Assembly: GCA_945898055.1 (NCBI GenBank)
Contig: CAMDGV010000021.1
Span: 1 to 61,531, forward strand
Source: Akkermansia muciniphila
GTDB taxonomy: Bacteria; Verrucomicrobiota; Verrucomicrobiia; Limisphaerales; UBA9464
Length of the DNA: 61,531 nucleotides
Reading direction: 5' to 3'
A program made the position numbers and the translations under genes. The stretch's first letter is position 1, and each line of letters begins with the position of its first letter. Below are positions 1 through 61,531 of the stretch, one piece after another. The notes under the pieces are model-generated. The model did no database searches. It was given only the letters and a program-made list of their open reading frames with translations, and was not told the origin of the DNA.

Positions 1-1
1 C

Positions 2-118
2 AAGGACCCTCTCACCACCATGGCCGCTGTCGATCGTCTCGTACATCACGCCCACATCTTGGAGTTCGACAACCAAAGCATCCGCGCTACCGAGGCCAAG
101 AAACGAACCAAAGACTGA
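2..118 (+). pseudogene. 3' end of an IS21-type istB ATPase gene, cut by the window edge
   Basis: This is the last 38 codons of a reading frame that enters from outside the window and stops at TGA 116-118. The peptide contains DRLVHHAHILEF and ends in a basic tail, which resembles the C-terminus of IstB, the AAA+ ATPase helper of IS21-family transposition. Almost the whole tail is duplicated at about 501-592. I cannot tell whether the upstream part is intact. It is marked as a pseudogene because of the debris that follows, but it could be the end of a complete istB. Confidence 0.5.
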
Positions 119-132
119 ACCCACCCCGGCCC

Positions 133-202
133 GCTCGCTGGGTGGTTCCGCTTCGGAAGGTTCGCCTACGGCTCACCTTCCTTCGCTCCACCACCCAGCG
201 AG
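133..202. repeat. Nested inverted repeat downstream of the istB tail
   Basis: A perfect 13-bp inverted repeat, CTCGCTGGGTGGT at 133-145 and its complement at 190-202, encloses a second inverted pair, GGAAGGT at 156-162 and ACCTTCC at 175-181. Transcribed RNA would fold into a long two-step hairpin. The second copy of the surrounding sequence (about 501-670) lacks nearly all of this palindrome, so it was inserted in one copy or deleted from the other. It may be a MITE-like or IS-associated hairpin. Confidence 0.6.
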
Positions 203-283
203 CCATTCCCACCGCATCCACCCCTCACTTTAAGTGGGGAATTTTAATTGCCGCCGAGGGGAAGAATAATTGTCGTTGTACAA

Positions 284-495
284 GCTGCCCCATAGTTCAT
301 GGCCCACCGTAGGAATAGGTAGCCTGCCCCATAGTTCATGGCCCCACTGTAGGAATAGGTAGCCTGCCCCATAGTTCACACGATGTCGTGAAACGACAAG
401 AAAGCAGCTTCCGCACCCTCACCGAGGAATAGGTAGCCTGCCCCATAGTTCGCGACCGCTCTACTGTAGGAATAGGTAGCCTGCCCCATAGTTCA
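284..495. repeat. Array of 28-bp direct repeats with irregular spacing
   Basis: Four near-identical 28-bp units containing the core GCCTGCCCCATAGTTC lie at 311-338, 351-378, 425-452 and 468-495. A partial unit lies at about 284-299. Spacers are 12, 46 and 15 bp, so this is not a CRISPR array. Read on the minus strand each unit begins with TG, as IS termini of the IS21 family do, and IS21 elements are known to carry several internal repeats near their ends that bind transposase. The link to the neighbouring istB tails is inference. Confidence 0.65.
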
Positions 496-500
496 CACCA

Positions 501-592
501 CTGTCGATCGTCTCGTACATCACGCCCACATCTTGGAGTTCGACAACCAAAGCATCCGCGCTACCGAGGCCAAGAAACGAACCAAAGACTGA
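501..592 (+). pseudogene. Second, truncated copy of the istB 3' end
   Basis: From 501 the sequence repeats positions 27-118 without visible change, including the stop codon at 590-592. It then continues as a shortened version of 119-280, missing the palindrome at 133-202. Only about 30 codons remain and there is no start, so this is a dead fragment produced by duplication or by insertion of two related elements. The GGGGAATTTTAATTGCCGCC block that follows is also present in both copies (238-257 and 640-659). Confidence 0.6.
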
Positions 593-685
593 ACCCACCC
601 AGCGAGCCATTCCCACCGCATCCACCCCTCACCTCAAGTGGGGAATTTTAATTGCCGCCAAGGGGGGAAGAATAATTGTCATTGA

Positions 686-881
686 ACAGATCTGGCTTCC
701 CGGACTTCGAGTCCATCAGCTCCACCTTCACCCAGCGCGAGTTGATGGCGATCATCGGCCAGTGACTGCTGGCGCAGGAGCCTGTGGCCATCGCCTGACT
801 GGCCGTGGACGGCAAGACGCTGCAACTCTTCTCCGCCGTGACGCACCACCTGCGGATGACGCTCCCCAAGTTCGGATGAAT
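686..881 (+). pseudogene. Decayed transposase fragment, possibly ISAs1-like
   Basis: Conceptual translation of this stretch is interrupted by stops at about 764 and 794 but reads LAVDGKTL followed by FSAVTHH. The VDGKTL box and a nearby SAVTH segment recall the ISAs1-family transposase core, where a DGKTLRG motif precedes an H-SA segment. The residues normally between them appear deleted. The fragment ends at TGA 879-881. Identification rests on one short motif and is tentative. Confidence 0.35.
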
Positions 882-959
882 TCGCCCTGGGGAGAAGTGG
901 CAAGGAGGGGAGAGCTGTCTCGACAGATTGAACAGCTCGGGGCACCATTTGACGTCACG

Positions 960-1319
960 ATGCATCCGTTCCAGATCATCTTTAATCCGACCAGCGCTGC
1001 TGAGTTGTCTAAGCTTCCTAAGGATTTGCAGTTACAGATTCTGGGTGAATTCCGTGGCTTACCGGAGGAGTTACGACGGGAGGAGGAGATATTTGGTCAT
1101 CTAGCTCGAGAGGGTCGAACCTTGACTCGATATCGTCTGGGAGATTACCGAGTTTATTTCGAGCGCCATCCTCTGGGGGTGGTGGTGCATCGAATTCTGA
1201 GTCGTAACACATTAAAAGATTTTCTTTATCGATCGAGTTTACCCACGGGCGAAGACCAGCAATTGCAGGACAATCCTAGATTTTGGGATTTGATTGAAGC
1301 GGCTAAATCAGCGCGCTAG
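960..1319 (+). CDS. RelE/ParE-type toxin-like protein, orphan
   Basis: A 119-residue protein. The ATG at 960 was chosen because the longer open frame upstream runs through transposase debris. The sequence has the layout of RelE/ParE-family toxins: an N-terminal strand (FQIIFNPTSAAELSKLPKD), a helical middle, and a C-terminal sheet with TRYRLGDYRVYFERH and VVVHRILSRNTLKDFLYR. Family members are ribosome-dependent mRNA interferases or gyrase poisons. Which activity applies here cannot be told. No antitoxin gene is visible next to it: upstream is IS debris and downstream is the convergent recD. The antitoxin may have been lost, or the protein may be a solitary relative that is no longer toxic. 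Confidence 0.65.
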   Translation: MHPFQIIFNPTSAAELSKLPKDLQLQILGEFRGLPEELRREEEIFGHLAREGRTLTRYRLGDYRVYFERHPLGVVVHRILSRNTLKDFLYRSSLPTGEDQQLQDNPRFWDLIEAAKSAR

Positions 1320-1358
1320 GCGTGGAGTAAAGACCGTTCTTCGAGACGGGGCCTTGAT

Positions 1359-3233
1359 CTAAATTGATGTTTTATTTTTTATTTCTGTTCCCATGACAGC
1401 CTCCAAGGACTCACTTGATCCGAAGAGATCGACCTCTCCTTTGGACCGAGTAATACCCGTGTAAAGCAGATTGCGGGTGAGCATTCGTGATTCGGTATCG
1501 GAGGGAAGTTCGATCCCGATGTGTTTCCATTCTGATCCTTGGCTCTTGTGAATAGTCAGACCAAATGCGGCTTGATGTGCGGGAAGCTGGGCTAATGGAA
1601 TGAGGCGAGGACTGCCATCGCTTTCGGGAAAAAGCCCGACCAAAGCGGGGCCGCCAGCAAATTCACCCAGGGCAATGCCGGTGTCGCCATTGTTGAGTCC
1701 TAGTGAACGATGATTAGCGAGGATGATGATAGGGCAACCATGAGGAATCGCGGCAGGATGACGCCTTTCAAGAGTCCAGAGCAGTGCTGTACCTTCAGCA
1801 TTAGCCCGTTCTACTTGAGCATTTGTGCTGCAAAGGAGTTGAAAAGCGCCGAGCTGAGTTAGGGCTTTAGCTAAAAGATTCAATTGGACTTCGGTTTTTT
1901 CTTTCGGAACTAAATTCCATTTCTTTGATTGGGTCGCCCACTGTGTCCACTGTTCGCGGCAAACCCTTTTTCTCGCAAGATCGGGCGCATCTTTGTGCCA
2001 TCGTAATGGAGAGGTTCCGTTGGGATAAGGCCGCTCGAAGAGGAGGTTTACCTGGTTGATCGTCCCGCTCTGTCCTGGGCGGACTTGCTCGGCAAACTCA
2101 AGAATCCACGGCGTGTGCATCGCTCTCCAACTATCCTTGAGGCCGAAGACAAGGCCGGTGAGTGGGGCACTATGGGTGGTGGCGAGACGCGGCAGGCCAG
2201 TCTCGAAGTCGGCTTGTACTTGGGTAGCGTCCTTTCCAAGCCTGTTTTCGAGGCGCTGCAGTAATTCGACTGGGAGAGAGGATGAAAGTCCGGCGCGCTG
2301 AACACATTCTGAAAGAATACCCCCCACATCGACACTCTCGAGTTGATCACTATCGCCAAGAAGAAGGAGTGCGGTAGAGGCAGGAGTTGCCTGAGTCAAA
2401 GCGTGCATGAGCGAAAGATCAATCATGCTCGATTCATCAACTAAAACGATCCGTGCTTCGAAAGGACGTGAGGCATTCCGGCGGAATGGGCCCCCTTTTT
2501 CTGGTGGTAATGGCCCCCATTCGAGAGCCCGATGCAAGGTGGTAGGACGGATAGATTGAAGGAAGGATCGATCGGAGTCAGTGAGATCGCTGAGTTGGGC
2601 AGCAGCCCTCGACAGGGCTTCTCCGATGCGGCAGGCAGCTTTGCCTGTAGGCGCAGCGACAATGACTTGATCGGCAGTTAGTTTGGGATCAAATCGGTGG
2701 ATTAAGGCGAGAAGGACTGCAGCCGTGGTGGTTTTACCTGTCCCCGGGCCGCCAGTTAGCACCCCGACCGTGGCGTCCGCCAAGGCGGCGATGGCGAGAC
2801 GTTGTTGAGCATTGTCGAAGAGTTTTCGACCTGAACCGGGTTCAAAAATTATTTCTGCTGGGAGAAGAGTATTGAGGTGTTGGCGCAGATCAGCATCGTT
2901 AAATTGCGGTGAATGTGCGGCGAGACGTTGGTAAAAAAAATGGCGAATTTGACGGATCTGAGAGGCGTATCTCGGAAGAAGAAGTGCGTTTTCTTCTTGG
3001 GCAAAGAGGTTGGGTAATTGGGAGATTGCCGCGCATTCTTCCGCGGAGAGATGGAGTGAGGCAAGAGGTAGTGTGCCGGTTCCGCCTCCAGCAGAGCGGA
3101 GCAGTTCCGCGAGGATTGGACGGAGGCAGGTAGCGTGAAGAGCAAGTTCAGATTCAGGAGATCCAAGAGGCCAGATGGCTTCTGCTAAGGCGGCAAAGCC
3201 GTCGGGTTCTAAGGGCGCGGCATTGGGTTTCAT
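1359..3233 (-). CDS. recD: Exodeoxyribonuclease V alpha subunit (RecD)
   Basis: A 624-residue superfamily 1B helicase, the 5'-3' motor of the RecBCD end-processing enzyme. Walker A is GGPGTGKT at about residues 161-168 and the Walker B/motif II region is VDESSM at about 265-270. A GDSDQLESV motif follows, and the C-terminal motifs are TIHKSQGSEW and YTGITRSKG. Length is close to that of the enteric protein (about 608). The frame is open 24 codons further upstream, but the ATG at 3231-3233 is preferred because it overlaps the recB stop as ATGA, a common sign of translational coupling. It is the last gene of recC-recB-recD. Confidence 0.93.
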   Translation of the reverse strand: MKPNAAPLEPDGFAALAEAIWPLGSPESELALHATCLRPILAELLRSAGGGTGTLPLASLHLSAEECAAISQLPNLFAQEENALLLPRYASQIRQIRHFFYQRLAAHSPQFNDADLRQHLNTLLPAEIIFEPGSGRKLFDNAQQRLAIAALADATVGVLTGGPGTGKTTTAAVLLALIHRFDPKLTADQVIVAAPTGKAACRIGEALSRAAAQLSDLTDSDRSFLQSIRPTTLHRALEWGPLPPEKGGPFRRNASRPFEARIVLVDESSMIDLSLMHALTQATPASTALLLLGDSDQLESVDVGGILSECVQRAGLSSSLPVELLQRLENRLGKDATQVQADFETGLPRLATTHSAPLTGLVFGLKDSWRAMHTPWILEFAEQVRPGQSGTINQVNLLFERPYPNGTSPLRWHKDAPDLARKRVCREQWTQWATQSKKWNLVPKEKTEVQLNLLAKALTQLGAFQLLCSTNAQVERANAEGTALLWTLERRHPAAIPHGCPIIILANHRSLGLNNGDTGIALGEFAGGPALVGLFPESDGSPRLIPLAQLPAHQAAFGLTIHKSQGSEWKHIGIELPSDTESRMLTRNLLYTGITRSKGEVDLFGSSESLEAVMGTEIKNKTSI

Positions 3234-6200
3234 CGAGTGGAAAAAGGTGAGGTGAAAAGAGCGTCCAGAGGTGCGAGAGTTTCGAGGCTTGGGCGGTCGA
3301 ACCAAAGGCCATGATTGGGAAAGCCACGCACAAAGAGATAGGCGACCCCGCCGAAGTGTTGATGGTAAGAGTACCCTGGGAGAGTTGCGGTGAGATGTCG
3401 ATGCAGTGCGATTGTGTAAAACCGCGCTTGGAGGAAGTAGTGGTGTCTCAACATCGCCCTAGCGAGAGTGTCGTTTGAGTAATTTGGAAGGCGATTGCTT
3501 TTATAATCGGCAACATACCATCGGTCTTCATGCTCGAAAATGAGGTCGATAAATCCCTGAAGAAAGCCCGTGAAATTCGCGAAGGGCCAATCAGCAATTG
3601 CTTTGATCCAATCAGAACCGTGTGGCCAGAGTTTGAGTTGAGGATCGAAGGCGAGTGCTGCGGCAAGGTTTTTTGAAGTCAACAAGCCGACTGGCAGGTG
3701 GAACTGCATTTCGGTGATACAGCGGCCGGGGAGATCTTTGAGTTGAAGGGGTGAGGCATCCGGAAGCAGCAGAGGAGTTGAGAGAAGAGATTCGACTGCT
3801 TTGAGCCACAATTCTGGATTCTCGCACTCTGCGACCGCTATATCCAGAGCTTTGCCATTGCCGAGGTGGTCTTCAATGACTCGGTGTAATTGATCTCCGA
3901 GCAGACTTCCCGGAGTACCGAGGTCCGCGAGTAAATCGGGTGAGGCCAGTCGGTCTGGGATGGGTGGGGAGAGTAACACAGAGGGGGAACTCAAATCGGG
4001 TTGATCAGGTTGATCACGATCTGCAGCGTGAAGTTCGTGATCGATATTGGATTTACTGAGAGAGCTAAAGCTACGTTGGGCAAACAGTGGAAACGGGGAG
4101 TGAAGGTGGGCTTGTGGAGCCGTTAAATTTTGGTTCTTGGGAGAGTTAGCGATCGAGAATTTTGAAGCTAAAAGGGTGGTTGAATCCTCAGGGAGAGAGA
4201 CTTCGGGGAGTTCGGTATCCAAGACGCAAAGAGTTTGGAGAGTTCCGAGAGATTCTTTCCAGAGGTCGCTCGTTTTTTGAGTTAGTCCGAGACCTGGAAG
4301 GGAGACAAGAGCTGAAACGGAAGCCGAGTTTTTGTGGCCACCTGTCGACTCTTTAACCGGCGCGATGCCAAGGTAAAGGCGGTGGCGAGCTCGGGTCAGT
4401 GCCACGTAGAGTTTTCGATGTTCTTCTTCATCTTCTTGAAGAAAGGCCGTGGTTAAGTTCTGTTCAAAGTCGGGGGAACCTACATCGATGATCCAATTAT
4501 CGGCCACTCGAGCCTCGGCGAGACGTGCGCTACTGCGATGCTTTCGACTGCGAACATCCCAAAGAAATGGGCAGAAGACCACCGGGTATTCTAATCCTTT
4601 GGAGCCGTGGATGGTGGTTAACTGAACGGCAGCCGAATCCGTTTCGAGTCGCATTAAGGTGCTTTCAGATGCCTCGTCATCGGTAGATTCCGGAAGCAAA
4701 GCAATTTGGGCAGTGAGCCAGGCAGCGAGTGACTCGGGAGACTTGAGACCTCGCTCGAACTGGGATTGAAGAAGGGTCCCGAGTTGCCGCCAATTAGTGA
4801 AACGACGTTCGCCCTCAGCGTAGGAGAGGTTTAGTTTGAAAATAGTTTCGAGGGTGAGTTGTCGTAAAAGGGGCGTTAGGGGACCTGCTCGATTAAACTC
4901 GAGGAGGGTTTTTTGGAACTGATCACAAAGAGAGGCTTGCTTACCCAAATCTGCCTGGAACAAGAGAATCTCTGGTGAGGACATAGCCCCGAGTGGGGTG
5001 CCGAGAAAGGCGCTGAATTTACCGAGCAACTCTCCCTTTTGTTTCAAGGCAGAGAGCACTTCTAGCCAAGACACAAGGTCGCGGGCTTCATTACTATCGA
5101 AGACACTGCCGAGCCCTGATCCCGAAGACTGGCAAGGGATGCCTAAGCGAGTGAGTTGACGGCGAATGAGTCGCAGATCGCGGTGGCCGGAGGCGAGTAC
5201 AGCGATATCGCCGTAGGTGATCCGTCGTTGATTACCCGAGTGCCTATCTTCAATCGCGACGTTGTCACGAAGCAGTCGAGCTATTTCCTCTGCAACCCAA
5301 GAGGCGATCCGCAATTTAGCAAATTCACGATCTGATTCACTCGACCAGTGGAGGAGGACCGATGAGGTGATTTTGGGATCAAAAATACGCTGTAACGGTT
5401 CTCGAGCGGTGACTGGGATGTAGGCGATCGGTTGGTCATCGACTAGGGAATCAGGGAACAGAAAATTGGGGCCATAGAGTTGATTTAAGGCGTCGACCAG
5501 AGGTCCATCAGAACGGTAATTTATTGTCAATTGAGGGGTGCTTTGAGTCGCACGAGCCAGCCTCTTGTAGCTAGCGAGATCCGCTCCGCGAAAGCGGTAA
5601 ATGCTTTGTTTTGGATCCCCAATGACTAGAAATGAGACGGTGGAAGGGTGGATGAAAAGACGTTGAAACACCTCAATTTGCACGGTGTCGCTATCCTGAC
5701 TTTCGTCGATAATGGCAGCGTGGAGGCGTCGCCGGACCGCTTTGGCAAGTCGACCTTCTGAAGTTTGATCCGCCAAGGCCTTCTGCACAGTGATAAGAAT
5801 ATCATCGAAGCTCCTCACCCCAGATTGATTTTTACGTTCGGGCAGGCAGGTCCGGATACGAAGAGCGAGAGTGTTCTCTGGGAGGTGTTGTTGCTGACGC
5901 GACACGGTGTCAAATTGAGCCCATAATGTAGTGAAATTGGGCGGGAGAATTTTCTTTTGCGGGTCGCTTAAATCTATCCACTCGCCTGTTTTGATCAGCT
6001 TTTCTAATTTGCCAGTTACGGCATCTCGGATCGCCCTATTTACAATTTTTCGGGCCAAATCAGGACCGATAGCGGCAATTTCCTCCTTCAGTTCGGCCAG
6101 TTTTCTATCCAGTTCGGCCGAGGTTTTTTCCATGCTCAAGAGACGCGCAGTGGGACGTTTTTGCAGGGCGCGAGCCACTTGTTGAAGCGATTTAATATCC

Positions 6201-6715
6201 GGTTTCATGGTGTCGGATAATTCCATGAGTGTGTCCCCAGTGATTTCACCGAGGATTTCGTCACAGTTTTCGACGAGAGTAAGCGAGGGGTCGCAACCGA
6301 GTTCGAGAGCATGCCGGCTAATGAGCGATTGGCAGAAGCCGTGGAGGGTGGAAATGGGAGCGAGATCGAAACCACTGAGGGCACGCGTGAGTCGTTCGAC
6401 TTGAGCGACAGCGAGGCCGGGTTGGTTGACTGTTGCTTGGAGAAGGATACGAGTTTCAATCGAGTCGGTTGGGGGAACCTGAGCGGCGATAGAGCGAGCC
6501 GCCTCGAGTGCGCGTCGGAGGGAGAGCAAAAGCCGTTCACGCAGTTCGGCCGTGGCCGCCTTGGTGAAAGTTCCCACTAAAATTTGGTCAACGCGCAATT
6601 CGTTTTCGACCAAGAGCCGCAACCAGAGAAGGGTAATCAAGTAGGTTTTTCCGGTGCCAGCACTCGCCTCAACAGAATGGGCGCCCTTTAATTCCTGAGT
6701 CAGTGGATCAAACAT
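3230..6715 (-). CDS. recB: Exodeoxyribonuclease V beta subunit (RecB)
   Basis: 1161 residues, close to the usual 1180. It begins with a UvrD-like helicase: Walker A ASAGTGKT at 17-24, motif II IDESQD near 340, GDPKQSIYRFRGAD just after, and TIHGSKGLEYPVVF further on. The C-terminal third holds the RecB nuclease domain with GFIDLIFEH and VADYKSN near residue 1066, whose Asp and Lys are the metal-binding and catalytic residues, and a later YFLQARFY helix. The enzyme degrades and resects double-strand ends and loads RecA at Chi. The start overlaps the end of recC by 8 bp and the stop overlaps the recD start. Confidence 0.95.
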   Translation of the reverse strand: MFDPLTQELKGAHSVEASAGTGKTYLITLLWLRLLVENELRVDQILVGTFTKAATAELRERLLLSLRRALEAARSIAAQVPPTDSIETRILLQATVNQPGLAVAQVERLTRALSGFDLAPISTLHGFCQSLISRHALELGCDPSLTLVENCDEILGEITGDTLMELSDTMKPDIKSLQQVARALQKRPTARLLSMEKTSAELDRKLAELKEEIAAIGPDLARKIVNRAIRDAVTGKLEKLIKTGEWIDLSDPQKKILPPNFTTLWAQFDTVSRQQQHLPENTLALRIRTCLPERKNQSGVRSFDDILITVQKALADQTSEGRLAKAVRRRLHAAIIDESQDSDTVQIEVFQRLFIHPSTVSFLVIGDPKQSIYRFRGADLASYKRLARATQSTPQLTINYRSDGPLVDALNQLYGPNFLFPDSLVDDQPIAYIPVTAREPLQRIFDPKITSSVLLHWSSESDREFAKLRIASWVAEEIARLLRDNVAIEDRHSGNQRRITYGDIAVLASGHRDLRLIRRQLTRLGIPCQSSGSGLGSVFDSNEARDLVSWLEVLSALKQKGELLGKFSAFLGTPLGAMSSPEILLFQADLGKQASLCDQFQKTLLEFNRAGPLTPLLRQLTLETIFKLNLSYAEGERRFTNWRQLGTLLQSQFERGLKSPESLAAWLTAQIALLPESTDDEASESTLMRLETDSAAVQLTTIHGSKGLEYPVVFCPFLWDVRSRKHRSSARLAEARVADNWIIDVGSPDFEQNLTTAFLQEDEEEHRKLYVALTRARHRLYLGIAPVKESTGGHKNSASVSALVSLPGLGLTQKTSDLWKESLGTLQTLCVLDTELPEVSLPEDSTTLLASKFSIANSPKNQNLTAPQAHLHSPFPLFAQRSFSSLSKSNIDHELHAADRDQPDQPDLSSPSVLLSPPIPDRLASPDLLADLGTPGSLLGDQLHRVIEDHLGNGKALDIAVAECENPELWLKAVESLLSTPLLLPDASPLQLKDLPGRCITEMQFHLPVGLLTSKNLAAALAFDPQLKLWPHGSDWIKAIADWPFANFTGFLQGFIDLIFEHEDRWYVADYKSNRLPNYSNDTLARAMLRHHYFLQARFYTIALHRHLTATLPGYSYHQHFGGVAYLFVRGFPNHGLWFDRPSLETLAPLDALFTSPFSTR

Positions 6716-9700
6716 TGGAAGAGTCTTTGGACTTGGTGAAGTTGAGAGAGTTTTTCCAAGCGTCGATAAAGCCTAATGTCCGCCAAGCGAAAGGGGCCTC
6801 CGGGAAAGGCAACCAATCTGGGAGCGACTTTGGCGACCAGTCGAAAGGATCTGGACAACCTCGAAAAGTATAACGGGAAGCGGGCTTTTTGGCCGCGGCG
6901 TCACTACCGATGAAAGAATCTTGAGTCCAATGGAGAAGCCCCTTGGCGAGTGCTCGATTTCTGAGTGTGTCCGAAGGGGGAGGATTGGTGGGTGCGATTT
7001 TAAGAATGGCTGCCGCCGTCTTAGGCCAGAAGGGAAGGGGATACTCTCGCGCAAGTCGGTGGAGGGCAAGGAGACGACCCAAGAGTTGGCGCGCCTGTTC
7101 GGGATCGGGTAGGGTTAAGGAGAGCGTTTTTTTATTAGAAAACGCAGCAACGGCATGCTTTAGCGGATGGGGATCTTGGGTAGATTGCGAAGCGACCAAA
7201 GCCAGAGATTCGAAGCCGAAGTGTAATTCTCGATGGAACAGTTCAGTGTGGACGCATGAAGAAGCCGAATAGAAAAAGACACTCTCGGAATGTGGTTGGC
7301 GGTACCAACCGGCGCGAGGCGCGCCTTCGACCCAGACTGGATCGCCGTCGTTAAAGGGATCTTGCAGAAGAAATCGATGCGTTTGAGTGACTCGACAAGA
7401 TGCCTTAAAATGTTGGGTTTCTGGTAATTCATCGAGGATTTTGTCGAAGAGGTCGCTACCGAGAAAGGCCCGTGGAATTTTGCCCGAAGCATGGAGAACC
7501 CCTTGAAGATGAGAGATATCAGCACCTTCGATTTTTGCGATCAGGAGTTGGTCCTTGAGAGCCCATTTCTGGAGACCATCGGGTGAAATCAGATCATCTC
7601 CATGGAGGGCATCCGGTTCCTCCCGCAACTGAACGCCCAGACGAGCAGTAAAGAGCAGTTGAGGTTCTTTTAGGAGGGTACGAAGGTCGGCCACGGTTGG
7701 GTTGCACACGATTTCTTTGGGTAAGGGAAGGGACCAAGGGCCTGGATAAGCCGGTAAACCGGACCGCAACATTAAGGCCTGAGCGGCCTTATAATCGACC
7801 GCTCGCTTGCCTTGAGCCTTTTGGGGGAGATCACTTTGGAATGCCTCCGGCGCGAAACCATTCAGGGGGTGATGAAAGAGAATCTCAGCATGAGGCAGTT
7901 GATTCAAAGTGGAGGAAACAGCGGTCTGGTCGATTGCCCCCAGCAGATCAGCGAGTGCGGTGGAGGGCGGTCGCTCTTTGGCGTCTTCGTCTGAGTGACC
8001 TTGGTAGGAAAGAACCAGACGATCGCTGCAAGAAAGGATGGCCAGAAGAAGAGCGTGACGATCGGCATCGCGTTGGGAGGGGTCGCCGGTGGCTGCCGAA
8101 TAAGAGAGAGGATGCCAGTCAGGGCGATCGTCGCGTCGAGGGAAAGTGCCATCATCGAGTCCAACGACGAGAATCATTCGAGCTGGAACCCCAGCATAGA
8201 GGCGAAGGTCAGCTACTTGGACACCACCGATACCGCGACTGGAGGACAGGTTAAGTGAGGTTAGTTTTTCTGATAAAATGCGAAGATAGCCCGAGGCATC
8301 GAGTTCGATAGAGTCACCGGAGGCGCGTTGAAGTGCGGGCAGAATTTGGCGTTGAAGAGTCGTTGAATGTTGGGTAGCGATGTGGTCTTTGGTCTGAGTG
8401 AAATCGACGACCAGTTTTCGGAGTGCTTGGTTCCAAGCTTCAAGGGTCCGAATAACAGGTTGCGACCAAAATTTCTGAGCCTGTTCGATGGCTTTGACTA
8501 GGCGGGCCAGTTTGGCGAGGAGGACAAGACCTAGGCCCGAAGCTCGTTCAAGTGGGACAAGGTCAGTGGGGAGGTGAGGAAGGTGGAGGATTGAATCTCG
8601 TTTTCCCTCCTCGACCACGCCCCCGAGTCCGAGACGTTGGAGGGCCCAGAGGAGGTTCCAACGATCTTCCGAGATGGCTTGAAATGTGCGTCGATGTTCG
8701 GAGCTAACGCCCCACCGAAATCCAGCATCTGACAACCAATCGACGAGACGGAGCCCATCGGAGTCGCGTTCTTCGAGCCCGAATCGGTCTGCAATCATTG
8801 GGTTTTCAATCAGAGCCTGAAGTCGATCGAGCGTGAGACGGCCGCGGAACGTCTCGATGAGGCGGATGAGAGTGGAGGCGAACGGAGAGGGAACCGACTC
8901 GCTGGATCCGGCTAAACGGAAGGGAAGACGAGACTCAGCGTCGCTTCCCAGTGCGGCCTCGAGAAAAAGGGTTTGAGCTTTTGGATTAGCCAAAAGAATG
9001 AGGATTTGTTCGTGCCGCAAATCCTTAAGATCGATGAGAGCCTGAAGGATGCGGTCACGGCAGACTTCTAGTTCGCGCAGCGTTGTATGGGTTGCATGGA
9101 CGGTGAGAGAGACATCATCGGGCGAGATAGGATCGCGTTGATCGGGGGGAACCGGAGTGGAGGCTCGGCAGGAAGCTTGGAGGCGCCCAAGGAGAGATTG
9201 AGGAGGAGAATCGCTGGACAGGTCTATTCCACCGTCGCCGATCCCGAGAAGAGTGTCGGCAATTTGGCGTTGAAGATCTTGGGAATAGCGACCGAAGGCC
9301 CAGAGTAAGCCTCCGGGATGGAAATCTGGATCACTCGTTCCGGCGATGGTGGCAATGCCACTGCCTCTATGACGCGTCCGAGAGCGGACTTGGAGATCCG
9401 CCCAATACTCTCGACTGGGGGTGAGGATGAAGAGGTGGAGACAGTTTGGTGCCTGAGAATCGAGGAGGCTTTGGAGTTGAAGTAAGCGGCGAAAGAGTCG
9501 AGCGGGCAGAGCGGCGTGAAGAACAATCCAGAGATGAGGCAACCCACCCTTGGTCCGCCAGGACTGAATCCAAGCGAGCGCGGCGGTTTGAAAGGTTTCA
9601 TCCGTCAGCCAACCTGGGTGAGAATGTAGGAGGCTTTGGACGGGGGAATGTTGAACCAGACTCTCGAGGAAGGATCCCGATTCCCAGCGGTTGTCAGGTT

Positions 9701-10094
9701 CACGACATTGGAGCCCCTCATGAATCGCGGTGGCCAGAGAGGTGGCCCAAGTGAGCACAGAAGCCGTGACCTGGGTCAGGGGTTGATCGGAAGGAAGAGG
9801 GAAATGAGGATGCTTGGAGAGATCCGCAAGAGACTTGGCGATGGTCAAGCGGAGTTGATCAAAGTCGAAGCGAGCGCCTTGCCCAGCGGCGGCTTGTTCG
9901 ATCAGGTCGCGTAATTCGACCTCCTGAGAATGTGCGGCGATACCGGCATTGGCCGCCCAATGGTGCAGAATATAGTCCGTCGGACCGCGTCCTCCGGCGA
10001 TAATCCAGTGACGGGCACGGACATTGCAAATGGAAGCAAGTTCGTTACCGGCGGCCTGTAGCAGAGATTTAGGAGTTTCGGAGAGGTAAAGCAT
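6708..10094 (-). CDS. recC: Exodeoxyribonuclease V gamma subunit (RecC)
   Basis: About 1128 residues from the chosen ATG at 10092-10094. The frame is open to 10166, but the shorter form begins MLYLSETPKSLL, which lines up with the start of known RecC proteins. RecC has helicase-like folds without ATPase motifs, splits the duplex and reads Chi. Consistent with this, no Walker A is seen, while helicase-like segments such as ADLRLYAGVPARMILVVGLD and a C-terminal inactive nuclease-like region are present. The assignment leans on size, general resemblance and its place directly before recB. It is the first gene of the recCBD run and lies 114 bp after the YbjN-like gene. Confidence 0.88.
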   Translation of the reverse strand: MLYLSETPKSLLQAAGNELASICNVRARHWIIAGGRGPTDYILHHWAANAGIAAHSQEVELRDLIEQAAAGQGARFDFDQLRLTIAKSLADLSKHPHFPLPSDQPLTQVTASVLTWATSLATAIHEGLQCREPDNRWESGSFLESLVQHSPVQSLLHSHPGWLTDETFQTAALAWIQSWRTKGGLPHLWIVLHAALPARLFRRLLQLQSLLDSQAPNCLHLFILTPSREYWADLQVRSRTRHRGSGIATIAGTSDPDFHPGGLLWAFGRYSQDLQRQIADTLLGIGDGGIDLSSDSPPQSLLGRLQASCRASTPVPPDQRDPISPDDVSLTVHATHTTLRELEVCRDRILQALIDLKDLRHEQILILLANPKAQTLFLEAALGSDAESRLPFRLAGSSESVPSPFASTLIRLIETFRGRLTLDRLQALIENPMIADRFGLEERDSDGLRLVDWLSDAGFRWGVSSEHRRTFQAISEDRWNLLWALQRLGLGGVVEEGKRDSILHLPHLPTDLVPLERASGLGLVLLAKLARLVKAIEQAQKFWSQPVIRTLEAWNQALRKLVVDFTQTKDHIATQHSTTLQRQILPALQRASGDSIELDASGYLRILSEKLTSLNLSSSRGIGGVQVADLRLYAGVPARMILVVGLDDGTFPRRDDRPDWHPLSYSAATGDPSQRDADRHALLLAILSCSDRLVLSYQGHSDEDAKERPPSTALADLLGAIDQTAVSSTLNQLPHAEILFHHPLNGFAPEAFQSDLPQKAQGKRAVDYKAAQALMLRSGLPAYPGPWSLPLPKEIVCNPTVADLRTLLKEPQLLFTARLGVQLREEPDALHGDDLISPDGLQKWALKDQLLIAKIEGADISHLQGVLHASGKIPRAFLGSDLFDKILDELPETQHFKASCRVTQTHRFLLQDPFNDGDPVWVEGAPRAGWYRQPHSESVFFYSASSCVHTELFHRELHFGFESLALVASQSTQDPHPLKHAVAAFSNKKTLSLTLPDPEQARQLLGRLLALHRLAREYPLPFWPKTAAAILKIAPTNPPPSDTLRNRALAKGLLHWTQDSFIGSDAAAKKPASRYTFRGCPDPFDWSPKSLPDWLPFPEAPFAWRTLGFIDAWKNSLNFTKSKDSSNV

Positions 10095-10208
10095 AGGTCG
10101 TCGGTGGGAAATTGAGTCGAGTCGTGCAAGGCCGTAGGTTGGATTGAGCGCACGAGTAAGCGTCAAGCCGCAGAAGATTTTCTAAGGGGAAATCGACCGA
10201 GAGAGCCG

Positions 10209-10706
10209 TTATTCAGTCTCTTTGCCGGGCTTCTTCGTGGTCAACTTCATGAACTCCGCTTCTCCTTGTTCCACCGCTTGTTCCGGATGAGCGTCGCGGT
10301 AGAGGACGCTCATGAGTGCAGGATAAAAACCATCAACCGTCTGAAGACAGAGAAGAATAAATTGGGCCAACCGAGGCAGGTTGAGTTCTCCATTTTGGGC
10401 ATCAATATCGATTTGGAAACAAAGTTCACCGTCGCGGTGGTCCATGAGGAAACGACCTCGATTTAGGCCCCAATTGATGCGACCTAAGAATTCTGCGACC
10501 GATGGACGTCGATCAAGGGGAACTCGGTTGGGCAGACGCCCTGAAATCGAGATGCTTTCCCCTTCATCATCACTGGTGAAGAAGAGAGGAAGAGCGAGAT
10601 GGGTCAGAGTAATACTGGCACCGAGTATCGACTCATCATTTAAAGAGTAACTGTCGACTTCGTGCTCGGTGAGATGAGTTTTAATGATTTGGAGGATCGG
10701 TTTCAT
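10209..10706 (-). CDS. YbjN-like (sensory transduction regulator) family protein
   Basis: 165 residues from the ATG at 10704-10706. An 18-codon upstream extension is open but starts inside the likely leader. The core with RFLMDHRDGELCFQIDID and a C-terminal helix (LAQFILLCLQTVDGFYPAL) matches the YbjN fold, which resembles type III secretion chaperones. The family is poorly characterised, with YbjN in enterobacteria linked to motility and stress responses. It sits between a WYL regulator and recC, all on the minus strand, with 85 and 114 bp gaps. The acidic and Lys-rich C-terminus looks disordered. A role in controlling RecBCD is only a guess from position. Confidence 0.6.
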   Translation of the reverse strand: MKPILQIIKTHLTEHEVDSYSLNDESILGASITLTHLALPLFFTSDDEGESISISGRLPNRVPLDRRPSVAEFLGRINWGLNRGRFLMDHRDGELCFQIDIDAQNGELNLPRLAQFILLCLQTVDGFYPALMSVLYRDAHPEQAVEQGEAEFMKLTTKKPGKETE

Positions 10707-10737
10707 CGTTGAGGCCTTGTCCGTTTCTATAAAGTGA

Positions 10738-10748
10738 GTGTGGCACAC
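10738..10748. promoter_or_regulatory. Palindrome in the leader of the YbjN-like gene
   Basis: GTGTGGCACAC is a perfect palindrome around a central G, placed 32 bp before the YbjN-like start and just after the WYL regulator gene. It could be an operator, perhaps for that regulator, but only one copy was noticed and half-sites this short arise by chance. Confidence 0.25.
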
Positions 10749-10791
10749 GTCCGATGACAAGGGATGTCACCAGAGCAAAATTTCTAAAAAA

Positions 10792-11787
10792 TTATGGAGT
10801 AGAATAGCGTTGGCTCAGTTCCTGAGAAATTTTCTGAAGGGAATGTCGGAGCTGTACTGGTTGGCGCACCGTGGCATGAGTGCCCCAACTGAGGAGCCAT
10901 CGTTCGACTTCGGCGAGGCTATTAAGGTGAAGGCTGAGGCGGAACCCGCCATCGGAGAGTGGGGTGAGTTCTTGAGAAGAGTGCCATTTACGTTCGCGAA
11001 CCAGTTGCCCTGCCCAGACGTCGAAGTCCACCACTACCTCAAAATCTCCGGTGGACTGAAAAATCCCGAAGCTGCCTTTTAAATGGGTTTCGATGGTAAA
11101 GGTGGCGGGCAGATTAAAAGATTCAGCGGTGAGAGTTACCGAGTGGATTCGGGATAGAGCAAAATTTCGGAGGGCGTTTTTTGAGACATCGTGAGCAATG
11201 AGATACCAGCGGTTATCGACGCAGGCGAGATGGTACGGATGAGCGAGGCGAGGAAGGGCTTTTTCGGCACCAAGATTTTTATAGAAAAAGCGGACAACCC
11301 GTCGGTCCTGAAGAGCGAGACTAATATTTTGAAAGCAATCGAGATCGGTTTCATCCGGTGCAAACGGGTGAAAAGAAAGTGTTTGTTCGAGATGCCCAAG
11401 AGAGAGTGTATGTTGTTGATCGAGTTGGGCGGTTAGTTTGCGAAAAGCGGTTTGAAGAGGCTGTTCGAAAGGGGAGCCTTGATATTGGGCAATGGCCTTG
11501 TGAGCGACAAGAAGGGCAAATATTTCGGCTTCAGTGATGGGTAAACTAGGAAATTTATCCACCGGATCTGTGTAGCGATAGCCGCCGTGTTTAGTGCTAT
11601 ATTCGATGGGCAAATTAAGGCGATGTCGCATAAAATCGACATCGCGTTTGATGGTTCGAGGTGAGACTTCAGCTTCGCGCGAGAGTTGACTACAGCTTGG
11701 GAATTTGCCTGCTTTGAGGTGCTCATGAAGGCGTATCATCCTCTCGAAAGGTGGGCGCGAGTGGAGATGCGAAGCGACCTTGGGCAT
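10792..11787 (-). CDS. YafY-type HTH and WYL domain transcriptional regulator
   Basis: 331 residues. The N-terminus is a DeoR/HTH_11-like winged helix (about 15-70) with LSREAEVSPRTIKRDVDFMRH as the recognition region. The middle carries the WYL domain: RVVRFFYKNLG, LAHPYHLACVDNRWYLIAHD and FALSRIHSVTL, about 155-225. A WCX-like C-terminal extension follows. WYL regulators bind ligands, including single-stranded DNA or nucleotides in some members, and often control DNA-damage or phage-defence genes. Here the gene is followed on the same strand by the YbjN-like gene and recCBD, so control of RecBCD is plausible but inferred. The ATG at 11785-11787 is preceded by a perfect TTGACA box. Confidence 0.85.
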   Translation of the reverse strand: MPKVASHLHSRPPFERMIRLHEHLKAGKFPSCSQLSREAEVSPRTIKRDVDFMRHRLNLPIEYSTKHGGYRYTDPVDKFPSLPITEAEIFALLVAHKAIAQYQGSPFEQPLQTAFRKLTAQLDQQHTLSLGHLEQTLSFHPFAPDETDLDCFQNISLALQDRRVVRFFYKNLGAEKALPRLAHPYHLACVDNRWYLIAHDVSKNALRNFALSRIHSVTLTAESFNLPATFTIETHLKGSFGIFQSTGDFEVVVDFDVWAGQLVRERKWHSSQELTPLSDGGFRLSLHLNSLAEVERWLLSWGTHATVRQPVQLRHSLQKISQELSQRYSTP

Positions 11788-11800
11788 AGGAATATTTCAC

Positions 11801-11830
11801 AAATTTCAACGAGGGATCAACTCATGTCAA
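11801..11830 (-). promoter_or_regulatory. Possible promoter of the WYL regulator gene
   Basis: On the minus strand a perfect -35 box TTGACA lies at 11825-11830, about 40 bp before the start codon. The -10 candidates 16-18 bp further on are AT-rich but match TATAAT poorly. It is reported for the -35 box. Confidence 0.3.
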
Positions 11831-11865
11831 ACGGGTCCTTTCCAATTCTTAAGTAGATGGGTGTT

Positions 11866-11900
11866 TTACTAAAAAAGAGGGCGACTCAGATGAGTCGCCC
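11866..11900 (-). terminator. Rho-independent terminator after secDF
   Basis: GGGCGACTCA at 11879-11888 and its complement TGAGTCGCCC at 11891-11900 form a 10-bp stem with a 2-nt spacer. Read on the minus strand the stem is followed by TCTTTTTTAG. It lies 31 bp beyond the secDF stop. Confidence 0.85.
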
Positions 11901-11931
11901 CCTTTTATGAAAGGAATGGTTCTTTTGCGAA

Positions 11932-14487
11932 TTAGACGGTGCTCGGCTTGTTAGAGGCAGCACCAACGGGTGAGACCGTGCCCAGGCTCGGGCGTAGACC
12001 CTTATGCCACCAATAAACCAGTGCGCTGGCGATATAGATAGAGGAGTAAGTGCCAGTGATAATACCCACCAAGAAAGTGAAGGCAAAGTCGTTGATTGCA
12101 CCACCACCAAAGACATACAAAGCCATCGTAGCTATGAAGGTCGTACCTGAGGTAATGATTGTCCGACTCAGGGTTTGGTTCAGGGCGCGGTTAATAAGAT
12201 CCTTGAAAGAGCCACCGACACCCGTCTTCAGATCTTCGCGGATACGGTCAAAAATGACGATTGTATCATTGATAGAGAAACCGATGATGGTGAGAAGAGC
12301 GGCGACGAAGGTGGCATTGAACTGGCGACCATCGCTAAACAAGCCGGTCAGGCAATACCAACCGATAGTCATTAGGACGTCATGGCAGACAGCAACGACG
12401 GCGCCGACAGCGAAACTGAATTCGTAGCGGAAGGCGACATAGACCAAAATGCCAAAGAGAGCCATAATCGAGGCGGTGATGGCTGATTTTTGGATTTCTT
12501 TGCCGATAGTTGGCCCGACGGAATCAAGTCGGACTCGTTCGAACTTCGAACTGGGGAACGAAGTTTGAAGAGCTTGTTCAACCTTACCACCGGTATCTTT
12601 GGCGGAGGTGACCGATAAGTAATCTTTCTTGGAAGTTCCGGCCCCTTCGGCCTGATATTGGATGCGGGTTTCACCGATCTTTAGTTTCTCGAGTTCGGGA
12701 CGAATTTTTTCGACATCTATTTTTTGGACGAAGCGAAGTTGAAGTTCGTCGCCACCGGCGAATTCGATCCCGAGGAGATTAGATCCACGACCGAAGATGC
12801 CATAGCCGCAACCGATTATGATGAGAAGCCATGAAGCGACGAAGGCGGGTGTAGCCCATTTTAGGAACTCAATACGAGTGCCTCGAATGATATTAAGCAT
12901 TGATAAGGACTTGAGAAGGTCTTTGGCGACGAGGAAGTCGAAGATCAACCGAGTGACCACCAGAGCGGTGAACATCGAGACGCAGAGGCCGACCGTCAGG
13001 GCGATACCGAAGCCTTTGATCGGGCCAGTGCCGAGGACGATCAGCAAGACCGAGGAGATGAGCGTGGTGAGGTTTGAATCGAAGATGGTTCCGAACGCTT
13101 TGTCATAACCGCCGGAGATAGCTCCACGAATGGATTTACCCAAGGCGAGTTCTTCACGCATCCGCTCGTAGATTAGGACGTTGGCATCGACCGCCATGCC
13201 AACGGTGAGGACGATACCGGCGATGCCTGGGAGAGTGAAGGTAACGTCGAGTGAGCACATCACCCCCAGCATGATAATGATGTTGAGGATCAGTGCGATA
13301 TTGGCGACGAAGCCGGCGGACCGATAATAGACCAACATGAAGAAGGCAACCGCGAGGACACCAACAATAGCTGCCATGCGACCGGAGGCGATAGAATCGG
13401 CACCGAGCGAGGGGTCGACGCTCCGTTCCTCTTGAATGGTGAGGGGAGCTTGCAGGGGGTTTTCGAGGGCGGTAGCTAATTCGAAGGCTTCCTTATCGGA
13501 GAAGTTTCCGGTGATTTGACCATGGCCTCCGACGATAGCCCCATTAATTCGAGGAGCGGAGACGACTTCACCATCGAGGATGATGGCGAGCCGTTGTCCG
13601 ATGGCCGCCTGAGTGATTTCAGCAAAGAGACTGGCCCCTTGCGAATTCAAGGAGAAGCTAACGTACGGGGAACCGGTGGCGGGTTCGTGACCGACGCCAG
13701 CGCTTTCTAAATGACGGCCAGTCAGACCGCGTTCAGAAGTCCGTTTGACCAGAATAGGATATTGAACTTTTTGACCTGGAGTCTGGCTCGGGCCCATTTC
13801 GAACATTCGAACATAGCCCGGCGGAACTACGCCCCGTCCCAACTGTGCTGCGCTGTCGGGGTGGACCATACGGAATTCGAGAAATGCCGCTTTTTGGATC
13901 TGTTCGCGGGCAACCGCCTTGGAAGCTTCGCTGAGACCGGGTAATTGCACTAAAATACGATTACCGCCCGCAGGAGCGATGACGGGTTCAGAGACACCGA
14001 AGCGATCCACCCGACGGCGGAGGACTTCCACTGCTTGCGAGGCAGTAAATTCGGCATTCAGCGCCACGCCTGGATTGGTTTGGGCTCGGCTCATATCCAT
14101 TTCCAGCAAGAATTGGGTGCCGCCTTGCAGATCGAGGCCGAGTCGGAACTGGCCCGCAGCGGCCCGTTGGACTCGGTTTAAAACGCCACGAACGGGATCA
14201 CGCTCGGTGGCAGCGTTGATGTAGTTCGACGGGAAGTAGCGGGTGATATCATTGGTGCCAATGGCTACGACCAAATTGGAATAGGTGAGGCTTGGAGAAT
14301 GTTCGACATTGGCGACTTCGAGTTTTTTTGCTCGGTCGATAATGTTGCTAAATTCTTTATCTTGAGTCGCCGATTCGTTGTCGAAGGTTTCGACCAAATT
14401 GTGTGCGGTCCAAGGGTAAAGCTCTGAGAGGGACCAAGCCAAAAGAAAGAGGACGAGAAGGAGTTTGTAGAGATCTCTGCGTTTCAT
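11932..14487 (-). CDS. secDF: Fused protein translocase subunit SecDF
   Basis: 851 residues joining SecD and SecF in one chain. The SecD part begins with a membrane anchor (residues 8-25), then the D1 motif LGLDLQGGTQFLLE near 120, a long periplasmic domain with RVDRFGVSEPVI, and six-helix RND-type membrane segments with DANVLIYERMREE. The SecF part starts near 530 with LLGIEFAGGDELQLRF and has its own helices ending in NDTIVIFDRIREDL. SecDF uses the proton gradient to pull secreted proteins out of the SecYEG channel. Fused forms occur in Bacillus and many PVC and Bacteroidota genomes. It lies 24 bp after yajC and is followed by a strong terminator. Confidence 0.97.
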   Translation of the reverse strand: MKRRDLYKLLLVLFLLAWSLSELYPWTAHNLVETFDNESATQDKEFSNIIDRAKKLEVANVEHSPSLTYSNLVVAIGTNDITRYFPSNYINAATERDPVRGVLNRVQRAAAGQFRLGLDLQGGTQFLLEMDMSRAQTNPGVALNAEFTASQAVEVLRRRVDRFGVSEPVIAPAGGNRILVQLPGLSEASKAVAREQIQKAAFLEFRMVHPDSAAQLGRGVVPPGYVRMFEMGPSQTPGQKVQYPILVKRTSERGLTGRHLESAGVGHEPATGSPYVSFSLNSQGASLFAEITQAAIGQRLAIILDGEVVSAPRINGAIVGGHGQITGNFSDKEAFELATALENPLQAPLTIQEERSVDPSLGADSIASGRMAAIVGVLAVAFFMLVYYRSAGFVANIALILNIIIMLGVMCSLDVTFTLPGIAGIVLTVGMAVDANVLIYERMREELALGKSIRGAISGGYDKAFGTIFDSNLTTLISSVLLIVLGTGPIKGFGIALTVGLCVSMFTALVVTRLIFDFLVAKDLLKSLSMLNIIRGTRIEFLKWATPAFVASWLLIIIGCGYGIFGRGSNLLGIEFAGGDELQLRFVQKIDVEKIRPELEKLKIGETRIQYQAEGAGTSKKDYLSVTSAKDTGGKVEQALQTSFPSSKFERVRLDSVGPTIGKEIQKSAITASIMALFGILVYVAFRYEFSFAVGAVVAVCHDVLMTIGWYCLTGLFSDGRQFNATFVAALLTIIGFSINDTIVIFDRIREDLKTGVGGSFKDLINRALNQTLSRTIITSGTTFIATMALYVFGGGAINDFAFTFLVGIITGTYSSIYIASALVYWWHKGLRPSLGTVSPVGAASNKPSTV

Positions 14488-14511
14488 GCGTAGGTCAGGG
14501 TAGTAATTAAA

Positions 14512-14853
14512 TCAGTTGGTGGCACGTTCTGTAACCTCAGTGACAGAGGACTTTGTGACTTCCATTTTAGAGTCGCCAGAGCGAAGTGTGACGGTGTTGT
14601 CCTTGAGACTCACCACAACCCCGACAATACCGGAGGAGGTGGTGATCCGGTCGCCCGCTTTGAGTCCTTTCAGCATCTGGCTTTGTTCCTTCGCTTTTTT
14701 TTGCTGAGGGCGAATCAGCATCACATAGAAAATAAGAACGAAAAACACCATCATGCCAATCTGCATGAAAGTGTTTTTCTTGATTTCTTCAGGTGAGGCC
14801 CCTGGTTGGGGACCACTCAAGGCGAGGAAGGAGAAAATTCGGTTGGACAACAT
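14512..14853 (-). CDS. yajC: Preprotein translocase subunit YajC
   Basis: About 113 residues from the ATG at 14851-14853; an alternative ATG lies three codons earlier (14862). One transmembrane helix (MQIGMMVFFVLIFYVMLI) is followed by the family hallmark RPQQKKAKEQ and a cytoplasmic domain with LKAGDRITTSSGIVGVV. YajC associates with SecDF. The gene order yajC-secDF on one strand, with a 24-bp gap, is the usual one. A glycine and proline-rich stretch before the helix is slightly longer than in E. coli. Confidence 0.95.
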   Translation of the reverse strand: MLSNRIFSFLALSGPQPGASPEEIKKNTFMQIGMMVFFVLIFYVMLIRPQQKKAKEQSQMLKGLKAGDRITTSSGIVGVVVSLKDNTVTLRSGDSKMEVTKSSVTEVTERATN

Positions 14854-14917
14854 GACTTGCAAAGGATTGGCGAGACTAGAGAGGTCAATGCCTTTGGCAA
14901 GCGCCCGTTCTGTTGGT

Positions 14918-14926
14918 TGCTATAAT
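14918..14926 (+). promoter_or_regulatory. Extended -10 promoter element before the 14988 gene
   Basis: TGCTATAAT combines a perfect -10 hexamer with the TGn extension. It lies 62 bp before the start of the 14988 gene. The only -35-like box, TTGGCA at 14895-14900, is 20 bp away, which is long, so the extended -10 would carry recognition. Confidence 0.45.
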
Positions 14927-14987
14927 TTCGAAAAATAAAATTTCGTTTTAAGCGAGTCTTGCGAGTGTCGATGCGTAGTCTTGACCC

Positions 14988-15518
14988 ATGAAATTGACAG
15001 AGTTAAGGCTGGGTCAACGGGTAATTCATCCTCAGTACGGCGAGGGTGAAGTTCGAGCAATCAATGAATTTGCCGCCGAAATTCTTTTTCGAGAGGGTAG
15101 GAAGCCAGTGGACCCTGAGGCTGCATCTTTGGCACCTTGCCAAGAATCAGCGGCTCCGACCACCCCCGGAGTTTCGATGGAAACATGGATAGCACAGGTC
15201 GTGGAAGCGACTGTGGAGCGTCTTGGAATTGAGCGGTCGAGTTCGGCGGTTCATGAATTGGCCGGTCGTTGGCGGGGTGGAACTTTGATTTTACGACCTG
15301 CCGATCCCCAAGTGCAGTCCAAAGAGGTCGAGCTCGATGTCTTTTTCGGTAAGATTGTGATGATGCGCAATCAACTCCGCGTACTGGAGCAGAAGATCAA
15401 TGGGAGCGAGGTGTTAAGTTCCGCAGACAAATTCGATTGGCAGCAATATCTCACCCGATGTTACGGATCAATGACCACCTTTAACCTGCTTTTTAAGGAC
15501 AAAGAATCAGGATTCTAA
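14988..15518 (+). CDS. Hypothetical protein with an N-terminal UvrD/CarD-like small beta domain
   Basis: 176 residues and no confident family. The first 40 residues, with LGQRVIHPQYGEGEVRAI, resemble the small SH3/Tudor-like module seen at the C-terminus of UvrD/PcrA helicases and in CarD-like proteins, which contacts RNA polymerase or nucleic acids. The rest is mixed helix and strand without motifs I recognise and has no signal peptide or membrane segment. It is transcribed divergently from yajC. It may be a verrucomicrobial conserved hypothetical. Any link to transcription or repair is inferred from the short N-terminal resemblance only. Confidence 0.7.
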   Translation: MKLTELRLGQRVIHPQYGEGEVRAINEFAAEILFREGRKPVDPEAASLAPCQESAAPTTPGVSMETWIAQVVEATVERLGIERSSSAVHELAGRWRGGTLILRPADPQVQSKEVELDVFFGKIVMMRNQLRVLEQKINGSEVLSSADKFDWQQYLTRCYGSMTTFNLLFKDKESGF

Positions 15519-15635
15519 GTGAGGAAATTTGACCTCTTACGAGGTGAGAACCGGAACTAAAGTGATTCGCTTGGAAGTTTTTAGGGTTTTAGACAAGTTC
15601 AGGGTTGATCTTGGGCTCTTTTTGCCAGACATCCC

Positions 15636-16175
15636 GTGGCGGTGAGGAACATCGTCTTTTTTGATTTAGAAACCCAGAGGTCGGCTGATGAGGTGGGTGG
15701 ATGGGATAATAAGCGAGAGATGGGAATGAGTTTGGGGGTTACTTACTCCACTGCCCGAGGCGGTTACGAGATTTACGATGAGTCTCGCGTGGATGATTTA
15801 ATTCGTGAATTGCAGAGAGCGGATTTGGTTGTTGGGTTTAACCAAGTGGGCTTCGATTATGAGGTTTTGCACGCCTATACCGTGTTTGATCTCACTCAAC
15901 TTCCTTCTCTAGACCTACTCGTGGTACTGACTGAGACCCTAAAGCATCGGCTCAAACTCGATTCTATCGCTGAAGCCACCTTTGGAGTTTCGAAGACGGC
16001 TGAGGGGCTTCAAGCGATAGAGTGGTTTCGAGAAGGGAAGATGTTGGAAATCGCTAAATACTGTTGTTTTGACGTGAAATTGACTCGGATGGTCTATGAG
16101 TTCGGAGCCGCTAATGGTCAGATTTTTTACAAAAACCGTTTCGGAACTCGGCTCAGCGTGGCGGTGAATTGGTAG
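15636..16175 (+). CDS. Stand-alone DEDDy 3'-5' exonuclease-like (RNase H fold) protein
   Basis: 179 residues starting at GTG 15636, the only start that keeps the first motif. The DnaQ-like acidic residues are visible: motif I FFDLET near residue 9, motif II GFNQVGFDYEVL near 67, and motif III YCCFDVKLT near 147, where Tyr-x3-Asp marks the DEDDy subgroup. Similar domains (YprB-like) are often joined to helicases, but here the domain is alone. The likely substrate is single-stranded DNA or RNA. The 3' end overlaps the convergent downstream gene by 23 bp. Confidence 0.75.
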   Translation: MAVRNIVFFDLETQRSADEVGGWDNKREMGMSLGVTYSTARGGYEIYDESRVDDLIRELQRADLVVGFNQVGFDYEVLHAYTVFDLTQLPSLDLLVVLTETLKHRLKLDSIAEATFGVSKTAEGLQAIEWFREGKMLEIAKYCCFDVKLTRMVYEFGAANGQIFYKNRFGTRLSVAVNW

Positions 16176-18072
16176 GGCTGATTTTACGGTCGAGGTTCGT
16201 GGTCAAAAGTAGGGCTTGAAGTTCAATCAGGTCGAGGGATCCATTGTGATTGGAGTCCCATTTTCCTAGTTCGACCTTAGGCCCAAGCCAAAGTCGTAAT
16301 TCAGTCAAAGTAATGACTCCGTCGCCGTCTAAGTCGCGCCGTTCCATAAGGGTTGCCGTGGTGTCTGGGCGATCCTCGATTTCTGAGGGTAGAGCCGGGA
16401 CTTGTTTCGTGGGTGATGCAGGAGAAATCGAAGCCAGAATCGGCGCGACGAGAGCGGTGAAGAGACCGTTCGGAAAGCGGGAGGTGAGTAAACGGAGGTT
16501 CGCGGCGAGAGTTTCAGGTAAGTCGAGGCCCATTGGATCATGGGCAAGAGCGCGGAGAAAGAGTTGTTCTTCAGTCGCTGTGGAGGGGTTAATTGCGCTA
16601 ACCAGACTAGCGTAATCGCCAGAGAAGAAGGAGTAGACGGCGCGCTCTTCAGGAGGCAGGGCGCTGATTCGTGTCTTTAGATCTAAGGAGTCGATGGCAT
16701 CGGGTGTCCATCGATCAGTGGGGAGTGCGAGGAAGGGAGTTTTTTCGACGGCGTACAGAGGTGCTGCCGCTGAGGACTGAGTTTTGACCCCGATCCATAG
16801 ATAGCGATCGTCGACGGCGAGGGTGAGGACAGGAAAACCAATTGGAAACCAGCCAACCCATTTCTGGCTCCCAGGATGAAATAAAAGGATTCGAGAGCGT
16901 TGGGACTGGTTGGGGTCGATGGTCGCAATCCAAAGGAAGCCGCGATCCAAGGCAAGAGCTCGAATGCCCCCAGGAATACGACTCTTTTGGCTTACTGGAT
17001 TGGTAAGATGTCCGGTTTCTCGTGAACTGCGCGCGTGCAAGGCTCGAAGTTTCATTCGATTACGGATGCCGTTTATCATTCGATCGCGTGCAGCATCGAT
17101 CGTTGCTGTCGTGGGCCGCATACCAGAGTCGATCCGGACACCTAGGCCACCGAGTACTTTCAGAGGGGATGTTTTTTCCCGAGCTTCGATGCGGCCGGTT
17201 TCTGCTTCGAGGGACCAGAGGCCGGCATCTGTCCCAATCCAGAAGCGCCCAGTGCCGTCACCGACCAAGGCGAGGACGGTTGCGGGTTGGAGTTCAGGAG
17301 CGACTGGGCGCAAGGCATCGCGGACTGTATTCCACTGCGGCGCATCCGCATGGCGAAAGAAGAGGCTGGTGTCGGTGGATGCGGTAACCCAATCGCCCGA
17401 TCCGGCGAAGTGCTGCCAATGAGAAGGAGTTGGAGTGTCGGTGACAGGGGAGGGACCTTCGGGGCGGAGAAAGGATTTAAAATCTGTAGAAAGCCGAAAT
17501 AGGGTGCCGGATTCACCGAGAGCAAAAAGACCTCGGCGGGTATCCGCAAGCCGAGCGAATCGGGCACTAGTGAGGCCTTGAGGGGGGCCGAACAGGTCAA
17601 ACTTGTAGGAAGTTGAATCAAGGGAAGCCACCCCATTGTCGGAACTGATCCAAAGTTGGGATCCGCGGGTTAACAAACCTGAAACAGCATAAGATTCTGG
17701 GGCACCTCGGACAGGAGTCAGTTGGTTTTCATTGGATTGGAAGGACCACAGATGACCCGTTTTTTCCGGAAGGTTCGGCTCTGAAAAAGGTCGAGCATTG
17801 ATCCAAAGTCGTTCCCCAGCGACAGCGAGAGCGGAAACTTCACTGACCGGTTGCGCTCGAGGAAAGTAGATTGGAATGAGATTGAAAACGCGAAATGAAG
17901 GGATCCATTCGAAGGGCCGAAGAGTAAAAACGGAGGATGAAGTGCCTTTAGGATCGGGAACGGTTGTGTTCGCAGCGTGTGCGAGTGTCATTCCTAGCAT
18001 CAGACAAAAACTAAAAACAGAGCGCCAGTGCACGAGTTTTGGAAACTTTAGGTTGAGAAGGAGTCGGGGCAA
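16153..18072 (-). CDS. Exported protein with propeller-like repeats and C-terminal EF-hand calcium motif
   Basis: 639 residues. The N-terminus (RSVFSFCLMLGMTLAHAAN) is a signal peptide. The body has repeated segments of the type seen in two-component-regulator propellers, such as LWISSDNGVASLDS, FWIGTDAGLWSLE and LWIATIDPN. This suggests a sensor or binding propeller without a kinase. The C-terminus has two EF-hand/dockerin-like loops, DLDGDGVITLTEL and DSNHNGSLDLIEL, with the Asp/Asn ligands of calcium sites. Function is unknown. The start overlaps the end of rsmE by 25 bp, so it may be co-transcribed with it. The 3' end overlaps the convergent exonuclease gene. Confidence 0.75.
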   Translation of the reverse strand: MPRLLLNLKFPKLVHWRSVFSFCLMLGMTLAHAANTTVPDPKGTSSSVFTLRPFEWIPSFRVFNLIPIYFPRAQPVSEVSALAVAGERLWINARPFSEPNLPEKTGHLWSFQSNENQLTPVRGAPESYAVSGLLTRGSQLWISSDNGVASLDSTSYKFDLFGPPQGLTSARFARLADTRRGLFALGESGTLFRLSTDFKSFLRPEGPSPVTDTPTPSHWQHFAGSGDWVTASTDTSLFFRHADAPQWNTVRDALRPVAPELQPATVLALVGDGTGRFWIGTDAGLWSLEAETGRIEAREKTSPLKVLGGLGVRIDSGMRPTTATIDAARDRMINGIRNRMKLRALHARSSRETGHLTNPVSQKSRIPGGIRALALDRGFLWIATIDPNQSQRSRILLFHPGSQKWVGWFPIGFPVLTLAVDDRYLWIGVKTQSSAAAPLYAVEKTPFLALPTDRWTPDAIDSLDLKTRISALPPEERAVYSFFSGDYASLVSAINPSTATEEQLFLRALAHDPMGLDLPETLAANLRLLTSRFPNGLFTALVAPILASISPASPTKQVPALPSEIEDRPDTTATLMERRDLDGDGVITLTELRLWLGPKVELGKWDSNHNGSLDLIELQALLLTTNLDRKISPTNSPPR

Positions 18073-18818
18073 CGACGGGCTTGATCTTTGAGAATCGCAA
18101 GAGTGGTGATCGCGGCGGTTTCGGCTCTGAGCACTAGGGGGCCAAGGGAGATAGAAAGAGCCCCAGCGGCTGCGAAAAGGGAGTCCTCTTGGGGGGTAAA
18201 ATCGCCTTCGGGTCCGATGGCAACAATCAAGGTCAAGGGAGTTGGTGCTGTCTTGAAAATTGGCTCCAGTACTTCACCTAAAGTAGGGGCAGAAGGCAGC
18301 AGGGAGGCGGTGAGGAAGCGGGGGTTTTCGAGGGCCAAAGCCGTTTGGATGGCTGCGTCAAGGGGCAGTGGGCCAACAAGGTCGGGTAGCCAAGGATTGC
18401 CGCATTGCTTAGCGGCCTCGATGAGGGACTGCTTCCAGTTCTCTCGCTTCCGAGGAATATCCACGGCCTCGATTCGAGAGACGGAGCGGGCGGCTTCGAC
18501 CAAGATGAGAGTATCGACGCCCAGTTCAACAGCTTTCTCGAGCGTGAAATCGAGGGCTTTGTTTTTCAGTAAGCTTAAAACTAAGACTGAACGGATTCGA
18601 GATCGCGTGATGTATTTACGAGAAGAGACCGTGACCCAAGTTTCGCGATGAGCAACGGACTGAATGTGAGCGTCGATGACGCCCCCAACGCCGTCGAGGA
18701 GAGTGACTGGGTCACCGGGTTGGAGTCGAAGCACCTGACTCGCATGCCGTGAATCGGACTCGCTCAGTGCGAACGAAGGAAATTGGCTGCGGTCAGGCGG
18801 TGTGAAGAAGCGGTGCAT
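18048..18818 (-). CDS. rsmE: 16S rRNA (uracil-1498 N3)-methyltransferase (RsmE)
   Basis: 256 residues, the normal size. It has an N-terminal PUA-like part beginning MHRFF, HASQVLRLQPGD near 25-36, then a SPOUT methyltransferase domain. Its knot signatures are LEKAVELGVD near 95, VAIGPEGDFTPQE near 200 and LRAETAAITTLAIL near 232. It methylates U1498 of 16S rRNA in the small subunit. It follows dnaJ by 21 bp on the same strand, so the order grpE-dnaJ-rsmE resembles the arrangement in many bacteria. Confidence 0.95.
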   Translation of the reverse strand: MHRFFTPPDRSQFPSFALSESDSRHASQVLRLQPGDPVTLLDGVGGVIDAHIQSVAHRETWVTVSSRKYITRSRIRSVLVLSLLKNKALDFTLEKAVELGVDTLILVEAARSVSRIEAVDIPRKRENWKQSLIEAAKQCGNPWLPDLVGPLPLDAAIQTALALENPRFLTASLLPSAPTLGEVLEPIFKTAPTPLTLIVAIGPEGDFTPQEDSLFAAAGALSISLGPLVLRAETAAITTLAILKDQARRCPDSFST

Positions 18819-18839
18819 GGCGACAACCGAGAGTCAACC

Positions 18840-20000
18840 TCACTTAAAAAAGGCCCGAGCTCGCTCTAAAAAGCTCATTGTTTCGGGGTTCACGGTTTCG
18901 TCGCAGAGACGGGCGAATTCTTCAAGCTTGGTTCGTTGAGCGTTATTGAGTTTCTGGGGGACTTCGATTTTGACCGTTACCATCAAGTCTCCGATGCCGT
19001 TACCCTGAAGGTCTTTGAGGCCTCGGCTTTTGATTCGGAAGGTATTACCCGGTTGGGTTCCAGCAGGAATGGCGATACGTGCTTTGCCTGTCATGGTGGG
19101 AATATCTATTTCACCTCCGAGCGCGGCTTGGATGAAGCTGACTGGCATTTCGCAGGTAAGATCAAACCCTTTACGTCCAAAAATTTCATGTTCGGTGACG
19201 ATGATTACCACATGGAGGTCGCCCGTCTCGCCGCCACGAACACCGACTGCGCCATTGCGGGCGGAGCGAAGGCGTACCCCCGTATCGACCCCAGCGGGAA
19301 TACGAATGCGAACCGAAGTCTGTTGGTTGACGCGTCCTTCACCGTTGCAACTACGACAGGGCTTCTCGATGGTTTGACCTGCACCGTTGCAGCGGGAACA
19401 GGTCTGTCGCATCATAATGATGCCTGCGTTTCGGGTGACTTGACCGCGACCTTTGCAGGTGGGGCAAGTGATGACCCGAGATCCCTTTTCTGCACCCGCA
19501 CCGCCGCAGGGTTCGCAACGAGCTGACTTTGCGAAACGAAGATCCTTTTCTGCTCCAAAAAACGCTTCCTCAAGAGTGATCTCGAGATCGTAGCGAAGGT
19601 CTTCACCGCGCGATGATCCCGCTTCTTCCCCTCCACCCCCTCCACCCCCCCCGAAGAAGGATTCAAAGATACTGCCACTGTTACCACCCCCCCCGCCAAA
19701 GACGTCACGGAAGATGTCGGAGGGATCGGGCCCTCCACCCCCACGGCCTCCACCGCCGCGTGCGCGAGGGTCAAAGGCGGCGTGGCCATGCTGGTCATAA
19801 GCCGCACGTTTCTGGGGATCGCTTAATATCTCGTAAGCTTCACCTAATTCTTTGAACTTTTCCTCGGCCTCCTTCTTTCCTTGATTCTTGTCGGGGTGAT
19901 ACTGGACGGCGAGTTTTCGATAGGCCTTTTTCAGTTCCTCAGCTGAGGCTGATCGAGTGGATTCCAGGATTTCGTAAAAGTCGCGTTTTTTATCGGCCAT
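18840..20000 (-). CDS. dnaJ: Chaperone protein DnaJ
   Basis: 386 residues. The J domain occupies 1-70 with HPD at about 34-36. A long Gly-rich region follows (about 75-130), including runs of GGGG around [10 protein letters not shown]. The zinc-binding domain has four CxxCxGxG-type motifs: [24 protein letters not shown] and CRSCNGEG. The C-terminal substrate-binding domains complete a type I DnaJ. It stimulates the ATPase of DnaK and delivers unfolded clients. The gene lies 3 bp after grpE. dnaK is not in this window. Confidence 0.97.
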
Positions 20001-20003
20001 GGA

Positions 20004-20606
20004 TTAGGACGGGCTAGACGTTTCAGTGGTGGTTCCTGGGCGACGTGCAACAACGACTGTGGCTGGTCGAAGGAGCCGATCTTTGATGCGATATCCCTTG
20101 CGACTTTGGGAAAGAACTTGACCGTCTTTAGTCTCGTTTGTTTCTACTTGGGAGACGGCTTCGTGAATCAAGGGATCAAAAGTTTGGCCGAGAGCGTTGA
20201 CTTCCTCGACGCCGAACTCAGCGACGGCATTGCGGAGAGTTCCTTGAATCATAGTAATTCCAGCCTTGAGAGTGTCGAGATTGACCCCAGGTTGAGTAGC
20301 CGCTTGCATGGCCATTTCGAAGGTGTCGAGCACGGGTAGAATACGACCAATCACCGATTCAATCGCCGATCGGCGGGCGTCATCCCGTTCGCGACTTGCC
20401 CTTTTCTTGAAATTTTCGAAGTCGGCATAGAGCCGGACATACCGTTCCTGCGCCTCAGCAACTTGGGCGACAAGAGCGTTCAGAGGAACGAGTTCTTCGG
20501 ATTCGAGAGGGGCAGCAGAAGTCTCGGGTGAGTTGGTATCTGGGATTGCAGAGTTGGCGGTTTCGCCAGGGTGCAAGGTGGTTTCTTCAGGCTTCGATTC
20601 GCTCAT
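20004..20606 (-). CDS. grpE: Nucleotide exchange factor GrpE
   Basis: 200 residues. The first 40 residues are acidic and probably disordered. Next comes the long dimerisation coiled coil with AEAQERYVRLYADFENFKKR and RERDDARRSAIESVIGRILP, and then the beta-rich head with FDPLIHEAVSQVE. GrpE releases ADP from DnaK. It is followed 3 bp later by dnaJ, so the two are one operon. Confidence 0.95.
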   Translation of the reverse strand: MSESKPEETTLHPGETANSAIPDTNSPETSAAPLESEELVPLNALVAQVAEAQERYVRLYADFENFKKRASRERDDARRSAIESVIGRILPVLDTFEMAMQAATQPGVNLDTLKAGITMIQGTLRNAVAEFGVEEVNALGQTFDPLIHEAVSQVETNETKDGQVLSQSRKGYRIKDRLLRPATVVVARRPGTTTETSSPS

Positions 20607-20636
20607 GTTCGGACGGGTTAAACTGTCGGGTGGGTA

Positions 20637-20665
20637 AAATTAAGATTTGGAGGTCGCTAGGACAA
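20637..20665 (-). promoter_or_regulatory. Candidate sigma-70 promoter of grpE-dnaJ
   Basis: On the minus strand TTGTCC (20660-20665) and TAATTT (20637-20642) are separated by 17 bp and lie 31 bp before the grpE start. Both match the consensus moderately. No CIRCE inverted repeat was seen here. Confidence 0.4.
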
Positions 20666-20683
20666 GATCTTGCGGTTTTTTGA

Positions 20684-21757
20684 TTAGATCAGGCCGCTGA
20701 TTTCTGGAAATCCGTGGAGGATATTAAAACTCTGAACCGCTTGGCCCGCAGCTCCTTTTAGCAGGTTATCTTCAGCACTTAGGACGAGGAGTCGCCCAGT
20801 TCGAGAGTCGAGGCGCCAAGCAATTTCAAGCGTGTTCGTCCCGATGACATTCTTGGTGTCGGGTAGGGCTTTGCCTTGGAGCAATCGAACAAAGGGTTCT
20901 GACCCATAGGCTTCAGAATAAATCCTAGAGAGTGAGTCGTTTAAGGCGCATTCCTCGACTGGGGTTGAGAAGGGAACGGTGGGAGTTAAATAGAGGGTGG
21001 TCAGAATGCCACGATTGACGGGGACAAGATGGGGTGTGAATTGGATTATCACCTTCTTGCCGGCAGCGGCGGAGAGCTGTTCTTCGATTTCGGACAGATG
21101 CCGATGTTTAGGAATACCATAGGCCCGAACGCTTTCGTTACATTCGCAAAAAAGGTAATCAAGATCTGCCTTTCTGCCGGCTCCACTCACCCCGCTCATG
21201 GAATCGGCAATGATACCAGAGGTTTGGATGATCCCCGCTTTGATGAGGGGTAGAAGGGGTAGAAGGATGCTGGTGGGATAGCATCCGGGGGAAGCGATCA
21301 AACGTGCGTTGGAAATTTGCGCCCGATGAATTTCGGGTAATCCGTAGACTGCTTCGCTGAGGAGATGGGGTGCGGGATGTTCCTGACCGTAGAATTCACG
21401 ATAGTTTGCAGCACTCTTCAAGCGAAAGTCGGCACTGAGATCGATCACCCGACAACCTGCCTCGAGAAGGGGCGCTGCAAAGGAGGCGGCAACTCCGTGG
21501 GGTAAGGCCAGGAATATCACCTCTGCGGCTCCGGCGAGTGCCTCAATATTAGGATCGGTAAAATGTAATAACTGGGCCGCAGGCTGACTTGCAAACTTCG
21601 GAAAAATATGAGCCACCGTGAGTCCAGAATTCTGTCGGGAGGTTACAGCAGTTAGTTGAGCATTAGGATGACGAAGAAGGAGTCGGACGAGTTCCTCACC
21701 GGAGTAACCGGAGGCTCCGACGATGGCAACGCGGACAGAAGAATCGCTGCAATTCAT
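20684..21757 (-). CDS. argC: N-acetyl-gamma-glutamyl-phosphate reductase (ArgC)
   Basis: 357 residues. An N-terminal NADP-binding Rossmann segment, VAIVGASGYSGEELVRLL, occupies residues 9-26. The catalytic Cys is in SPGCYPTSILLPLLPL at about residue 159, and the substrate-binding His region is HRHLSEIEEQL. The enzyme makes N-acetylglutamate semialdehyde in arginine synthesis. No other arg gene is adjacent. The gene stands between the rpsI terminator and grpE. Confidence 0.96.
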   Translation of the reverse strand: MNCSDSSVRVAIVGASGYSGEELVRLLLRHPNAQLTAVTSRQNSGLTVAHIFPKFASQPAAQLLHFTDPNIEALAGAAEVIFLALPHGVAASFAAPLLEAGCRVIDLSADFRLKSAANYREFYGQEHPAPHLLSEAVYGLPEIHRAQISNARLIASPGCYPTSILLPLLPLIKAGIIQTSGIIADSMSGVSGAGRKADLDYLFCECNESVRAYGIPKHRHLSEIEEQLSAAAGKKVIIQFTPHLVPVNRGILTTLYLTPTVPFSTPVEECALNDSLSRIYSEAYGSEPFVRLLQGKALPDTKNVIGTNTLEIAWRLDSRTGRLLVLSAEDNLLKGAAGQAVQSFNILHGFPEISGLI

Positions 21758-21911
21758 TATTTCAAGGGGAGAGAAGAGGCTTACAGGCGAGATTGAAAGT
21801 CAAGAGAGCAAAAGAATGGCAATGGGCTAATTAGGTCGACCGGTGCTGCGTGATGGATAAGGACAATCGGAGCCGATAAGTGGGTGGGAAATATTTAGTT
21901 GCTGAGAAATT

Positions 21912-21948
21912 GATAAAAGAAAACCCCGCCGGCAAAAACCTGGCGGGG
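21912..21948 (-). terminator. Rho-independent terminator after rplM-rpsI
   Basis: CCCCGCC at 21924-21930 pairs with GGCGGGG at 21942-21948. On the minus strand the stem is followed by TTTTCTTTT. It sits 21 bp beyond the rpsI stop. Confidence 0.85.
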
Positions 21949-21968
21949 TGATCCGAAGAGAAAGCGGT

Positions 21969-22364
21969 TTACCGCTTGCTGAATTGGAAGCGTTTGCGCG
22001 CGCCGGGTTGGCCGTACTTCTTACGTTCGCGCATACGAGGATCACGAGTCAGGAGACCATCCGCTTTGAGGGCAGGGCGCATAGCGGCGTCTACCTCAAG
22101 GAGTGCGCGAGCAATACCATGACGGACAGCACCCGCTTGGCCGGCTTGGCCGCCACCGGACACATTAATGCGAACATCAAACTTGCCGGTAGTCGCTGTG
22201 GCAACGAACGGTTGCTGGACAGCCATTCGCTGTGATTCGAGAGGGAAGTAGACCTCGAAAGTCCGTCCATTGACGGAGATGGTTCCGGTGCCGTGGGAGA
22301 TACGGACACGGGCGACGGAGGTTTTCCGTCGGCCTGTCCCGAGAAATTCAGTGGCTTGCGACAT
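21969..22364 (-). CDS. rpsI: 30S ribosomal protein S9
   Basis: 131 residues from the ATG at 22362-22364; a 10-codon upstream extension would overlap rplM and is not needed. [14 protein letters not shown] near the start, [19 protein letters not shown] in the middle and the C-terminal [20 protein letters not shown] are S9 hallmarks. The terminal basic tail reaches the ribosomal P site. It is the second gene of the rplM-rpsI operon. Confidence 0.98.
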
Positions 22365-22386
22365 ATTCGTTAAAGCGTGGGAAAGT

Positions 22387-22821
22387 TCAGCCAACGTAGG
22401 CCATTACTTTGGGTTCCTGAGCGGTATGAGGATGTTGTGGACCGACGTAGACCTTCAGTTTGGTCAGCAATTGATCGCCAAGGCGGTTCTTGGGAAGCAT
22501 CCCTTTGACGGCGTGCATCACTAGACGCTCGGGATGGTTAGCGCGGACCTGAGCAACGGAACGGTAATGTTCGCCACCCTTCCAACCGGAGTAGGACATG
22601 AACAATTTATCATTTTCCTTCGAACCAGTGAGGATCACCTTTTCAGCATTGATGACCACGACGAAATCGCCGGCATCAAGATGAGAGGTGAAGGTAGGTT
22701 TGTCCTTGCCGCGAAGAGCGTCAGCAACTTGGACAGCGAGGCGGCCGAGAACGGCACCGTTGGCATCTATAACGCGCCAGGCTCGGCGCTGCACATCGAC
22801 CTTAGGAAGAAACGTCTTCAT
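22387..22821 (-). CDS. rplM: 50S ribosomal protein L13
   Basis: 144 residues, normal length. Signatures are [34 protein letters not shown] and [13 protein letters not shown]13 binds 23S rRNA early in large-subunit assembly. It is separated from rpsI by 22 bp and preceded by a good sigma-70 promoter. Confidence 0.98.
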
Positions 22822-22845
22822 CAGAGAAACCGAAAAGGGACTGGG

Positions 22846-22873
22846 TTAATATCAGAGACCGAAACAGCGTCAA
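22846..22873 (-). promoter_or_regulatory. Sigma-70 promoter of rplM-rpsI
   Basis: Read on the minus strand, TTGACG (22868-22873) and TATTAA (22846-22851) are 16 bp apart. The -10 is 25 bp before the rplM start. Both boxes match the consensus well. Confidence 0.6.
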
Positions 22874-23121
22874 CAGGTGATTTTACTAAAGCACTTTTGC
22901 GACGGCTGAACCGGCGATTCCGGAGGGCGGTGCGACAGCACCTGCGCGCCGTTTTAAAGCACCCCAACGAAAGGAACCTGCTCCGACCCGTTGGAGGTCA
23001 AAGCCTATTCAGAGCGCTGACAGTGTCAACCTTCTGTCGCGGATATTCTTAGAATTTAAACTTTGCAAGGTGCTCAGGTCAACTGCTGAGGCGGAGGTAT
23101 CAGTCGATGAGCCATTCATAA
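22874..23121. other. Gene-free stretch between pnp and rplM
   Basis: The 22822-23184 gap holds the rplM promoter and the pnp terminator. Between them I see no gene. Part of it is GC-rich, around 22905-22960, with no recognisable protein. An open frame crossing it on the plus strand is a shadow of rplM. Confidence 0.5.
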
Positions 23122-23154
23122 TCAATAAAAAAGGCGTCCACAAAGGTGGACGCC
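23122..23154 (-). terminator. Rho-independent terminator after pnp
   Basis: GGCGTCCAC at 23133-23141 pairs with GTGGACGCC at 23146-23154 around a 4-nt loop. On the minus strand it is followed by a run of six T and then ATTG. It lies 31 bp after the pnp stop. Confidence 0.9.
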
Positions 23155-23184
23155 CTGCTTGTTGGCTCTCGGTTGCTGCCGGAA

Positions 23185-25818
23185 TCAGCTCTGTGAATCG
23201 CCCGATGATTCTGGAGTAACTCGAGGCTCAGAAGAGGTGAGCTTTTCCCGCTCTTCCATCGCAGCCTTGCGGCTCAGACGGACACGCCCCTTCTCATCCT
23301 GACCAAGGAGCTTGACCCAGATCTCGTCATTCAGTTGGACGATGTCTTCGACTTGCTTAACTCGGAAGTTGGCCAATTCGCTGACATGAACTAATCCTTC
23401 GCGACCAGGCAGAAATTCGACGAAAGCGCCGAAATCTTTAATATTCACCACCTTCGCACGGAAGATTTTGCCGACATCTAGGGCCTCATTGGAAGATTCC
23501 CCTTCGCCCCCCTCAGGGCGATCATTGCGCCGTCCGCCCCGTGAAGGACGATCGTTGCTTCGTTCGGGGCGATCATTGCGACTGCGGTTCGGGCGATCAC
23601 TCGAAGGACGTTCCGAACGTTCAGCTCTAGGTTCTTCTGCGGTTGTCCCAGTTGCCGAGGGCTCAGAGTTCGGAGTCTCAGAGGTAGATGGCGTCGATGG
23701 GGCCATTTCACCCCGTTCTTCCATCGCGGCACGGCGGCTGAGTTTGACCCGGCCCTTTTCGTCGACCCCGATGCATTTGACCCAAATATCATCGCCCATT
23801 TTGATCACGTCTTCGACGCGAGCGACCCGTTTATTAGAAAGCTCGGAGACATGGACGAGGCCATCTTGACCGGGGAAGATTTCGACGAACGCGCCGAATT
23901 CTTTAATGGTGACCACGCGTCCTTTGTAGACCTTATTGATTTCGATTTCGGCGCTCAGGGCTTCGATTTCGCGGCGGGCGATCTCCATACCCTCAGGGGA
24001 GACAGAGAATACCTTAACCGTGCCGTCATCTTCGATGTTGATCTCGCATCCCGATTCGTCGACGAGGCGTTTGATGTTTTTGCCGCCGGGGCCGATGAGA
24101 GCGCCGATTTTCTCGGGGTTAATTTTCAGCACCACAATGCGAGGCGCGTACTTAGAGATATCGGTGCGCGGAGCCGGGAGGACCGAGACCATGTGCTCCA
24201 GAATGGTGAGACGAGCGAGGTAAGCTTGCTGGACGGTCTCCACCATGATGGGAAGAGGAATGCCCTTTAGTTTGAGATCAAGCTGGAAGCCAGTGATGCC
24301 CTTGTCGGTACCAGCGATCTTGCAATCCATATCACAATAAGCATCTTCCCAGCCGATGATATCGGTCAGCAGTTGGTAGCGGCTTATGGTTTTATCGGGG
24401 CCATATTCGGTGCAGATACCGATGGAAATACCGGCCACGGGGCGAGTAATTGGAACACCAGCGTCCATCAGAGCCAAGCAGGCACCGCAGACACTGGCCA
24501 TTGATGTGGAGCCGTTGGACTCCATGATTTCCGCGGTGATCCGGACTGCGTAAGGATAGTCAGCGAGGGGAATAATTGGGCGGACGCTTCGCTCGGCAAG
24601 GGCTCCATGGCCGATTTCACGTCGGCCTGGACCGGTGATTCGCCCCGTTTCACCCACTGAAAAGTTTGGGAAATTGTAGTGGAGCAAGAATTGCTTCTTG
24701 GTTTCGCCTCCGGTGTAGGAGTCGAACGATTGGATATCGTCGCTGGTCCCGAGCGTTGCTAGGCAGACCGCTTGAGTTTCACCTCGGGCAAACACGGCGG
24801 AGCCATGGGCTCGGGGAAGGATTCCCACCTCGCTCTGCAGGGCGCGAACGGTTTGGAAATCTCGGCCATCAAGGCGTTTACCGTGATCCAAAATTAAGCT
24901 GCGAACAGATTCTTTCTGGATGTAATATTGGGCGTCTTTGAGGACGAATTCAGTGACTTTATCAGGGCCAAATTTGGTAACCAGTTTCGTTCCTACGTCG
25001 GCGAAGACAGCCGCAACAGCGGCCTCGCGGGCTAGCTTTTGGGGAGTGAGGAGGGCGGCGATAATTCGATCGCCAGCCAGAGACTTGGCCTCGTTTAGGA
25101 TTTCTTCCGGAACGATGTTAACGGTAATTGTTCGTTTTGCTTTACCGGCTTTAGCCGCAAGCTCTTCTTGGGCGGTGATGAGTGGTTGGCAGGCTTCTTG
25201 GGCGAATTTGAGAGCAGAAATAAAATCAGCTTCGGTGATTTCATTGGCGGCACCCTCGTACATCACCACTTCGCTTTTATTGCCCACGTAGACCAAGTCG
25301 AGGTCGGATCGGCCCTGTTGTTCGTGAGTCGGATTGACGACGAATTGACCATCAACTCGACCAACCCGGACGGCCCCTAACGGGCCATCCCAAGGGATGT
25401 CCGAGACCGTGAGCGCGGCGGAGGCACCGAGAATCGAGAGGATATCAGGCTCGTTTTGGCCATCTGCAGAGAGAAGCAGCGTTTGGACTTGAACTTCGTT
25501 GTTCCATCCTTTGGGAAAGAGGGGACGAATCGGTCGATCAGTGAGGCGACAGGTGAGGATTTCTTTTTCGGAAGGACGCCCTTCGCGTTTGAAATAGCCT
25601 CCGGGAAAGCGACCAGCGGCAGCTGCTTTTTCGCGGTAGTCGACGGTGAGGGGGAAAAAATCCTGCCCGGGCTTGGCTTTTGAAGCAGCGACAGCAGCGG
25701 TTAGAATAATGGTTTCGCCAATTTGGACGGTGACAGCACCGTCAGCCTGTTTGGCGAAGCGACCGGTTTCAATGGTGATCTCCTGACCACCTAGCGGAAT
25801 TGTGACTTTATAGGACAT
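23185..25818 (-). CDS. pnp: Polynucleotide phosphorylase with two S1 domains
   Basis: 877 residues from the ATG at 25816-25818, chosen because MSYKVTIPLGG fits the family start. The usual length is about 700. It has two RNase PH folds with an alpha-helical linker; the second carries catalytic Asps in DMDCKIAG and FQLDLKLKG. A KH domain follows with IGALIGPGGKNIKRLV. The first S1 domain is at about 627-700 and a second at about 780-853. The 80-residue linker between them is rich in Arg, Asp, Pro and Ser with repeated NDRP-type units. PNPase degrades RNA 3'-5' using phosphate and can add tails. The extra S1 and basic linker should increase RNA binding. The gene follows rpsO on the same strand, the classical order. 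Confidence 0.96.
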   Translation of the reverse strand: MSYKVTIPLGGQEITIETGRFAKQADGAVTVQIGETIILTAAVAASKAKPGQDFFPLTVDYREKAAAAGRFPGGYFKREGRPSEKEILTCRLTDRPIRPLFPKGWNNEVQVQTLLLSADGQNEPDILSILGASAALTVSDIPWDGPLGAVRVGRVDGQFVVNPTHEQQGRSDLDLVYVGNKSEVVMYEGAANEITEADFISALKFAQEACQPLITAQEELAAKAGKAKRTITVNIVPEEILNEAKSLAGDRIIAALLTPQKLAREAAVAAVFADVGTKLVTKFGPDKVTEFVLKDAQYYIQKESVRSLILDHGKRLDGRDFQTVRALQSEVGILPRAHGSAVFARGETQAVCLATLGTSDDIQSFDSYTGGETKKQFLLHYNFPNFSVGETGRITGPGRREIGHGALAERSVRPIIPLADYPYAVRITAEIMESNGSTSMASVCGACLALMDAGVPITRPVAGISIGICTEYGPDKTISRYQLLTDIIGWEDAYCDMDCKIAGTDKGITGFQLDLKLKGIPLPIMVETVQQAYLARLTILEHMVSVLPAPRTDISKYAPRIVVLKINPEKIGALIGPGGKNIKRLVDESGCEINIEDDGTVKVFSVSPEGMEIARREIEALSAEIEINKVYKGRVVTIKEFGAFVEIFPGQDGLVHVSELSNKRVARVEDVIKMGDDIWVKCIGVDEKGRVKLSRRAAMEERGEMAPSTPSTSETPNSEPSATGTTAEEPRAERSERPSSDRPNRSRNDRPERSNDRPSRGGRRNDRPEGGEGESSNEALDVGKIFRAKVVNIKDFGAFVEFLPGREGLVHVSELANFRVKQVEDIVQLNDEIWVKLLGQDEKGRVRLSRKAAMEEREKLTSSEPRVTPESSGDSQS

Positions 25819-26035
25819 GTTCGAACTGTCCGGACTCTTCCGAGGAACTTCAGTCAATCGCCCTCACCGCCGCAGCAGGCAGTGATGGGAGGCTGATTGA
25901 AATCACCCGGAGTCCGGTTTTTTTTGAATTTGACGCGGCTTGGGGTTGAAGTTAGGCGGAAGCGGGGCGTGCGCGCGTCATACGAGCTCGCCCCCCAGCA
26001 GATCCCACGGGAACTACTGGGCCCGCCCTACAGCG

Positions 26036-26056
26036 AAAACCGGGCAAACTGCCCGG
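26036..26056 (-). terminator. Weak terminator or attenuator between rpsO and pnp
   Basis: CCGGGC at 26040-26045 and GCCCGG at 26051-26056 form a 6-bp stem. On the minus strand it is followed by TTTTC. It lies 11 bp after rpsO and before pnp, so it may only partly terminate, or could be the processing hairpin known between these genes in other bacteria. Confidence 0.6.
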
Positions 26057-26067
26057 CGTCGCAAAAA

Positions 26068-26325
26068 TTATTTACGGAGCTTTAGTTTCTTGGTCAGCGC
26101 CTGATACCGTCCCTCATCCTTGCGGTTGAGGTAATCAAGCAGACTCCGACGCTTTCCAACCATGAGTAAAAGACCACGGCGGCTGCTATGATCTTTTTTG
26201 TTCGTATCAAGGTGCTCGGTCAGCGACTTGATTCTCTCAGTAAGAATGGCGATTTGGACGTCGGCAGAACCGGTGTCGGTCGGGTGAACTCGCGTTGACG
26301 CGATGATTTTAGACTTTTCTATCAT
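26068..26325 (-). CDS. rpsO: 30S ribosomal protein S15
   Basis: 85 residues, slightly shorter than the usual 89. The S15 signature is visible: [38 protein letters not shown] and [15 protein letters not shown]15 binds the 16S central domain. In E. coli it represses its own translation. The gene is followed by pnp after 249 bp on the same strand. Confidence 0.97.
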
Positions 26326-26599
26326 GATGCGGTGTCGGGAAGCCCAATGCCTCCCAGTAATCGATTCCGTTTATCGAGGTCCAACGGTAGAATGGGGAAA
26401 GGGTTGGGATCAAGTCTTGATTTGTTGTAAAGAAATGTTCAGTCGAGGATCGGTCATTTTTAAAAAGTGATTGGTTGATCGTCACAAAAGAATGAATCAT
26501 TTACAAAATCACTCGGGGTTTTCTTAAAGAAGTATGTTGAAAGCGTCGTTAAGGTAGAATGGAGGACGCTTTTAGAGGGGGCAGCGGAGAAAGCTAGGA

Positions 26600-27727
26600 A
26601 TGAGAATTTTAGAATTAGGGAAGTTCTATCCACCCGAACGCGGGGGCATGGAGACCTTGTTGAAAATTTGGGCAGAGGGTTTTGCCGCTGAGGGTGATGA
26701 GGTCCAGTGCGTGGTGAGTAATCGTCAATTTAAGACCGTGGTTGAGACGTTATCGGGAGTAAAAATAAAGAGGCAGGCGAGTGCCGGCATCGCGTTGTCG
26801 ACTTCTCTTTGCCCAACCTATCCCTTTGCCGCTCGTCGGTGGAGACCGGATTTAATCCATGCTCATGCTCCTAATCCTTTGGCTGACCTAGCCATTTTGG
26901 CTGCTGCTCGAGATATTCCGGTGGTGATTAGTTGGCATAGTGACGTCATTCGTCAAAAGCTGGCGATGCGTTTGTATGGACCACTTCAGAGGGCCGTTTT
27001 GAAGCGTGCCTCGGTGGTCGTAGTGGCTACTGAAAACCATCACAAGTTCTCCTCTGCGTTGCAGGGCTATTCTGAAAAGGTTCAGGTGATTCCTTTCGGT
27101 CTAGATTTGTCGCGATTTGCCGCATCACCCTTGAATCAATCCGCCGCCGCCCAGTGGAGATCAAGGGCAGAGGCGGATTTTATTTTTCTGAATTTGGGGC
27201 GTTTGGTTGGATACAAGGGACAGCGTTATGCGATTGAGGCTTTGGTTCGGGTTCCTAAAGCGGAACTTTGGATTGCTGGGACCGGTCCGCTGGGCGAGCA
27301 ATTGAAGGTAATCGCTCTAGAGTTTGGGGTTAGTGGGCGAGTTCGCTTTTTAGGCGATATTAGTGATGATGAACTTCCAGGGCTTCTTCACGCCTGCGAT
27401 GCTTTCGTCTTTCCATCGATTTCGCCAAATGAAGCCTTTGGTTTGGTTTTAGTGGAAGCGATGGCGTGTGGGAAACCGATTATTGCCTGCGACCTCGAGT
27501 CCGGGGTGCCCTGTGTCTGTCGTGACGGAGTGAACGGTCTAATTGTACCCCCAGAAGATCCTATGGCACTGGCAGGTGCGATGAATTCGCTAGTAAACAG
27601 CGCCACATTGAGGGCTACCCTTTCAAATAATGGCCTTTTTTTAGCAAAGACAGACTTCACTAAGGATAGTATGATTCGGCGTTATCGGGCTCTGTTTGCT
27701 AAATGCCTTTCGGATGGGAAAATATGA
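26600..27727 (+). CDS. Glycosyltransferase family 4 protein
   Basis: 375 residues with the GT-B fold. The N-terminal domain starts MRILELGKFYPPERGGMET, and a DLIHAHAPNP segment is near 85. The C-terminal GT4 motif with the EX7E pattern, PNEAFGLVLVEAMACGKPII, is near 275-295 and binds the nucleotide-sugar donor. It likely adds a sugar to a cell-surface glycan precursor. No signal or membrane segment is seen. Its TGA overlaps the ATG of the following WecA/TagO-like gene as ATGA, so the two probably act in one pathway for surface polysaccharide synthesis. The acceptor and sugar are unknown. Confidence 0.88.
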   Translation: MRILELGKFYPPERGGMETLLKIWAEGFAAEGDEVQCVVSNRQFKTVVETLSGVKIKRQASAGIALSTSLCPTYPFAARRWRPDLIHAHAPNPLADLAILAAARDIPVVISWHSDVIRQKLAMRLYGPLQRAVLKRASVVVVATENHHKFSSALQGYSEKVQVIPFGLDLSRFAASPLNQSAAAQWRSRAEADFIFLNLGRLVGYKGQRYAIEALVRVPKAELWIAGTGPLGEQLKVIALEFGVSGRVRFLGDISDDELPGLLHACDAFVFPSISPNEAFGLVLVEAMACGKPIIACDLESGVPCVCRDGVNGLIVPPEDPMALAGAMNSLVNSATLRATLSNNGLFLAKTDFTKDSMIRRYRALFAKCLSDGKI

Positions 27728-28809
27728 TCCACCACAGAACTTATTTGGCCGTATTGCTAATTTCAGCTGTGACTTCAGCTGTAGCTACCCCGTTGGCTGG
27801 GCTTTTGGCAAAGCGTTTAGGAGCAATGGATTTGCCAACGCCGAGGAAAATTCATCGAATTCCCATGCCCCGCTTGGGGGGAGTGGCTATTTTCTTGGGT
27901 TTTTGTCTCCCTTTGGGGTGTCTTTATTTGGTGGATAACTCGGTTTCTAGTTATTTCCGAAATTTCGAAAAGCTGACTGCATCCTTGGTTTTCGGAGCAG
28001 TGTTGATGCTTGGTTTGGGCATTTATGATGATTGTCGTGGTGTCAATGCCGTCAAAAAGTTTCTGGTTCAAATTTTGATTGCTAGCCTTTTATATTTACT
28101 TGGTTTTCGGATTGATGCATTCACCGATCCGTTTGGGGAGAGGGATATCCAGCTAGGACTGATGGGGTTTCCGATCACGATTATTTGGATTGTAGGAGTG
28201 ACCAATTCCATCAACTTATTGGATGGAATCGATGGACTAGTGGCCGGTGTCACCCTAATTATCTCGGCATCATTGGCAGTGATCAATACGTTAACGGGGA
28301 GCGCATTGTTAGCGTTGCTGAATTTGTCGCTAGTCGGAGCTTGTCTTGGGTTTCTTCCGAGCAATAAGCATCCTGCGAAAATCTTTTTAGGAGATTCTGG
28401 AAGTCTGACCATTGGGTTGATTCTTTCTTGCATCGGGATTATTTCGTTATTCAAAACGGGAACAAGTTCAGTTGCTGATACTCCCATCTTTACTGTCCCT
28501 TTGATTTTATTTGGTCTGCCACTTTTCGACACGGCGAGGGTCATGGTGTTGCGCCTTCTAGCTGGGGTATCTATCTTCCAAGCCGATAAAGAACATGTCC
28601 ATCATCGATTATTGGATTTGGGATTAAGTCAGAAACAAACGGCTTGGACACTCTATTTTATCGCCTCGAGCTTTGGGCTTTTGAGCATCTTTTTAGCTCA
28701 GCTGCAGTTGGGGCATCAGGTTAAGTTGAGTGTTCTTTTTGGATTTGTTTCTTTCGGTTCTTTTTTGGTCTGGCGATTGGGTCTGAAAAGCTCAATAAAA
28801 CGGGACTAG
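27724..28809 (+). CDS. WecA/TagO-like polyprenyl-phosphate N-acetylhexosamine-1-phosphate transferase
   Basis: 361 residues from the ATG at 27724; a 7-codon longer form starting inside the upstream gene is less likely. It is a multi-helix membrane protein of the MraY/WecA family, with LPTPRKIHRIPMPRLGGVAIF near the start, NSINLLDGIDGLVAG near 160 (the Asp-rich catalytic loop), FLGDSGSLTIGL near 225, and HVHHRLLDLGLS near 295, the His-rich loop of WecA-type enzymes. It starts lipid-linked glycan synthesis on undecaprenyl phosphate at the inner membrane. It is translationally coupled to the glycosyltransferase and followed by moeA 19 bp later. Confidence 0.88.
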   Translation: MIHHRTYLAVLLISAVTSAVATPLAGLLAKRLGAMDLPTPRKIHRIPMPRLGGVAIFLGFCLPLGCLYLVDNSVSSYFRNFEKLTASLVFGAVLMLGLGIYDDCRGVNAVKKFLVQILIASLLYLLGFRIDAFTDPFGERDIQLGLMGFPITIIWIVGVTNSINLLDGIDGLVAGVTLIISASLAVINTLTGSALLALLNLSLVGACLGFLPSNKHPAKIFLGDSGSLTIGLILSCIGIISLFKTGTSSVADTPIFTVPLILFGLPLFDTARVMVLRLLAGVSIFQADKEHVHHRLLDLGLSQKQTAWTLYFIASSFGLLSIFLAQLQLGHQVKLSVLFGFVSFGSFLVWRLGLKSSIKRD

Positions 28810-28828
28810 TCTCTTTTTAATTTCAAGA

Positions 28829-30013
28829 ATGTTTTCCTACGAAAACGCTTTAGCCGATCTCCTCGGACTTGTGTCGCCCTTGTGTGCAGAGTTCCAAGCC
28901 TCAGAAGACGCCTTAGGTGGCTTTGTCGCTGCCGACATTTTGGCGTCGCTCGATCTTCCTCCTTTTGACGCCTCGGCGGTGGATGGTTACGCGTTACGCT
29001 CTGAAGGGGAGGGGGGTGCCCCGTTCGACTTAACCCTGTTGGGAACAATGGCAGCGGGATCAACTCAAGTGATCCCATTGCAACCTGCCGGTTGTGTGCG
29101 GGTGTTCACTGGATCGCCCCTGCCTCCCAGCGCAACTGCGGTGGTGATGCAGGAGGAAACCTGTGTCTTAGACGCGGGCCGGATTCGCTTTAGTGAATCG
29201 GTGAAACCTTGGCAGAATGTTCGCTTTCGTGGTGAAGATGTTAGAAAAGGAGAGGTGTTGCTCGCTGCGGGTTCGAGGTTGGGGCCCGCCCAAATGGCTT
29301 TGTTAGCTGCTGCCGGTTTAGAGCGGGTCCTTGTGCATCGTTCCCCCCGAGTGGCGCTAGCCTCAAGTGGAGATGAATTGGTTTCGCCTGGCCTAACCTT
29401 GGGCTTTGGGCAGGTGTTCGATTGTAATTCCGCTTGCTTGGCTGCGTTGATGCGCACGGAGGGGGCGTTGACTCGTATTTTACCGGTCATTTCTGATACC
29501 GTGGAGAGCGCGATGGAGGGTTTAGTAGCGGCCTTTGAGGATTCAGATTTGGTGGTAACAGCAGGGGGCGCTTCGGTAGGAGATCGGGATGTGATTCGTC
29601 CCGCACTCGAGCGTTTAGGTGGGACAGTCCGCTTTTGGCGGATTGATCTACGGCCTGGAAAGCCTTTTTTCCTTGGCGAGTGGAAGGGGAAATTTCTTCT
29701 GGGACTCCCAGGAAATCCTGTGTCGGCTTTTGTGACGGCCGTTTTATTAGTTTTACCGGCCTTACGACGCCTTCGAGGAGCCCGTTACCCAGCGCCGAGG
29801 GCGGTGCTGAGTCCGCTTTCTGAGCCCTTCAGAAATTCGGGCGATCGTCGTCATTTTGTGCGAGTTATGACACTCGAAGAGGGTTCTGTGCGGCCGATCG
29901 GCATTCAGGCCTCCCATATTTTGTCATCTCTAACCTTGGCCGATGGTTTGGCCGATATCCCGGCGGGCGCCGATTTAGCGGCAGGCACTCTTGTCCGAGT
30001 GATTCGTTGGTAA
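28829..30013 (+). CDS. moeA: Molybdopterin molybdenumtransferase (MoeA)
   Basis: 394 residues, the usual size. The signature is PPFDASAVDGYAL near 48, then RVFTGSPLPPSATAVVMQEE near 90, the MoCF_biosynth domain with VVTAGGASVGDRDVI near 245, and GLPGNPVSAFVTAVLLVLP near 290. MoeA inserts molybdate into adenylylated molybdopterin. No other moa or moe genes are nearby. It follows the glycan genes closely, which is probably positional only. A hairpin terminator lies downstream. Confidence 0.95.
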   Translation: MFSYENALADLLGLVSPLCAEFQASEDALGGFVAADILASLDLPPFDASAVDGYALRSEGEGGAPFDLTLLGTMAAGSTQVIPLQPAGCVRVFTGSPLPPSATAVVMQEETCVLDAGRIRFSESVKPWQNVRFRGEDVRKGEVLLAAGSRLGPAQMALLAAAGLERVLVHRSPRVALASSGDELVSPGLTLGFGQVFDCNSACLAALMRTEGALTRILPVISDTVESAMEGLVAAFEDSDLVVTAGGASVGDRDVIRPALERLGGTVRFWRIDLRPGKPFFLGEWKGKFLLGLPGNPVSAFVTAVLLVLPALRRLRGARYPAPRAVLSPLSEPFRNSGDRRHFVRVMTLEEGSVRPIGIQASHILSSLTLADGLADIPAGADLAAGTLVRVIRW

Positions 30014-30048
30014 CCGGCTAGGCAGGATGCCGTCATGGGGCGGTTCCT

Positions 30049-30073
30049 AAGGAAGTCTCAGTCTTCCTTTTTC
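30049..30073 (+). terminator. Likely terminator after moeA
   Basis: AAGGAAG at 30049-30055 pairs with CTTCCTT at 30063-30069 across a 7-nt loop, followed by TTTC. The stem is AT-rich in part, so strength is moderate. Confidence 0.6.
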
Positions 30074-30397
30074 ATAGGAACTCAGAGTTTTAGGAAAGGG
30101 GTGAGACTCAGTCCACTTAAGAACAGGAGGCAGGCACTTTTGCGACGTCACACTTTTTGCAGAACGACTTCAAGGCTTTGGCCTTGGGTCTTCTACTCGT
30201 TTCAGTTTTGATTTAGAGGGTGTTCAAGCCGTGAAGTGCCTTTGACAACCATTTTTAGGAACAGTTTATTACTGAAGTCATTTCGCAGGGTGAATCAGCT
30301 TTTTATGGATATCGTCTGGCTTCACTGGGCGAAGAGTAAGAGAAGTTAATCTGCTCGAAGTTTTGCCTAAATCGAGGTCAAATAATCATCCCTGCAA
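30074..30397. other. Gene-free stretch before the ABC exporter
   Basis: No open frame with recognisable protein content on either strand. It should hold the promoter of the ABC transporter pair, but no convincing -35/-10 pair was identified. Confidence 0.4.
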
Positions 30398-32260
30398 GTG
30401 GTCTCACCCGTCTCGATACGCCCAACTCCCCCGATTAGTGCTACAAAAGCACTTTGGATGATCGTGCGCTTTCTCGGTCGACGGCCAGGCTGGGCCGCGC
30501 TGTCTGTTACCCTTTTAGCGGTTAACATCGCCATTGAACTGGCACTGCCTCAAATCTTGGGGAATGCCATTACCGGCCTACGCGATCCACTGACCGCTTC
30601 GAGTTTTCCAATCGCTCGATCGGTGCTTGTCTTTGTCTTTCTAGTGATAGTTCGGACCTGTGTCGGACGAGTCCTCGGTCCTATTCGCAACCGCACGGCT
30701 CAGCAAACGCTCGGTGATATTCGGGCCGCGGTGTACGCTGCCCTGCAAAAAAAGACCTTCGCTTGGCATGACAACGTCCGCACCGGGGAACTCATTTCTC
30801 GCGCAGGAACTGATGTTGGGCGCCTTCAGGAACTTATCTTTGTTTGCCTGCTCTTTAGTGTGGATGTCACCGCCGGTTTGGTCGGGACCTTGCTATTAAT
30901 TTTCTGGGTGCACGCGACATTGGGATGGATCGCCTTGGCCTCAATGGTTCCAACGGTTGCGGCCATGGCCTTTTTTGCTGTGCGCCTTCAACCTCGCTGG
31001 CGTCGGGTCCATGAGAAACATGGGGCGATGAGTAGTGTCATCCAAGAGAATATAGCCGGTGTACGGGTGGTGAAAGCCTTTGCCCAAGAAGAGGCTGAGA
31101 TCTTGAAATTTCGCATGAAACGCGAAGCCTTTCTTCATGAATTATCTGGAGCTGTAAGCTATTGGGCGGCTCGGGTTCCTTTTGCTCAGTTCCTTTTTGG
31201 ACTTGGGTTACCCTTGGTGCTGTGGGTCGGTGGTCAGCAGGTTTTGCACCGTGAAATTTTAATAGGCGATCTGGCTAAGGTTGTTTTCTACCTTCTGGCT
31301 TTAGGGGGTCGGATCGGTGTCATTGGCCAAATTACCAACATCATTCAGAGCTCCAGTTCTGCCGCCCAGAGGGTCTGTGATCTTCTTGGAGAAGACCGCG
31401 AAACTGCCTCCCTGATTAGGGCATCCAATCGAGTCCTCCAAGGATCTGTTCAGTTTGATGGGGTTGGGTTTGTTTATGATTCCGAACCGTCTCTGAAGGT
31501 TGAGTGCGAATCCCCTCCCGTGGGTACAGTTGCACCGATACGATCCGTTCGACCGGTCGCACTTGAGGCTATTTCGTTTGAGGTGGCCATCGGTGAAACC
31601 GTGGCATTGGTGGGGGCAACCGGTTCAGGAAAATCGACTTTACTGTCGTTGATTCCTGCTTTTTATTCTCCCTCGTTTGGAGTTGTTCGGATTGATGGTC
31701 AAGATGTCCGGGATTTTGACCTCGCCCATCTGCGACGCAGTGTCGCGGTTGTGTTTCAAGAGACCTTTCTTTTTAGTGCTTCGGTGGCAGAGAATATTTC
31801 TTTTGGAGCTCCAAACGCCTCGAGGGCTGATGTCCAGAGTGCTGCGCTTGTTGCGCGTGCAAACGACTTTATTGAAGCCCTAGCCAATGGCTACGATACC
31901 CTTATCGGTGAGCGCGGTGTCTCGCTCAGTGGCGGTCAGCGTCAGCGTCTCGCCATTGCGCGCGCAGTGTTGATGAATCCTCGGATTATTTTGTTAGATG
32001 ACGCCACGAGCGCCATCGATTCGAAGACCGAGCATGAAATCCAAGAGGCGATGTCGGAAGTGTGTCGAGGACGGACCACGTTTGTGGTGGCACACCGTCT
32101 TTCCACAGTTCGTCGAGCCGACCGTATCCTTGTGCTTCAGAGTGGACGATTAGTGGGGCAGGGAACCCATAATGAGTTAATGGCGCACAATCCTGTTTAC
32201 CAAGATCTCTTTGCGGCTCAAATGAAGAGCAGTTCACCCACCATCACCCCCGCTTTTTGA
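30398..32260 (+). CDS. ABC exporter subunit with degenerate catalytic residue (first half of a heterodimer)
   Basis: 620 residues from GTG 30398. A six-helix transmembrane domain occupies about residues 25-320, followed by a nucleotide-binding domain. Walker A is GATGSGKST near 405, the signature LSGGQRQR near 508, and Walker B reads IILLDDATSAID near 530: the catalytic Glu is replaced by Asp. An extra segment of about 20 residues sits between the A-loop tyrosine (FVYDSEP) and the start of the beta strand before Walker A. This fits the non-catalytic half of a heterodimeric exporter such as TM287/288 or BmrCD. The next gene's start overlaps this gene's stop by one base. Confidence 0.92.
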   Translation: MVSPVSIRPTPPISATKALWMIVRFLGRRPGWAALSVTLLAVNIAIELALPQILGNAITGLRDPLTASSFPIARSVLVFVFLVIVRTCVGRVLGPIRNRTAQQTLGDIRAAVYAALQKKTFAWHDNVRTGELISRAGTDVGRLQELIFVCLLFSVDVTAGLVGTLLLIFWVHATLGWIALASMVPTVAAMAFFAVRLQPRWRRVHEKHGAMSSVIQENIAGVRVVKAFAQEEAEILKFRMKREAFLHELSGAVSYWAARVPFAQFLFGLGLPLVLWVGGQQVLHREILIGDLAKVVFYLLALGGRIGVIGQITNIIQSSSSAAQRVCDLLGEDRETASLIRASNRVLQGSVQFDGVGFVYDSEPSLKVECESPPVGTVAPIRSVRPVALEAISFEVAIGETVALVGATGSGKSTLLSLIPAFYSPSFGVVRIDGQDVRDFDLAHLRRSVAVVFQETFLFSASVAENISFGAPNASRADVQSAALVARANDFIEALANGYDTLIGERGVSLSGGQRQRLAIARAVLMNPRIILLDDATSAIDSKTEHEIQEAMSEVCRGRTTFVVAHRLSTVRRADRILVLQSGRLVGQGTHNELMAHNPVYQDLFAAQMKSSSPTITPAF

Positions 32261-34077
32261 TGGCCACTCACGACGACATTGCGCTCGATGAGGAATTCGC
32301 TCAAACCGCCCTGCGAGAGTCCTTATTAAGACGCCTGTTCTCTTACACCCGGCCTTATCGAAGCCTCTTTGCGATCAACTTAGTTCTTACTATTTTGGCG
32401 ACCGGTTCCTCGTTATTTGGACCGAAACTGATTCAAGTGGGGATCGATCGATATATTTCTCCGACCTTAAGTGGTGCGTCGGAGATGTCCCAAGCGGCAG
32501 TTCGTGGAATTGGGTGGGTTAGTGCTCTGTATTTAGGGAATCTGCTTTTTGGTTGGGGCCTCTCAGTCTGGCAGGTTCGTTCCTCAATTACGATCGGCCA
32601 AGGTGCGATGAATGATCTGAGGCTTGCCGTCTTTATGCACATTCAGGCCCTCTCCTTGAACTATTTTGACCGCACCCATCAAGGTCGAATTATTGCCCGA
32701 GCCGATTCAGATGTTGACTCCCTTGATCGAGTCCTCACTTGGGGGGCAGGGCAGGCGTTATCCAGTCTGGTGACTCTTCTTGGCGTCCTCGTTTTAATGG
32801 TGAGTTATGATTGGCGCTTAAGTTTGGCCGTTTGCTCGGTGTTGCCGCCTTTGGCTCTATTGACCGCTTGGTTTCACCGGAGCGGCCGAGAAGCCTACCG
32901 CAAAGTGCGCGGTTCCCAGTCTAAGTTGACCTCAGCCATGGCTGAAAATATTTGCGGCGTCCGAGTGGTCCAAGCGTTTGGCCGAGAAGAGGAGAATCTG
33001 GGGCGATTTGAATCACTTCATACCGATTTTATTGCACGATGGGTGGACTCAGCGCGTATTTTTCATACTTATATGCCGACGGTCAATTTATTGGCCGGAC
33101 TCTCCGCGGTCATTGTCCTCGGCTACGGTGGTTATCAGGTTCAACAGGGCGGAATGACGGTGGGTATATTAGCCGCATTTATCCTTTATCTAGGAATGTT
33201 TTTTGGTCCGATCCAAGCCCTTGGTGATCTCTATAACGCGGTTCTTTCTGCCGCGGCAAGTGCTGAAAGAATTTTTGCCCTACTTGACACCGTGCCTCAA
33301 GTTCAGGATCGCCCAGACTCTCCCGCGCTGCCCTCTGTTTCTGGGTTAGTCGAGTTTCAGAATGTCCGATTCCGCTACGAAACAACCTCGCCGGAAGTGT
33401 GGGTTTTGGATGGGATTTCTTTTGGTGTGAAGCCGGGTTCAATGGTCGCGCTGGTGGGACACACTGGCTCGGGGAAGACCAGTATTATTAGCTTATTAGC
33501 GCGATTTTACGAGCCTCAGGAGGGGCATATTCGCATCGACGGCTTCGATATCGGCACGCACACCCTGAAATCTCTCCATCGCCAAATTGGAATAGTGACT
33601 CAGGATAATTTTCTCTTCACCGGCACCTTGATGGATAATTTAAAATTAGGTAGGCCTGAGGCCACAGATGAGGAGGTCAGGACTGCGGCGATGGCCCTGG
33701 GGACGCACTCGGTCATCGACCGGATGCCTGCCGGTTATGCCACTGAAGTGAGGGAGCGGGGCGGCAACTTGAGTGCTGGGGAGCGTCAGTTGATCACCGT
33801 AACTCGAGCGATGGTGGCTGACCCGAAAATTCTTATTCTCGATGAAGCGACGAGTGCGGTAGATCCCCAGACGGAGCGGGTGATCCAGCGGGCCTTGGCG
33901 ACAGTCTTTGAGCGACGGACCAGTTTTGTCATAGCCCATCGTCTGAGTACAGTCCGGCACGCAGACCTTATTTTGGTGATGGAAAAGGGGCGCATTGTAG
34001 AGCAAGGCACTCATAGCGACCTTCTGGCTGCTGGGAATGTTTATGCGCGGCTATACTCGGAATTTGTGAGGGAGTGA
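32260..34077 (+). CDS. ABC exporter subunit (second half of a heterodimer)
   Basis: 605 residues. The ATG at 32260 shares its A with the preceding TGA. It has a six-helix membrane domain and an ATPase domain with Walker A GHTGSGKTS near 399, a changed signature LSAGERQ near 503 in place of LSGGQ, and the normal Walker B catalytic Glu in LILDEATSAVD near 527. The altered signature here and the Asp in the partner's Walker B belong to the same composite ATP site, the known pattern of heterodimeric exporters with one degenerate site. Substrate is unknown: a drug, lipid or peptide exporter are all possible. Confidence 0.92.
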   Translation: MATHDDIALDEEFAQTALRESLLRRLFSYTRPYRSLFAINLVLTILATGSSLFGPKLIQVGIDRYISPTLSGASEMSQAAVRGIGWVSALYLGNLLFGWGLSVWQVRSSITIGQGAMNDLRLAVFMHIQALSLNYFDRTHQGRIIARADSDVDSLDRVLTWGAGQALSSLVTLLGVLVLMVSYDWRLSLAVCSVLPPLALLTAWFHRSGREAYRKVRGSQSKLTSAMAENICGVRVVQAFGREEENLGRFESLHTDFIARWVDSARIFHTYMPTVNLLAGLSAVIVLGYGGYQVQQGGMTVGILAAFILYLGMFFGPIQALGDLYNAVLSAAASAERIFALLDTVPQVQDRPDSPALPSVSGLVEFQNVRFRYETTSPEVWVLDGISFGVKPGSMVALVGHTGSGKTSIISLLARFYEPQEGHIRIDGFDIGTHTLKSLHRQIGIVTQDNFLFTGTLMDNLKLGRPEATDEEVRTAAMALGTHSVIDRMPAGYATEVRERGGNLSAGERQLITVTRAMVADPKILILDEATSAVDPQTERVIQRALATVFERRTSFVIAHRLSTVRHADLILVMEKGRIVEQGTHSDLLAAGNVYARLYSEFVRE

Positions 34078-34180
34078 GCTAATATACTTGGTAACTATTC
34101 AGGAAGTTCCCAGCCTAATCTCGTCACTGGGTTCAATGAACGACAGCCTCAGTTGGGGCACTCACCCTTTAACCGAAGAG

Positions 34181-34630
34181 TCAACCTACAGGCACGACAA
34201 GTTCCGCGCTGAAAGAATTGAGGTCAGAAACCAAGATTGCCCGACGGTGGAGTCGCTTCAATTCGATCGCGTCAGTGAGAGACTGCACCTGTTCACGCAC
34301 GAGATCAGAGATCTCTCCAAATCGAGTTTCTAGAGCATCTAAAACATCTTCTTGAGCCTTGTTACGTTTTCCTTGTTCAAGGACGGCGAGTTCAAAACTG
34401 CTGATGGGAATCAGGGTGTTGTTTTTTTGTTGGACTTGGAGTTCGGTGTTGAGTTGTTTTTCTAGATCCTCAGGTGAGATCATTAACCAGTTAATTAAGC
34501 TGAGGATCTTGCTGACTTTTTTGACAGGCATTCCGCGTTGAAAAAGATCCCGGATCATTTCGCGTTTGAGCTGATAACGCCTAGGGAGATCGTTCATCGT
34601 CTTCTGGGCCGCTAAGTGGGCGTCAATCAC
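34181..34630 (-). pseudogene. C-terminal fragment of an Rpn/YhgA-like nuclease-transposase family protein
   Basis: 149 codons starting at a GTG directly after an in-frame stop. The sequence AHLAAQKTMNDLPRRYQLK followed by a helical INWLMISPEDLEKQL segment and a late SSFELAVLEQG resembles the C-terminal half of the PD-(D/E)XK family annotated as Rpn or putative transposase, where the nuclease domain precedes this part. The N-terminal nuclease residues are missing here and none are seen upstream. It is probably a decayed copy, though a small expressed protein cannot be excluded. Confidence 0.5.
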
Positions 34631-34861
34631 TCAGGCCACCGGGCCTTTGCAGTGAGAGAAACTGAAGGTGAGGGAGAAAGATTTAATTCTACGGACCGAG
34701 ATGACTGCTTTTCTTGAATGAGCCTGTGTGATTAAGTTCTTTCAAGGCACCCAGAATTTCATTTCGATTCCCTCTTGATTTGATTGGGATTAGCTGGATG
34801 GGTGAGGGGGTGTTTAAGTGGCGATAGAAACTCGATGAAAAAGTGCTAAACAGGGAAGAAA

Positions 34862-37204
34862 ATGTTTTTAGACAAACCCCTTTATCGATGTCTTTTGAGT
34901 CAGGTGACTCGTTTTGTTTTTTTGTTTTTTTTCCTCGGTTGGACCTCGGGTACAGCCCTCGCAGTTGAATCGGGTTTGACGGTATCTTCGGTCGAGCAAG
35001 CTGAGTTTTTTGAAAGCAAAATTCGGCCCCTCTTGGTGAACGAATGTTATGGTTGTCACAGTAGCGATGCCAAAAAACTTAAGGGGCAACTCTATCTCGA
35101 TACCCGTGAGAAGATTTTGAAAGGGGGCGAGAGTGGTTCAGCCATCGTGCCAGGCAAGCCGGATGAAAGCCTCTTGATTCTTGCTGTCCGTTATAAGGAT
35201 GAAAAGACAGCGATGCCTCCCAAAAAACGGCTTTCAGACAGGCAAATTAATGATCTAGAAAAATGGGTTCGGATGGGCAGTCCTTGGCCGACTGAAAAAG
35301 GGGCGACAGCGGCTGCGCCGAGCGAAAAGGGAGGCTACAACTGGGAGAAATTCCGCGCTGAACATTGGGCCTTTCGGAGTGCGGTTAAGACACGACCGAT
35401 GTCCCTAAAAGAAGGGGCAAATGTGAGGAATCCAATTGATACCTTTGTCTTGAGCCGATTGGAGGCGGCGGGATTAAAACCAGCACCACCAGCGGACAAG
35501 CGAACCCTTATTCGACGCGCCTACTTGGACCTCATCGGGATACCGCCCACGCCCGAAGAGGTGTCTTCCTTTCTTCTTAATTCGGCACCTGATGCCTTTG
35601 ATCGAATTGTAGAAGCTCTCTTGGCCTCGCCCCATTACGGTGAACGATGGGGACGCCATTGGTTGGATGTGGCTCGGTATAGCGATGGGTTAGGAGGATT
35701 TCTCGATGGAGAACCGTTGCCAGAAGCCTGGCGTTTTCGCGATTGGGTTGTGTCGGCTCTCAATCAAGATATGCCCTACGATCAATTCGTGCGGGCCCAA
35801 ATTGCAGGCGATCTATTTTCGGAGACCGCAAATAGTAAGGTTGCGACCGGCTTCTTTGCTGTCGGGCCGACTTATATTTCAGATGGAGGAGATCCCGAAG
35901 CGGAGGCTCAAGCCCGAGCAGAAACCTTAGCGGATCGAGTGGATACTTTTTCCCGTGCCTTTCTGGGCCTCACGGTCGCTTGTGCGCGGTGTCACGATCA
36001 TAAGTTCGATCCGATCACCGCACGCGATTACTACGCTCTAGCTGGGATTTTTGATAATACGAAAACTGGCCTCTTTCCCATTGCGCCAGCGGGAGTGGTT
36101 GAGGCGTTTGATAAAGCCCAGAAAGCGATTCAGAATCAGGAGAAATTGGTTAAAGCAGCTGAAGCAGATCCGAAGTTAAAAGATCGGGTACCGGAGTTAA
36201 AGGCGGAGCGGGAGAGATTGAGGAAAAGTTCCCCTCCAGATTACCCCAAAGCGCATATGCTAAGAGAGAATAGTAATCGTGATTTACCCGTGGCTATTCG
36301 GGGGGATTTACGCAAGCCAGGCGAACCGGCACCTCGGCGTTTCTTGCAAATTTTAGCAGGAGAATCACCGGTCATTTTTAGTCAAGGCAGCGGGCGGCGC
36401 CAACTTGCCGAGGCGGTTACAGATCCCTCTACGATTTTGACGGCTCGGGTCTTGGTGAATCGAGTTTGGAAACATCATTTTGGGCAGGCACTGGTCCGTA
36501 CCCCAAGTAATTTTGGCGTTCTCGGTGAAGTTCCGACCCACCCTGATTTACTGGAATGGTTGGCAAACAGCTTGGTAGAAGATGGATGGTCCCTGAAAAG
36601 TCTCCATCGTAAAATAGTGCTCTCGACGACATGGCAGATGAGCAGTCATTATTCTTCTGCCGCCTTTGCGATGGATGGCGAAAATCGTCTGCTATGGAGA
36701 ATGAATCCGCGTAAACTGGAAGTTGAGTCGTTGCGCGACAGTCTTCTGGCTGTGACTGGAGAATTGGATCGTGGCTTGGGTGGTAAGTCTCTTGATCAGA
36801 TGCTCGAAACCCATCGACGCACTGTGTACAGCACGGTCAGCCGTAACGGCGATCGTTTTGTTTCTGATGAATTCCTCAGGCTTTTTGATTTTCCCACTCC
36901 TCGGTCTACGAGTGAATCCCGCTCGGTGAGTACAATTCCTCAACAGTATCTTTTTATGATGAACAGCGCCTTTATGAGTGATCGAGCCAAGGCACTTGCG
37001 GAGCGTCTTCAGCGGGAGATTGCCGACGATCGAGGGCGTATTGAGCGGGCGTACTTAATTCTGTATTCACGTCTACCTCTCGCCGAGGAAGTGACACTTG
37101 CCTTGGCCTTTCTAGGTGCTCGGATCAATGCGGGTGCGCAATCAACCTGGCAATCGTATGCGCAAGTGTTACTCAGTGCTCACGAGTTTCAACAAATCCG
37201 GTAA
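34862..37204 (+). CDS. Exported PSD1 protein with planctomycete cytochrome c, DUF1549 and DUF1553 domains (pair 1)
   Basis: 780 residues. A hydrophobic N-terminus (about 10-35) is a signal peptide. The planctomycete cytochrome-c-like domain follows with the heme-type motif CYGCH at residues 62-66 and MPPKKRLSD near 120. DUF1549 covers about 175-390, with YGERWGRHWLDVARYSD and CARCHDHKFDPI near 372. DUF1553 covers about 490-760, with VNRVWKHHFGQALV and TPSNFG. Biochemical function is not established; the heme motif suggests redox chemistry outside the inner membrane. A Tat-exported DUF1501 protein follows 10 bp later, the usual partner. Confidence 0.9.
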   Translation: MFLDKPLYRCLLSQVTRFVFLFFFLGWTSGTALAVESGLTVSSVEQAEFFESKIRPLLVNECYGCHSSDAKKLKGQLYLDTREKILKGGESGSAIVPGKPDESLLILAVRYKDEKTAMPPKKRLSDRQINDLEKWVRMGSPWPTEKGATAAAPSEKGGYNWEKFRAEHWAFRSAVKTRPMSLKEGANVRNPIDTFVLSRLEAAGLKPAPPADKRTLIRRAYLDLIGIPPTPEEVSSFLLNSAPDAFDRIVEALLASPHYGERWGRHWLDVARYSDGLGGFLDGEPLPEAWRFRDWVVSALNQDMPYDQFVRAQIAGDLFSETANSKVATGFFAVGPTYISDGGDPEAEAQARAETLADRVDTFSRAFLGLTVACARCHDHKFDPITARDYYALAGIFDNTKTGLFPIAPAGVVEAFDKAQKAIQNQEKLVKAAEADPKLKDRVPELKAERERLRKSSPPDYPKAHMLRENSNRDLPVAIRGDLRKPGEPAPRRFLQILAGESPVIFSQGSGRRQLAEAVTDPSTILTARVLVNRVWKHHFGQALVRTPSNFGVLGEVPTHPDLLEWLANSLVEDGWSLKSLHRKIVLSTTWQMSSHYSSAAFAMDGENRLLWRMNPRKLEVESLRDSLLAVTGELDRGLGGKSLDQMLETHRRTVYSTVSRNGDRFVSDEFLRLFDFPTPRSTSESRSVSTIPQQYLFMMNSAFMSDRAKALAERLQREIADDRGRIERAYLILYSRLPLAEEVTLALAFLGARINAGAQSTWQSYAQVLLSAHEFQQIR

Positions 37205-37214
37205 TTCTATTCCT

Positions 37215-38654
37215 ATGTTTTTTCGACAACATGAAGCCGCTTTCCGGAGAGCCTCAAGGCTAAGTTCGAGGCGCGATTTTCTTGGTCACCTTGGGGCTGG
37301 GATGGGGATCATCGGCTTGGCTGGGCTACTCGGTCAGGCTGATGCTAGCGATCTGGGAGCGGGTGCATCGCTTTTAACGAAACGGCCCCATTTTATCCCA
37401 AGAGCCAAACGGGTTATTCAACTATTTATGCCGGGAGGGCCTTCGCAGGTAGATACCTTTGATTACAAGCCTCAGTTGGCTAAGCATGCCGGGAAGCGAC
37501 CCGAATTGGTGGATCGTAAAAGTTTGCGCAATACCAAAAACGGATTAATGCCTTCACCTTTTGGGTTTCAGCAATACGGACAGTCGGGGAAGTGGGTCAG
37601 TGATATTTTCCCCAAGGTGGCACACTGCGTTGACGACATCAGTTTCATCCATTCAATGCATACAGATATCCCCGAGCATGCTGGAGCGATGATGATGATG
37701 AATGTGGGGGCGTTACAACCGAATCGCCCGAGCTTGGGTTCGTGGCTGGTTTATGGTCTCGGAACGGAAAATCAGAATCTACCGGGCTTTGTCGCAATGT
37801 CCCCTCGAGCGCAACCCCGTTGCACGCTCGCAAATTGGGGGAATGCCTTCCTTCCGGGCGTCTATGCCGGTAGCTATGTCAATATTGCTGAGATGAAACC
37901 AGACGCGGTGATGCGCGATTTAAAGAACCGGAAACTTTCCACAGGGGATCAGCGGCATCAATTGGATCTCTTGGCGCAGCTTAATCAAAAGCACTTGTCT
38001 CGAATGGAACGAGATCAGGATCTGGAAGCAGGAATTGCGGCAATGGAGATGGCTTTCCGAATGCAGTTTTCGGTGCCGGAGGTGTTCGATATTAGTCGGG
38101 AATCCCAAGCCACCCGCGATCTGTATGGCGAGAGTGAATTTGCCAAAGGATGTTTGCTGGCCCGACGACTTATCGAGCAGGGAGTGAGGGTCGTTCAGTT
38201 ATCGTTATCGATCGATGGTTACGATATCGCATGGGATACTGGTCACGAAAATATTGTCGATGGCCATGCCAAGTTAGCAAAGGCCTGTGATCAAGGCATC
38301 GCCGCTTTGATTCATGATCTCAAAGCGCGTGGTTTATTTGAGGATACACTCCTTGTTTGGGGCGGAGAATTCGGACGAGCGCCCACCTCTGAAGGGGCCA
38401 AGGGTCGCGATCACGATCACTATGGATACACGAACTGGTTGGCAGGTGGTGGCGTTAAAGCCGGTTTTAGCTATGGGGCAACTGACGAGTTCGGATGCGC
38501 TGCGGTAGAAGACCGGGTTCACGTGCATGATCTGCACGCTACGATTTTGCATTTAATGGGATTAGATCACGAAAAACTGACCTACCGATATTCGGGGCGT
38601 GATTATCGACTGACCGATGTGTCGGGAAATGTGGTGCGTGGCATTCTCTCCTGA
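37215..38654 (+). CDS. Tat-exported DUF1501 (sulfatase-like fold) protein (pair 1)
   Basis: 479 residues from the ATG at 37215; an upstream open extension lies within the PSD1 gene. A twin-arginine signal, SSRRDFLGHLGAGMG, is near residue 20. DUF1501 markers are RVIQLFMPGGPSQVDTFD near 65, EHAGAMMMMN, LLVWGGEFGRAPTSEG near 380 and GRDHDHYGYTNWLAGGG. The fold relates to alkaline-phosphatase-type sulfatases, but the enzymatic role is unknown. It is 10 bp after the PSD1 gene and almost certainly co-transcribed. Tat export suggests folding or cofactor loading in the cytoplasm. Confidence 0.9.
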   Translation: MFFRQHEAAFRRASRLSSRRDFLGHLGAGMGIIGLAGLLGQADASDLGAGASLLTKRPHFIPRAKRVIQLFMPGGPSQVDTFDYKPQLAKHAGKRPELVDRKSLRNTKNGLMPSPFGFQQYGQSGKWVSDIFPKVAHCVDDISFIHSMHTDIPEHAGAMMMMNVGALQPNRPSLGSWLVYGLGTENQNLPGFVAMSPRAQPRCTLANWGNAFLPGVYAGSYVNIAEMKPDAVMRDLKNRKLSTGDQRHQLDLLAQLNQKHLSRMERDQDLEAGIAAMEMAFRMQFSVPEVFDISRESQATRDLYGESEFAKGCLLARRLIEQGVRVVQLSLSIDGYDIAWDTGHENIVDGHAKLAKACDQGIAALIHDLKARGLFEDTLLVWGGEFGRAPTSEGAKGRDHDHYGYTNWLAGGGVKAGFSYGATDEFGCAAVEDRVHVHDLHATILHLMGLDHEKLTYRYSGRDYRLTDVSGNVVRGILS

Positions 38655-38721
38655 GTCAATGGGGGGTGATCCTCTGTTTAATTTCAAAAGCAGCTGGAAA
38701 GTATCTCGAGATGGAGAGGTT

Positions 38722-39597
38722 TTAATGTAGGGATAAAAGGAGCCGAAAGCCGATATAATCGCCCTTCACTCCGCTAGACATCGTGCCTCGCGCGGCCGAG
38801 CGGCAACGTCTGTCTCCATAGAGCCAATTGCCGCCCCGAACACATTTTGAATCGATAGACTCTGAGCCGACGGGATCGATGACGGAGTTAGTTGTGTAGG
38901 CAATATAACCGTCACGACACCATTCCGCAGCGCTACCGTGCATATCGTATAGGCCCCAGTCATTGGGTTTCTTGGAGCCAACCGGATGCGATTTGCCCTT
39001 GGAATTACCCTCGAGCCAAGCCATCTCATCCAAGTTTCCAGCGTAAGCCCCAACCGTGCGGGCACGACAAGCATATTCCCACTGAGCCTCTGTCGGTAAT
39101 GACCAACGACAACCTACCGGAAGAATTCCTTGTTCGCGATGGAGGGTGGTCAGCGTGTCGCAAAATTTTAAGATCTCTTTCCAATTAACTTGGTTTACTG
39201 CGAGATCAAGGCCTTTACCGTGACTGGGATTAGTCCCCATTACTTTCTCCCAAAGTGACTGAGGGCATTCGGTTTCAGCGAGGAAAAAGCCGTGCTTCAA
39301 TGTAACTTGATGCTGGATCTCATCTGTATCTCGGTAAGGTTCCAAGACCGGGCTACCCATTATAAAGTGGCCCGAAGGAATCCAACGGAGAGCGATTCGA
39401 TTCGTTCCCACTGTTAAGAAAAAAGAGTCGCCGGCGGTCAGTGAACCTTCGGCCTGTCGTGCCTTCTGAAGAATCGGTGCAACGGACATCGGACGCGCCT
39501 GCGGTATCGGTACGTCCAAAGCAGGTTCTCGACCGTAGCAAATGGCGATGAGAAGGCTGAAAATCAAAAGTCGGGCAGGGGCTTTAGTGTAGAACAT
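38722..39597 (-). CDS. Exported formylglycine-generating-enzyme (SUMF1) family protein
   Basis: 291 residues from the ATG at 39595-39597. The longer open form would place the hydrophobic signal (LLIFSLLIAICYG) inside the chain. Visible SUMF1/FGE-sulfatase motifs are SGHFIMGSPVLEPYRD near 85, VNQVNWKEILKFCDTL, LPTEAQWEYACRA near 190, GLYDMHGSAAEWCRDGY near 225 and VRGGNWLYGDRRCRSAARG near 260. True FGEs activate sulfatases. Many bacterial relatives lack catalytic cysteines and serve other roles, and the cysteine pair cannot be judged safely here. It is transcribed opposite to its neighbours in the exported cluster. Confidence 0.85.
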   Translation of the reverse strand: MFYTKAPARLLIFSLLIAICYGREPALDVPIPQARPMSVAPILQKARQAEGSLTAGDSFFLTVGTNRIALRWIPSGHFIMGSPVLEPYRDTDEIQHQVTLKHGFFLAETECPQSLWEKVMGTNPSHGKGLDLAVNQVNWKEILKFCDTLTTLHREQGILPVGCRWSLPTEAQWEYACRARTVGAYAGNLDEMAWLEGNSKGKSHPVGSKKPNDWGLYDMHGSAAEWCRDGYIAYTTNSVIDPVGSESIDSKCVRGGNWLYGDRRCRSAARGTMSSGVKGDYIGFRLLLSLH

Positions 39598-40033
39598 AAT
39601 TGATTGGAAGGTTTCCCTGCCGCGTTCGCGAGGGTAAATCAAATTAAAGGCAGCACCTTGCACCACTCGCGCTTTGAACTCCAATCAAAGATCGTTGGAA
39701 AGCTCAGCGCATTTATGTTCAGGTCCGCAAAGATGGACCGCCGAAGTCGATGGGTAATTCTGGTATCGTCGACGAGCGGCGCTCCGTTTCCATCCACCGC
39801 GGTCGTCGGTTGATCGTGTTGCCCCGGTGAGCGTGGGGATGCACGAACGATTACGAGTGAACTTCTTGGACTTATCTCACTCGCAACAATGAGATCAGTC
39901 TCCTCCTCTGTTTCTTTACAGCGCTCTTAAATTTTTCGTCAAACACATCATTTCCTTACAAAGGTCGGGTCTTATCTTCTCTCATGACAGATCGAGCACT
40001 TGCCATTCGGCCGCTTCAACGACACCCCCAATT
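39598..40033. other. Gene-free stretch between the FGE-like and YHYH genes
   Basis: No convincing gene on either strand; short open frames here lack recognisable features. The two flanking genes are divergent, so both promoters should lie here. The right end carries the TGTATC repeats listed separately. Confidence 0.4.
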
Positions 40034-40088
40034 GATACATCGTAAAATCGCTGTATCTTAAATTCAGGCTCAAAAATTAGTCTGTATC
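40034..40088 (+). promoter_or_regulatory. TGTATC repeats upstream of the YHYH gene
   Basis: GATACA at 40034-40039 is inverted as TGTATC at 40052-40057, and a third TGTATC in the same orientation lies at 40083-40088, just before the ATG at 40091. TTGATA at 40033-40038 with TATCTT at 40054-40059 could be a weak promoter (15-bp spacing). An operator is possible but unproven. Confidence 0.25.
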
Positions 40089-40090
40089 AG

Positions 40091-43000
40091 ATGAAAACCC
40101 TTCAATTACTCCTTGTGATCGCGGTCGGAGTCCAGACTTTGGAATCGACTAAGGCGCACGATTTAACCTCCGAAGAGGGAGTTGTTCCAGCGTGGTACAA
40201 TGCCCCCCAAGGAGTGGTTCACTCGAGCAGCACAATCGTCTCCGGAGACTCTGCATCGTGTGCGAAGGGAGTGCGGATGGCTGAATCCTTTTCTCCTTTC
40301 AAACCGAAGGTGCGTTACCATTGGGATACTCATTATTTTTATGAGGAGTCTGACGGACTGCCAGACACTTATTTGATGCCGAATCTCATGGTCGGCATTA
40401 CCGATTGGCAGCAACAGATTCCCCTGCCTACTTCTTATTTTGCTGGAACTTTGAATCCCGAAGGCAACCAAGGGTCACGCGGCTATCGTCAACCTAACTT
40501 ATGGAAATTGCCCTTGATTCCGATTCCTGCTGGAGTCAATAGCATCCCGATTTCAGCGGGTAATTTTCAACGCGGAGCTATCGCACTGGCCGTCAATGGA
40601 ATCCCTATTTTTAATCCTCGCAACAACCGAGGTGCGGATTCTTATGCGATTGGCGAACTCGATCAATATGGCGGTCATTGTGGGTTAGCCGACGACTACC
40701 ATTACCACATTGTTCCGGTCCATTTACAGAGTGTGTTGGGAACAGAAAAGCCCTTGGCTTGGGCCCTAGATGGCTACCCAATCTTCGGTTATACCGAACC
40801 TGATGGCACACCCCGTCAAGCACTTGATCCCGATGGAGGGCACGACACTGGCACTGATTGGGGTTACCATTATCACGCCATCGGCAGTACCGCAACCGGA
40901 CCTCAAAGTCCCTACATGATGAGTGCATTTCACGGCACGGTGGTTAACTTCGGAGGGCAAGTAGATCCTCAACCTGGGGCACAACCACTTCGCGCCTCAG
41001 GCACCGGCGGATACTTCGCTCAACCGCTTACCGGCGCCTCGATTATCGCCTTTAAGAATCCTGTCTCTTTGGCCACGAATTCTTCCGGAGACCTTGTTGA
41101 AGAGCTCAGCGGCACTCCCTCTAGCGATCAATATCTTCTGCGTTATAAAGTTGGCGCCGCTACTTATGACATCTGCTGGCGCTTCAATCGAAACGCCAAT
41201 CCCAAGACGTTGACCCTGACTTGGCGACTACCCAACAGCAATGCTCAGACGACTCTTTACAGTAGCACTAATAATCGCATCACCGCGTATCCCATGGCCG
41301 ATAACCGCCTCGTCAATTTGCCCGACACCGGCCAGACACTGCAGGTCAATACGGCCTTTGGCGAGGACTCGGACTACACCCTGCATCCCCCCTCTTTTAC
41401 TGATAATCAAAATGGCACGATCGCTGATAACGTTACTGGTTTAATTTGGCAGAAAACCGACAGCGGCGAAATGACCTGGGAAACGGCACTCCTCCACGCT
41501 GCTAGCCTCACCACTGGCGGCTATACGGACTGGCGGTTACCCACTCCCTCAGAGGCCTTCGGACTCTTAAACCACAGCAGTAAACCGGCGCTCAATCCAG
41601 CTTACTTCGACAGCGCTAGTGGAGGTTCACCTGAGTACTTGTGGACCAGCGATATCTATGGAAGCGACGCCACAAAAGTATGGGTAAGCAATTTGGGCGG
41701 AGGCCTAGGGCCACATCCGAAAGCTGAGACCCTCAGTGCCGGTGGTACGCATCGTTTTCATGCGCGCTACGTGCGTGGCTCGAAAGCCTCAAACGGTCAC
41801 AGCTATCACAATCACTGCGACGGCACCCTCACTGATCTTGACACTCAATTGATGTGGACACAGATGCCGAGCTCAAGTCTTTCTTGGACTTCCGCGCTGG
41901 CCTATGCTGAAGGATTGACTCTCGGCAATTACCACGACTGGCGATTGCCAAACGTGAAGGAACTTCAAACCTTGGTCGACTACACTTTGGCCACCGCGAC
42001 GACGACCAACGGTCTTCTACCGTGCCTGAATCGCACCCTTTTTCCGAACGCACCCGCGACGGCTTATTGGACCTCCACCTCGGTCCAGACTGCCGCACCC
42101 AGTCAGGCTTGGTTGGTTGAATTTGGCATAAATAACGCCGTGCCGGCAACCAGTGGTCCGAGTCGAACGGCCCAAGGCGTGATCAGCTACGAGGCTTACA
42201 GCGCCAACTATCCGGTTTTCGCCGTGCGCAGTGTGACTTCGAAAACGATTCAACCGTCTATCACCCAAGGTCGGGCCACAACGATAACCCCTAATCTTTA
42301 CCTGAAAGGTCAACGCGCTGCGGGAGTTGGAACCGTTACCGCAACGGATGGCACCCTCTGGACGGTGCCCTCCGCGACCCAATTCGCCAATGGGATCAAA
42401 GCAAGTGACCTTTATAATGAAGCCACAGGTGTCAGGCCAGCGACCATCAATGATACCGATCTTAGTTCGGTACCGATTGTAGAAATTGACGCCGACGGAG
42501 AATTAATCACCGGCTATCTCTTTGCTGACAATTACTTTGAACTGTATGTCAACGGCACCTTGGTGGGAGTCGACCCTGTTCCTTACACCGCTTTCAATTC
42601 CTGTGTGGTTCGTTTTCGAGCAAAACGTCCGATTACCTATGCGGTAAAATTGGTCGACTGGGAGGAAAATCTCGGACTCGGTACTGAGCTGAATGGAGGG
42701 AACCTCTTCCATCCTGGCGACGGCGGATTTATGGCCAGTTTCAGTGACGGAACCCGAACTGATGCTCATTGGAAGGCACAAAGCTTTTACATTTCTCCTC
42801 TCGATAATCCGCAACTTGTGATCGAGATGCCTGACGGTACTCACCTTTCTTCATCCGCATCTTTAACCCCTACCTTCGGGGCCAATAGCTTCGCGCTGCA
42901 CTATCCGGTACCGTTAGATTGGTTTGCAAAGAACTTCAATGACGCGGCATGGCCCCTCGCAACGACCTATAGTGAAACCGTGGTCGGGGCAGATAATAAA

Positions 43001-44527
43001 CCCGCGTATCAGAATTTTCCGAACCAATTCAGTAACAGCGGTGCGCAGTTCATCTGGTCTTCTAACCTCGTTCTGGATAATGAAATCATTGTTCGCTACA
43101 CAGGGCCCGCTCCTAGCACCCAGATTTCTGTTGAATACCCCACCGGCACTTCTCTCTCTGATGGCGTAAGTAAGGTCAAAATGGGTCGGATTGGGGTCGG
43201 TCTCGATCTCCTAAAAACTTTCACGATTCGCAATAAGGGGGCCAACCCTCTCCTGCTTTCCGGTGCAACGATCGAGGGAGAAGGTGCCGGTAACTTTACC
43301 CTCCTCGAATTCCCAGTTGGCAGTGTCGCCCCCGGTGACAGCACAACCGTAAGTGTAAAGTTTCAAGCCCCTCGGTCTGGCACCTTCACTGCCACCTTGC
43401 ATATCGTCAGCAGTGACACCTCGGTTGGCGCGGCGTTTGACCTCGGATTGGAAGGGGTCGCTTTTCTTTTGCCCCCGACCATTACCCATCTAACCACTTC
43501 GCCAAACACACCCACATTTATCGATACTGTCATCGTCTTGGCTCAGCTTAAGTCGACCACCGAAACACCCTCAAATCAGGTACAGTTAGTCTACAACAGC
43601 GGAGGACAAACGACAGGGATAGTCTTCACTGAAACCATGGCGAACGCCGCGGTCACAGGGTGGACTGGAACCGGCGCCAACAACCTCTGGACCGTGACCA
43701 GTCTAGGTACCCCAAACACCCTCAGGCAAACTGTGGCGGCAAACCATGGAACCGGTAATCCCTACGGTTTAGAATTCGACAAGGGAACCTCCCAACTCAT
43801 CGACAGTATGATCACCACGGCCAATGTCATTGATGCGTCGGGCACCTCGGGTACTGTCGAATTTTGGGTATCGGCAATGGATATGATTTCGCCTAATGGT
43901 TGGACCTTTCAAACCTCCATCGACGGAGGTAACACTTGGAGTACTCGCCTGAGTGAACTCACTGGCAGCAACCACGCTTTCCAACTATTTCACTACGACC
44001 TGACTACTTTCGAGCGGGTTAGCACGTTGAAGTTGCGGTTCCAGTTCGCTGGTTACAATGCGGTCGCACCGATTCGAGCTCCGAAGCTTTATCTCGATGA
44101 TATTAGGGTTAGTACGACTCACGGCGAATCCCCCGTCATTGTGACGATGGTCGATGATGGACTCCACGGAGACGGTCTGGCTGGCGACGGAATCTATGGT
44201 GCGGAAATTCCACAACTTCCTGCCGGAACACAGGTGAACTATCAGGTCACTGCGACCGATGCCAACGCAGGTGAATCCGTCTCGGTTATGGGACAAAGTT
44301 ATCAGGTCAGCAGTATCACTCCATCGCCCTATCTCAAGATCGACGCCTCAATTTCGAGTGGTGACCTACGTCTTAACTGGGACGCTCAAGCAGGATTAAT
44401 CTACTCAGTGTTGGGGTCGCAGGATCTGAAATCTTGGACCCCTCTCTTCGTGGGTCAAACCAATCGATGGACCGACTCCCTCGTCGTCGTTTCAATGCCC
44501 TTTCGTTTTTATCGGGTTACGCGCTAA
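40091..44527 (+). CDS. Giant exported multi-domain protein with YHYH and DUF1566 (Lcl) domains
   Basis: 1478 residues. The N-terminal helix (LQLLLVIAVGVQTLESTKAH) is a signal peptide. A YHYH domain covers about 140-290, with DDYHYHIVPVH near 202, ALDGYPIFGY, and WGYHYHAIGS near 256. Two DUF1566 domains follow (about 435-566 and 575-716), each with GLIWQK or LMWTQM and a DWRLP motif. A choice-of-anchor-D-like beta domain (about 1034-1126) with TIRNKGANPLLLSGA comes next, then a jelly-roll-like stretch with VEFWVSAMDM, a HGDGLAGDGIYGAEIP segment, and a C-terminal segment with FYRVTR. It is probably a surface or secreted binding protein. No anchor motif is evident, so it may be released. Function is unknown. 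Confidence 0.85.
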   Translation: MKTLQLLLVIAVGVQTLESTKAHDLTSEEGVVPAWYNAPQGVVHSSSTIVSGDSASCAKGVRMAESFSPFKPKVRYHWDTHYFYEESDGLPDTYLMPNLMVGITDWQQQIPLPTSYFAGTLNPEGNQGSRGYRQPNLWKLPLIPIPAGVNSIPISAGNFQRGAIALAVNGIPIFNPRNNRGADSYAIGELDQYGGHCGLADDYHYHIVPVHLQSVLGTEKPLAWALDGYPIFGYTEPDGTPRQALDPDGGHDTGTDWGYHYHAIGSTATGPQSPYMMSAFHGTVVNFGGQVDPQPGAQPLRASGTGGYFAQPLTGASIIAFKNPVSLATNSSGDLVEELSGTPSSDQYLLRYKVGAATYDICWRFNRNANPKTLTLTWRLPNSNAQTTLYSSTNNRITAYPMADNRLVNLPDTGQTLQVNTAFGEDSDYTLHPPSFTDNQNGTIADNVTGLIWQKTDSGEMTWETALLHAASLTTGGYTDWRLPTPSEAFGLLNHSSKPALNPAYFDSASGGSPEYLWTSDIYGSDATKVWVSNLGGGLGPHPKAETLSAGGTHRFHARYVRGSKASNGHSYHNHCDGTLTDLDTQLMWTQMPSSSLSWTSALAYAEGLTLGNYHDWRLPNVKELQTLVDYTLATATTTNGLLPCLNRTLFPNAPATAYWTSTSVQTAAPSQAWLVEFGINNAVPATSGPSRTAQGVISYEAYSANYPVFAVRSVTSKTIQPSITQGRATTITPNLYLKGQRAAGVGTVTATDGTLWTVPSATQFANGIKASDLYNEATGVRPATINDTDLSSVPIVEIDADGELITGYLFADNYFELYVNGTLVGVDPVPYTAFNSCVVRFRAKRPITYAVKLVDWEENLGLGTELNGGNLFHPGDGGFMASFSDGTRTDAHWKAQSFYISPLDNPQLVIEMPDGTHLSSSASLTPTFGANSFALHYPVPLDWFAKNFNDAAWPLATTYSETVVGADNKPAYQNFPNQFSNSGAQFIWSSNLVLDNEIIVRYTGPAPSTQISVEYPTGTSLSDGVSKVKMGRIGVGLDLLKTFTIRNKGANPLLLSGATIEGEGAGNFTLLEFPVGSVAPGDSTTVSVKFQAPRSGTFTATLHIVSSDTSVGAAFDLGLEGVAFLLPPTITHLTTSPNTPTFIDTVIVLAQLKSTTETPSNQVQLVYNSGGQTTGIVFTETMANAAVTGWTGTGANNLWTVTSLGTPNTLRQTVAANHGTGNPYGLEFDKGTSQLIDSMITTANVIDASGTSGTVEFWVSAMDMISPNGWTFQTSIDGGNTWSTRLSELTGSNHAFQLFHYDLTTFERVSTLKLRFQFAGYNAVAPIRAPKLYLDDIRVSTTHGESPVIVTMVDDGLHGDGLAGDGIYGAEIPQLPAGTQVNYQVTATDANAGESVSVMGQSYQVSSITPSPYLKIDASISSGDLRLNWDAQAGLIYSVLGSQDLKSWTPLFVGQTNRWTDSLVVVSMPFRFYRVTR

Positions 44528-44542
44528 TCGAGCGGCTTAACC

Positions 44543-44566
44543 CTGCGCTGGTAGCTGCGCTGGTAG
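44543..44566. repeat. Tandem 12-bp direct repeat after the YHYH gene
   Basis: CTGCGCTGGTAG occurs twice in direct succession without a gap. It lies 16 bp after the stop of the giant gene and may be a replication-slippage duplication. Confidence 0.6.
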
Positions 44567-44596
44567 AGCCTGTACGATTTGATATTTCGAGTGCAT

Positions 44597-44631
44597 GAAG
44601 GCCGAAAAATTAAAATTTAGCTTCGGCCTTC
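44597..44631 (+). terminator. 10-bp hairpin between the YHYH and CE15-like genes
   Basis: GAAGGCCGAA at 44597-44606 pairs with TTCGGCCTTC at 44622-44631 across a 15-nt loop. No T-run follows on either strand, so it may be a weak terminator or a leader structure of the esterase gene. Confidence 0.4.
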
Positions 44632-44688
44632 GGCTGAAGATCAACAAAAAATGTGGTACTAAACTAGAAATCCCTAAGACTCACTCTC

Positions 44689-45951
44689 ATGAATAATATG
44701 GGGCAAGTCACACCCCTTTGCTTTGCCTTTTTTATCTCGATATTTTGCGTGCTGCTCGTCCGGGCTGATGAGCCCAAGAATCATGATAAAGATGTTGTTT
44801 ATGATGAGGCAAAAGTGCCTCCGTATGATCTTCCTCCGTTATTGGTTTCCTCCGAAGGTAAACCGATCACGACGCCCGAGGAGTGGTTCACCCTGCGGCG
44901 GCCGCAGATTATGTCCCTCTTTGCCAACCTCGTTTATGGAAGTGTGCCCTCCCCCGAGACTCCGATTCGTACGACGATTGAAGTGGTAAAGACAGATCGT
45001 GAGTTCATGGATGGTAAAGCCACTCGCAAGGACGTTCGCATTCGATTTGAGAATACCAAAGGCTCCGCCGAAATGATGGTCTTGGTGTTTACCCCCAACG
45101 CTACCAAACAACCCGTCCCGGCTTTCCTGCTGCACAGCTTCGGTAATACCCGAGACGACAGTCACGACGTCCAGGCGGATCGTCGAGGGTTCCTCCGCAA
45201 CGGCATCCCACTCGGTGAGTTTCTTCAGCGCGGGTTTGGTTTTGTCGTAGTGTCGCAGGGGGCCTTAGTGGCGCACAACGAAGTCGAATTTCTAAAAGGT
45301 ATCCACCCCTTGTTTTATCGCACGGGACAAAGTTTTCCAAAAGCCAATGAATGGGGTTGTATCTCAGCGGTGTCGTGGTCCGCATCGCGGGCCATGGATT
45401 ATATCGAGACCGATCGCGGTATTGATGCCAAGCGCGTTGCAGTGATGGGGCATTCCAAGATGGGTAAGACGGCCCTCTGGACCGCCGCGCAAGATACACG
45501 GTTTGCCTTAGCTATTTCAGCCCAATCGGGTTGCGCTGGTGCGGCTTTGTGGAAACGAAATTATGGTGAAAATATGGAGAAAATGGTGACCCGTTTCCCC
45601 TATTGGCTTTGTCGAAATGCGTGGAAGTTCGTACGAAACGAAGACGATTTGCCAGTGGATCAACATATGTTGTTGGCCTGCATTGCTCCGCGACCGGTTT
45701 ATGTTCACAGTGGAGTCGATGATACTTGGGCGGATGCCCGTGGCGAGTACCTCTCCGCCTATCACGCCAGCGAGGTATATCGGTTGCTCGGAAAGAAAGG
45801 ACTCACTTCGGAAGCCTCACCGGCGGTCGGGGCGGCGATCATTCAATCTGAGGTTGGCTACCATAACCGAACCGGGGGTCATTCAATCGATCCGTTTGAT
45901 TGGCAGAAATTTCTCGAGTTCGCTGAGTTTCATCTAAAAGCAAAACTGTAG
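44689..45951 (+). CDS. Exported CE15-like glucuronoyl esterase / alpha-beta hydrolase
   Basis: 420 residues. A hydrophobic start (PLCFAFFISIFCVLLVRADE) is a signal peptide. The alpha/beta-hydrolase core has the nucleophile elbow GHSKMGKTALW near 253 and the catalytic-type His in TGGHSIDPFDW near 397. An acidic region HSGVDDTWADARGEYLSAYH lies between, and an acid-triad member could sit here. The GHSxxGK form and the WKRNYGENM region resemble carbohydrate esterase family 15, which cleaves ester links between glucuronic acid and lignin or other groups. It sits between the giant YHYH gene and PSD1 pair 2, all on the plus strand. Substrate is inferred only. Confidence 0.75.
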   Translation: MNNMGQVTPLCFAFFISIFCVLLVRADEPKNHDKDVVYDEAKVPPYDLPPLLVSSEGKPITTPEEWFTLRRPQIMSLFANLVYGSVPSPETPIRTTIEVVKTDREFMDGKATRKDVRIRFENTKGSAEMMVLVFTPNATKQPVPAFLLHSFGNTRDDSHDVQADRRGFLRNGIPLGEFLQRGFGFVVVSQGALVAHNEVEFLKGIHPLFYRTGQSFPKANEWGCISAVSWSASRAMDYIETDRGIDAKRVAVMGHSKMGKTALWTAAQDTRFALAISAQSGCAGAALWKRNYGENMEKMVTRFPYWLCRNAWKFVRNEDDLPVDQHMLLACIAPRPVYVHSGVDDTWADARGEYLSAYHASEVYRLLGKKGLTSEASPAVGAAIIQSEVGYHNRTGGHSIDPFDWQKFLEFAEFHLKAKL

Positions 45952-45978
45952 GCCTCAGAACCTAAGAGGAATTTCGTA

Positions 45979-48171
45979 GTGAAATCGTTCTGCTTTAGGC
46001 TTTTTCTGGGACTCTGGCTCGGAGTTAGCCGTTCTGGGCAAGCGGTGGAATTCGTGCGCGATATCCAACCGATTTTTCGGGCGCACTGCGATAAGTGTCA
46101 TGGACTGAGCAAAGAAAAGGGGGGCCTTTCACTCGCCACTCGAACTCGAGCTCTAAAGGGAGGCGACGCTGGCGCGGTTCTCCTTTCTAAAAAGGCCTCC
46201 ATGAGCCCTTTGATTCAACGCGTCACCTCAGCAGTGGCCGACAAAAGAATGCCGCCTGAAGGCGAGCACCTGAGTTCAGCAGAAATCGAACTCTTACGTG
46301 CTTGGATCGACGAGGGGGTACCTTGGCCGGAGAGTGCCGAGGATCAAGATCCTCGAGGGTCCAGTGAGGCTGTGCATTGGTCATTTGGGGCACTACGAAA
46401 ACCTGCTCTGCCCGCCGTCGAGAGTGCTTGGATCACCTCGCCCATCGACACGTTTATTTTTGACAAGATGAAAAAGGCCGGGTTGAGGCCATCGCCCCCA
46501 GCAACCAAGGAGGCACTGCTTCGCCGCGTCTCTTTTGATCTCACTGGATTGCCCCCTCTTCCTGAGCAAATCCAATCTTTTGTCCGTTCTGATCGATCGG
46601 ATGCCTTCGAGCGAGAGGTTGATCGCCTTCTGGCATCACCTGCTTATGGCGAACGGTGGGCGCGTCATTGGTTAGATGTTGTACGCTATGCGGATTCTGG
46701 GGGTTACGAGACGGATATTTTTTACGAGCAAGCCTGGCGTTACCGCGACTATGTCATTCGCAGCTTTAATGATGATAAACCGTACGACCGTTTTTTAATG
46801 GAACAGGTAGGTGGAGACGAACTCTGGCCCGAGCAAGCCACAGTGATGCAGGAAGCTGTCTCGGTCTGGACCTTAGGGGAATGGCCCAACGCGCTGGATG
46901 CTTACCCCGAGAGGTTGGAATACGTGCGACGCACGGATCAGGTAAGTACCCTGAGCGAAATGGCGCTGGGTTTGACGGTGGGTTGCGCGAATTGTCACAA
47001 TCACAAGTACGATCCGATTACCCATCGTGATTACTTCGGCCTAGAAGCTATTTTTGCTGCTAGTGAAACGTGGAATCAGAACACCCGATCCAAGGCTTGG
47101 GGACGAGGTGAGCGAAATGCTTACCGAGCCCTGCGCCATGCAGAAAAGCCAGTGCCTATTTATCTTTTAACGCGTGGTGACCTAACCCAACCCAATGAGC
47201 TCATTGCCCCAGCTTTGCCGGCATTTTTACCGGGTGGAGGCCCCTTGGTGGGTGGGTTAGGTGAAAACAAATTGCGCCGTGCTCAACTCGCACGTTGGCT
47301 GGCCTCACCCCAGAATCCCCTTCCAGCAAGAGTCATAGCTAACCGAGTTTGGCAATGGCACTTTGGTCAGGCGCTGGCAACGACACCGAATGATCTCGGC
47401 ACCCATGGATCACCACCTTCCCATCGGGAATTGCTGGATTGGTTGGCATCCGAATTAGTTGAGACTGGATGGAGATTAAAGAGATTGCATCGCTTCATTG
47501 TGTTATCGTCGACCTACCAACAGTCGGTGGTCCGCGATCCAGAATCGCTCACTTTGGATCCACAGAATCAGTGGCTCTCAGGTTTTCCACGCCGTCGTTT
47601 AGAAGCCGAAGAGGTCTGGGATCATTTGCACGCAACCGCAGGGACCTTGGACCAAAAACAGTTTGGACGCCCCTTCGTACCTCGGCTGTCGGTGGAAGAA
47701 TTACAGAGCATGTACGATCTTGAAAACAAACGGGATCTGAAATGGCCTGTCACCCAGGAGCAGGAAGGTCGTGCCCTTTATATTTTAAATCGCCGTTCGT
47801 TCCGCTTCCCGTTCTTTGAAGCATTCGACCCTCCCAATACCGCCCTCAGTTGCCCGCAGCGTCAGACGACGACCGTACCAACCCAAGCGTTGACTCTCTT
47901 AAATAATCGGTTGGTTAGAGAACAGTCACGTGCCATGGCAGAACGTCTTCGACGAGAAACTGGAACCGATACGAACTTGTTTGTGAAGCGTGCTTGGTTG
48001 CTAGCCTATAGCCGTGCAGCGACTTTCTCTGAGCTCCGATTGGCCCTCGATTTTATCGTCGCGGCGGAAGCCGCACACCTTCAATCGGGTCCAATCGAGG
48101 CACGCCTCTTAGCCTTGAGTGAGTTTTGCCTTGGCCTCATCAACACAGCTGAATTTATCTATTCTAATTGA
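45979..48171 (+). CDS. Exported PSD1 protein with planctomycete cytochrome c, DUF1549 and DUF1553 domains (pair 2)
   Basis: 730 residues starting at GTG 45979, with AAGAGGA as a ribosome-binding site 10 bp upstream. A signal peptide covers about 1-22. The heme-type motif CDKCH is at residues 37-41, and MPPEGEHLSSAE near 95. DUF1549 has YGERWARHWLDVVRYAD, and NCHNHKYDPITHRDYFG near 335. DUF1553 has NRVWQWHFGQALATTPND and a late TTVPTQALTLLNNRL. It is shorter than the pair 1 protein and lacks its inserted charged segment. It is followed by a DUF1501 gene 11 bp after its stop. Function is unknown. Confidence 0.9.
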   Translation: MKSFCFRLFLGLWLGVSRSGQAVEFVRDIQPIFRAHCDKCHGLSKEKGGLSLATRTRALKGGDAGAVLLSKKASMSPLIQRVTSAVADKRMPPEGEHLSSAEIELLRAWIDEGVPWPESAEDQDPRGSSEAVHWSFGALRKPALPAVESAWITSPIDTFIFDKMKKAGLRPSPPATKEALLRRVSFDLTGLPPLPEQIQSFVRSDRSDAFEREVDRLLASPAYGERWARHWLDVVRYADSGGYETDIFYEQAWRYRDYVIRSFNDDKPYDRFLMEQVGGDELWPEQATVMQEAVSVWTLGEWPNALDAYPERLEYVRRTDQVSTLSEMALGLTVGCANCHNHKYDPITHRDYFGLEAIFAASETWNQNTRSKAWGRGERNAYRALRHAEKPVPIYLLTRGDLTQPNELIAPALPAFLPGGGPLVGGLGENKLRRAQLARWLASPQNPLPARVIANRVWQWHFGQALATTPNDLGTHGSPPSHRELLDWLASELVETGWRLKRLHRFIVLSSTYQQSVVRDPESLTLDPQNQWLSGFPRRRLEAEEVWDHLHATAGTLDQKQFGRPFVPRLSVEELQSMYDLENKRDLKWPVTQEQEGRALYILNRRSFRFPFFEAFDPPNTALSCPQRQTTTVPTQALTLLNNRLVREQSRAMAERLRRETGTDTNLFVKRAWLLAYSRAATFSELRLALDFIVAAEAAHLQSGPIEARLLALSEFCLGLINTAEFIYSN

Positions 48172-48182
48172 GGACCCTGAAG

Positions 48183-49595
48183 ATGAATCACTCCCCTCAC
48201 TTTTCACGAAGAGACTTTTTAAGTCGCAGCGGCATGGGTATTGGCTCACTCGCGTTTCTAGACTTGATGAGCCGTGAAGCCGCTGCTGCAGGCAATCCGC
48301 TTCGACCCGCTGGGGCGCACCTTGTTCCGCGAGCGCGTGCGGTTATCTCATTGTTTATGCACGGTGGCCCGAGTCAGATCGACACCTTTGATCCCAAACC
48401 GTTGCTGGCCAAGTATACCGGCCAAACCTTACCCGCAAGTTTCGCAAATTTAAATTTGGAGTTTACCAAGACGAGCACTGCGAAGGTGCTCGCCAGCAAA
48501 CGTACCTTTCGTAGATGCGGAAAATCAGGTCTCGAAATGTCTGATATCTTTGAGCACTTGCCGACGGTCGCAGATGAAATGGCGGTGATTCGGAGTTGCC
48601 ATCATACAGAATTCAACCATGCCCCAGCTCTCTACTTAGCTCATTCCGGTGCACGCTTGATGGGACGTCCGAGCCTCGGCTCATGGGCAATTTATGGGCT
48701 AGGCTCCGGATCACAAAATCTTCCAGGCTACGTCGTCATGCGTGATGGTCCCCTGAAGGGAGGGCCGGCGACCTACAGCAACGGGTTTCTACCGGCAGTT
48801 TATTCGGCCACTGAATTAAACCTAAGCGGGACTCCGATTCTTTACCTCAATAGACCAGAGACAGTCAGCGGTGCTGACCAGCGTCGGGTGCTCGACTTCT
48901 CACAGAAACTCAATCATCAGTATCTCGCTGAGCAAAACGATGACAGCCATCTTTCGGCACGAATCGCCGCTTATGAACTGGCTTATCGTATGCAATCCGC
49001 GGCTCCCGAGGCGGTGGATTTGAATCAAGAGCCCGCTAGCGTGAAGGCGCTCTACGGTTTGGATAACGAGTTGACTCGGTCGTTTGGAACCCAATGTCTC
49101 AACGCCCGCCGGTTGGTGGAGCGGGGCGTCCGGTTCGTTCAACTCTACCACGGCGGCGGGGGCGACGGCTGGGATACCCACGGAGCCAATGATGCTAAAC
49201 ACCTCCGCAATGGTAAACAAATCGACAAGCCCATTGCTGGATTGATCACTGATTTGAAAGCACGTGGCTTACTCGATTCCACGCTCATTCTCTGGGGAGG
49301 CGAATTTGGGCGAACGCCCACCTCTGAGGGATCCGATGGCCGAGATCACAGTCCTTACGGGTATTCGGTATGGATGGCGGGTGGCGGCATCAAAGGGGGG
49401 ACGGTCTACGGCGCAACCGATGATTTCGGCTTCAATGCGCTCGAAAATCCGGTTCAAGTCCGCGACCTACACGCTACGATTTTACATCTACTCGGACTGC
49501 AGCACGATAAACTCACGTTTTACTTTCAAGGCCTCCAACAAAGGCTCGCCCAAGTCGATGGGGAGAGTCGGGTCATTAAAGAAATTTTAGCCTAA
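48183..49595 (+). CDS. Tat-exported DUF1501 (sulfatase-like fold) protein (pair 2)
   Basis: 470 residues from the ATG at 48183. The frame is open to a TTG at 48168, but the ATG form places the twin-arginine motif HFSRRDFLSRSGMG near residue 6, as expected. Markers are RAVISLFMHGGPSQIDTFD near 55, VIRSCHHTEFNHAPALYL near 138, LILWGGEFGRTPTSEGSDG near 370 and GRDHSPYGYSVWMAGGG. It resembles the pair 1 protein but differs in the early helical part. Co-transcribed with the preceding PSD1 gene. A small hairpin with T-run follows. Confidence 0.9.
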   Translation: MNHSPHFSRRDFLSRSGMGIGSLAFLDLMSREAAAAGNPLRPAGAHLVPRARAVISLFMHGGPSQIDTFDPKPLLAKYTGQTLPASFANLNLEFTKTSTAKVLASKRTFRRCGKSGLEMSDIFEHLPTVADEMAVIRSCHHTEFNHAPALYLAHSGARLMGRPSLGSWAIYGLGSGSQNLPGYVVMRDGPLKGGPATYSNGFLPAVYSATELNLSGTPILYLNRPETVSGADQRRVLDFSQKLNHQYLAEQNDDSHLSARIAAYELAYRMQSAAPEAVDLNQEPASVKALYGLDNELTRSFGTQCLNARRLVERGVRFVQLYHGGGGDGWDTHGANDAKHLRNGKQIDKPIAGLITDLKARGLLDSTLILWGGEFGRTPTSEGSDGRDHSPYGYSVWMAGGGIKGGTVYGATDDFGFNALENPVQVRDLHATILHLLGLQHDKLTFYFQGLQQRLAQVDGESRVIKEILA

Positions 49596-49599
49596 GACT

Positions 49600-49619
49600 C
49601 AGTGCGGTCACTGTTTTTT
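49600..49619 (+). terminator. Short terminator after the DUF1501 gene (pair 2)
   Basis: CAGTG at 49600-49604 pairs with CACTG at 49609-49613 around CGGT, followed by six T. The stem is only 5 bp, so strength is uncertain. Confidence 0.45.
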
Positions 49620-49767
49620 GAGGTGGTTTTGTCCATATAATAAGCCCTTGCATTCAGCCACTCAACTTTTCTAAGGCAGACTGATCTGCCGCGGGTGGTG
49701 ACTCTTGCTCCTCGCTCGTGGGGAGAGATTCCGAGGTGGGCGGATTGATGAAGGAAAGTCTCTTTTT

Positions 49768-50268
49768 CTATCGGAGTGTGGACAGAAGAATATGCAGGGT
49801 CCACAGCCCAATCATCCCAAGAGCACAGGCCACTTTACCTGCGGTACCAACGAGGATTCCGAGAATAGCACCGAGACCGGCCTTGCCTGCTTCGCGCCAT
49901 TTGCGGCCTCCAAGCAGTTCTCCAAGGACTGCCCCGAATAAAGGACCGAGTAGCAGTCCGAGAGGGCTGGTAAAGAGCCCAATAAGTCCACCAATAAAGG
50001 CACCTAAAAGACCTCGCCAAGTGGCACCCAGACGTTTGGCCCCATAGGCCGAGGCTAGAAAATCGAGAAAGAACGAGACTGCGGTGAGAGTTCCTAGCGT
50101 AACGAGCACCCAGATGGAGGCCCCCTTATCGGTGAAAATGAGTCGATGAATCAGCGCGGCTAAAAAGATGAGAGGAGGGCCAGGCAAGACGGGCAGGAGC
50201 GATCCTGCAAATCCCAACAGCATGACCAGCAAAGCGACGACGAACCCAGTGACTTCAGTGGCATTCAT
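49768..50268 (-). CDS. DUF456 family membrane protein
   Basis: 166 residues, nearly all hydrophobic. The N-terminal helices include LLGFAGSLLPVLPGPPLIFLA, the typical DUF456 start, then YGAKRLGATWRGLLGAFIGG with Gly-rich glycine-zipper-like turns, and GLLLGPLFGAVLGELLGG. About four or five transmembrane spans are predicted by eye. No function is established for the family. The gene is on the minus strand, 127 bp beyond the U32 protein gene, and may share its transcript. Confidence 0.85.
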   Translation of the reverse strand: MNATEVTGFVVALLVMLLGFAGSLLPVLPGPPLIFLAALIHRLIFTDKGASIWVLVTLGTLTAVSFFLDFLASAYGAKRLGATWRGLLGAFIGGLIGLFTSPLGLLLGPLFGAVLGELLGGRKWREAGKAGLGAILGILVGTAGKVACALGMIGLWTLHILLSTLR

Positions 50269-50395
50269 TTAGCTAAAATGGTTTCGAAATTTTCACTCGA
50301 ATTTTGGCGGTTTTCGGTGGCTTAAAATTTAACGGACCTCTCGTGATCGCAAAGACCTCACCCCTCTAAAATAGGAAGAAGCATCGCTCACTGTC

Positions 50396-53002
50396 TCAGA
50401 CCGATTCCTTCTTCTTACTGGGTTCAGGAAATACCTTGCGGAACTCAACGGTCTCCATCTGACCGCGAGTGACCCCAAGTTGATTTTGTAGTTTGAATTC
50501 TCGCCACAATTGCTCGCCACTTATCTCCCCCCTGAGCAGGGCTCGATAACGAGCCACCACTGCCACTACTTCGGTCGGGGTCTCATTCAGAAACTCAACG
50601 CGAAAAGCTCGGGCCCCGAGTGCGAGGAAACGAGCTGCAAATTCGGCCCCGGTTTGCGCCCGGGCATTGAAGACCGTGTTACGACATCCGCTATCCGCCT
50701 TGATGGGATGGTCCATTCCAACTCGATCGCGCAATCGGAGGTCATGACGATCACACGGCCGACCGCAGTCAGTAAAATCTTTCCCCTTAGAAAGAAAGGC
50801 ACAGAAGACGCAATGCTCCATGTGAAACATCGGCATGTGTTGGTGCAGCGTCAGTTCAAACCAAGACGGCGGTGCTGCGGTGAGTAGGTCGCATACTTGC
50901 TCTACATTTAAATCGTAACTGATGTTCACTCTCTCAAGGCCCTGATTTCGAATGAAATGCTCCGCCGCGACTGGGTTGGCGACATTGAGGGAAAAATCTC
51001 CTCGCTGCCTTTGGCCAGCAAAATAACGGATATGTTGGATATTCCGTACCAAATAGCCGTCGGCATTGCTGGAAAGCACTTGCTTCAAAATCCAATCCTC
51101 TCCCGGTTTCGAAATACGGGGCGGGGCCACAAATATCTCAGGTCGTCGCCCGTCCACGCTCGTTTGACACCCATGAGCCGTATGAAAGGTGGTTACGGCT
51201 TCGCGATACTTTTTTGCATCCTCGAAGTCACAGTAAATGGAGGTCGCACCGCAACTCAGTGCCGCTTCAAGTTGTCCTAATGTTCGGACTAGAATGATAA
51301 GTTCCGGTACCCCCATCACTGACTCAGTCAGCCCTTCGGTTTGAGTCACTAGACTGAAGCAATCGAGGGGATCCACCCCTAGGGCCCAACGCTGGGGATA
51401 AGCTCGAAGAGCCTCCAATTTTGCAACCCCATCGCGTCGCAATCGATTCAGCTCGCTGACGGGGAGCATCACAAGCCCCTCCAGTTTGTTCACGAGATTC
51501 CCAAGGCAAAAGGGCGTTCCGCCAAATCGCCCCAACTGCTCGGAAAGAGTTTCGGTGGTTAACGGTCGTTTCTCAGCGATAACAAGCGTCAGCACTGAAT
51601 CCGCTTGGACCACGTGACCTTGACGATCTCGTAGGATTAGGGTCAGTGGGACGCCAGCGTGGCCGTGCACCTCGACGGTGATGGATTGTCGATATCGAAC
51701 GGCATCACCATCGTAGGTTTTGGCCAACTCGCGCGATAATTCGGGGTCATCTGTCTTCCAAATACGATTGCCCGGCTGAATCCGACTGAAATCAACCGAG
51801 CCGTGCTTGAAGTCGATCTCAATTAGCCCATCCCGGAAGGGGCGTACGGTGTAAACCCGCCCTCCCTCCTCTGGGAGATCGGGACGTCCCGCATCAAACC
51901 CGACCCCATCACCCGGTTTGATCGGGCCTTCAGGACGTAACCGCACCACTTCGCGTCCGACCTCAACGACTTCTCCAACAAAAACACCTCTCTTTTTACC
52001 AAATCGAGCATGGGCAAGTTCTTGATTTTGAATGCCTCGAAACCACCCCGTGTACAGGCCCCGACTGAAAGCCATTTCAAGTTCATAACGGGCTTCACGA
52101 GTCCGCGAAACTTTACCTGTAGTCCCTCCGCCCAACGCATCCAAGGCCTCCCGGTAAACTCGGGTGATGCTGGCCACATAGTGCGGTGACTTGAGACGCC
52201 CCTCAATCTTGAGCGAACTGACCCCCGCTCGGACAAGCTCCGGTAGGACCTCAAGTCCAGAGAGATCTTGAGGAGAGAGAAGGTAACGACGATCACCGAG
52301 TTCCACGGTTTTTCCATCGGACACCAGTTCATAAGGCATTCGACAGGCTTGAGCGCATTCGCCTCGATTCGCGCTCCGTCCACCGAGCGATTCGCTGGTC
52401 AGGCATTGACCCGAGTACGCGACACAAAGGGCACCGTGCACAAAGACTTCAAGAGGTAATCCTGGGCTAGAACTCTCTGGGCCTTGGAAGGATTCCTGAA
52501 TGGCCTCGATTTCTTTAATGGAATTTTCACGAGCTAAAACCACTAGATTGCAGCCTAGATCCCGAGCGAATTCAACCCCTGCTGCATTAGTTATGGTCAT
52601 TTGCGTGGACCCATGGATTGGGAAATCCGATGACAATTGCCGGATTATTTTACAAATACCGATATCTTGAACGATGGCAGCGTCGACCCCAGCGGAGATA
52701 ATCGAGCGTAAGTAGTCGACCGCAGCCGGTAGTTCATCGGTGAATACCAGAGTATTGAAAGTCACGTAACCGCGGACGCCCCGTCGATGCAAGAATTCCA
52801 TCAACGCCGGCAGATCAGCTTCAGTAAAGTTTTTGGCCCGCATTCGGGCATTAAAACGATCAAGCCCGAAGTAGACTGCGTCGGCTCCATTTTCGACCGC
52901 GGCGCGAACGCAGTCCCAATCACCGGCTGGGGCTAACAGTTCCGGCAAACGCGAAAGGGGTGGTTTTGAGGACGTACTAGATGGAAAATCGGGAACAGAC
53001 AC
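50396..53002 (-). CDS. Peptidase U32 family protein with DUF3656-type region, RlhA-like
   Basis: 868 residues from GTG at 53000-53002, chosen because the longer open frame reaches into carA; the exact start is uncertain. LPELLAPAGDWDCVRAAVENGADAVYFG opens the TIM-barrel-like core. The U32 signature is visible as EVFVHGALCVAYSGQCLTS near 200, with cysteines in GECAQACRMPYEL near 230. A long DUF3656-like middle follows, then a second U32-like part with EHCVFCAFLSKGKDFTDCG near 780. E. coli RlhA of this group hydroxylates C2501 of 23S rRNA and others modify tRNA or ubiquinone. Clustered Cys residues suggest an iron-sulfur centre. Protease activity is not implied. The gene is divergent from carA. 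Confidence 0.85.
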   Translation of the reverse strand: MSVPDFPSSTSSKPPLSRLPELLAPAGDWDCVRAAVENGADAVYFGLDRFNARMRAKNFTEADLPALMEFLHRRGVRGYVTFNTLVFTDELPAAVDYLRSIISAGVDAAIVQDIGICKIIRQLSSDFPIHGSTQMTITNAAGVEFARDLGCNLVVLARENSIKEIEAIQESFQGPESSSPGLPLEVFVHGALCVAYSGQCLTSESLGGRSANRGECAQACRMPYELVSDGKTVELGDRRYLLSPQDLSGLEVLPELVRAGVSSLKIEGRLKSPHYVASITRVYREALDALGGGTTGKVSRTREARYELEMAFSRGLYTGWFRGIQNQELAHARFGKKRGVFVGEVVEVGREVVRLRPEGPIKPGDGVGFDAGRPDLPEEGGRVYTVRPFRDGLIEIDFKHGSVDFSRIQPGNRIWKTDDPELSRELAKTYDGDAVRYRQSITVEVHGHAGVPLTLILRDRQGHVVQADSVLTLVIAEKRPLTTETLSEQLGRFGGTPFCLGNLVNKLEGLVMLPVSELNRLRRDGVAKLEALRAYPQRWALGVDPLDCFSLVTQTEGLTESVMGVPELIILVRTLGQLEAALSCGATSIYCDFEDAKKYREAVTTFHTAHGCQTSVDGRRPEIFVAPPRISKPGEDWILKQVLSSNADGYLVRNIQHIRYFAGQRQRGDFSLNVANPVAAEHFIRNQGLERVNISYDLNVEQVCDLLTAAPPSWFELTLHQHMPMFHMEHCVFCAFLSKGKDFTDCGRPCDRHDLRLRDRVGMDHPIKADSGCRNTVFNARAQTGAEFAARFLALGARAFRVEFLNETPTEVVAVVARYRALLRGEISGEQLWREFKLQNQLGVTRGQMETVEFRKVFPEPSKKKESV

Positions 53003-53136
53003 CTTCGAAGACCCTGCGTAAAACGAGTGAAGAATGAAAGAGTTAGCCTTAGCTTCTCTCCGACTTAAAAAGGTCTCGGCTTGCGTCGGATGAAGAGTTG
53101 GCCACACTCCGCCGGCGGTTTGTTGACCGTTTTTGC

Positions 53137-54309
53137 ATGATAAACGCAATTCTTGCTCTTGAAGACGGATCAGTATTTCACGGACAGGGCTTCGGAGCCC
53201 AAGCTTCGGTGACTGGTGAAGTTTGTTTTAATACGTCGATGACCGGTTATCAGGAGATTCTGACTGATCCCTCTTATAAGGGTCAAATTGTCACGATGAC
53301 CTATCCGCTCATTGGTAATTACGGGGTAAATGATCAGGATGCCGAATCATGGCGAGCTCACTGCGCTGGGTTCGTGATTCGTGAACTGAGCCCAGTAGTC
53401 AGCAGTTGGCGCGCCGATCATTCATTAGCCGAATACCTTCAACACTATGGCATTCCCGGTATTCAAGGTGTCGATACGCGGGCCTTAACCAAAAAACTGC
53501 GAGTAGGTGGCGCACTCTCTGGTTGCTTGTCCACGGAGGGTCTCAGTGAGTCTGATGCCCTCGAGCGTGCTCGGGCTTGGGGGGGGATGACCGGCCGCAA
53601 TTACGTTGCTGAGGTCACCCATAAGGAACCCTTCCTGTGGGACCAAAATGAGAATCAATCCGCCGCCTTTGCTTTGACCCAAAAGAGTGGAGAAACTCAT
53701 CAGCGCATGATTCGTCAGCCGCTGCCACCTGCCGATATTTCGATCGTGGCTTATGATTTTGGGATTAAGTACAATATCCTTCGGTGTCTGAGGCAAAAAG
53801 GATTTAATGTGCGAGTTGTTCCGGCTGAAACAAGCGCTGCGGAAGTGTTATCCTACAAACCGGCTGGGGTGTTTCTCAGTAATGGTCCCGGTGATCCGGC
53901 CACTCTCGGGGGGATTGTTCGCGAAGTGAAAACATTGGTCGACTACGGTCTTCCTATCTTTGGGATCTGCCTCGGTCACCAGATCCTAGCTCAAGCTTTC
54001 GGAGGTAAAACCTTTAAGCTTAAATTTGGGCACCGTGGAGGAAATCAACCGGTGAAAGATCTGGAATCGGGGCGGGTAGAGATTACCTCACAAAACCATG
54101 GGTTCGCTGTCGATGCTGATTCTCTCCCTCCTGACGTCTCGGTCAATCGGATCAATCTGAATGACCGCACAGTCGAAGGATTGAGACATCGTTCTAAGCC
54201 TATCTTCTGCGTTCAATATCATCCAGAAGCCGCCCCAGGGCCTCACGATTCAACGCCTCTTTTCGAGGAGTTTCGGCAGTTGATTCTAAGCACTTCAAAG
54301 CGGGGTTAA
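53137..54309 (+). CDS. carA: Carbamoyl-phosphate synthase small subunit (CarA)
   Basis: 390 residues from the ATG at 53137. The N-terminal domain has LALEDGSVFHGQGFG and GEVCFNTSMTGYQEILTDPSY. The class I glutamine amidotransferase domain has SNGPGDPATLGGIV, the nucleophile Cys in FGICLGHQILAQAFGG near 278, and the His of CVQYHPEAAPGPHDS near 360. It provides ammonia from glutamine for carbamoyl phosphate in arginine and pyrimidine synthesis. carB is not next to it. The upstream gap is shared with the divergent U32 gene. Confidence 0.97.
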   Translation: MINAILALEDGSVFHGQGFGAQASVTGEVCFNTSMTGYQEILTDPSYKGQIVTMTYPLIGNYGVNDQDAESWRAHCAGFVIRELSPVVSSWRADHSLAEYLQHYGIPGIQGVDTRALTKKLRVGGALSGCLSTEGLSESDALERARAWGGMTGRNYVAEVTHKEPFLWDQNENQSAAFALTQKSGETHQRMIRQPLPPADISIVAYDFGIKYNILRCLRQKGFNVRVVPAETSAAEVLSYKPAGVFLSNGPGDPATLGGIVREVKTLVDYGLPIFGICLGHQILAQAFGGKTFKLKFGHRGGNQPVKDLESGRVEITSQNHGFAVDADSLPPDVSVNRINLNDRTVEGLRHRSKPIFCVQYHPEAAPGPHDSTPLFEEFRQLILSTSKRG

Positions 54310-54703
54310 ATTCTCATCTGCCCAGCGGACTGAATCGTTCGCTGGGAGGAGTAATCGAGTGACGGGAGAATCCTGCTCCTGCGGTCTTTCTCCGGTCTTT
54401 TCCGGCCGAGGGGATGGAACCACCTGCCACTCTTGATACTCCTTCCCAGCTCTTTCTTCGCTGCCGTCTCCTCAAGGGCCGAAAATTTGTACGAGCTGCC
54501 AGGCTCGATGTTCTGCCAACCCACAAACTGCGAAGCCTCTCTTGGTAAAAAGGACCAATCGATGTCCCAGCGGCTCGTTAATTCGATCAGAGACACCGTC
54601 TGCCACTAACTTTGGCCCCAACTCACCCGCGTTTGTTGAAGGAACACGCTTTCTTCGTCCTGTTCCGCTTTTCTAATAGGTCGAATTCCCGTACACTTAA
54701 GTC
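54310..54703. other. Gene-free stretch between carA and yajQ
   Basis: No convincing gene. A CCCAGCG/CGCTGGG hairpin at 54321-54346 without a T-run lies just after carA. A 96-codon minus-strand open frame (54306-54596) has a possible transposase-like helix (LIELTSRWDIDWSF), but the resemblance is weak and it overlaps the carA stop. No confident promoter was found for yajQ. Confidence 0.4.
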
Positions 54704-55189
54704 ATGCCGAGCTTCGACATTGTTTCTACCGTCAATTCTATGGAAATTGAGAACGCGGTAAGCCAAGCCCAAAAGGAGTTAATTAGCCGGTTTGATTTCA
54801 AGGGGTCTGGTGCCGAGATCGTGCTAGAAAAACGAGAAATTAAATTGCGCGCGCCAGATGCGTTCAAAATGAATGCGCTCGTTGAAATGGTGGTTCTGAA
54901 GTTGGCTAAACGGAGTGTTTCGATGAAAAGTATCGATGCAGGTGAAGCCGAACTTTCACCGCTCGGTCACGCACGCCAAATTATCAAAATTAAACAAGGA
55001 ATTGACGGACCTGCTGCCAAGGAAATCAGCACCTATATTCGCACTCTGGGGATTAAAGTCACCGCGTCCATTCAAGGAGATGAACTCCGGGTCAGTAGCA
55101 AAAACCGAGATGATCTCCAGACAGTCATCACCGCCTGCCGATCTCAAGACTTTCCTGTGGCACTTAGTTTTGTGAACTTTCGCGACTGA
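54704..55189 (+). CDS. YajQ family cyclic-di-GMP/nucleotide-binding protein
   Basis: 161 residues, the normal length. The pattern MPSFDIVSTVNSMEIENAV, a middle IKLRAPDAFKMNALVEM and a C-terminal VTASIQGDELRVSSKNRDDLQ are typical. YajQ proteins bind nucleotides or RNA, and one in Xanthomonas binds cyclic-di-GMP. The role here is unknown. It is followed 42 bp later by a lineage-restricted hypothetical gene, and could be the first gene of the run to recO. Confidence 0.93.
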   Translation: MPSFDIVSTVNSMEIENAVSQAQKELISRFDFKGSGAEIVLEKREIKLRAPDAFKMNALVEMVVLKLAKRSVSMKSIDAGEAELSPLGHARQIIKIKQGIDGPAAKEISTYIRTLGIKVTASIQGDELRVSSKNRDDLQTVITACRSQDFPVALSFVNFRD

Positions 55190-55231
55190 TTACTCCAAGT
55201 CTGCCACCTTACTTCTAGATTTTACGAGATT

Positions 55232-55708
55232 ATGATATCCCTTACTAAAGAACAACAGACACAGGCCCGCCTCTGGATTGCTGACGGCATGAAGCTGTCG
55301 GACTTCCAAAAACGCATCGAAACGGATTTCAAAATCGTCCTGACCTACATGGAGGTCCGCTTCCTTTTGGATGATCTAAAAGTGACGCCCAAAGACCCTG
55401 AACCTCCGAAGGAAACGGTAGTGGCAACGCCGCCAGTCGTCGGACCTGAATCAGCACTCTCACCCGATGAAGTTATTCCCGCGCCTAAAACTTCAATGGT
55501 GTCTGTGACCGTGGATGTTGTTACGCGCCCGGGGGCGATGGTGAGCGGTCGCGTCGTTTTTTCAGACAGCAAAGGCGCTGCTTGGATGCTCGATCAGTAC
55601 GGTCGACCAGGACTCATTGCCGACGAAAAAAACTACCGACCGTCGCCGGCAGACTTGACTGAATTCCAAGTCCTTTTGGAACAGGAACTGGCCAAACACG
55701 GCTTCTAA
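55232..55708 (+). CDS. Hypothetical protein with N-terminal helix-turn-like region and Pro-rich middle
   Basis: 158 residues and no family recognised. The first 55 residues, LTKEQQTQARLWIADGMKLS and DFKIVLTYMEVRFLLDDL, look like a helical module, possibly a helix-turn-helix. A Pro-rich linker follows (about 55-95), then a C-terminal strand-rich part with GRVVFSDSKGAAWMLDQYGR. No signal peptide or membrane helix is seen. It is between yajQ and ybeY on one strand with short gaps, so it is probably a real gene of unknown role, possibly conserved in Verrucomicrobiota. Confidence 0.7.
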   Translation: MISLTKEQQTQARLWIADGMKLSDFQKRIETDFKIVLTYMEVRFLLDDLKVTPKDPEPPKETVVATPPVVGPESALSPDEVIPAPKTSMVSVTVDVVTRPGAMVSGRVVFSDSKGAAWMLDQYGRPGLIADEKNYRPSPADLTEFQVLLEQELAKHGF

Positions 55709-55725
55709 TTCTGGACCGAACGATC

Positions 55726-56259
55726 GTGCCTGTCCGATTGGCATTCAGCGCCTCTAAATTCGGCCGCCAAGCCCAACTTTTAGATCCTGCCCCCATTCCG
55801 GAGACCCTCGTTGGCCTCCGTTCGTCTCAGCGGGTTAAACAACTCCATCTCGCCCGAATTCGGACGTTTATAAGGAATTTACTGATCGAACGAGCGCTCA
55901 CCGGCGAATTGGGTTTTCATTTTGTCGCCGCTGCAGAGATGGCCCGCGTGAATCTTCAGTTTCTCGGGCACGAAGGTTCGACCGATGTCATCACCTTCGA
56001 CCACGGATCAACCTCTACTCGGTTGCATGGCGAATGCTTCATTTGCTTAACGGACACCCTTCAACAGGCTGAGGCCTTTCGTCGACCTTGGCCTGAGGAA
56101 CTGGCCCGCTATCTCATCCATGGTATTCTGCATCTCCAAGGCTTTGATGATTTGGAACCTTCCGCACGAAGGACAATGAAGCGAGAGGAAAACCGTTTGA
56201 TCCGCTGGGCCCAAGGGTCCCATGATTTAGGCCTCTTCGAAAAATCTGGCTTGCGATGA
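55726..56259 (+). CDS. ybeY: Endoribonuclease YbeY, with a variant metal-binding motif
   Basis: 177 residues starting at GTG 55726, slightly longer than the usual 155. The family pattern is clear: GSTDVITFDHG near 85-95, GECFICLTDTLQQAE near 103, and the zinc motif region HGILHLQGFDDLEPS near 131. Normally the motif reads HGxLHLxGYDH; here the third ligand His is Asp. YbeY is a single-strand endoribonuclease for 16S rRNA maturation. The stop overlaps the recO start as ATGA. The Asp may still bind metal, so activity is unclear. Confidence 0.9.
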   Translation: MPVRLAFSASKFGRQAQLLDPAPIPETLVGLRSSQRVKQLHLARIRTFIRNLLIERALTGELGFHFVAAAEMARVNLQFLGHEGSTDVITFDHGSTSTRLHGECFICLTDTLQQAEAFRRPWPEELARYLIHGILHLQGFDDLEPSARRTMKREENRLIRWAQGSHDLGLFEKSGLR

Positions 56260-56972
56260 CCCTGGCCACTGATCATGGATTTATTCTGCGAGTGCGGCCG
56301 TATCGCGAAACGAGTGTAATGGTTCATTGGTTCACTCTGCAAAATGGTCGAATCACCACCGCCGCCCGCGCGGCACGAAATCCAAAATCGCCTCTACTGG
56401 GAAAAATAGATCTCTGTATTGAGGCCGACTTTTCCTTCCATAAATCGACTCGGAGCGATGTTCACACCCTTGCCGAAGTTCAAGTCACTGATTTTCATCC
56501 TCTCCTCCGACGCGACATTGCTTCGATTACTCTCCTTGCCCATGTTGTCGGGTGCTTGGAACAAGTAACGGAAACCGAGGCCCCACTTCCTGAACTTTTT
56601 GAAGTCTATCGGGGGTTTATCGGATTCTTGGAACGGCACGGTCCGCGTCCGCGCGCGCTCTTTGCTTGGGAACTTCAGTTTCTTTCGTTGTACGGGTTGG
56701 ATCCCACTCAATTTCCCAATGCCTTTGATCCAGCCGCCCAGTTACTTTTACTAAGCCTATTAAACGAAGACTGGGAAACTTTATCTAGAGTGAAGTTCGA
56801 TGCAAAGGCAGTCCGCGATTTGGGAAATTTCTTGAGTGAATTTTGGACTCAACAATTTGGGCGCCTGCCAAAAACCCGGGCACCAGCTTTCAAAGCCGCC
56901 GATGAAGCAGCTCGTGCTCGACGAAATCTCTCCTCAGAATTCGTAGAAACGACCAAGGAACCTCTTGGCTAA
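56256..56972 (+). CDS. recO: DNA repair protein RecO
   Basis: 238 residues. The N-terminal OB fold is visible as GFILRVRPYRETSVMVHWFT and GRITTAARAARNPKSPL, with the rest helical and containing LFAWELQFLSLYGLDP near 130. The Cys cluster of zinc-binding RecOs is absent, as in E. coli. RecO with RecR loads RecA on single-stranded DNA gaps. It is coupled to ybeY through an ATGA overlap. RecBCD is also present in this window, so both recombination routes appear available. Confidence 0.9.
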   Translation: MTLATDHGFILRVRPYRETSVMVHWFTLQNGRITTAARAARNPKSPLLGKIDLCIEADFSFHKSTRSDVHTLAEVQVTDFHPLLRRDIASITLLAHVVGCLEQVTETEAPLPELFEVYRGFIGFLERHGPRPRALFAWELQFLSLYGLDPTQFPNAFDPAAQLLLLSLLNEDWETLSRVKFDAKAVRDLGNFLSEFWTQQFGRLPKTRAPAFKAADEAARARRNLSSEFVETTKEPLG

Positions 56973-57084
56973 TTTAAGTCAAACTGACTATTCATAAGTC
57001 TTCAGTGGCGGATTTGACGGAGGAACACCAAGAATCAGGGTGTTTAATTTTCTAACGGAAGGTAATTTAATTAACTTTAGACGG

Positions 57085-57090
57085 TATAAT
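57085..57090 (+). promoter_or_regulatory. Possible -10 box before the tonB gene
   Basis: A perfect TATAAT lies 89 bp before the tonB start. No acceptable -35 box was found 16-18 bp upstream, so this is weak. A T-run at 57142-57148 lies between it and the gene. Confidence 0.3.
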
Positions 57091-57178
57091 CTAAACGAGA
57101 ACTTCAACCCTACCGCTGTTGCGCTCTTAGAGTTGAAACCTTTTTTTAACGGGATTCATTAAAGACAATAAGTTCAGA

Positions 57179-57922
57179 ATGAGTTCTAAATTGGGCCAAA
57201 ATCCTGAGCTAACCGAGTATACTCTCAGCTCGGAGCTGTATCGGGATTGCCTGCCAAAAAACGGCCAAGATGCCGGTCGCAAAGTCATTTGGATGAACAC
57301 GCTGTGTATCCTCATGCTATCGATTGGTATTTTGGGAGTTGCCCATCCGATCGGATTGGTGCTGCACCCATTGCAAGAATCAGATCCCCCTCAAGTCATC
57401 GAAATTTTACAGTCCAAACCCGATGAAAAAGTACCGCAGGAGTCCTCGGAAGAACCGGCCCCGCTAGAGGAAACTTCCCCCCAACCGGTTCAGGTCCAAC
57501 CTCTCATCGTCGCTGTTCCCAAGGCGGTAGTTGCTTTTGCTGTCGAAGTTATGGGCCCAGTTATTATATCGAAAGATCCCAACTTTGCTGTGCCCCCCCC
57601 CCGAGAAATTCGACGCAGTGCAGCCCCAGCCCAATCAGGCCCGCTGCGCCTTAGGGCTGGCGGCGGCGAGGGGAGTTTTTTTCCTAAGCCGAGTTCCCAA
57701 GACTATCCCCGTGAAGCTCTTAAGCGTCGAGAACAAGGGGCGGGTGAGTTCTTGATCAGAATCGGTTTAGCTGGCGAAATCACCGAACTCAAAATCATTG
57801 CAAGCTCAGGAAGTTCCACTCTTGATAACGCCTTTCGTCAATGGATTCGCAAACACTATAAATTTGGTCCCGACTATTTCGGCAAACAAGTGATTGCTGA
57901 GTTTGAGTACCGCATTCGATAG
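57179..57922 (+). CDS. tonB: TonB family energy transducer
   Basis: 247 residues. A single membrane anchor (about 39-60, NTLCILMLSIGILGVAHPIG) follows an unusually long N-terminal cytoplasmic segment of about 38 residues. The periplasmic spacer is rich in Pro and Glu (about 75-110), and the C-terminal TonB domain starts around SSQDYPREALKRREQGAGE near 182 with LDNAFRQWIRKHYKFGP. TonB passes proton-gradient energy from ExbB-ExbD to outer-membrane receptors. It is first in a run with exbB and two exbD genes. No receptor gene is in the window. Confidence 0.88.
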   Translation: MSSKLGQNPELTEYTLSSELYRDCLPKNGQDAGRKVIWMNTLCILMLSIGILGVAHPIGLVLHPLQESDPPQVIEILQSKPDEKVPQESSEEPAPLEETSPQPVQVQPLIVAVPKAVVAFAVEVMGPVIISKDPNFAVPPPREIRRSAAPAQSGPLRLRAGGGEGSFFPKPSSQDYPREALKRREQGAGEFLIRIGLAGEITELKIIASSGSSTLDNAFRQWIRKHYKFGPDYFGKQVIAEFEYRIR

Positions 57923-57940
57923 CTGATTTCCAAACCCACT

Positions 57941-58612
57941 ATGCTAGCCAATACTGTTGCCGAATACTTCACCAAGGGCGGGCCAATCATGTACCCCATC
58001 GTCGCCGTGGCGATTATCATCATCGCGGTTACCGCTGAACGGGGCGTTTTCTGGTTTCGCCTCGGACGTAGGCGCGACGCCAAACAATTGGAAGGAACGC
58101 TTGGTGCGATGGAAAAAAATGACTTCAAGAGTGCGGTTGCTGGATCAAAAAGCGCAGAGGACCCCTCGGTGCGTATGATCTATCACGGATTAACCCATGT
58201 TCACGGATCCCTCCAAGGAGCTCTACAAGTGGCCGCCGGTATAGAAATTAAACGAGCCGGCCGCTTTATGGTCTTGATCGACACTTGCATTACGCTGGCT
58301 CCGCTCCTCGGATTACTTGGCACGGTCACTGGTATTATGCGTTCCTTCCAGAAAATGGGCGAATCGAGTATCGCTGGTGCCATGACTGAGATCCAAGGTG
58401 GAATCGGCGAAGCACTCATCGCCACCGCTGCCGGATTGGGTATCGCCATCTTTGGTGTCTTTTTCCTCAACTTCTATAATGAACTGATGGAGAAGTTGAA
58501 ATTTGACCTCGAGACAACCGCAACCAACGTGGAAGTTATGGTCGCTAAGGCGAAACAAGAAGGCTTTGATCCGGTCGCTTTCCGGCGTCAAATTGCAGCC
58601 GAACTCCCCTAA
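57941..58612 (+). CDS. exbB: MotA/TolQ/ExbB proton channel protein
   Basis: 223 residues. Helices at about 18-40, 115-140 and 155-185 are visible. The family motif appears as LAPLLGLLGTVTGIMRSFQKMGES near 120 and GGIGEALIATAAGLGIAIFGVFFLNFYN near 150. With ExbD it forms the proton-driven motor for TonB. It starts 18 bp after the tonB-like gene and 3 bp before the first exbD. Confidence 0.94.
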   Translation: MLANTVAEYFTKGGPIMYPIVAVAIIIIAVTAERGVFWFRLGRRRDAKQLEGTLGAMEKNDFKSAVAGSKSAEDPSVRMIYHGLTHVHGSLQGALQVAAGIEIKRAGRFMVLIDTCITLAPLLGLLGTVTGIMRSFQKMGESSIAGAMTEIQGGIGEALIATAAGLGIAIFGVFFLNFYNELMEKLKFDLETTATNVEVMVAKAKQEGFDPVAFRRQIAAELP

Positions 58613-58615
58613 TTT

Positions 58616-59083
58616 ATGGCTGGCGCAAGCCGATCTACTTCGTCTGTTGGAGGGCTGAAAAGAAAATTCAATTCCCCCATTGCCATCAAAAAAGCGCGAA
58701 TTGAAATTGTCCCTCTGATCGATGTCATGTTCTTTCTCCTCGCCTCTTTTATGATGGTTTCTTTGAGTCTTCAACAGTCCCACACTCGCCCCATGGAACT
58801 GGTCGATGCACGTCAATCCGTCGATGACTTCAAAACCGATGTTATCAATATCGGAATCGAAAAAGATGGCACTGTTTCGATTGGAACCAATGTGGTTAAT
58901 CGTTCGGTTCTCATCAATGAACTGACCACGCGCTTTAAACAAAACCCAAAGGCTCCTGTCTTTATTACAGGTGACAAATCTGCTCCTTATCGCTCAATCA
59001 GTGGCGTGCTTCAACAGGTTCAATCCGCTCGATTTACCCGGGTCGCCTTCGTCACTCAAGAAGCTGAAAAGTCAAAAAAATGA
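58616..59083 (+). CDS. exbD: ExbD/TolR family protein (first copy)
   Basis: 155 residues. A basic N-terminus precedes IEIVPLIDVMFFLLASFMMVS near 35, the transmembrane helix with the essential Asp. The periplasmic part ends with the TolR-like fold (ISGVLQQVQSARFTRVAFVTQE). It lies 3 bp after exbB. A second ExbD gene follows 21 bp later; the two may form mixed motors. Confidence 0.92.
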   Translation: MAGASRSTSSVGGLKRKFNSPIAIKKARIEIVPLIDVMFFLLASFMMVSLSLQQSHTRPMELVDARQSVDDFKTDVINIGIEKDGTVSIGTNVVNRSVLINELTTRFKQNPKAPVFITGDKSAPYRSISGVLQQVQSARFTRVAFVTQEAEKSKK

Positions 59084-59104
59084 TCCTCGCAAGGGCCTAA
59101 CTCT

Positions 59105-59530
59105 ATGCACTTCGGATTCCCAATTCCGCTCAAAAAAGCGCGCGTCGAAATCATTCCCTTGATCGACGTGATGTTCTTCCTCTTGGCGGCGTTCATGATG
59201 GTAACTCTCACCATGAACCGCCTGCGCACTCTTCAAATGGACCTCCCCTCCGCAGTGGCCCCCAGTTCATCAGACAAACCCGATAGGATGGAAATACTCA
59301 TTAGTCGGGAAGGTGACTTAAAAATCGCCGGTGAACGGATCCGCTTTTCTGATCTTACCTCTCGAGTTCAATCGAAAGTAGCGAGTAACACCAATTATCC
59401 CTTCTACTTGAAGCCGGATTTCCAAACAACTCACGGTCATGTTCTGCGTATCTTGGATACGATTAAGGCGGCTGGAGGTTCCAAAATCTCTATGGCAATC
59501 GACGTCTCCGGAAGCGAAAGTTCTCCATGA
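59105..59530 (+). CDS. ExbD/TolR family protein (second copy)
   Basis: 141 residues. It has the same layout: VEIIPLIDVMFFLLAAFMMVTL near 18 with the conserved Asp, then a periplasmic domain with TTHGHVLRILDTIKAAGGSKI. It resembles the first copy over the helix but differs in the periplasmic part. Its stop overlaps the start of the next gene as ATGA. Confidence 0.92.
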   Translation: MHFGFPIPLKKARVEIIPLIDVMFFLLAAFMMVTLTMNRLRTLQMDLPSAVAPSSSDKPDRMEILISREGDLKIAGERIRFSDLTSRVQSKVASNTNYPFYLKPDFQTTHGHVLRILDTIKAAGGSKISMAIDVSGSESSP

Positions 59531-60795
59531 ATCCTCTCTCTTATATCTCTCCTCAGCGACGCCTCGTTTTTTTGTTTATTGCCGCTACCGTCTTCAGCGG
59601 CGTTCGCGTGATTGCATTGGCTGATTGGCCACAGTTCCTCGGTCCACATCGGAACGGCTCTGCCACCGAAACCAACCTCACTGCTTGGCCGAAGGAGGGT
59701 CTAACTCAACGGTGGAAAGTCCGGGTTGGCACCGGATTTTCTGGCCCGATTATTTCAGGCAATTCTGTCACTCTTTTTCATAAAGAAGAAGGGATGGAAG
59801 TTGTTTCCACTTGGAACGTCACCAACGGACAACTCGGTTGGGTTCGAAAATGGCCCACCACTTTCTCCGATGAGATGGGCAGTGGCGATGGTCCTCGCTC
59901 CACTCCTTCGATCGCCCAAGGTCGTGTGTTTGCTCTCGGACCCGACGGCACTCTTCATGCTCTTTCGGCGACGACAGGGGAGCCTCTCTGGCAATTGAAT
60001 CTAGTGAAGCAGTTCGGATCGGATCCAGGCTTCTTTGGCTTTGCAACTTCGCCACTGGTGCTCGGGGAACAACTCATTATCCAAGCGGGCGGAATGGGTT
60101 CAGGCACTGTCGCGCTCGCGGTCACCGACGGACGGGTTCTTTGGAAATCCGGATCCGACGCCTCGGGTTGCAGTTCTCCGATCCCTTGGACACCAGACGG
60201 AAAGACTCATGTCCTCTGTTTCAATCGTGCCGGAGCGGTCGCGCATGATCTTCTGACTGGCGCTGAACTCTTCCGTTTTCCTTGGCGCGCTCGGATGCAC
60301 GCCAGCGTCAATGCCGCGTCTCCGATCGCTGTGGAAAAGGATATTTTTTTGACCTCGAGTTACGGAGCAGGCGCGGCGTGGATCCGCCCCAAAGCGGGTG
60401 CGGTCGAAGTCCTTTGGTCTGGGGATGAGGCTCTCTCCGCTCATTTCTCGACCCCCGTTGAATCAGGGGGTTTTCTCTATGGTTTTCATGGTCGACACGA
60501 ATCGGGACCTGCCTTGCGGTGTATCCAACTCAGCACCGGCACAGTGCGTTGGACTCTCGATCGTTTTGGTTCCGGATCCATCGTACGAGTTGGCTCCCGT
60601 CTGCTGATTCTTTTGGAATCAGGTGAACTTGTTTTGATGGAAGCAAACCCACTAAAATCGATTGAACTGGCACGATCTCAAGTGGCAGGAAATGGTGCTC
60701 GCATCATTCCGGCGCTCGCCGATGGACGGCTCTTTCTAAGGGATCGATCTCATCTAATTTGCCTCGCTCTTCCAGCATTGGCGGGGAAGCCCTAA
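59527..60795 (+). CDS. Exported PQQ-type beta-propeller protein
   Basis: 422 residues. The N-terminal helix (LVFLFIAATVFSGVRVIALA) is a signal peptide. DWPQFLGPHRNGSATETNL is a typical opening for verrucomicrobial and planctomycete PQQ-like propellers. Repeated blades such as LHALSATTGEPLWQLNL and LALTVTDG-type units, LRCIQLSTGTVRWTLD, and LVLMEANPLKSIEL follow. No dehydrogenase motif is present, so it may be a scaffold or binding protein. Coupling to exbD by ATGA suggests that it works with the Ton machinery at the cell envelope. Confidence 0.85.
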   Translation: MNPLSYISPQRRLVFLFIAATVFSGVRVIALADWPQFLGPHRNGSATETNLTAWPKEGLTQRWKVRVGTGFSGPIISGNSVTLFHKEEGMEVVSTWNVTNGQLGWVRKWPTTFSDEMGSGDGPRSTPSIAQGRVFALGPDGTLHALSATTGEPLWQLNLVKQFGSDPGFFGFATSPLVLGEQLIIQAGGMGSGTVALAVTDGRVLWKSGSDASGCSSPIPWTPDGKTHVLCFNRAGAVAHDLLTGAELFRFPWRARMHASVNAASPIAVEKDIFLTSSYGAGAAWIRPKAGAVEVLWSGDEALSAHFSTPVESGGFLYGFHGRHESGPALRCIQLSTGTVRWTLDRFGSGSIVRVGSRLLILLESGELVLMEANPLKSIELARSQVAGNGARIIPALADGRLFLRDRSHLICLALPALAGKP

Positions 60796-60836
60796 CCGAT
60801 CGGGATTTGCCTTTTTGACGCGGAGAGGGAAAGGCC

Positions 60837-60862
60837 CACGAATTTCACGAATGGACACGAAT
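60837..60862. repeat. Three CACGAAT units with 9-10 bp period
   Basis: CACGAAT occurs at 60837-60843, 60846-60852 and 60856-60862. The same kind of CACGAAT repeat sequence is seen scattered in many environmental genomes. A short tandem repeat of GGGAAGAATAA follows around 60921-60945. Confidence 0.5.
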
Positions 60863-60993
60863 ACGAGGTGCCGATGCAGACTAATGCAGCTGAATACCGT
60901 TTGAAGTGTTTGGAATCCGTAGGGAAGAATAAGGGAAGAATAAGGGAGGAAACTAGGTTGCTTAAAATTCTGAGGAGTAGGAGTATCTGAAGG

Positions 60994-61413
60994 ATGAAGA
61001 TATTTAGCGGAAATGTAGTGAAGTTAGTGTTAGCGATGGCGTTGATGTTTGGGGTGAGATTGCAGGGAGGAGAAGCTGCCGATGCAGTGGCGACTGTGAC
61101 TGCGGGATATGTGACAGGGATAACGGTGACGAGTGGAGGGAGTGGCTACGTGAGCGAGCCTGAGGTGACGCTGAGGGGAGGAGGAGGGAGTGGAGCGGTT
61201 GGGAAGGCATTTTTGAGTGGAGATAAGGTTGGATTGATCGTGGTATTGAGTGCTGGGAGTGGGTATAGCAGTTCTCCGATGGTAGAGATTGGATTGCCAC
61301 CGAATGCAAATCGGATAAGGGTGGAGTTGGTACCGAAGTTAACGGTGGAAGGTAGGGAAGGAAATGTTCGAAGAGTGGAGTACCCGTGCATCCCGAAGTT
61401 GTTGGTGGTTTAG
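60994..61413 (+). pseudogene. Exported GGSGY-repeat protein, probably truncated
   Basis: 139 residues. A signal peptide (VVKLVLAMALMFGVRLQGGEA) is followed by repeats with ITVTSGGSGYVSEPEVTL and LSAGSGYSSSPMVEI, a motif common in large exported verrucomicrobial proteins. The chain then has LVPKLTVEGREGNVRRVEY, which in such proteins normally leads into a longer C-terminal domain with a FYRL-like end, but here it stops after 11 more residues. The G-rich, repeat-laden base use differs from the core genes. It may have been cut by the insertion of the following sequence. Confidence 0.5.
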
Positions 61414-61531
61414 CTGGACTATCTCTTCGGTACGGGCCACAGTCGGCGCATCGAAACTGAATTTGCATTACAGGGGCGTCAAATTGCGCCCGGGGATTTA
61501 CCATGGCTGCAGGGCTGGATTGATGCGAATC
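61414..61531 (+). CDS. Start of a possible DUF4338-type gene, cut by the window edge
   Basis: Downstream of the stop at 61411-61413, the same frame continues without a clear start and encodes GHSRRIETEFALQGRQIA and PGDLPWLQGWIDAN up to the window end. The RIExxxALQGR and DLxWLQGWI patterns resemble the N-terminus of DUF4338 proteins, which accompany transposases and some defence islands. The absence of a start codon and the in-frame stop directly before suggest a mobile element inserted into the exported protein gene. The identification is tentative because only about 30 residues are visible. Confidence 0.35.
   Translation, partial: MDYLFGTGHSRRIETEFALQGRQIAPGDLPWLQGWIDAN

Follow-up and report, generated by a model that had tools for sequence, protein, structure and literature searches.

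A recurring, probably secreted YHYH–Lcl protein with a histidine at its predicted mature N-terminus and a likely metal site

What might a bacterial protein do that joins a YHYH domain to two DUF1566 units and a row of beta-rich modules? The question is raised by a gene in the window, the whole stretch of 61,531 nucleotides that was analysed. The gene (40091–44527, forward strand) is a single unbroken open reading frame with an ATG start encoding 1478 residues, and its product, a large and probably secreted protein of a Verrucomicrobia-type bacterium with a histidine-rich head and modules of sugar-binding type, is organised in the order YHYH–Lcl–Lcl–MID–AnchD–Cre–End (Table 1). Pfam assigns YHYH (PF14240) to residues 160–273 at 29.5 bits (gathering cut-off 25), Lcl_C (PF07603, the same as DUF1566) to two stretches at 147.7 bits (cut-off 34.9), a HYDIN/CFA65-type Ig domain to residues 1029–1109 (31.2 versus 25.5) and DUF1573 at 27.0 (cut-off 26.1), and NCBIfam places choice-of-anchor D at 1026–1111 and choice-of-anchor X at 1351–1380, each above its cut-off. 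The ORF list and these assignments bear out the 1478-residue protein with YHYH, two DUF1566 units and beta modules that an earlier note had described from the DNA letters. That note mentioned neither the MID module, which in relatives is a gene of its own or a fusion partner of YHYH, nor the histidine directly after the predicted signal peptide.

Table 1. Features of the YHYH–Lcl gene, in window coordinates.
Feature	Position	Strand	Basis
Whole gene, 1478 aa	40091..44527	+	ORF list, Pfam/NCBIfam; L110 9578-14248 with the same architecture
Predicted signal peptide, residues 1-22	40091..40156	+	Crude hydrophobicity rule, not SignalP
H23, His at predicted mature N-terminus (STKA–HDL)	40157..40159	+	Predicted cleavage between A22 and H23
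Linker, residues 24-52	40160..40246	+	Low model confidence, pLDDT <50 for model residues 1-28
YHYH domain, class B, residues 53-325	40247..41065	+	Pfam PF14240, alignments, AF2 model
First YHYH motif, residues 203-206	40697..40708	+	Invariant across 55 rows compared
Second YHYH motif, residues 259-262	40865..40876	+	Chiefly a class-B feature
Beta-rich tail behind YHYH, residues 326-430	41066..41380	+	Common to YHYH-Lcl proteins; AF2 model
Lcl_C / DUF1566 unit A, residues 431-566	41381..41788	+	Pfam
Lcl_C / DUF1566 unit B, residues 575-682	41813..42136	+	Pfam
MID module, residues 717-1009, without Pfam family	42239..43117	+	Relatives, structure model, Foldseek
Choice-of-anchor D / HYDIN-type Ig, residues 1016-1115	43136..43435	+	Pfam, NCBIfam
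'Cre' region with choice-of-anchor X, residues 1120-1400	43448..44290	+	NCBIfam, comparison with relatives
C-terminal 'End' module, residues 1400-1478	44288..44524	+	Comparison with relatives

The architecture is found again in other genomes, with modules mostly 50–70% identical. A search for YHYH with two DUF1566 units, as the earlier note had suggested, recovered the combination in 38 of 77 named loci, which is not a population frequency because these loci were ranked by similarity, and one of them (L110) has exactly the architecture of the window protein. The view that the combination is unusual is not supported by these counts. The companion statement that no known function covers the whole protein stands: one module relative, Legionella Lcl, is characterised in PMC11162425, and a prediction for YHYH is given in PMC7824862. 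Many proteins of this kind exist and none characterised was found in the literature searched; word searches of that literature returned no study of YHYH–Lcl-type proteins and no characterised YHYH protein. The window protein is one of a family that recurs but is unstudied, and sulfatase, phosphatase or copper-oxidase parts are frequent among its members. YHYH itself, a domain without a tested function, is present in several bacterial phyla and has also been described from phages (PMC7824862) and diatom transcripts (PMC11992049); Verrucomicrobiota are reported as consumers of sulphated sugars in PMC8857213.

The YHYH match of the window protein is weak because the protein sits in a divergent subfamily, class B, which scores 31–49 bits with the Pfam model versus 226–248 bits for canonical members. 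Residues D191, H196, H204, H206, D227, D238 and D246 are invariant in all 55 rows compared (42 class-B, 10 canonical and 3 class-C), as is the first YHYH motif in the same rows. The two separated motifs, which the earlier note had placed near residues 202 and 256, start at 203 and 259, and the second is mainly a class-B feature: H260 is present in 6/10 canonical and 0/3 class-C rows, and H262 is not kept outside class B. The proposal of metal binding is supported, at the level of sequence, by the first motif together with the D/H cluster. The AF2 model of the YHYH region, which excludes H23 and has low confidence at residues 24–51, gave no convincing match to a solved structure (best Foldseek PDB E 0.18) and none to an LPMO or CopC fold among the families listed by Foldseek PDB or VIA. 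Neither a class-B profile nor a single canonical YHYH found a match in sequence searches of the PDB. The best VIA hit, among many FABP-like rows, reached Z 5.0 over just 49 residues of the beta tail, and we draw no homology from it.

Signal peptides were predicted by a crude hydrophobicity rule, and duplicate segments and ORFs without a hydrophobic stretch were left out of the first of the counts that follow. On this basis, 95 of 102 distinct class-B segments, that of the window included, have [AGS]H at the predicted cleavage site; alanine occupies position −1 in 88 of the 95, the positions after the histidine vary, and so does its distance to the domain (median 47 residues). With the settings of the control, a histidine follows the signal peptide in 88/96 class-B versus 71/714 other ORFs, and the strict pattern xA–H (the dash marking cleavage) occurs in 76/90 class-B versus 20/604 control ORFs. 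A slightly stricter pattern is present in 91/105 class-B ORFs, 3/60 sulfatases, 2/30 phosphoesterases, 6/6 HupE ORFs and 5/50 class-C YHYH ORFs, class C being mostly without the histidine. Six of 40 YHYH–Lcl ORFs are not among the hits of the first count: L113 and L137 are duplicate segments that both show A–H, L069 and L138 are cut by contig ends, L114 has no clear hydrophobic stretch and L119 is a true miss. According to the argument of PMC12537917, a conserved histidine behind the signal peptide is a mark of metalloproteins (79% in DUF4198, 65% in DUF6702); the paper also reports one for HupE/UreJ-2 proteins. The predicted mature class-B start with its conserved histidine recalls some known copper and nickel proteins.

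Our preferred reading, in which we place about even confidence, is a secreted N-terminal-histidine metalloprotein held at the surface or in the matrix and docked on glycans. Signal peptidase would cleave on export and leave H23 as the first residue, and H23, the D191–D246 cluster of invariant aspartates and histidines, or both would hold a transition metal. Metal binding by the window protein is likely, judging from these conserved residues, and copper, our best guess, is a plausible metal. The two Lcl units and the MID beta-sandwich would tether the protein to glycans outside the cell, probably anionic or sulphated ones, with the Ig-like and C-terminal modules as spacers and anchors. YHYH–Lcl may then be a metal-binding, glycan-targeting platform for coupled enzymes, the window's copy being the platform alone; we read it as a platform because relatives have sulfatase, metallophosphoesterase or multicopper oxidase within the same polypeptide or in an adjacent gene. 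The variable linker after H23 and the low model confidence at 24–51 lend no weight to a brace that is part of the YHYH domain. Architecture, conservation, fusions, gene linkage and the A–H signature are what the analysis shows directly, whereas export, the metal and which one it is, glycan binding by these Lcl units and their joint role are inferred.

Gene linkage bears on the metal. Non-B YHYH genes lie within 3 kb of 32 of the 55 copper-associated MbnP places (about 0.11 expected), on the same strand in all 32 pairs and with MbnP downstream in 31, and the window's own genome is among these cases (L185). Class B lies within 3 kb of 0/55 such places and within 10 kb of one, so the strongest copper link belongs to the other YHYH classes. 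For this count YHYH rows were sorted by eye, 85 as non-B and 33 as B; the 75-base fragment G017:C199 and a second piece of a counted gene, G072:C40:4922-5035, were omitted, and the partial match G034:C86 was assigned to non-B. HupE/UreJ linkage is weak support for the metal reading: HupE/UreJ_2 genes lie at most 3 kb from 4 of the 81 named class-B ORFs (duplicate sequences removed) and HupE/UreJ directly follows a YHYH gene on a Deinococcus plasmid, and none of 134 HupE places in the genomes of relatives shares its contig with a YHYH. YHYH genes also have sensor kinase and regulator genes as neighbours, 57 of 61 of them on the opposite strand. The kinases are closest to the heavy-metal family, kinase and regulator both score under the heavy-metal cut-offs, and the regulator adjoining a class-B gene fits OmpR/CpxR better; none of the ten window neighbours scanned is a two-component gene. 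TTTAC/TGACA-like repeats were seen by eye between regulator and YHYH genes.

A more specific proposal, which we regard as doubtful, makes class-B YHYH proteins unrecognised secreted copper proteins: the chelating first histidine and YHYH would form a copper site that captures copper or oxidises, and the lectin modules would deliver it to sulphated glycans then attacked by linked sulfatases. If true, the work would be divided in LPMO-like fashion, but by proteins of an unrelated fold.

As to the coupled enzymes, 14 of 39 YHYH–Lcl ORFs of relatives are fused to a sulfatase, 10 to a metallophosphoesterase and two to a multicopper-oxidase core (L122, L130); this core is a neighbouring gene in L136, L146 and L161, the L136 protein being closest to CueO at a score under that family's cut-off (288.8 of 525). 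None of the three is fused to the window's copy. Class B is more often partnered by sulfatase and phosphoesterase than by any copper gene. The 'MCO' neighbour count (10/81 class-B ORFs) is inflated because its seed also contained an Ig-like part, and the oxidase core was used for the separate count. Because the profiles used for the neighbours (of sulfatase, phosphoesterase, kinase and regulator) derive from the very loci examined, their counts are only descriptive; distance decay and a flat DUF1501 profile serve as controls. YHYH–Lcl genes show no enrichment of stand-alone sulfatases around them (3.2 per 100 kb at up to 2 kb, 1.4–5.9 farther away). The sulfatase nucleophile is CTPSR-like in many stand-alone neighbours and, by eye, CSVTR- or CSITR-like, lacking the proline, in several fused copies. 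PhoD-like phosphoesterases occur among the partners, which is why a phosphate-starvation system came into consideration.

The fused or linked sulfatases and phosphoesterases would also suit a reading of the YHYH domain as a metal (Zn)-dependent hydrolase that Lcl and MID bring to its substrate polymer, with these two enzymes as its co-enzymes. PMC7824862 predicts phage YHYH domains to be Zn-dependent hydrolases on the strength of a histidine triad plus an aspartate and of tail and lectin fusions, and residues of the predicted type are invariant in the YHYH rows compared. We nevertheless judge this explanation somewhat unlikely: solved proteins offer no convincing match in fold, the literature found holds the prediction without a test, and a hydrolase alone leaves the class-B N-terminal histidine and the class-C MbnP–MauG operons unexplained.

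The glycan docking of the metalloprotein that we prefer takes its cue from the Lcl and MID modules. Legionella Lcl binds sulphated GAGs and fucoidan according to PMC11162425; its kinship with the window's Lcl units is remote, since a profile of window-type units found no PDB chain at E ≤ 0.1. MID is possibly jelly-roll-like and carbohydrate-binding, a lead only: the top Foldseek rows for its model (pLDDT 67) are a Pleurotus ostreatus lectin (E 0.02) and then glycosidase domains, none below 0.001, and its profile finds rhamnosidase B as the best PDB match (E 0.23). Were the protein a plain adhesin, the Lcl, MID and Ig-like modules would bind surfaces and YHYH would serve as a stable head of structural role, any metal in it being structural as well. 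Lcl is indeed a known adhesin domain (PMC11162425), and Lcl–Lcl with Cre also occurs in long ORFs that showed no YHYH (L095, L097, L098 and L099 among them), but the invariant D/H cluster and the first-histidine signature are hard to account for in this way, and with the enzyme and regulator linkage they make it rather improbable. A phage or tail origin of the gene found no support, the class-B domain being without a tblastn match in 50,697 phage records. MID had no match in IMG/VR, and a BFVD match (I3UL96, E 8.8e-9) indicates just that some viral protein shares a similar fold.

That the protein is a remnant, doing little, of a giant YHYH–Lcl–sulfatase–phosphoesterase protein is very unlikely: giant relatives do carry both enzymes on one chain, the window's own genome yielded no match (E ≤ 0.001) to the phosphoesterase half of the L110 partner and the branch of the window row is long (0.40 versus a median of 0.094), but the ORF runs without a break, the conserved YHYH residues and first histidine are still in place, L110 with the same architecture has sulfatase and phosphoesterase in the gene that comes next, and on the tree sulfatase is gained or lost at least 8 times, so that its absence is common.

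Our analysis makes YHYH testable through class B, with a kept histidine at the predicted mature N-terminus amid variable residues, its invariant D/H cluster and its repeated enzyme coupling. The identity of any metal bound (copper, zinc or nickel) would bear on hundreds of proteins named only by their motif.

With YHYH (PF14240) proteins the window protein shares a score over the Pfam cut-off, the YHYH motif and the cross-class invariant D/H residues, and it differs from them in its class, its second motif, its N-terminal histidine and its Lcl/MID modules. Like Legionella Lcl, a DUF1566/PF07603 adhesin, it has Lcl_C units over the cut-off, two in number, but it has no collagen family (Pfam, E ≤ 1) and no collagen-like repeats in its translation. 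The MbnP–MbnH and CorA–MopE surface copper systems find their likeness in the non-B YHYH genes, operon-like partners of MbnP–MauG fusions, whereas class B, to which the window protein belongs, is without such a partner within 3 kb. Although no fold match was seen to the N-terminal-histidine metalloproteins (LPMO, CopC, DUF4198, DUF6702, anglerases, YcnI) and the linker after the first histidine is variable in class B, the two groups share a kept histidine right behind the predicted signal peptide, and some of the genes around YHYH are of metal type.

The 1478-residue protein is encoded by one uninterrupted ORF whose Pfam and NCBIfam matches comprise a YHYH domain (PF14240, residues 160–273), two Lcl_C (DUF1566, PF07603) units, an Ig-like domain of the HYDIN/choice-of-anchor D type and a choice-of-anchor X segment, in agreement with the YHYH, DUF1566 and beta-rich composition described in an earlier note. 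The two separated YHYH motifs claimed there, with histidines near residues 202 and 256, were found to start at residues 203 and 259. Searching the PDB with the whole protein (phmmer, E ≤ 1) returned no relative. The AF2 model of residues 24–434 is confident (mean pLDDT 84.9, pTM 0.85) except at model residues 1–28 and 383–411 and, taken whole, matched nothing in the PDB convincingly, which is not proof of a new fold; the model of MID, a module without a Pfam family (residues 717–1009), is poor (67.4). The genome itself (4.63 Mb, 136 contigs) holds two YHYH genes. Ten neighbour proteins were scanned, and no sulfatase, phosphoesterase or copper oxidase was seen beside the YHYH gene. In the neighbouring FGE/SUMF1-domain protein, the FGE motif seems to have another residue in place of its first active-site Cys.

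The YHYH gene and its neighbours in the window
Feature	Positions	Strand	Placement
YHYH–Lcl gene	40091-44527	+	
DUF1549/DUF1553 + DUF1501 gene pair	34862-38654		one side of the YHYH gene
FGE/SUMF1-domain protein	38722-39684	-	upstream of, and divergent from, the YHYH gene
Glucuronoyl-esterase-like gene	44689-45951		downstream, between the two DUF1549/DUF1553 + DUF1501 pairs
DUF1549/DUF1553 + DUF1501 gene pair	45979-49595		other side of the YHYH gene

A whole-protein search of 145 relatives' genomes revealed a mosaic. The best relative (locus L063, genome G028) is organized as YHYH–Lcl–Lcl–AnchD–Cre–End and lacks residues 717–1009; MID occurs in same-genus proteins with YHYH but without Lcl (62–65% identical) and elsewhere as a separate gene of ~250 aa near a YHYH gene. 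We also searched genome contigs with an alignment of class-B YHYH, the divergent subfamily to which the protein belongs, and retained the best 77 loci of at least 527 relatives; as these are ranked by similarity, fractions among them are not population frequencies. The combination had been called unusual, which is not borne out: 38 of these best 77 loci carry YHYH and two Lcl units on one ORF, and L132 has a single Lcl unit, giving 39 YHYH–Lcl ORFs. MAG titles, which are not proof of taxonomy, assign 37 of the 39 to Verrucomicrobiota, L109 to Phycisphaera and L129 just to 'bacterium'. The module order of L110 (9578-14248, 1557 aa) is exactly that of our protein, MID included, and L120 adds a sulfatase and a phosphoesterase to the same order. 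In a quick tree of 42 proteins, our protein sits on a long branch, and its grouping with L110 and L120 is weak (an open group of 9 rows, SH-aLRT 87). Across this tree the sulfatase state switches no fewer than 8 times, and that of MID no fewer than twice. At L085 (7423-8502, minus strand, genome G046), an in-frame TAG breaks a class-B YHYH gene.

Asp191, His196, His204, His206, Asp227, Asp238 and Asp246 are the same in every one of the 55 rows compared (class B, 42; canonical, 10; class C, 3). They fit the zinc site (a histidine triad plus aspartate) and hydrolase role that PMC7824862 predicts for YHYH. The possible metal binding put forward for the YHYH motifs is thus supported for the first motif, as His204 and His206 belong to this invariant cluster. 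The second motif belongs mostly to class B: His260 is retained in 6 of 10 canonical rows, but His262 is a class-B feature, as are His211 and His251 (the latter in 1 of 10 canonical rows). The YHYH protein probably binds a metal, and the putative site in this domain is predicted from sequence; copper is plausible as that metal but slightly less likely than not, and an enzymatic YHYH is a little less likely again. A canonical YHYH gene adjoins an ABC-3 (Zn/Mn-type) permease gene at L192 (7556-9515).

With signal-peptide ends called by a simple hydrophobic-stretch rule, [AGS]H follows the hydrophobic stretch in 95 of 102 distinct class-B segments, including ours (His23), and position −1 is Ala in 88 of the 95. 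The following residues vary (the commonest at +1 occurs in 31/95), as does the distance to the YHYH domain (median 47 aa). Under the control's settings (first 120 residues), the pattern occurs in 88/96 class-B proteins versus 71/714 other ORFs of the loci, and the strict xA|H motif in 76/90 versus 20/604. A slightly stricter pattern is found in 91/105 class-B, 5/50 class-C and 7/13 canonical YHYH proteins, and in 3/60 sulfatases, 2/30 phosphoesterases, 6/6 HupE and 0/19 MbnP proteins. A His after the signal peptide has been proposed to mark secreted metalloproteins, HupE/UreJ-2 'anglerases' included, in PMC12537917, which lies outside the 26 papers found to contain the word YHYH; copper background is provided by PMC10952591 (histidine brace) and PMC8424229 (YcnI). 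On a Deinococcus plasmid (NZ_CP092194.1; L253, 4803-6879), a lipoprotein-like YHYH protein without this His is encoded 4 bases before a HupE/UreJ permease with His after its likely signal peptide (SASA|HLM), and an alphaproteobacterial plasmid YHYH protein reads GSA|HDI.

Profiles built from the loci themselves detected a sulfatase domain on the same chain in 14, and a metallophosphoesterase domain in 10, of the 39 YHYH–Lcl ORFs from the best 77 of at least 527; enzyme-fused chains reach ~3700 aa. Pfam confirmed the L128 sulfatase and both domains in a separate L110 gene, whose phosphoesterase half had no match in our protein's own genome (E ≤ 0.001). In L122 and L130 the chain includes a multicopper-oxidase core, and in L136, L146 and L161 such a core lies beside the YHYH gene; the L136 oxidase is closest to CueO, under that family's cut-off. 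Near the 47 class-B YHYH genes that lack Lcl, sulfatase density reaches 18.2 per 100 kb within 2 kb versus 0–3.7 farther away (38 same strand, 3 opposite); stand-alone sulfatases show no concentration around YHYH–Lcl genes (3.2 versus 1.4–5.9), and DUF1501 density is about flat with distance from YHYH genes. Since all 145 relatives' genomes contain sulfatases, mere presence means little, and the distance decay and fusions carry the link. The 1583-aa protein of L186 (10311-15059) combines two YHYH domains with a sulfatase; in L157 (9710-12799) and L149 the YHYH protein also has a PEBP (YbhB/YbcL-like) domain, joined in L157 by EF-hands, and the L036 protein resembles them by eye.

Sensor-kinase and regulator neighbours lie on the opposite strand in 57 of 61 cases (YHYH genes with and without Lcl summed). 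The top-ranked sensor-kinase family is the heavy-metal sensor, under its cut-off (249 and 281 versus 292.6); a regulator adjoining a class-C YHYH gene likewise matches the heavy-metal family best without reaching its cut-off (224 versus 279), but for one adjoining a class-B gene OmpR/CpxR is the nearer match. TTTAC/TGACA-like or TTAAT-like repeats are visible by eye in divergent regulator–YHYH promoter regions (L103, L116, L126, L147, L159 and others).

We propose that the YHYH–Lcl protein would be exported, would bind metal at the YHYH domain and/or His23, would dock on anionic glycans through its Lcl units, and may cooperate with sulfatases, phosphoesterases or copper oxidases. The docking step is by analogy with Legionella Lcl, whose ligands include sulphated GAGs and fucoidan (PMC11162425), even though a profile made from the present Lcl units hits no PDB chain (E ≤ 0.1).

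MbnP (PF20243) occurs at 55 places in 54 of 145 genomes. A non-B YHYH gene lies within 3 kb at 32 of them, always on the same strand and with MbnP downstream in 31, against ~0.11 expected from random placement in 4.5-Mb genomes. The copies read are fusions of MbnP with a MauG/MbnH-type di-haem domain over Pfam cut-offs; one of them, compared with the stricter NCBIfam models, lies under their cut-offs. In our protein's own genome, such a fusion gene directly follows a class-C YHYH gene on the same strand (L185, 8007-11592). A large ORF of ~1040–1100 aa adjoins several class-C YHYH genes that have no MbnP match close by (L198, L205, L221, L224, L226, L232 and others). PMC3621798 and PMC3912023 discuss MbnP/MbnH and the related CorA/MopE pairs as copper-associated, a link unproven for MbnP as of 2013. 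A search of the open-access literature, outside which most subscription journals lie, found no paper on YHYH–Lcl proteins, and we could find no described system to which our protein belongs. MbnP–MbnH copper pairs are partners of non-B YHYH, whereas class B has no MbnP within 3 kb (0/55 places); the protein is no odd one-off and reads as a variant among secreted YHYH proteins and metalloproteins that begin with His.
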